Below, in pieces: positions 1-21,524 of a stretch of 21,524 bases of DNA. How positions within the stretch are numbered: the first letter of the stretch is position 1; every line of letters starts with the position of its first letter. The notes under the pieces were generated by a model. That model had not been told where the DNA came from and did not search any database. It saw only the letters and a list, made by a program, of their open reading frames with translations. This DNA is from a virus. A program made the translations under genes and the position numbers. The DNA lies in the IMG/VR virus record IMGVR_UViG_3300017991_004908, positions 1 through 21,524 of that record; one strand, given 5' to 3'.

Positions 1-508
1 CCGTGACCACCTTCTTGTCGTTTCGTTTGGGGGAACTGTCCCGTCCCGAGGCAACGCGAACATCGCCCTTTGGCGCCCCGTCCTCGTCCTCCACACTGAG
101 CCATGATAGCGCAAGCAGGATGCGCCGATTGCGGATGCGGGCATGTCGGTCAGCCTCTGCTCGTTCACGTACTTGTTGGTCTGTGGGCTTAAGAACCTTG
201 CCACTTTCATCCTTCTTGCCTTTGAACTCCGCGCTGAGTGCTTTGCGTGCGGCCTTGAGCCGGGGCTCATCGACCGGGGGCTCATTAGCAAGAGTGTGGC
301 AGAGACCGCCACGTAGCGTTAGCAGCCAGTCACCGAACGCCTTGGCGCCATTGTTGATCGCTTCGTGCGTCGCCCATAGGGCATCACGCCAGGATTGATC
401 GCTGGGATCGGCTCCGCGCAGGCGAAGCGTGTATGCCCGCTGGGTGGTTGGGAAATCGATCTTCGTCTGAACAGACGCTGCTGCAGAAGTGTTAGTGTCC
501 TTCGCCAT
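1..508 (-). CDS. cas12b: Cas12b (C2c1) type V-B effector, N-terminal fragment
   Basis: This is the RNA-guided DNA endonuclease of a type V-B CRISPR-Cas system. The gene runs off the left edge, so only residues 1-169 are visible and the RuvC catalytic residues are not in the window. The ATG at 508 has a strong Shine-Dalgarno site (GGAGGTG) about 8 nt upstream. The fragment begins with a variable tail, then residues 26-70 carry the pattern I associate with Cas12b N-termini: YTLRLRG, a WRDALWATHEAINNGAK helix and FGDWLLTLRGGL. Near residue 130 comes RRILLALSWLSVE. It is third in a minus-strand operon after cas4/cas1 and cas2, 90 bp downstream of cas2, which is the gene content expected of V-B loci. 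The identification rests on remembered family pattern plus gene order. Another type V effector is less likely, because Cas4-Cas1 fusion is typical of V-B and of I-G, and I-G has no such protein. Confidence 0.85.
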   Translation of the reverse strand, partial: MAKDTNTSAAASVQTKIDFPTTQRAYTLRLRGADPSDQSWRDALWATHEAINNGAKAFGDWLLTLRGGLCHTLANEPPVDEPRLKAARKALSAEFKGKKDESGKVLKPTDQQVRERAEADRHARIRNRRILLALSWLSVEDEDGAPKGDVRVASGRDSSPKRNDKKVVT

Positions 509-598
509 CGCTCAACACCTCCCCGAGCCCCCTCTGCGCATTCTTATCGCTGGAGCTCGATCTGTCGCGGGCCGAGTTAAATAGGTCCGCGCGGGAGA

Positions 599-889
599 TT
601 ATATTACCACAATTCCCTCTTCTTGTTCAGGGGGTGAAGGCCCTAATACAATAGCGGACTCCCGGGCGGCGTCTTCGTTAGCGCCGAGATCGACGATCAG
701 GACCTGGTCCTCTTTGAGGTTCAGGATCTCGCGGAGCTCGTTCTCCAGCCGAACGCGGTCGATATCTTTGAGCGTGCAGTAGAAGACGGAGTATTGCCAC
801 GGCTCGCCGTAGGCTTTCATCAGCTTGTGCGTGCGACGGAGGCGCTTGGGGCAGCGGACATCGTAGCAGACCAGGTAGCAGCGGCGCAT
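599..889 (-). CDS. cas2: Cas2, CRISPR adaptation subunit
   Basis: This is the small dimeric partner of Cas1 in the spacer-integration complex. At 96 residues it has normal Cas2 length. The N-terminus has the ferredoxin-fold first strand with the conserved acidic residue (YLVCYDV, D10), followed by PKRLRRTHKLMKAYG and the QYSVFYC strand typical of the family. The LKEDQVLIVDLG segment near residue 60 is the usual fourth strand. The start at 889 has GAGGG about 6 nt upstream. It lies 185 bp downstream of the cas4/cas1 stop, an unusually long gap for a cas operon and one filled by a degenerate repeat, and 90 bp upstream of cas12b. Nothing looks broken. Confidence 0.93.
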   Translation of the reverse strand: MRRCYLVCYDVRCPKRLRRTHKLMKAYGEPWQYSVFYCTLKDIDRVRLENELREILNLKEDQVLIVDLGANEDAARESAIVLGPSPPEQEEGIVVI

Positions 890-972
890 GGGAATCCCTC
901 AGTTACCAGTCGTCAGCAATCAGGCATGAGTCGTTCGCGGCATATCCATCTCAGGGCTGGCGCAATCTCGAG

Positions 973-1059
973 CGATCACGGCGCTGTTAAGCACTCGCGC
1001 TCACCCGTGCCCCTCACGATCGCGGGGCTATTAAGCTCTCGCGCTTGCCCGCTCGCTCA
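973..1059. repeat. Two degenerate tandem copies of a ~44-bp unit between cas1 and cas2
   Basis: Positions 973-1016 and 1017-1059 align end to end at roughly 75% by eye. They share CGATC, TTAAGC and CTCGCGCT blocks in the same order, with one single-base gap. A third, weaker start (GGTCGCGGCTCT) follows at about 1061. The copies fill most of the 185-bp cas1-cas2 gap. They are too diverged and have no spacer between them, so they are not a CRISPR array. They may be a REP-like or MITE-like repeat family, or part of an untranslated RNA. The function is unknown. Confidence 0.5.
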
Positions 1060-1074
1060 TGGTCGCGGCTCTGA

Positions 1075-2874
1075 TCATCGCGTCGTCAGAAACGCCAGCG
1101 TCGGCGCCTCGTCGAGCAGCCACGCCGCGATGAGCCGGGCGTGCAGCATCAACATGCGGCGGTAGCAGAGGCGGTACTCGAATACGGGGTGCGTCACTTC
1201 CGTATCCATGCGACGGCCATAGACTGAAAAAAACGCCTTACGGCCGGCGTCGGTCAAGGCACAGCCCGCCGCCGTGTCGAGGAAATGCCCCGCCGTGAGT
1301 TCCCCGCGATTGAATGCGGAGACGGCGACCGAGTCGGCTATCAATGGGCGAAACGGCTCCACCAGGTCGAGCGCCAACGCCGGCCGGCCGGGCCGCGTGG
1401 CGTGCAGCGCCCCGATAGTCGGCTCCAGGCTCGCAAGGCGACACGCCGCCGTGCATTCGTTCGTGAGCATCGAGTAGCCGAACGACAGCACGGCGTTGAT
1501 CGGATCGGGCGGCGGACGGCGCTGGCGGCCGCTGGCGTCGAATCGTGCGGCGACATCCCGGGCGCACTCCTTGAACATGCCCGCGAAGTGCTTGAAGTAG
1601 ATCGCGGCGGCGGCGCCTTCGTAGCCGCGCAGTACGTCGAGCGTGTCGGCATGCTCGGCGCCGGCCATGCACTCCTGCATCTCGGCGGCGGCGGAACCAG
1701 GCAGGTTATCGTGGTTCCGCATTAGAAGCGTGCGCTGGTTGGCGATTTTCGCAATCGTCACGGCTCGGGCGAGTTCGAGGGCCCGCGGTATCTGATCGAA
1801 AACGCGCACCTGTGCGGAGCGAACCATGGCGCTCGTCGGGCCGAGCGGATCCATCATCGCCGCCAATCGCCCCGCGCCTGTCAGAAACGCGACGGGGACT
1901 TGTTTGTCGGCGAAGACTTGAAGCGCCTGCGTCGATACCTGCACGCCGCCGACGAGCGCCAGCGATTCGAGATTCGCAAGCGGCATGTCTCGAACCAACG
2001 CGCCGTCTTTGTCGGTCACACGTACGGACTTGCCGCGTACGCCGACGCGGACTCCTTGGCGTTGTAGCACGACGTGAACGCCGTCGTCACGCGGCGGCCA
2101 TAATTTCCGTGGACTGACTGTTTTCGCGGTCGATTCGCCGGGGGAAGATGTCGCAGCAGCTCGAGCGTGGTTTATTTCGTCAGGCAGGCAGATCGGCTGA
2201 AGCGAACAGCGCGGACACTTCGGATCGTTTACGAGCGGCGCCGGCCGAGAGCCGCTCGCGGTTCGCCGAGCGGAGTCGAGCTCAGCTTGCGTATACTGGC
2301 GCAGTTCGTCATCGACGACGATACGAACACGGTTTTTCTCGGCAGCATAGTAGATGATTGCTTCAGGAACAGTGTAGCCGGCCTCCTCGAGCAGCAGAAC
2401 CTGCAGACCGACCTGTACGCGATCCGTCGGCCATGGCGTCACGGCGGGCTTCCGCGGCGGAGGCGCCATCATCTCGTCGCACGCTGTGTCAACCTCGCCG
2501 TGACGGTTCGGTCGCCCCTTGCGGTACTCCACGGGAACCGCGCGTGTTCCGTTGATCTCGGCCAGGTCGAGTTTTGCGGTGACGCCCAAACGCTCGCTGC
2601 TCAGCGCCAAACTGCGTACAGAAACCGGGCGTTCCGCGTCAACTTCCTCGTCCTCCAACTTGGCGACTTGTTTCCGGGAATTTCCACGTCGTGAGAGGGC
2701 TGCTTTAGGCTTAGTCGGCGCCTCGCTCGCGTGATCCACGCGTCGATGGACGCCGACGCCGTGTTCCGTGTCCGCACTCGGCAGAAAGACGCCTTCGACC
2801 GCCATGTAGTAGAACAAGCGCGGGCAGTACGCATGTTCCGCTATGTTTCGGGCCGGCCAAAGCGACTGGTTCAT
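1075..2874 (-). CDS. cas4-cas1: Cas4-Cas1 fusion, CRISPR adaptation nuclease/integrase
   Basis: This 599-residue fusion couples Cas4 prespacer trimming and PAM selection to the Cas1 integrase. The Cas4 part (about 1-235) has its iron-sulphur cysteines at C17 (AYCPRLFYY) and C220, C223, C229 (CPRCSLQPIC). Its PD-(D/E)XK residues include D103 and E116, with a Q-motif helix at 154-163. The expected ExK lysine is R118 here, with K119 next to it (VEYRKGRP). A 20-residue linker leads to Cas1 (about 257-599), whose metal ligands look intact: E419 (GYEG), H491 (ALHATRPGR), and D503/E506 (DLVEPF). Fusion in this order is known from types V-B and I-G, and the downstream cas12b decides for V-B. The start at 2874 has only a weak purine stretch (GAGAAAG) upstream. 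It is first in the operon. Adaptation looks complete unless the R118 change matters. Confidence 0.93.
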   Translation of the reverse strand: MNQSLWPARNIAEHAYCPRLFYYMAVEGVFLPSADTEHGVGVHRRVDHASEAPTKPKAALSRRGNSRKQVAKLEDEEVDAERPVSVRSLALSSERLGVTAKLDLAEINGTRAVPVEYRKGRPNRHGEVDTACDEMMAPPPRKPAVTPWPTDRVQVGLQVLLLEEAGYTVPEAIIYYAAEKNRVRIVVDDELRQYTQAELDSARRTASGSRPAPLVNDPKCPRCSLQPICLPDEINHARAAATSSPGESTAKTVSPRKLWPPRDDGVHVVLQRQGVRVGVRGKSVRVTDKDGALVRDMPLANLESLALVGGVQVSTQALQVFADKQVPVAFLTGAGRLAAMMDPLGPTSAMVRSAQVRVFDQIPRALELARAVTIAKIANQRTLLMRNHDNLPGSAAAEMQECMAGAEHADTLDVLRGYEGAAAAIYFKHFAGMFKECARDVAARFDASGRQRRPPPDPINAVLSFGYSMLTNECTAACRLASLEPTIGALHATRPGRPALALDLVEPFRPLIADSVAVSAFNRGELTAGHFLDTAAGCALTDAGRKAFFSVYGRRMDTEVTHPVFEYRLCYRRMLMLHARLIAAWLLDEAPTLAFLTTR

Positions 2875-3302
2875 TTGCTTTCTCGTGAAACGGTGATATT
2901 AAATTGCTATCGGCGCCCTGTTCGCTTGATCATGAGCCTGATGCATCCTATATATGAACGCTGAATTCTGGAGAATGACCGGCTTCGCATATGCCGCAGC
3001 CCTGCACGCAAAGAGCCGCTCAACCGCGCGGCCTCTTACAAATCCTCGACCATGCGACAGCCTGTTGAACCGCGTCTTTCGGTAAAAAAGTAAAATCGGC
3101 GCTTGACATATCAACATGCTAACACTACCCTAACACATGATCGGCTGCGGCGTAGCCGATGCCAGCCATGACCGGCCGACGGCAGGCCACGGAATCGCCA
3201 CCCAAGGATGGGGACCGTCGGCGGCTTTGACCCAGCATACGCGACCAGCGGTGCGCGCAGCGCGCGGACCGCGTCTCGCGTGATACAGATGAGGATACGG
3301 CC
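2875..3302. other. Gene-free divergent region between cas operon and phage immunity genes
   Basis: No supportable gene lies here. The left part (2880-2960) is AT-rich and would hold the promoter for the minus-strand cas operon. TATATA-like runs occur around 2950, but I cannot pair them convincingly with a -35 box. Positions 3011-3019 and 3028-3037 form an imperfect hairpin (9-bp arms with one bulge). The right part holds a promoter candidate for the XRE gene. I see no CRISPR repeats or leader here, so the array is not on this side of the operon within the window. Confidence 0.6.
3103..3136 (+). promoter_or_regulatory. Candidate promoter with repeated TAACAC operator-like hexamer
   Basis: A perfect TTGACA box at 3103-3108 is followed after exactly 17 bp by TACCCT at 3126-3131, a weak -10 match. 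The hexamer TAACAC occurs at 3120-3125 and again at 3131-3136, an 11-bp period (one helical turn) over the -10 region. That is what a phage repressor operator could look like. It points toward the XRE/ImmA pair and would give a leader of about 165 nt. There is no independent support. Confidence 0.45.
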
Positions 3303-3743
3303 ATGAACCGTGTCTGCGAGAACTGCGCGGAGCGCCCGACGCGGGCCGCTGCCGAATGCGTACGCCCGATCCAAAGCACCATGTCTTCTGAAACCGCCTT
3401 CGGCGAGTTCATCCGCGCCAGACGGCTCGAATGCGATCTGAGTTTGCGACGGTTCGCCCAGCTCGTCGGCGTCAGCCCGACCTACTTATCGCAAATCGAA
3501 CAGGGCAATTTGGCGCCGCCGACGGTCGAGCGCGTCACGCAAATGGCCGTTATCCTGGAAGAACATCCCGATCCGCTGATCGCGCTGGCCGGGCGCGTGC
3601 CGGCGGATCTGCCGTCCATCATCCGGCGCCGGCCGATCGAGGTGCCGGAACTGCTGCGGGAAGTTAATGGTCTGACGGCCGGGCAGCTGCGCGCCATAAC
3701 GGCACAGGTTCGCCGGATGAAGCAGGAAGGAAGCGAGCAATGA
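3303..3743 (+). CDS. XRE-family phage repressor-like DNA-binding protein
   Basis: This is a helix-turn-helix transcription regulator, probably the element's own repressor. The HTH lies at about residues 47-70 (LSLRRFAQLVGVSPTYLSQIEQGN), a textbook XRE domain. A helical C-terminal part (about 100-146, PIEVPELLREVNGL) may mediate dimerisation. I use the ATG at 3303 because GAGG lies 8 nt upstream, while the internal ATG at 3381 has no ribosome site. The longer form adds a 26-residue N-terminus with cysteines at 5, 8 and 19 (CENC), which is unusual for XRE repressors and may be a metal site or simply a misplaced start. Its stop overlaps the next gene by ATGA, so it is translationally coupled to the ImmA-like peptidase. 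That pairing is the ImmR/ImmA arrangement of many integrative elements and phages. Confidence 0.85.
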   Translation: MNRVCENCAERPTRAAAECVRPIQSTMSSETAFGEFIRARRLECDLSLRRFAQLVGVSPTYLSQIEQGNLAPPTVERVTQMAVILEEHPDPLIALAGRVPADLPSIIRRRPIEVPELLREVNGLTAGQLRAITAQVRRMKQEGSEQ

Positions 3744-4474
3744 ACGGGGCTGCGATCATTGACCGCGAGGACGTCCCGCGACTCGCCAAGCCGCGTATCG
3801 AGACGGTTGCGCAGCGATTGCTTCACGAATATGAACAACATCGCGGCGCCGTGGCCCCGCCGATCCCGATCGACGAGATCGTGGAACTGCACCTGGGCTT
3901 GACGATCGAGTTCATGGATATGCGACAGCTGTTCGGAGCCGGCGACGTTCACGGCGCGCTATGGGTGCGGCGGAAACGCATCGGCGTCGATCGTAGTCTG
4001 GATCCAGCGGAATCGCCGTCCAAGACCGGAAGATATCGGTTCACGTTAGCGCACGAGGCGGGGCACTGGCGATTGCACCGACGTCGCTTCCTCGGCCGAG
4101 CGCCGGATGTCAGCGCGGCTCGCGGATTCAGCGGTCCGGCGTCGTATCTCAGCCGGTCAGGCGAAGCGCGCATGTCGATCGAGTGGCAGGCGAATTACTT
4201 TGCCGCGTGCCTGCTGATGCCGCGACATCTGATTATGGCGGCGTGGGAAGAGCATTTCGGCGCGCCGAGGCCCGTCACGCTGAATCTCCTTCGCGAGCGC
4301 CTTCCCGGGGCGAGAACTATAGAAGCTATAAGCACGTATAACGGCGATCCGGACAGGTTTCCTGATCTGATGTTCGAGTCTGTATCCCGGCCCCTGGCCG
4401 CGCTGTTTGAGGTTTCGTCCCAGGCGATGCGGATCCGGCTCGAACAACTGGGATTGCTGTTACGTCGCAGGTAG
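3740..4474 (+). CDS. ImmA/IrrE-family metallopeptidase
   Basis: This zinc peptidase is of the family that cleaves a partner XRE repressor to induce an element. The HExxH motif is at 105-109 (LAHEAGHW), and the third ligand is likely E148 in EWQANYFAACLLMP, the second signature of COG2856. At 244 residues its length is normal. The start overlaps the upstream repressor stop (ATGA) and has GGAAGG about 10 nt before it. Coupling to an XRE gene strongly suggests a derepression switch, as characterised for ImmR/ImmA of ICEBs1. The repressor substrate is inferred, not shown. The gene is followed by a hairpin terminator and an operator-like palindrome. Confidence 0.88.
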   Translation: MNGAAIIDREDVPRLAKPRIETVAQRLLHEYEQHRGAVAPPIPIDEIVELHLGLTIEFMDMRQLFGAGDVHGALWVRRKRIGVDRSLDPAESPSKTGRYRFTLAHEAGHWRLHRRRFLGRAPDVSAARGFSGPASYLSRSGEARMSIEWQANYFAACLLMPRHLIMAAWEEHFGAPRPVTLNLLRERLPGARTIEAISTYNGDPDRFPDLMFESVSRPLAALFEVSSQAMRIRLEQLGLLLRRR

Positions 4475-4478
4475 TCAT

Positions 4479-4505
4479 CGGGGCTCCATGGATGGAGCCC
4501 CGTTT
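4479..4505 (+). terminator. Hairpin terminator after the repressor/peptidase pair
   Basis: A 9-bp GC-rich perfect stem (4479-4487 with 4494-4502) with a 6-nt ATGGAT loop is followed by TTTCT. It begins 4 nt after the ImmA-like stop codon. The T-run is short, so termination may be partial. Confidence 0.7.
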
Positions 4506-4526
4506 CTCTAAACGGCGGGTTTAGAG
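4506..4526. promoter_or_regulatory. 21-bp perfect palindrome, operator-like
   Basis: CTCTAAAC and GTTTAGAG are exact inverted copies separated by GGCGG. The site sits directly after the terminator hairpin and about 30 bp ahead of the first gene of the early block. An odd-spaced 8-bp dyad in this place is what an XRE repressor operator on the early promoter would look like. I cannot identify clear -35 and -10 boxes around it. Confidence 0.5.
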
Positions 4527-4557
4527 TTCAGGTTACACCTCAGATGGGACTGGGATA

Positions 4558-4929
4558 ATGAGCAGCGCCACTTCGCAAACGGGGTCGCGGCATCCGCCCG
4601 CGACCGGGACCACCAAAACCATGCTTAAGCCGAGCGAGCAGCGTCTGATCGAAATGGCGCGGCGCATCCGCTACGGCTGCCTCACGAATCTCCGTGTGCG
4701 GAACGGGGAACTCGTACTTAAGAAGGCGCCAAGAGCACGGCGGAGACACCGGCTCGGAAAGCCCGATCGCGGGCGTTGTATTCACGCGGTCGGGGAGGAT
4801 TTCAGGCTCAAGCAGCAACATCGCGACTTAATCGCGCAGCTCCGCACGATCCGGGACGGCGTGATCGTGAGCATCGAGATTCAGGACGGATTGCCCGTAA
4901 ACCTGATTACGGAAGAGGACGTCGCGTAG
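4558..4929 (+). CDS. Small phage early protein with two YezD-like repeats
   Basis: The function is unknown. This 123-residue basic protein contains an internal repeat: residues 30-54 (LIEMARRIRYG..LRVRNGELVL) and 91-117 (LIAQLRTIRDG..IEIQDGLPVNL) share the pattern LI, R-x-IR-x-G, then a strand ending in G-x-x-V. This resembles the short YezD/DUF2292 fold, in which a helix is followed by two strands. The family assignment is a guess from pattern. An arginine-rich linker (58-72) separates the copies. The ATG at 4558 has only a G-rich stretch before it, and the ATG at 4621 (MLKPSEQ) is a credible alternative that drops a low-complexity 21-residue tail. It is first in the early block after the operator-like palindrome. 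Confidence 0.65.
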   Translation: MSSATSQTGSRHPPATGTTKTMLKPSEQRLIEMARRIRYGCLTNLRVRNGELVLKKAPRARRRHRLGKPDRGRCIHAVGEDFRLKQQHRDLIAQLRTIRDGVIVSIEIQDGLPVNLITEEDVA

Positions 4930-5110
4930 GCGTACTCTGGAGTACCGCCAACTTGTTTAACTGACTCGCTAACGCACTGGCCGCGAAGCGGAGGTCGTTG
5001 GGTGTCGTCGATATCGGCGAATGCTCAACGGCTTTTGCTTTGCGCCCTCCCTGCGCGCCCCCATCGACTAACGCCTGTACGGCGCCCGCCTCCGGCCCCG
5101 GAGGCGCCCG
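4930..5110. promoter_or_regulatory. Intergenic region with a 14-bp palindrome before the sigma-like gene
   Basis: GTACTC and GAGTAC (4932-4937, 4940-4945) form a compact dyad just after the preceding stop. The remaining 165 bp up to the sigma-like gene show no ORF with a ribosome site and no convincing promoter boxes. Confidence 0.35.
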
Positions 5111-5695
5111 ATGGCCGATCTTCATTCCTCAGTACTTCTCCACGAGTACACGCAACGCCTGATCAGAATCAAAGCCCGACAAATGACGATTCGCCCAGGC
5201 TTCAGCCGGTCGGATTACGACGACCTGGAGCAGGAGCTCGCGTGCTTCCTGCTTCAACGGGTCGGCCGTTTCGATCCCGGACGCGCGTCGCTGGAGACGT
5301 TCGTCAGTCGCGTAGTCGATTCGGCGGTCGCCACGATTCTGCGCGATCGTAACCGCATCAAGCGCGGCGCCGGGCAGGCGCCGGCGTCGCTCGATACACC
5401 GGTAACGCAGGCGGACGGCGCCGCCGCGTCACCACGCGACCTGCTGACCGAGGCTGATTCGCGCCGGCGTACGGGGACCAGTCCAGACGAGCCCGTGACA
5501 GTCAGAGACCGCGCCGAGGCGGTTGAGCGGGCCGTGCGCGGCTTGCCGCGCGACTTGCGCGAAATCTGCCGCCGACTGACGTGCGGCGCCCCGGCGTCGG
5601 TGGCGCGCGATCTGGACATGTCCCGGCGCCAGGTCCGCAAAGCGATCGAGGAGATCCGCCGGCATTTCGACGACGCCGGTCTGGGGGATTTGTGA
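5111..5695 (+). CDS. Sigma-70-like RNA polymerase sigma factor
   Basis: This is likely a phage-borne sigma factor that redirects host RNA polymerase. Residues 35-78 resemble sigma region 2 (DYDDLEQELACFLLQ, FDPGRASLETFVSRVVDSAV). Residues 140-190 resemble region 4, with the recognition helix at about 165-182 (APASVARDLDMSRRQVRKAIEE). A disordered acidic and Ala/Pro-rich linker (95-130) joins them. At 194 residues it has the usual ECF-like length. GGAGG lies 6 nt before the ATG, fixing the start. It sits between the small early protein and the nuclease/ATPase block, so it could control later genes, but no target promoter is evident. A non-sigma HTH regulator is the alternative. Confidence 0.75.
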   Translation: MADLHSSVLLHEYTQRLIRIKARQMTIRPGFSRSDYDDLEQELACFLLQRVGRFDPGRASLETFVSRVVDSAVATILRDRNRIKRGAGQAPASLDTPVTQADGAAASPRDLLTEADSRRRTGTSPDEPVTVRDRAEAVERAVRGLPRDLREICRRLTCGAPASVARDLDMSRRQVRKAIEEIRRHFDDAGLGDL

Positions 5696-5769
5696 GGTTT
5701 CCGGACATGTCGCGCACAAACGGCGTAAGTAACCAGCAGAGGCCGGCGCGATCCGGAACTGGAGAAAAC

Positions 5770-6075
5770 ATGACCGCAGAGGGCTACCGATTCGAGTTCG
5801 CCGAGCAAATCCCGCTGGAAGAGGCGGAGATGACGCTTCAGCTGGCGTTGATCGCGGCGGAAGGGCTGTTCGGTTCGGCGCGCGTTCGCCTGGACGCCGG
5901 ATACCGCGTGGACGAAGCGCGACGCGTAATCGCCGTCGACGCCGGCACGGAGGTCGGCGCGGCGGTGGTTCGCGTCTTCGTTGGTTTTGCGATGCGGGAG
6001 TTCGGCGAGTCGTCAATCCAGATCCGCCGCGCCCGGCGCAATCCCGATCCCGGCAGCGAAGGGAGAGTGGCGTGA
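5770..6075 (+). CDS. Hypothetical phage protein, 101 aa
   Basis: I do not recognise this protein. It has 101 residues and mixed alpha/beta character, with acidic residues early (EFAEQIPLEEAEMTL), a hydrophobic core (LALIAAEGLFG, VGAAVVRVFVGFAM) and a basic tail (RRARRNP). There are no cysteines, signal peptide or clear membrane span. Its start is supported by GGAG about 6 nt upstream. Longer in-frame starts exist inside the sigma gene but lack support. It ends 108 nt before the nuclease gene, whose poorer GTG alternative start would overlap its stop. Its position at the head of the recombination block suggests an accessory early role, nothing more. Confidence 0.7.
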   Translation: MTAEGYRFEFAEQIPLEEAEMTLQLALIAAEGLFGSARVRLDAGYRVDEARRVIAVDAGTEVGAAVVRVFVGFAMREFGESSIQIRRARRNPDPGSEGRVA

Positions 6076-6182
6076 TAAACGACTCCACTCATCCTGGCGC
6101 CCCGAACACGGGCCAGGCATTTCCACATATTTCGCTCGGCCAGGGTGACTTTCGCCGCAACATTTATTCGGAGGAATCAGGC

Positions 6183-7013
6183 ATGACCGTTACTAACGAC
6201 AAATCCGCGCGGATCGATCTTCGGTCGCTGATTCGCGAACCCGAGGACGTGTATCACGCGAAACGCTCGCATTACCTGACCTCGCACAAGCTGGCGGAGT
6301 TTCGGCGGTGTCCGTTGCTTTATCGCCGGCGCGACGTCGGATTGATTCCGGATATCGACACCGCCGCTTACCTGCAGGGGCGCGCGGCGCATGCGTTGAT
6401 CCTGGAGGAGCGCGAGCAATACAAACAGCGGTACGCGATCGGCGGGCCGATCAATCCTAAGACCGGCAATCCCTACGGCGAAAAGACCAAGAAATTCCAG
6501 GAGTGGGCCGCGTCGCAGGACAAGGCTGTTCTGAGCGATACGCAGGCGGCGACGGTCGAGCAGATGGCCGCGGCGGTCAAGGACCACGCCGTCGCCGGCG
6601 CGTTGCTCTCGGACGGCGTCGCCGAGGGCGTGGCGCGGGCGGACTACCTCGGGCACAAATGCCAGATCCGGATCGACTGGCTGAATCCTGACGAAGGCAT
6701 CGTTGACCTGAAGACATCTCGCGATCTCGATGCGTTCGAAGCCCAGATACGCGAGTACGAGTACGTTCACCAGCTCGCCTTCTATCACGCGGTTCTGTCG
6801 GCATTCCTGATACGCGACAAGCCGATCCCCGTTTACATCGTGGCCGTCGAGAAAAGCGAGCCGTTTCGTTGCGGCATCTGGCACATCCAGCCCTGGGTAT
6901 TGGCGCAGGCTCAGCAGCAGAACGAACGGGCGATGCGCGAGCTTCTGACATGCAATCGCGAAGGCGACTGGTTCACGCGGTACGAGGAGTTGCGTCAGGT
7001 GGATCAACTGTAA
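6183..7013 (+). CDS. PD-(D/E)XK exonuclease, RecB/Cas4-like, phage recombination
   Basis: This is a phage DNA exonuclease of the RecB-like PD-(D/E)XK superfamily (resembling the DUF3799/YqaJ-type group), which would resect ends to feed the annealing ATPase downstream. Visible motifs are the N-terminal H (GRAAHALILE, H70), D165 (RIDWL), the DxK pair D175-K177 (GIVDLKTS), and the Q motif Q197-x3-Y201 (YVHQLAFYH). One cysteine at 43 (FRRCPLLYRRR) mimics the start of Cas4, but there is no C-terminal cysteine trio, so no Fe-S cluster is expected. The ATG at 6183 has GGAGG 8 nt upstream. A GTG at 6072 would extend it by 37 residues with no ribosome site. It is followed after about 110 bp by the Sak4-like ATPase. 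Confidence 0.85.
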   Translation: MTVTNDKSARIDLRSLIREPEDVYHAKRSHYLTSHKLAEFRRCPLLYRRRDVGLIPDIDTAAYLQGRAAHALILEEREQYKQRYAIGGPINPKTGNPYGEKTKKFQEWAASQDKAVLSDTQAATVEQMAAAVKDHAVAGALLSDGVAEGVARADYLGHKCQIRIDWLNPDEGIVDLKTSRDLDAFEAQIREYEYVHQLAFYHAVLSAFLIRDKPIPVYIVAVEKSEPFRCGIWHIQPWVLAQAQQQNERAMRELLTCNREGDWFTRYEELRQVDQL

Positions 7014-7125
7014 TTCCGGGCGGCGGCAGGACGGCGCGTTCGGCCATGGAAGGCCGGCAAACTGGACTCCCCGCGTCGGCCGTCGCCTGGATTCATCATC
7101 ACATAACCAACATGGAGAAAACCAC

Positions 7126-7908
7126 ATGAATCTTCTGGAACAAATCGAAACCGGCAAACTGCCCAGACCCCGCCGAGTCATGCTTTACGGTCCGCACGGC
7201 GTCGGCAAGTCCACGTTCGGCGCCATGGCGGAAAAACCGATCTTCATATCGACCGAGGACGGGCTCGGCGACATCGATTGCCGCCGCTTCCCGCTGGCCG
7301 AGTCGTTCGGAAACGTGATCGACGCATTGGCCGTTCTGTACAGCGAAAAGCACGACTTCCAGACGGTCGTGGTCGATTCGCTCGACTGGGTCGAACGGCT
7401 GATCTGGGCCAAGGTCTGCGAGGAGCGCGGCGTCGAATCGATCGAGGACATCGGGTACGCCAAGGGGTACGCGTTCGCGCTGGATCATTGGCGCGACTTC
7501 ATCGCGGGTCTGACCGCGTTACGCAACGACCGAAACATGACCGTGATCCTGGTCGCGCACTCCAAGATCGAGAAGTTCGACGATCCTGAGACCGATTCTT
7601 ACGACCGTTATTCGCCGCGCCTGCACAAATCCGCTTCGGCCTACGTACGCGATTGGTGCGACGAGGTGCTGTTCGCCAATTTTCGCGTGTTCACCAAGAC
7701 GACCGACCAGGGCTTCGATCGCAAACGCGTCCAGGGCGTCGGCGCCGGCGAACGTGTCGTCCGTACGACCGATCGCCCGGCGCACGTCGCCAAGAACCGG
7801 TTGAACCTGCCCGACGAGATCCCCCTGAACTACGACGTATTCGCCGCGTTCGTACGCGGTGAGAACCCGCTGGCCGTTGAACCCGAATCCGTTGCACAAG
7901 GAGCTTAA
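7126..7908 (+). CDS. Sak4-like RecA-fold ATPase (phage ssDNA annealing/recombination)
   Basis: This P-loop ATPase matches the AAA_24/Sak4 group of phage single-strand annealing or RecA-like proteins. The Walker A loop is GPHGVGKS (22-29), Walker B ends at D84 (FQTVVVDSLDW), and a sensor-like segment VILVAHSKIEKF lies near residue 145. The C-terminal part (about 200-245) carries basic and aromatic residues that could bind DNA. At 260 residues its length is normal. GGAG 8 nt ahead supports the start. It is flanked by a PD-(D/E)XK exonuclease and a DUF669 SSB-like gene, the usual three-gene phage recombination set, so the recombination role follows from family and context. Confidence 0.85.
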   Translation: MNLLEQIETGKLPRPRRVMLYGPHGVGKSTFGAMAEKPIFISTEDGLGDIDCRRFPLAESFGNVIDALAVLYSEKHDFQTVVVDSLDWVERLIWAKVCEERGVESIEDIGYAKGYAFALDHWRDFIAGLTALRNDRNMTVILVAHSKIEKFDDPETDSYDRYSPRLHKSASAYVRDWCDEVLFANFRVFTKTTDQGFDRKRVQGVGAGERVVRTTDRPAHVAKNRLNLPDEIPLNYDVFAAFVRGENPLAVEPESVAQGA

Positions 7909-7913
7909 TTCCC

Positions 7914-8378
7914 ATGGCGAATCTGAACAATTTTGACGCTAACCAAGTCGAACCGGAGGTCACGCGGCAACCGTTGCCGAGCGGCGACTATCTCGCGGCG
8001 CTGATCGAATCGGAGATGAAGCCGACCTCGAACGGCAAGGGCAAGTTTCTGAAGCTGACTTTCCAGGTCGTCGACGGCGATCACAAGGACCGCAAGATCT
8101 TCGACAACCTGGTGCTCGAGCATCCCAACCAGGAAACGGTGCGCATCGCGCGGGCCAGGCTGTCGGCGATCTGCCGGGTGATCGGCGTGATGGCGCCGAA
8201 GGACAGCGTCGAACTCCACAACGTCCCGCTGGTCGTCAAGGTCGGTATGAAGAAACGCGACGACAACGGCGAACTGGCCAACAAGGTCACGGGCTACGCG
8301 AAGAAAGGCGCCGCCGCGCCGGCGCCGGAATCGGCGGGCGCCGTCGCTGGTGGAAAGACTCCGCCATGGAAGCGTTGA
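7914..8378 (+). CDS. DUF669-family SSB-like protein
   Basis: This is a 154-residue phage protein of the DUF669 type, thought to act as a single-strand DNA-binding partner of Sak-type recombinases. Typical features are MANLNNFDANQVEP at the start, PLPSGDYLAALIESEMKPT, and the central LKLTFQVVDGDHKDRKIFDNLVLEHPN, which is the OB-fold-like core. The C-terminal 30 residues are Ala/Pro/Gly-rich and end in a short basic tail (KTPPWKR), unlike the acidic tip of true SSB. AAGGAG lies upstream of the ATG. It starts 5 nt after the ATPase stop, and its last 13 bp overlap rusA. Confidence 0.85.
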   Translation: MANLNNFDANQVEPEVTRQPLPSGDYLAALIESEMKPTSNGKGKFLKLTFQVVDGDHKDRKIFDNLVLEHPNQETVRIARARLSAICRVIGVMAPKDSVELHNVPLVVKVGMKKRDDNGELANKVTGYAKKGAAAPAPESAGAVAGGKTPPWKR

Positions 8379-8740
8379 CGCAAATCATCGAGTTGCCCTT
8401 TCCGCCGAGCGTGAATCACTACTACCGGCGCGTGGGCGTTCGGACGCTGATCAGTCGCGAGGGCCGGCGCTATCGCACCGTAGTGATGGCGCGCCTCGCG
8501 GCGCGGCGATCGCCGCCGCTGCGCGGGCGGTTGAAGGCGTCGATCGTCCTGTACCCGCCCGATCGGCGTCACTTTGATCTGGATAACCGACTGAAGGCGC
8601 TGCTCGACGCGCTCGAGCACGCCGGGGTTTACGAAAACGACGGCCAGATCGACGCGCTGGAGATCACGCGCGGCCCGGTGATGCGCGGCGGCGGAGTGGT
8701 CGTGTCGATCGAGGAGCAACAATGCGAAACGAAGCGGTAA
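8366..8740 (+). CDS. rusA: RusA-type Holliday junction resolvase
   Basis: RusA cuts four-way DNA junctions made during phage recombination or packaging. The protein opens with the family pattern IELPFPPSVNHYYRR, has the paired acidic motif FDLDNRLKALLDAL near residues 70-82 and ENDGQID near 91-97; the aspartates in these supply the metal site. At 124 residues it has normal size. It overlaps the DUF669 gene by 13 bp and the next gene by 19 bp, showing tight translational coupling. The start is fixed by its fit to the family N-terminus more than by a ribosome site. Confidence 0.92.
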   Translation: MEALTQIIELPFPPSVNHYYRRVGVRTLISREGRRYRTVVMARLAARRSPPLRGRLKASIVLYPPDRRHFDLDNRLKALLDALEHAGVYENDGQIDALEITRGPVMRGGGVVVSIEEQQCETKR

Positions 8741-8985
8741 GGCAATCTGAGCTGCTCGGCGCGGCGTTGCGGTACGTGGCCGTGGCCGACTGGTTCGAGA
8801 ATCGGCCGGTCAATCGCCGCGAGAAGAACCGCGATCGCGCGGCGATGGATGCGTTCAATCACGTCGAAGCGGAACTGCGCCTGGCGGGCCGGTCGCTGTT
8901 GCGGCGTCATGGTCATCGCGAGTTGGTTCTGGAGCAGGCGATCGGAGAAATGGCGGCTCATGAAGTTGCGACCCTATCAACGTGA
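8722..8985 (+). CDS. Hypothetical phage protein between rusA and helicase
   Basis: I do not recognise this 87-residue protein, which is rich in charged helices (RRHGHRELVLEQAIGEMAAHEV). There are no cysteines or membrane span. The ATG has an excellent ribosome site (GAGGAG 6 nt ahead). It overlaps rusA by 19 bp and the helicase start by 26 bp, so although small it is most likely a real, coupled gene. Its size and place recall the short helper ORFs often found between recombination and helicase genes. No function is claimed. Confidence 0.7.
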   Translation: MRNEAVRQSELLGAALRYVAVADWFENRPVNRREKNRDRAAMDAFNHVEAELRLAGRSLLRRHGHRELVLEQAIGEMAAHEVATLST

Positions 8986-10852
8986 AGCCGTCGAAGCGGT
9001 ATATCGCCATCTGCGCGAGCATGGCGACAATCCGTGCGTCGTCTTGCCAACAGCTTCGGGCAAAACTCATGTCATGGCGACGATCTGTCGCGATGCGGTC
9101 CAGCTCTGGTCCGGACGCGTGTTGATCCTGGCGCACGCCAGGGAACTGCTCGAGCAGGCGGCCGAGAAACTGCAGGCGATCGCGCCCGACGTGCCGTTCG
9201 GCGTCTATTCGGCCGGCTTGAAACGACGCGATACCGGCTACGCCGTGACGATCGCCGGGATTCAGTCGGTGTACAAGCGTGCTTGCGACGTGGGCGCGTT
9301 CGACCTGGTCATCGTCGACGAAGCCCATCTTATAGCGCCGGACGGCGAGGGCATGTACCGCCACTTTCTGGGCGATATGCGAACCATCAATCCGCAGGCG
9401 CGTGTGATCGGGTTGACGGCGACGCCGTTCCGGATGAAAGCCGGCGCGATCTGCGCCTCCGACAACATTCTGAACGCCGTCTGCTATGAGATCGGCGTGC
9501 GTGAGCTGATCGTCCAGGGCTATTTGTGCCCGCTGCATACCAAGGCCGGCAAACGCAAGCCGGATACGTCCGGATTGCATGTACGCGCCGGCGAGTACGT
9601 CGCCGGCGAAGTCGAAATTCTGATGGACGACGACGAACTGGTCGTCTCGGCCTGTCGCGAGATCGTCGAATGCACTCAGGAGCGCAAGAGCGTGCTGATC
9701 TTTGCTTCGGGCATCAAGCACGCCAATCACATCGTGCGAATCTTTGAAGAGCGTCACGGCCTCGAATGCGGCTTTGTTTGCGGTGAGACGCTGCCGTTCG
9801 AGCGTGAATCGCTGCTCCGTCGCTTCCGCAACGGCGATCTCAAGTATCTCTGCAACGTCAACGTGCTGACGACGGGATTCGACTCGCCGAACATCGACTG
9901 CGTGGCGCTGCTCCGTCCGACGCTGTCGCCGGGGCTCTACTACCAGATGGTCGGTCGCGGATTCCGGTTGCATCCGGGCAAGACCGACTGTCTGGTTTTG
10001 GACTTCGGCCAGAACGTGGTTCGCCATGGCCCGGTCGATCAACTGGCGATCACGGCGCCGCCAAAACGTAAATCCAACGACCAGGACGAACCGCCGGCGA
10101 AGGAATGTCCGCAATGCAACGCGCTCATCGCCGCCGGCTACGCGGTCTGCCCCGAGTGTGGTCACGAATTCCCGGATCCTGAACGTCAATCGCACGACGC
10201 GACGGCGACCGAGGAGGGCATCCTGTCGGGCCAAGCGACCTATACGGATTACGCCGTCGAGGAGGTCCGTTACTCCGTCCACACGAAACGCAACGCCGCC
10301 GAGGAGGCGCCGAAGACGCTGCGAGTCGATTACCAGATCGGCTGGCAAAACTACGTCTCCGAATGGGTGTGCTTCGAGCATACGGGCTATGCGCGTGAAC
10401 GAGCCGTCCGCTGGTGGCGCGCGCGTTCGCACGAGCCGATTCCCGATACGGCGGACGAAGCATGTGAACTGCTTTATTTCGACGCGGATTTTATCGCCGC
10501 TCCAGCTCAAATCACGGTTGAGCGAAAAGCGGGCGAACGGTTCGATCGTGTCACCGAGTACGAACTTAACGGAATCCCTCGGCTTAAACTGGATTCGGAG
10601 GTCGTGTCCGACGCCGAGTGTCTGGTCGTGGAAATGCTCGCAAACGGTCCGCGGCTCATGGCAGAGATTTTCGCTGAAGCTCAGGATTCAGAGATCCCGC
10701 CGGCGGCGATCTGCCGCGCCCGCCACAGCCTCAAGCTCAAATCGAATCGAGCACCGACCGGGTCGGTGCATTGGGCGTTCGCCGATCAAGAAACCGTTGA
10801 GATCGAATCCGAAATCGCCCCGCCAATCAACATGTCGGAGGTTCCCTTCTGA
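8960..10852 (+). CDS. SF2 DEAH-box DNA helicase with zinc ribbon
   Basis: This phage replication or recombination helicase of superfamily 2 has 630 residues. From the ATG at 8960 it opens with KLRPYQREAVEAV (Q-motif-like), then Walker A PTASGKT (30-36), DEAH (120-123), GLTATPF (motif III, 151-157), a second RecA domain with VLIFASG (245-251), TTGFDSPNID (304-313), and QMVGRGFR (motif VI, 329-336). A C4 zinc ribbon follows (C383, C386, C397, C400). The last 200 residues contain a segment with YQIGWQNYVSEWVCFEH that I cannot assign; in similar phage helicases this tail is also present. A longer frame begins at 8849 but its extra residues are a shadow of the upstream gene. A weak GGAG lies 12 nt before the ATG. 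Confidence 0.92.
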   Translation: MKLRPYQREAVEAVYRHLREHGDNPCVVLPTASGKTHVMATICRDAVQLWSGRVLILAHARELLEQAAEKLQAIAPDVPFGVYSAGLKRRDTGYAVTIAGIQSVYKRACDVGAFDLVIVDEAHLIAPDGEGMYRHFLGDMRTINPQARVIGLTATPFRMKAGAICASDNILNAVCYEIGVRELIVQGYLCPLHTKAGKRKPDTSGLHVRAGEYVAGEVEILMDDDELVVSACREIVECTQERKSVLIFASGIKHANHIVRIFEERHGLECGFVCGETLPFERESLLRRFRNGDLKYLCNVNVLTTGFDSPNIDCVALLRPTLSPGLYYQMVGRGFRLHPGKTDCLVLDFGQNVVRHGPVDQLAITAPPKRKSNDQDEPPAKECPQCNALIAAGYAVCPECGHEFPDPERQSHDATATEEGILSGQATYTDYAVEEVRYSVHTKRNAAEEAPKTLRVDYQIGWQNYVSEWVCFEHTGYARERAVRWWRARSHEPIPDTADEACELLYFDADFIAAPAQITVERKAGERFDRVTEYELNGIPRLKLDSEVVSDAECLVVEMLANGPRLMAEIFAEAQDSEIPPAAICRARHSLKLKSNRAPTGSVHWAFADQETVEIESEIAPPINMSEVPF

Positions 10853-11094
10853 TGATCGTCGGATACATCGTCTTGAGAAATGCCTTTCCCCAGGCTCGAA
10901 CACCGTTCAGGGATCCGAACACAAAACGAGTGCGACAGTCGTTGCGCGACGGCGCCAGGGCGTCGCTCTTTGCCACTCGCCGGCGGGCGCAACGCGCGAT
11001 CGTGAACGGGCGTCGCAAACTCGACGTCGAATCGTTGTTCCCCGAACCGACCGTGTCCGTCTGGTCGATCGTCCCGATTGTGCGAAAGGACTAA
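10852..11094 (+). CDS. Small hypothetical phage protein, 80 aa
   Basis: The function is unknown. It begins on the last base of the helicase stop (TGATG), so it is coupled. The 80 residues are strongly basic. The pattern ARASLFATRRRAQRAI in the middle, then a short strand ending VWSIVPIV, recalls small phage proteins I have seen after helicases. That memory is not an assignment. There are no cysteines. It ends 9 nt before the prim-pol gene. Confidence 0.6.
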   Translation: MIVGYIVLRNAFPQARTPFRDPNTKRVRQSLRDGARASLFATRRRAQRAIVNGRRKLDVESLFPEPTVSVWSIVPIVRKD

Positions 11095-11103
11095 CCGCCG
11101 CGA

Positions 11104-13143
11104 ATGGCCTCCAACCTGCTCCAAGCCGCTCTGGTGTACGCCGATCTCGGCTATCCGGTGTTACCGTGCGCGCCGAATGAGAAACGGCCGCTCACGGAGC
11201 ATGGACTGCTCGACGCAACGACGGATGCGGAGCAAATTGAATCATGGTGGACGTGCTGGCCTGATGCGAACATCGCGATTCGCACGGACGGTCTGATCGC
11301 CGTCGATATCGATGATCCCGAGAGTGATTGGCCAGGGGATCAGGAGAAACTGGCCAACCTGGACAACGCGCCGGCGTCGATCACGCCGCGCGGCGGTCGA
11401 CACATCATTTACCGACAGCCCGAGGGACGCGGCTGGCGCAACACCGAGAAAACACTCGCCTCCGGAGTCGATACGCGCGCCGACGGCGGTTACATCTTGG
11501 TGGCGCCGTCGATCGTCATCGGCAAACGATACCAGTGGCTCAACGAGCTTGACGCCCCGCCCGCCGAACTCCCCGAACCGCCGGCGTGGTTGACCGAACG
11601 GCTCGATACCATCGCCCAGGCTTCCGTAACCACGTCCATCGGCGACGGTAATCCGATCCCCGATGGACAACGGAATGCGACGCTAGCCCGCTTGGCCGGC
11701 GTAATGCGACGCGTCGGTATGTCGCATGCGGAACTGCAGGCGGCGTTGCATCAAATCAACGTCGATCGGTGCAGCCCGCCGCTGCCCGAGCGCGAAGTCG
11801 ACCGTGTGGCCGCGAACATCGCGCGATACGAGCCGGACCAGTTCGCGACCGCCGCGGCCGAGGATCATTACGCCCAGGATCGGGCATCGGCGACCAATCC
11901 GGACGATCCCGGGCCGCTGCCAGAACATCTGCTCGACGTGCCCGGATTCATCAACGACGTGATCAAACACAACCTGGAGACCGCTTCACGACCGCAGCCG
12001 ATCCTTGCACTGGCCGGCGCGATCAGCCTGCAGGCGATCCTGGCGGCCCGTAAGGTCCGCGACGATCGCGGCAACCGAACCAATCTGTATCTGGTCAGCA
12101 TCGCCGAGTCCGGACACGGCAAGGAACACGCGCGCAAGATCAATCGACGCATTCTGTTCGAAGCCGGGCTCGAAAGCCTGGAAGCCAACGACGAAATCGC
12201 CAGCGACGCCGGCCTGGTCACGGCCGTGGAGCAATCGCCGGCGAGCCTGTTCCAGATCGACGAATTCGGCCGCTTCCTGCGTACGATCGGCGATCCGAAG
12301 AAAGCGCCGCACCTGTACAACGTGCTCACGGTGTTGATGAAGCTGTATTCGACGGCGGACTCGGTTTTCCGAGGCAAGGCGTATGCGAACGCGAAGCAGA
12401 ACAAATCGATCGATCAACCATGCGTCTGCATGCACAACACTTCCGTCCCGGCCCACTTCTACGAATCGTTGACCGTGGCCAGCCTCAGCGACGGGTTCGT
12501 GGCCAGGCTGATCGTGATGGAAGCCGGTGCGCTCCCTGAACGCGTCAGAGCGATCGAACGTCCCGTCCCCCCTTCGATCGTTGATACGGCCCGAGCATGG
12601 GGAGAATTCTCACCGGGCGGTAATCTGCGGCGCGAGCATCCCGAACCGCTGCTTATCGAGGCGACTCCGGATGCGATCGTCGTATTCGACGATCTGGCCG
12701 CGCGCGTGGATGACGAGTTGGCGAACGGCGACGACCGAGTCCACTCGCTTTGGGCGCGCGTCGAGGAGAAAGCCTGTCGGCTGGCGTTGGTCTACGCTTG
12801 CTCAGTGGTCGGCGATCAGATCTCCAAAGGGGAATTGCCTGTAATCGATCGAGCGGCGGCCGAGTGGGCCTGCGAGTTATCGGCATACACAACCCGTCGC
12901 GTGATCCATCTGGCGAGCCTGTGGATTTCTGAGGGTCGCTTCGATGCACAGCAGAAGAAAGTGCTCCGCCTCATCGCCGACGCTGGCGGAGAGATATCAC
13001 GAACCGATCTGTGCCGGCAAACCCGCCGGCTCACGATACGGGAACGGGCGGACATTCTGAGTAATTTAGTTGAAACCGGAGCAATCACGGAAATAGCGAC
13101 ACCGACGGCCGGTCGCACGAAGGAGACCTATGTGCTGCGTTAA
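11104..13143 (+). CDS. Prim-pol/ATPase replication protein (primase-polymerase with DUF3987-like domain)
   Basis: This is a 679-residue replication initiator and primer-making protein. The N-terminal AEP primase-polymerase domain (about 5-165) has the DxD metal pair D68/D70 (LIAVDIDDP), the GGRH motif with H100, and D123 (GVDTRADGGYILVAPS). A middle helical part (about 188-245, ending PLPEREVDRVAANIARY) resembles primase C-terminal domains. The C-terminal ATPase domain (about 275-600) has a P-loop AESGHGKEH (334-342) and Walker B FQIDEF (383-388), like DUF3987. The P-loop ends GKE instead of GK[S/T], which is unusual. A final winged-helix-like segment (about 610-679) may bind DNA. The ribosome site is weak and distant. 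An AT-rich, origin-like stretch follows directly. Confidence 0.88.
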   Translation: MASNLLQAALVYADLGYPVLPCAPNEKRPLTEHGLLDATTDAEQIESWWTCWPDANIAIRTDGLIAVDIDDPESDWPGDQEKLANLDNAPASITPRGGRHIIYRQPEGRGWRNTEKTLASGVDTRADGGYILVAPSIVIGKRYQWLNELDAPPAELPEPPAWLTERLDTIAQASVTTSIGDGNPIPDGQRNATLARLAGVMRRVGMSHAELQAALHQINVDRCSPPLPEREVDRVAANIARYEPDQFATAAAEDHYAQDRASATNPDDPGPLPEHLLDVPGFINDVIKHNLETASRPQPILALAGAISLQAILAARKVRDDRGNRTNLYLVSIAESGHGKEHARKINRRILFEAGLESLEANDEIASDAGLVTAVEQSPASLFQIDEFGRFLRTIGDPKKAPHLYNVLTVLMKLYSTADSVFRGKAYANAKQNKSIDQPCVCMHNTSVPAHFYESLTVASLSDGFVARLIVMEAGALPERVRAIERPVPPSIVDTARAWGEFSPGGNLRREHPEPLLIEATPDAIVVFDDLAARVDDELANGDDRVHSLWARVEEKACRLALVYACSVVGDQISKGELPVIDRAAAEWACELSAYTTRRVIHLASLWISEGRFDAQQKKVLRLIADAGGEISRTDLCRQTRRLTIRERADILSNLVETGAITEIATPTAGRTKETYVLR

Positions 13144-13698
13144 TCGAGTAGGCGGAGCCTCTTTCCTTTTTTCCTTTTTTCCCAGTGAGTGTCTCTATAA
13201 GAAGAAAAACAGAATCAGGGGAGAAGCGGAGAGAGATATAGACTATGGAACAAGCAGGGAAAGAAGGAAAGAAGGTAATATATATTTCCTAAATATATAT
13301 TATATATATACTTATATCTCTAACTTCTTTCCATCTTCTTTCACTTCTTTCGGCGCTGTCAATTACAAGGCTGGGGGAGCACAACGAACGCCACGGTGTG
13401 CTGCGACGGCCAGTCGAGTGCGTTATCGCAACGGGGTGCAATCAAGCGCAATCGATGCAACGATCGATGGTTCCTTCCGGGCGAATCTTTCTTCGATAGG
13501 TCTACGGGAACAGCCGCGTTGGATCTCTGGGTTTGTTTCTGGAGGCGGAGTACGAAAAACCGCCCTCAGGACGCGCCAGGGGCGTTTTTGCGGGAAATCC
13601 CGCCACCCCGGGGACGCCCGTACGCACTGGGCGCTATCTCGCGGCACAGGGCCGCTACGGGGGGCGTCTGGATCAACGAGACACTGGAGGTCTGAACG
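13144..13698. other. 555-bp gene-poor region downstream of prim-pol
   Basis: No gene is well supported. The first 210 bp are strikingly AT-rich or purine/pyrimidine-segregated: polypyrimidine just after the stop, then polypurine, then a TA-rich core, then polypyrimidine again. The rest (13360-13698) is ordinary GC-rich DNA. Some frames stay open (for example one from a GTG at 13396 to 13695, ~99 codons), but they lack a ribosome site and recognisable sequence. The methyltransferase ribosome site GGAGGT lies at the right end. Confidence 0.6.
13232..13351. other. Candidate replication origin: AT-rich nested palindromes and TTCTTTC repeats
   Basis: The core is a perfect inverted repeat with 12-bp arms (13276-13287 and 13291-13302), all A/T, around a CCT loop. 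It is enclosed by 9-bp arms AGAGATATA (13232-13240) and TATATCTCT (13313-13321). To its left, GGAAAGAAGG occurs twice with 8-bp spacing (13258-13275). To its right, CTTCTTTC occurs three times (from 13324, 13335 and 13344), on the opposite strand sense. AT-rich melting DNA, dyads and iteron-like repeats beside a prim-pol gene fit a phage origin, but I have no experimental anchor. Confidence 0.45.
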
Positions 13699-15108
13699 AT
13701 GGACGTGATGCAGGTTGAACAACGGCCGTTGGCCGAGATCAAGCCGTACGAGAATAATCCGCGTCTGAACGATGCGGCGGTGGACGCCGTGGCAGAGTCG
13801 ATTCGGCGGTTCGGGTTCCGCCAGCCGATCGTCGTGGACGAGGCCGGAGTAATTGTCTGCGGTCATACGCGCTGGAAGGCGGCGCAGAAGCTGGGGCTCG
13901 AACAGGCGCCGGTGCATGTGGCGCGCGACCTGACACCTGAGCAGGTTCGGGCGTATCGCATCGCCGACAATAAGACCGCCGAGCTGGCTGACTGGAATCT
14001 TGAGCTGCTGCCGCTGGAGTTGGCGGAACTGCGGGACGCCGGCATCGACTGGTCGCTGCTGGGCTTCGATGCCGACGAACTGTCGCAGCTGATGGACGCG
14101 GCCGCCGGCGTGACGCCGGGGCTGACCGATCCGGACGACGTTCCCGAGCCGCCGGACGATCCGATCACGCAACGCGGCGACCTGTGGATCCTGGGCGAGC
14201 ATCGGCTGCTCTGCGGCGACAGCGCCAGCATCGAGGACGTCGATCGGCTGGTTGACGGGACCGCGATCCATCTCGTGAATACCGATCCGCCGTACAACGT
14301 GAAGGTTGAGCCGCGCTCCAACAATGCGATCGCGGCGGGGTTGTCGTCGTTCTCCGGCGACAAGAGCGACGCGAAAGCGCTCGATGCAAAAGGACGCCAT
14401 CACGGCGGCTTCGACGTCGCGCGCGGCAAGACGGGGATCAAGCATCACCAGAAGCTTGACCTCGAACGCCATCCCGAAAAGGCGAAAGCCACGCATCGCA
14501 AGATGCGGCCCAAGGATCGACCGCTAGAGAACGACTTCGTCTCGCCCGAGGCGTTCGACGAGATGTTGCTGGCGTGGTTCAAGAACTCGTCGCGCGTGCT
14601 CAAGCCGGGCGGATCGTTTTTCATCTGGGGCGGGTATGCGAATCTCGGCAACTATCCGGCGCCGCTGAAGGCCGCCGGGCTGTACTTTTCACAGGGGCTG
14701 GTGTGGGACAAGCAGCATCCGGTGCTGACGCGAAAAGACTTCATGGGCGCGTTTGAAATTTGCTTCTACGGCTGGAAGAAAGGCGCCGGACACAAGTTCT
14801 TCGGGCCGAACAACGCGACCGACCTGTGGCACGTCAAGAAGGTCAATCCGCAGAGCATGCGGCATTTAACCGAGAAGCCGGTCGAACTGGCGGTGCGCGC
14901 GATTCAGTACTCGTCGCGCGTCGGCGAGAACGTGCTCGACCTCTTCGGCGGCAGCGGCTCAACGCTGATCGCGGCCGAACAGACCGGACGGCGGGCGTAC
15001 CTGATGGAGATCGACCCGGCGTACTGCGATGTGATTGTGCAACGTTGGTCTGAATTCGCGGGGCGGGAGGCGGAGCGGCAGACGCGGGACGCCGTTGTCT
15101 CCGAGTGA
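13699..15108 (+). CDS. ParB-like domain fused to DNA methyltransferase
   Basis: This is a 469-residue phage DNA methyltransferase with a ParB/Srx-type N-terminal domain. ParB-like residues 5-75 include EIKPYENNPR and GHTRWKAA (55-62). The methyltransferase part has DPPY (196-199, motif IV) ahead of motif I DLFGGSGST (414-422), the order of beta-class N6-adenine or N4-cytosine enzymes. A large insert rich in K/H lies at about 205-275. GGAGG lies 8 nt before the ATG. No restriction enzyme gene neighbours it, so it is probably a solitary modification enzyme. The modified base and target site cannot be read from sequence. This fusion is common in phages and prophages. Confidence 0.92.
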   Translation: MDVMQVEQRPLAEIKPYENNPRLNDAAVDAVAESIRRFGFRQPIVVDEAGVIVCGHTRWKAAQKLGLEQAPVHVARDLTPEQVRAYRIADNKTAELADWNLELLPLELAELRDAGIDWSLLGFDADELSQLMDAAAGVTPGLTDPDDVPEPPDDPITQRGDLWILGEHRLLCGDSASIEDVDRLVDGTAIHLVNTDPPYNVKVEPRSNNAIAAGLSSFSGDKSDAKALDAKGRHHGGFDVARGKTGIKHHQKLDLERHPEKAKATHRKMRPKDRPLENDFVSPEAFDEMLLAWFKNSSRVLKPGGSFFIWGGYANLGNYPAPLKAAGLYFSQGLVWDKQHPVLTRKDFMGAFEICFYGWKKGAGHKFFGPNNATDLWHVKKVNPQSMRHLTEKPVELAVRAIQYSSRVGENVLDLFGGSGSTLIAAEQTGRRAYLMEIDPAYCDVIVQRWSEFAGREAERQTRDAVVSE

Positions 15109-15351
15109 TCAGGTTTCATTACCCGTGAGAATCTGGAGAGGTTTGTGGAATCTATCGGATTGACATGGCGGCGCCGGCGATCGCTCTTTTCGCGTGACCG
15201 CCGACTAAGAAACGAACGGTTCTTGGCAGAGCCTGCTATGAAACGATCGTTTGCCGGCAAGCAAGCAATAAGTCATGGTACACCTAACTCGCTGGTAAAG
15301 CTGACTTTCCTCAAATCGCTCGCTAGTCAAGGTTACTTTACCTGTGCAGGC
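15109..15351. other. Convergent intergenic region with overlapping palindromes
   Basis: It separates the plus-strand methyltransferase from the minus-strand Doc gene. AAACGATCGTTT (15241-15252) and TTGCCGGCAA (15251-15260) are perfect palindromes sharing two bases. No tRNA fold, clear terminator or ORF with a ribosome site is seen. A long open frame on the plus strand starts here but is a shadow of the minus-strand genes. Confidence 0.4.
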
Positions 15352-15738
15352 TTATCGACTTGCGCGGCACCGCAGAAACTCCGCGATCCGGCGCTTATCG
15401 GCTTCGCCTTGCGCGACGGCCAGAACCAACTCGACCAGATCATCTTCATCAGCTTCGATCTCGACGTCGTTCATCTCCAGAAACACCAAGGCCGCCGCGG
15501 CGCCGGTGCGTTTGTTGCCGTCCACGAAGGGGTGATTCTGAACGATATGGAACATATACGCCGCCGCCATCTCGAACAGGTCATGATGCTGCAACTCGCC
15601 GCCATACGATGCTTGCGGCGCCGCGACCGCCGACATCAACAAGCCCGTGTCGCGGATCGAGGCGTCGCCGCCGTAGCGTTCGATCTGGTCCTGATGAATG
15701 TAGATTACTTCGTTCGCGTGCAGGTGTTCGGGCGTCAT
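15352..15738 (-). CDS. doc: Doc-type toxin (Fic fold)
   Basis: This toxin is of the Fic/Doc superfamily; Doc proteins inactivate EF-Tu by phosphorylation. The signature HPFVDGNKRT is intact at 69-78, with catalytic H69 and the N75/K76/R77 anion-binding residues. The upstream helix YGGDASIRDTGLLMSAVAAP (about 22-41) is also typical of the family. Its 128 residues are normal. It is the second gene of a two-gene operon, starting 6 nt after the antitoxin stop. A canonical Doc kinase and a Fic AMP-transferase differ at a motif position (Fic has HxFx[D/E]GNGR), and the K here favours Doc. It sits in a minus-strand cargo block of the prophage and would act as an addiction or anti-phage module. Confidence 0.9.
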   Translation of the reverse strand: MTPEHLHANEVIYIHQDQIERYGGDASIRDTGLLMSAVAAPQASYGGELQHHDLFEMAAAYMFHIVQNHPFVDGNKRTGAAAALVFLEMNDVEIEADEDDLVELVLAVAQGEADKRRIAEFLRCRASR

Positions 15739-15744
15739 CGGCGC

Positions 15745-15972
15745 CTACTCCGCCAGCTTCTTGAGGGCGCGGCCGTAGCGTTTGTTCGTCTTCTCAAGCG
15801 CCGCCTCGAAGCGTGCTCGCCGCTTACGGTCACGCACCGGCGCGACGGTCAGCGATTCGCCGTCGGTGGACAGTTCGAGCGGCGTCTCGGGCGTGATCTT
15901 GAGCAATTCGAGAATGGCCTTGTCGATGATCAGAGCGTAGCTGTTGCCGTGCTGAGTCAGTCTTTTCACCAT
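15745..15972 (-). CDS. AbrB/MazE-like antitoxin
   Basis: This is the antitoxin partner of the Doc gene. The start is MVKRLTQHGNSYALIIDKAI at 15972, which matches the SpoVT/AbrB swapped-hairpin DNA-binding domain (N-terminal about 45 residues, HGNS-ALIID). AGGAGA lies a few bases upstream. A longer frame beginning at 16104 would cross the promoter and lacks support. The C-terminal basic helix (VRDRKRRARFEAALEKTNKRYGRAL) is where these antitoxins usually wrap their toxin. It has 75 residues. Classic Doc partners are Phd-type, so an AbrB-type partner is a known but less common pairing. It likely represses its own promoter through the dyad just upstream. Confidence 0.85.
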   Translation of the reverse strand: MVKRLTQHGNSYALIIDKAILELLKITPETPLELSTDGESLTVAPVRDRKRRARFEAALEKTNKRYGRALKKLAE

Positions 15973-15991
15973 GGGCGTATCTCCTGTGGCT

Positions 15992-16028
15992 GTATATCTA
16001 TTGTATATACCACGTGTAACCATGGCAA
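15992..16028 (-). promoter_or_regulatory. Toxin-antitoxin promoter with overlapping operator dyad
   Basis: On the minus strand TTGCCA (16028-16023, 5/6 to consensus) is followed by exactly 17 bp and then TACAAT (16005-16000, 5/6). An inverted repeat GTATAT/ATATAC (15992-15997 and 16005-16010) covers the -10 box. That placement is as expected for an antitoxin-bound autorepression operator. The antitoxin ATG at 15972 lies about 20-25 nt below the predicted start site. Confidence 0.65.
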
Positions 16029-16104
16029 GCGAGGATTGCGCAATCTCGGGCGGGTGATAACAGCGGCCGAACGTTGGTCTAACGGCCCTTTCCTGCCGAA
16101 GCAA

Positions 16105-16129
16105 CGCCCCGGCGTCGATCGCCGAGGCG
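16105..16129 (-). terminator. Hairpin terminator candidate after the HARE-HTH gene
   Basis: A 10-bp stem with one G-T pair (16105-16114 with 16120-16129, 5-nt loop) lies 30 bp past the stop of the minus-strand gene ending at 16159. In the minus direction the following TTGCTT is only weakly T-rich. It separates that gene from the toxin-antitoxin promoter. Confidence 0.45.
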
Positions 16130-16158
16130 TTAGGGGCGGGCTCTTTGTTTGCTTCGCG

Positions 16159-16740
16159 TCAGGAGGCGGCGGCAAACTGACCCCGCTCGACCTTGCGAAA
16201 GCGGGCGTCGGCGCCCTTGGCCTTGATCTCGCGGAGGATGGCGGCGTAGAGCGTGGCGTGCGGGGTTTTGCCGTTCGGGCTCGACCAGAGGCCGCGCGCG
16301 GCCATCGTCTCGATCAACGCCTTGCTGGTCATCGGCGCATCTGCGTCGGCGAGTACGGCGGCCGCCGCGTCGAGGGCGCTGATGCGTTTGGGCTTGACCT
16401 CCTTCGTAACCTTGGCGGGTTTGGCGGCCTTCGTGGCGACGTTGACGATCTGGCCGACCTTCGCGGCCGCCTGCTCGGCTTTGGCGACCTCGCCGGCGGC
16501 GCGCGCGGTCTTCGAGGGAATGTCCGACGCCGCGACGGGCGCCTTGGTTTTACGACCGCCCGTCGGTTTGGCTTCGTGCCGCAACCGTTGGGCGCTCTTG
16601 ACATGGATGCGTTTGCCGGTCTTGGTGTTGGTCGCGTTCCAGCCCTGCTTGCTGTGGACGCTGTCGATCCGCACCGGCACGAGCCGATCGCTGACCTTCG
16701 CTACGTACGTGCAGCCGACTTTCACTTCGTTCTTCTTCAT
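16159..16740 (-). CDS. HARE-HTH domain protein
   Basis: This 193-residue basic protein has three parts. Residues 1-55 form a small beta domain (VKVGCTYVAKVSDRLVPVRI..GWNATNTKTGKRIHVKS), SH3-like in pattern. Residues 56-118 are a low-complexity Ala/Lys/Pro linker. Residues 119-190 match the HARE-HTH winged helix (ISALDAAAAVLADADAPMTS, LIETMAARGLWSSPNGKTP, then ATLYAAILREI). HARE-HTH domains occur in bacterial DNA-binding and restriction contexts and in eukaryotic ASXL proteins; small proteins with this layout are, from memory, frequent in Planctomycetota. GGAGA precedes the ATG at 16740. It may be a nucleoid-type or regulatory factor encoded as prophage cargo. No specific target is claimed. 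Confidence 0.75.
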   Translation of the reverse strand: MKKNEVKVGCTYVAKVSDRLVPVRIDSVHSKQGWNATNTKTGKRIHVKSAQRLRHEAKPTGGRKTKAPVAASDIPSKTARAAGEVAKAEQAAAKVGQIVNVATKAAKPAKVTKEVKPKRISALDAAAAVLADADAPMTSKALIETMAARGLWSSPNGKTPHATLYAAILREIKAKGADARFRKVERGQFAAAS

Positions 16741-16818
16741 GGCGTTCTCCCGTGGTTCGCCTCGTCAGGCCCGGATCTCTCGCGCCCGGGCGACCCGCCG
16801 CGGCGGGTTTCGGCGGCG

Positions 16819-17097
16819 TTAATCGTCCACGCCGGCCGCGTCGAAGGCGGCGTCAAGCATGTTGCGGAGCGTGATCGCGGCGTCGAGCGACAGGATGGTT
16901 CTCGTTTCGAGCACGCCGGGGAAGTCGGCGTTGCGCAAGTCGATGCGGACGACCCGCTCGTTGTAAAGGTTGCGTCCGATGTCGACGTTCGGATTTTCGT
17001 ATACGACGCCGACGAATTGGCCGGCGGGCTCGACAGGCGGGCGGGCGGCGTTTTCAGCGTCGGGCGTGTTCGTATTTTTGGTTCTTCGCGTTTTCAT
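16819..17097 (-). CDS. Small hypothetical protein with duplicated leader (copy 1)
   Basis: I do not recognise this 92-residue protein. The first 12 residues (MKTRRTKNTNTP) are nearly the same as those of the next minus-strand gene. The middle (FVGVVYENPNVDIGR, VVRIDLRN) looks like beta strands, and the end is acidic. GGAGAC lies upstream of the ATG. It is part of the minus-strand cargo block, 78 bp upstream of the HARE-HTH gene. Confidence 0.65.
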   Translation of the reverse strand: MKTRRTKNTNTPDAENAARPPVEPAGQFVGVVYENPNVDIGRNLYNERVVRIDLRNADFPGVLETRTILSLDAAITLRNMLDAAFDAAGVDD

Positions 17098-17110
17098 CGT
17101 TGCGTCTCCG
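17065..17110. repeat. 46-bp leader repeat, copy 1 (second copy 17320-17365)
   Basis: Positions 17065-17110 and 17320-17365 align without gaps at 40 of 46 bases. Each covers the ribosome site GGAGAC, the ATG and the first ~11 codons of a minus-strand gene. The downstream coding sequences are unrelated. This indicates duplication or transfer of a translation-start cassette. Confidence 0.8.
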
Positions 17111-17118
17111 TGTTCCGC

Positions 17119-17352
17119 TTACCAGGCGTTCAATCCCATGATCGTTTGCGGGCAGTATCCGCAGCGTCGAGCGGCGCGTTCGATGGCTTGGCGGATCTGG
17201 CGGGTGGCGTTGCGCGAGCGGTAGATCTTGCCGAGCCGTCCCCAACTCAGCGTGTCGATCCGGCGTACGCCGTTGCGGCCCGCGGCCAGCAGCCATTCGA
17301 GCGTCTCCGGGGCGGGTTTCGTGTTCGTCTTTTTGGTCGTTCGCGTTTTCAT
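17119..17352 (-). CDS. Small hypothetical protein with duplicated leader (copy 2)
   Basis: I do not recognise this 77-residue very basic protein. The leader MKTRTTKKTNTK matches the neighbour at 16819-17097. The rest has a helical, Arg/Ala-rich stretch (NATRQIRQAIERAARRCGYC) with C-x2-C at the end of the helix (CGYC), not enough to call a zinc site. GGAGAC lies upstream of the ATG at 17352. It is first of the minus-strand block and divergent from the plus-strand gene that starts at 17401; a 10-bp palindrome (CATGTACATG, 17386-17395) lies in the 48-bp gap. Confidence 0.6.
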   Translation of the reverse strand: MKTRTTKKTNTKPAPETLEWLLAAGRNGVRRIDTLSWGRLGKIYRSRNATRQIRQAIERAARRCGYCPQTIMGLNAW

Positions 17353-17400
17353 CTTTTTGTCTCCGTTTCGTACGCGTCGTGCTTACATGTACATGAAGCC

Positions 17401-17601
17401 ATGAGCTCGGCCGGGAATCAACTCGAAATGCCAGAATATCGAGATATTCTTGATATTCTTGACGGAGGGTCCGAGTCGCCGCCGAACATCGGCCTGAGAG
17501 CGCTCTCGCTGGAGTTCGGGCGTATCGAATCCGCCGTCGAGCGTATACGTCGCCACACGGCGGCCCCGTGGCCGCGAGAGGCGTACTGGGAGGCGGCGTA
17601 G
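17401..17601 (+). CDS. Small hypothetical protein upstream of terminase genes, 66 aa
   Basis: This is the C-terminal end of a 2.4-kb open frame; only the part from the ATG at 17401 is likely real, since the earlier part runs antisense to clear minus-strand genes. The 66 residues (EYRDILDILDGGSES, LEFGRIESAVERIRRHTA) are acidic and helical. There is no good ribosome site, and the ATG at 17428 is an alternative. It ends directly before the next gene's ATG, so it may be the first gene of the packaging operon. The function is unknown. Confidence 0.5.
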   Translation: MSSAGNQLEMPEYRDILDILDGGSESPPNIGLRALSLEFGRIESAVERIRRHTAAPWPREAYWEAA

Positions 17602-17805
17602 ATGGACGAACGCAAGCTCAATCCGGCGGCCCTTTCGTTGGCCGACGCCGCTCAATTACTCAGCGTCGCGGCGGGCCAGCTCGTGACGGTGGTGATGCTC
17701 GAAAAAGACGTGGCCGACGGCGCGCCGACCAATGCGGACGGAACGCTCAATCTGGTGTTCTACGCGGCGTGGCTGGTAAAGGAGGGCGCCGGACGTGGCG
17801 ATTGA
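17602..17805 (+). CDS. Small phage DNA-binding protein, possibly terminase small-subunit-like
   Basis: This is a 67-residue protein that starts on the base after the previous stop, with GGGAGG 8 nt ahead. The pattern LADAAQLLSVAAGQLV, then DVADGAPTNADGTLNLVFYAAWLVKE, is what I recall from Nu1/TerS-like winged-helix proteins in phages (an HTH followed by a GAPTN turn and a YAAWL strand). It overlaps the large terminase by 11 bp. The large terminase also begins with a similar segment (DGKTIDLPRYVGWLVLKR), so both may be DNA-recognition parts of the packaging machine. Assignment is by pattern and position. Confidence 0.55.
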   Translation: MDERKLNPAALSLADAAQLLSVAAGQLVTVVMLEKDVADGAPTNADGTLNLVFYAAWLVKEGAGRGD

Positions 17806-20143
17806 CCCGCGTAAGCTGATGCCGACGCAGCTCGTGCAGTTGCTGAACTCGACTCCGCTGGGCGAGGTCGCCAGCGAACGGACGATCTATCGCCACCGCG
17901 CCCGGGCCGGTTTGCATATCGGCGACGGCAAGACCATCGACCTGCCGCGTTACGTCGGGTGGCTGGTCCTCAAACGCCATCGGCCGCCGCCGGAGCGGGA
18001 CGGGCTCGATAGTTACGAAGCACACAAGGAACGCGCGGCGAAGCGTAATCGCGAGATGGCCCTGCTCGGACGCGACATCGCCACCGGCGAATGGGTACAT
18101 CCGCCGCGGAATATCGAGCAGCGGAACGCCGCCGAACGTGATTTTCGGCTGTTCTGCGAGGCGTATTTTCCGCTGACGTTCCACCTGAAGTGGTCGGATG
18201 ATCATCTGAAGGTGATCGCCAAGATCGAACGGGCGGTGCTCGAGGGCGGGCTGTTCGCGATGGCGATGCCCAGAGGATCGGGTAAGACCTCGATTAGCGA
18301 GACGGCGTGTTTGTGGGCGCTGGTCTACGGCCATCGTGAGTTCGTGACGTTGATCGGCAGCGACGAGGAGCACGCCGCCGGCATGCTGGATTCGATCAAG
18401 GTCGAGTTGGAATCCAACGATTTGCTCGAGGACGACTTCGCCGAGGTGGTCGGTCCGGTGCGCGCGCTGGAGGGGATCCATCAGCGCGCTTCCGGCCAGA
18501 TCTACAGCGGTAGGCAGACCCATATCGGCTGGACGGCGCGCGAGATCGTCTTGCCGACGTTGCCGCCGCTGGAATGGCTCGGGAATCGCTGTCCGAAATC
18601 CAACGGGGCGATCATCAAGGTCGCCGGCATCACCGGACGGATTCGCGGGATGAAGCATAAGCGGGCCGACGGATCGTCGATTCGACCGTCGCTGGTGTTG
18701 ATCGATGACCCGCAGACGGACGAGTCGGCGCGATCGCCTTCTCAATGCGCGACGCGCGAGCGGATCCTGGCCGGGGCGATTCTGGGTTTGGCCGGGCCGG
18801 GGCGAAAAATCGCCGGCCTGATGGCGTTGACGGTCGTACGACCCGAGGACCTGGCGGATCGGATCCTCGATCGGGAGAAGCACCCGCAGTGGCAAGGGGA
18901 GCGGACGAAGATGGTGTACGAGTTCCCGGCTGACGAAGCGTTGTGGACTCGGTACGCGGAACTATGGCGTGAGGGGATGCGGGCCGATCGCGGAGCGCGC
19001 GAGGCGACCGAGTTCTATCGCCTCCATCGTGAGCAGATGGACGTCGGCGCCGTCGTCGCGTGGCCCGAGCGAAAGAATCCCGATGAACTGTCTGCCTTGC
19101 AGCATGCGATGAACCTGCGTCTCGATCGCGGCGATGTAGCGTTCTGGTCGGAATATCAGAACGAACCGTTGCCGGAGGTCGAGGAAGACGCCGAGTTGCT
19201 CACGGCCGACCAGATCGCGGCGAAACTCAACGGCCACAAACGCGGCGAGATCCCGATCGGTTGTACGCACCTGACGATGTTCGTCGACGTGCAGGGCAAG
19301 GCGCTGTTCTGGATTCTGGCGGCGTGGGAAGACGAGTTCACCGGCTACGTGGTCGATTACGGCACGGAGCCGGAGCAGGGGACGGGGTATTTCACGCTAC
19401 CTGAGATCAAGCGGACGCTGCAGCGCACGGCGCCGAAAGCAGGCTTGGAGGCCGCGATCTACGCCGGCCTGGAGCGACTCACCGAACGAACGATCGGCAA
19501 GGAATGGCGGCGCGACGACGGCGCGGCGATGCGGGTCGATCGATGCCTGATCGACGCGAACTGGGGGAGATCGACTGACGTCGTGTATCAATTCTGTCGG
19601 CAGAACAAGTACGCCGGCGTGGTGATGCCGAGCCACGGTAAGTACGTCGGCGCGGCGAGTCGGCCGTTAAACGAATATCAACGCAAACGCGGCGACCGCG
19701 TCGGCCTGAACTGGCGCATCCCGGTCATCGCCGGCCGACGAGCAGTTCGGCATGTGGTCTACGACACCAACTTCTGGAAATCGTTTGTTCACGAGCGTCT
19801 GTCCGTGCCTATGGGCGACTCGGGTTGCCTGTCGTTGTTCGGTGGGCGGCACAGGGGTATTGCCTGTGATTCCACAGCGTCCGGCCTCAATCTCGGCTCT
19901 GATCAACATCGCCTGCTCGCCGATCACCTGACCAGCGAGTATCGCGTGAAGACCGAGGGGCGCGGCCGAACGGTCGATGAATGGAAGCTCCGCGCCGACG
20001 GCCGCGACAACCACTGGCTCGACGGCCTGGTCGGCTGCGCCGTCGCCGCGTCGATCGAAGGCGCCGACGTGTTCGGCGAGAGGTGCAAGCCGACTGGTCG
20101 GAAACGAATCCGACTATCAGACCTGCAGAGGGCGAAACGATGA
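17795..20143 (+). CDS. terL: Phage terminase large subunit with N-terminal DNA-binding segment
   Basis: This is the ATP-driven packaging motor and nuclease of the phage. GTG start at 17795 with GGAGGG 8 nt ahead. Residues 10-60 look like a terminase-small-subunit-like winged helix (RTIYRHRARAGLHIGDGKTI). The ATPase domain has Walker A MPRGSGKT (158-165) and Walker B VLIDD (301-305). The C-terminal RNase H-like nuclease has acidic residues in FVDVQGKALFWILA (D498), CLIDANWGRS (D587) and WLDGL (D743). At 782 residues it is longer than most TerL proteins, consistent with the extra N-terminal part and the GpA-like group. It is followed by ATGA-coupled translation of a zinc-ribbon gene, but no portal gene follows. 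Confidence 0.9.
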   Translation: MAIDPRKLMPTQLVQLLNSTPLGEVASERTIYRHRARAGLHIGDGKTIDLPRYVGWLVLKRHRPPPERDGLDSYEAHKERAAKRNREMALLGRDIATGEWVHPPRNIEQRNAAERDFRLFCEAYFPLTFHLKWSDDHLKVIAKIERAVLEGGLFAMAMPRGSGKTSISETACLWALVYGHREFVTLIGSDEEHAAGMLDSIKVELESNDLLEDDFAEVVGPVRALEGIHQRASGQIYSGRQTHIGWTAREIVLPTLPPLEWLGNRCPKSNGAIIKVAGITGRIRGMKHKRADGSSIRPSLVLIDDPQTDESARSPSQCATRERILAGAILGLAGPGRKIAGLMALTVVRPEDLADRILDREKHPQWQGERTKMVYEFPADEALWTRYAELWREGMRADRGAREATEFYRLHREQMDVGAVVAWPERKNPDELSALQHAMNLRLDRGDVAFWSEYQNEPLPEVEEDAELLTADQIAAKLNGHKRGEIPIGCTHLTMFVDVQGKALFWILAAWEDEFTGYVVDYGTEPEQGTGYFTLPEIKRTLQRTAPKAGLEAAIYAGLERLTERTIGKEWRRDDGAAMRVDRCLIDANWGRSTDVVYQFCRQNKYAGVVMPSHGKYVGAASRPLNEYQRKRGDRVGLNWRIPVIAGRRAVRHVVYDTNFWKSFVHERLSVPMGDSGCLSLFGGRHRGIACDSTASGLNLGSDQHRLLADHLTSEYRVKTEGRGRTVDEWKLRADGRDNHWLDGLVGCAVAASIEGADVFGERCKPTGRKRIRLSDLQRAKR

Positions 20144-20325
20144 CGCACGACAGGGATGTCAAGAAGAAAGCGGACGAACAACGCGGGATCCAGTGTCCGA
20201 AGTGCGGCTGCCGTCATTTTCACGTGCTCTACACGCGGCGGGCCTGGGGCGGTCGGATCGTTCGCCGGCGCGAGTGCCGGCATTGCGGCCGCCGAATCAC
20301 AACCCACGAACGAGCAACAGCCTGA
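20140..20325 (+). CDS. NrdR-like zinc-ribbon protein
   Basis: This is a 61-residue protein whose centre copies the zinc ribbon of the repressor NrdR: CPKCG at about 19-23, then RRRECRHCGRRITTHE at about 43-58. NrdR's ATP-cone domain is missing, so it is not NrdR itself. Its start overlaps the terminase stop (ATGA) with GAGGG ahead. Small proteins of this type may regulate late genes, as Ogr-like zinc activators do, but that is only an analogy. It is the last recognisable phage gene in the window. Confidence 0.75.
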   Translation: MTHDRDVKKKADEQRGIQCPKCGCRHFHVLYTRRAWGGRIVRRRECRHCGRRITTHERATA

Positions 20326-20350
20326 ACCACGCCATATCGACGAGCAGGCG

Positions 20351-21524
20351 ATGGGAAAAGATGGGGACGCACCTTACGATTCCGTACTGCAGAGGTTATA
20401 CTACTGGAGCTGGAGCCAAGGAGTCCGACGCCAATTGCTCTCAAAAAGCTCTACTGCCCGGGTAGATCACATGACTTTCATCCCAATACAGCGAATGCGA
20501 GAACGACTGAAGGCTGAGGCCCAAGACTCGGATACGACCTTGTATTCGGCTTCGCTCTACTACGGCGAACTCGTGCTAAAGCTGATAACAGCCGGAATGA
20601 TTGCAGCTGTTCGCGACGACCGTAGTCGGCTCCGCTACCGCCAGTGCCACCATCTCGTGCGTGCGGACGGTCTCGGCGACTGGCCCATGGCGTTGCGTGA
20701 TGTCTTGATGGGGCAATCCTCGCAGTATCTCGATCCATCTGCACAAACAGACGTCCAAGAGCTGACCCAGAAAGCTTCCCGGGGTACCCTTGCTTATGAC
20801 GCAACGCAGTTGTTGCATGAGTGTTTGTTTAGCATGCAGATCGAACCGCCGGCAGCAGGTGGTCGCATGTCAATAATGCACTGGGCAGAGGCATTCGTAC
20901 ACTTGAGGAACAAGACACGTGGTCATGGCGCCCAGCGCAGCAGCGTTCTTGGCATGGTTTCCGCTAAGCTGAGGGAGTCGGTGAACCGAGTAGCGGATGG
21001 CCTGTCTCTATTCGAGCGGCCATGGGCCTACCTGAAACGCAATCTCTCTGGTAAGTATCGTGTCACAGTACTCGCTGGCGATCCCGGCTGCTTCGCTGAT
21101 TTGAAAAGACGTTCCGACGTGCGGCTTGAGAACGGCGTATATGCCATGTTTGACGTAAGGCGGCGCGTTGAATTGCTGCATTCAAACCCAGAGGGATCCG
21201 ATTTCCTGTTGCCTAATGGTAGTTTTACGCCAAAGCGGTTCGAGATCCTGTCATACATCACTGGTGACACACAGTTTGTTTCTTCACAGCACTATCTCCT
21301 GCCAGCGGAAGAACTTCCTGCAAGTGAAACGGAGGGTCTCGGAAACCTTAACGAGATAGGTGACTGCTTCTGCAACATTCCACCCGAACCTAGCGGTTAC
21401 GTTGCGCGGAGTGAGCTGGAGTCACAACTGAGGAGGGAATTGGCGATGCACGATCGTCATCCGATCGTCTCGCTCACGGGGCCTGGCGGCATCGGTAAGA
21501 CATCTACCACCCTGCGCGTGTTGC
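20351..21524 (+). CDS. STAND-type NTPase with possible HEPN-like N-terminal domain, partial
   Basis: The gene runs off the right edge, so residues 1-391 only are visible. I start at the ATG at 20351; the in-frame ATG at 20471 (residue 41) is the alternative, and neither has a good ribosome site. The end holds a P-loop GPGGIGKT (residues 377-384) preceded by YVARSELESQLRREL, the usual lead-in of NB-ARC/STAND ATPases that sense a trigger. The first ~330 residues are a helical domain containing LRNKTRGHGA: R186-N187, then H192, an Rx5H arrangement compatible with HEPN ribonucleases. A nearby segment (DDRSRLRYRQCHHLVRADG) looks conserved. Codon use (ATA, CTA, AGG) and lower GC differ from the phage genes. 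A defence role is inferred from architecture and neighbours. Confidence 0.7.
   Translation, partial: MGKDGDAPYDSVLQRLYYWSWSQGVRRQLLSKSSTARVDHMTFIPIQRMRERLKAEAQDSDTTLYSASLYYGELVLKLITAGMIAAVRDDRSRLRYRQCHHLVRADGLGDWPMALRDVLMGQSSQYLDPSAQTDVQELTQKASRGTLAYDATQLLHECLFSMQIEPPAAGGRMSIMHWAEAFVHLRNKTRGHGAQRSSVLGMVSAKLRESVNRVADGLSLFERPWAYLKRNLSGKYRVTVLAGDPGCFADLKRRSDVRLENGVYAMFDVRRRVELLHSNPEGSDFLLPNGSFTPKRFEILSYITGDTQFVSSQHYLLPAEELPASETEGLGNLNEIGDCFCNIPPEPSGYVARSELESQLRRELAMHDRHPIVSLTGPGGIGKTSTTLRVL

Follow-up and report, generated by a model that had tools for sequence, protein, structure and literature searches.

Fusions of HEPN domains to STAND NTPases, some of them with TPR repeats, were predicted in bacteria by Anantharaman et al. 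2013 (PMC3710099), and the Swt1-like HEPN group includes HEPN-STAND-TPR proteins such as Npun_F6454 and Desac_1927 (PMC3710099). The HEPN signature consists of an Rx4-6H motif with a polar residue after the R and, in many families, of Ex3[KR] in helix 2, and the active-site motif is located where helix 3 ends and the loop leading to helix 4 begins (PMC3710099). The protein family considered here has the same general order as the Swt1-like HEPN-STAND-TPR proteins, i.e., an N-terminal HEPN or HEPN-like domain with an R-N...H motif, followed by an NB-ARC-type STAND NTPase and by TPR repeats.

The member from which this analysis starts lies at one end of a linear, virus-classed record of 21,524 bases, a fragment that is analyzed here as a whole and called the window. 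Its reading frame contains no stop codon between 20156 and the end of the window, and translation from the ATG at 20351 gives 391 aa that contain LRNKTRGHGA (R186 and H192 in that numbering) and, at the very end, the P-loop GPGGIGKT. In a 72-row family alignment, the relatives begin at the residue matching M41 of this window protein (P0001), which corresponds to the codon ATG 20471. The true start is therefore probably ATG 20471 and not ATG 20351, and the 40 residues that the latter would add, which are unaligned, are probably untranslated. The gene (20471..21523, plus strand) is incomplete because the viral fragment ends there, leaving 351 aa from ATG 20471 of the ~870 expected; its reading frame is intact as far as it runs, with all invariant residues present, and no promoter or terminator match was found near the gene start. 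The ORF is genuine, in frame and above chance, since the same protein recurs at full length (~870 aa) in viral contigs and in 67 genome loci.

On its own, the window protein gave nothing useful against Pfam, PADLOC, NCBIfam, PHROGs and the PDB except a weak P-loop match, and the first collection scans with this single sequence found no relatives, including no match among 50,697 phage records. A degenerate pattern for LRNKxRGHGA run on viral contigs selected five viral stretches, and all five encode relatives of the window protein over their entire available length (one, L006, is itself cut), which is strong evidence of homology because the pattern could have matched anything. Profile-guided scans then yielded 6 viral loci and 67 loci in one-per-species genomes (84,980 species genomes) from about 17 phyla, most of these 67 being full length (~870 aa); the relatives are 32–46% identical to the window protein over ~310 aa. 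The collection scan selected partly by the RNKTRGHGA-type motif, with a second pattern also used. A search with an HMM in 791 non-seed Pseudomonadota and Bacteroidota genomes gave 3 positives, all with RNKTRGHG and all in genomes already found (L042, L046 and L048). By sequence, this is a coherent, unnamed family of bacterial proteins, rare but widely scattered. Its tree mixes phyla, requiring 24 phylum changes against a minimum of 16 for about 17 phyla, and joins the window sequence, though distantly, to those of Myxococcota and Desulfobacterales. The most divergent member, in Nocardioides (L060, 9971-12592), has an end branch of about 2 and still keeps RNKTRGHGA. Bacterial contigs carry nearly all the relatives and virus-classed ones only a few, and an integrase is present in 3 of the 6 related virus records.

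In full-length relatives (57 of them were aligned with the window protein to define the layout), a helical N-domain (1-183) is followed by a beta-rich module (184-301), the NB-ARC, a winged-helix-like part and C-terminal helical repeats. An AlphaFold model of the 310-residue N-terminal part of the window protein has a mean pLDDT of 94.3, and places helices of the HEPN-like N-domain (residues 1-183 from the M at 20471; 20471..21019, plus strand) at 4-17, 21-45, 54-121 (an insert), 135-149 and 157-177. The beta-rich module lies between the N-domain and the NTPase (21020..21373, plus strand; model strands 185-301), has no match in Pfam, and contains the invariant residues G194, G222, N249, G250 and E258. 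The NTPase begins in the window with the Walker A GPGGIGKT (21374..21523, plus strand), whose P-loop K (K342) is invariant in 57 of 57 relatives; Walker B and the winged-helix-like and TPR-like parts fall beyond the contig, so that the window gene itself has Walker A only. Across relatives, Walker A (GxGGIGKT) is invariant and Walker B (FDNFET) is conserved, Pfam NB-ARC scores above its cut-off in four out of four full-length relatives, the NACHT profile matches some members, and TPR profile matches, mostly weak, fall at the C-terminus. The full-length model of one relative (L014) has a mean pLDDT of 89.0, with helical repeats at 641-866, and its center resembles CED-4, Apaf-1 and NRC structures (best Foldseek E 7e-10; VIA Z 25.9 to a plant NLR resistosome over 314 residues at 2.9 A, and 25.1 to CED-4). 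An earlier note on this DNA had read the gene as a STAND NTPase, which is borne out by the Walker motifs in an NB-ARC fold among the relatives, the Pfam matches and these structural likenesses. Mean pairwise identity is 0.52 in the nucleotide-binding domain, 0.39 in the N-domain and 0.31 in the C-terminal repeats; as judged from these sequences, the NTPase changes slowest and the repeats fastest, as is expected for a switch and a sensor.

The identity of the N-domain is less direct. In its R-N-K-T-R-G-H motif (R146, N147, H152; 20906..20926, plus strand), the predicted RNase active site, R, N and H never vary, either among 57 of 57 relatives or in all 71 alignment rows that cover it. Since selection in the collection scan relied in part on the motif, this invariance was checked in seven members whose motif deviates (RNKTKGHG, RNKPRGHG, RNRTRGHG), namely L018, L025, L027, L029, L031, L032 and L044, which were findable only by the second pattern, and these also keep R, N and H. 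Upstream, an E-x3-K motif (E33 and K37; 20567..20581, plus strand) lies in helix 2, inside 21-45, with E in 57 of 57 relatives and K in 54, replaced by R in 3. In the model, R146 is in helix 135-149 and H152 in the loop before helix 157-177. Alignment and model thus show three HEPN features of sequence and topology, i.e., R-N-x4-H, an upstream Ex3[KR] and a motif at the end of helix 3, the last of which counts the helices at 54-121 as an insert. Against HEPN stands this large insert between helix 2 and the motif helix. Moreover, the N-domain has no match below Foldseek E 0.001 among solved structures (best E 0.45, VIA Z below 5), Csm6 (Z 3.8) and Las1 (Z 2.9) being among the noise-level fold matches; a fold search of a viral library gave noise only, and there is no significant match in Pfam, PADLOC, NCBIfam or PDB sequences. 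Comparison by hhalign with Swt1, RiboL-PSP, Abi_C and DUF4145 is not significant, with the best alignment in register on the motif for three of the four, and the Abi_C profile score of 16.9 is also not significant against a column-shuffle null of 11.5 ± 2.4 (maximum 25.5). Matches to DUF3025, Cas3b, FlhF and Crp/Fnr were set aside as chance, having low scores and not being common to the relatives. Because the motifs fit but fold and profile comparisons give no significant match, the N-domain is called only likely to be HEPN, a call that rests on motif and topology.

These results bear on several points of the earlier note. It had held LRNKTRGHGA compatible with the HEPN Rx4-6H motif, and the invariant R, N and H, the upstream E-x3-[KR] and the helix positions agree with this, but a significant likeness to a solved HEPN fold or profile is lacking. 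The structure prediction and profile search that it proposed returned a confident model with the motifs at HEPN positions, but again no significant match, and the domain, which it could not assign to a named family, has no assignment in Pfam, PADLOC and NCBIfam either. It had also named loss of R/H conservation as a ground for abandoning the idea, and R146 and H152 are conserved throughout.

In the window, the gene comes right after phage packaging genes and shares its strand with a gpA-type terminase large subunit (17795..20140, plus strand; Pfam GpA_nuclease 7e-21, PHROG terminase 9e-37) and a small zinc-ribbon protein read by eye (CPKCG...CRHCG; 20141..20323, plus strand). Other upstream phage-like genes, assigned with Pfam and PHROGs, encode a ParB-methyltransferase fusion, a Prim-Pol/DUF3987 primase, a helicase, an annealing protein and an exonuclease. 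The fusion, in the phage replication region, joins a ParB-N domain to an N6/N4 DNA methyltransferase (13699-15105, plus strand), and an 818-aa ORF before the terminase (15145-17598, plus strand) is without a Pfam or PHROG match. At the other contig end, on the minus strand, are type V-B CRISPR-Cas genes (window 1-2874): an N-terminal Cas12b/C2c1 fragment at the left contig edge (2-508), Cas2 (599-889) and a Cas4-Cas1 fusion (1075-2874). No array of CRISPR repeats was recognized anywhere in the 21,524-base window. A prophage and a CRISPR system had been noted as neighbors, and both are present, with the phage genes immediately upstream, but the CRISPR genes are ~17 kb away and on the opposite strand.

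Many of the 179 neighbor genes at the family loci score against restriction-modification models of types I, II, IIG and IV, and nine against phage integrases. A control of 85 random genes from other genome stretches matched 12 PADLOC families, each of a generic, helicase-like or comparable kind, and no restriction-modification model; as PADLOC families are redundant and the random stretches come from part of the taxa only, this is a contrast between neighbors and random genes, not a count of defense genes. Several family neighborhoods consist of metabolic genes. No conserved operon partner was found among the neighbors, so the family gene probably acts as a single-gene system. Beside it in three loci (L012, 2507-7587; L052, 3631-8654; L064, 3206-8754) is a recurring cassette of a GHKL/MutL-like ATPase and an unassigned protein, with a C5 DNA methyltransferase close by; it may be a separate restriction-like system. 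The patchy spread across phyla and the defense-island and mobile-element neighbors resemble those of horizontally moving defense genes, a resemblance that is not proof of defense.

The NLR/apoptosome fold, the invariant RNase-type site in the N-domain and the divergence pattern of repeats and NTPase are the reasons for proposing, with reasonable confidence, a single-gene NLR-type abortive-infection sensor that releases an N-terminal HEPN-like RNase on activation. By analogy with NLRs, the TPR-like repeats at the C-terminus would keep the NB-ARC ATPase inactive and ADP-bound as long as the cell is at rest. A phage product, or a host factor altered by infection, could bind the repeats, upon which the NB-ARC would swap its nucleotide and oligomerize, gathering several HEPN-like domains. 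HEPN RNases work as dimers. Paired R-N-x4-H sites, together with E33 and K37, would then be switched on and cleave RNA of both cell and phage, halting the infection at the expense of the cell; on the window contig, the gene would travel as cargo on a phage or prophage and guard against competing phages. In this scheme, the ligand of the sensor, the oligomeric state, the RNA target and cell death are all what we infer. It is also possible, and proposed more tentatively, that the N-terminal unit, i.e., the helical R-N-x4-H/E-x3-K domain plus the beta module, is an undescribed effector, either a highly derived HEPN or a non-HEPN fold in which this RNase site evolved as well, with an NB-ARC wheel of the apoptosome type to drive it. 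The family would then be a bacterial counterpart of the Apaf-1/CED-4 switches of animals, its output being RNA cleavage.

Other readings of the same data can be weighed against the sensor with an RNase head. The N-domain of an NLR-type defense sensor could be some other all-alpha effector, whether a nuclease of another type, an enzyme that modifies nucleotides or an adaptor, in which R-N-x4-H and E-x3-K would be convergent. The lack of a fold or profile match to HEPN, the invariant GHGA and conserved helical insert, which are outside the general HEPN signature, and the separate beta module at 184-301 are consistent with this, but three invariant HEPN signatures (R-N-x4-H, Ex3[KR] and the helix positions) coincide, for three of the four HEPN families compared the top local alignment falls in register on the motif, and Csm6 and Las1 appear among the weak fold matches, which makes a non-HEPN effector rather unlikely. 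That the protein is an ordinary STAND signaling or transcription regulator of the MalT/AfsR kind, having no role in phage defense and a merely structural motif, seems improbable: the neighborhoods made of metabolic genes and a P-loop profile common to STAND regulators such as AfsR speak for it, but the rare, patchy spread, the nearby restriction-modification genes and integrases, and the lack of a conserved neighbor that could be a regulon speak against it. The transcription-regulator form, a refutation already foreseen in the earlier note, was set aside, as the C-terminal part consists of TPR-like repeats and a DNA-binding domain was found neither in the full-length model nor among the Pfam matches.

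A regulator or anti-defense factor specific to the window virus, or a non-functional cargo remnant, would fit a gene that directly follows, in the same orientation, those for the terminase and the zinc-ribbon protein, and would also fit the few relatives on virus-classed contigs; it is very improbable, given that almost all relatives are bacterial, that the 50,697 phage records hold no match and that the frame is intact with every invariant residue in place.

Read as an NLR-type abortive-infection sensor, the family can be set beside known defense systems. Avs (AVAST) proteins have the same tripartite effector-STAND-repeat layout, and Avs3 and Avs5 are among the Foldseek matches of the full-length model, but their effectors are different (nuclease, SIR2 and others), as are their STAND subtypes, whereas the family combines NB-ARC with a HEPN-like effector; PADLOC 2.0 (2023) models, Avs included, gave no convincing match to the window gene and four full-length relatives. 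The bNACHT and bacterial NLR-related proteins likewise have a STAND NTPase with an N-terminal effector and a C-terminal sensor, but the center of the family is closest to NB-ARC/apoptosome structures (CED-4, Apaf-1 and plant NLR), and no HEPN-headed bNACHT was found in the literature searched. With HEPN RNases (Csm6, Las1, Cas13, RnlA, PrrC/RloC and Abi_C) the family shares R-N-x4-H and Ex3[KR], the Abi_C motif being LRNK...HG, but overall similarity of sequence and fold is not significant and the motif helix of the family follows a large helical insert.

Compared with the Swt1-like group, the N-domains do not align; that of the family is longer, with the helical insert and the RNKTRGHGA signature, and is followed by the ~120-residue beta module. 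A Rhizobium etli NB-ARC protein (P0002) with an RNSVMH motif and a weak HEPN_Swt1 match, an example of that group, shares only the NB-ARC region with the family in BLASTP (28% identical to L014, E 5e-19). On a Rhizobium etli plasmid (L007, 3500-6046), an NB-ARC-TPR protein with the Swt1-like HEPN motif RNSVMHGR carries a different HEPN-type head on a related chassis. When 299 Pseudomonadota genomes were scanned for other N-domains attached to the NB-ARC/TPR half, every match at E <= 1e-10 was a family member, which gave no series of exchanged heads going further than P0002. A literature search, which left subscription journals mostly outside and is weak evidence, found no paper describing the family. 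The gene had been taken for an uncharacterized, possibly new defense gene; it is absent from PADLOC, but HEPN-STAND-TPR fusions were already described in 2013 (PMC3710099), which takes away part of the novelty. What sets the family apart, in a kind of protein that is already known, is the N-domain with its beta module; the family has neither a Pfam model for the N-domain nor a PADLOC entry. Full-length family genes exist in several cultured bacteria, among them Photobacterium obscurum (L033), Cohnella nanjingensis (L057) and Allomuricauda abyssi (L035), in which RNA cleavage, assembly of the wheel and the phage trigger are directly testable. If the proposal is true, bacterial immunity gains a single-gene NLR with RNase output and an apoptosome-type NB-ARC, and related NB-ARC/TPR chassis are joined to differing N-terminal HEPN-type heads.
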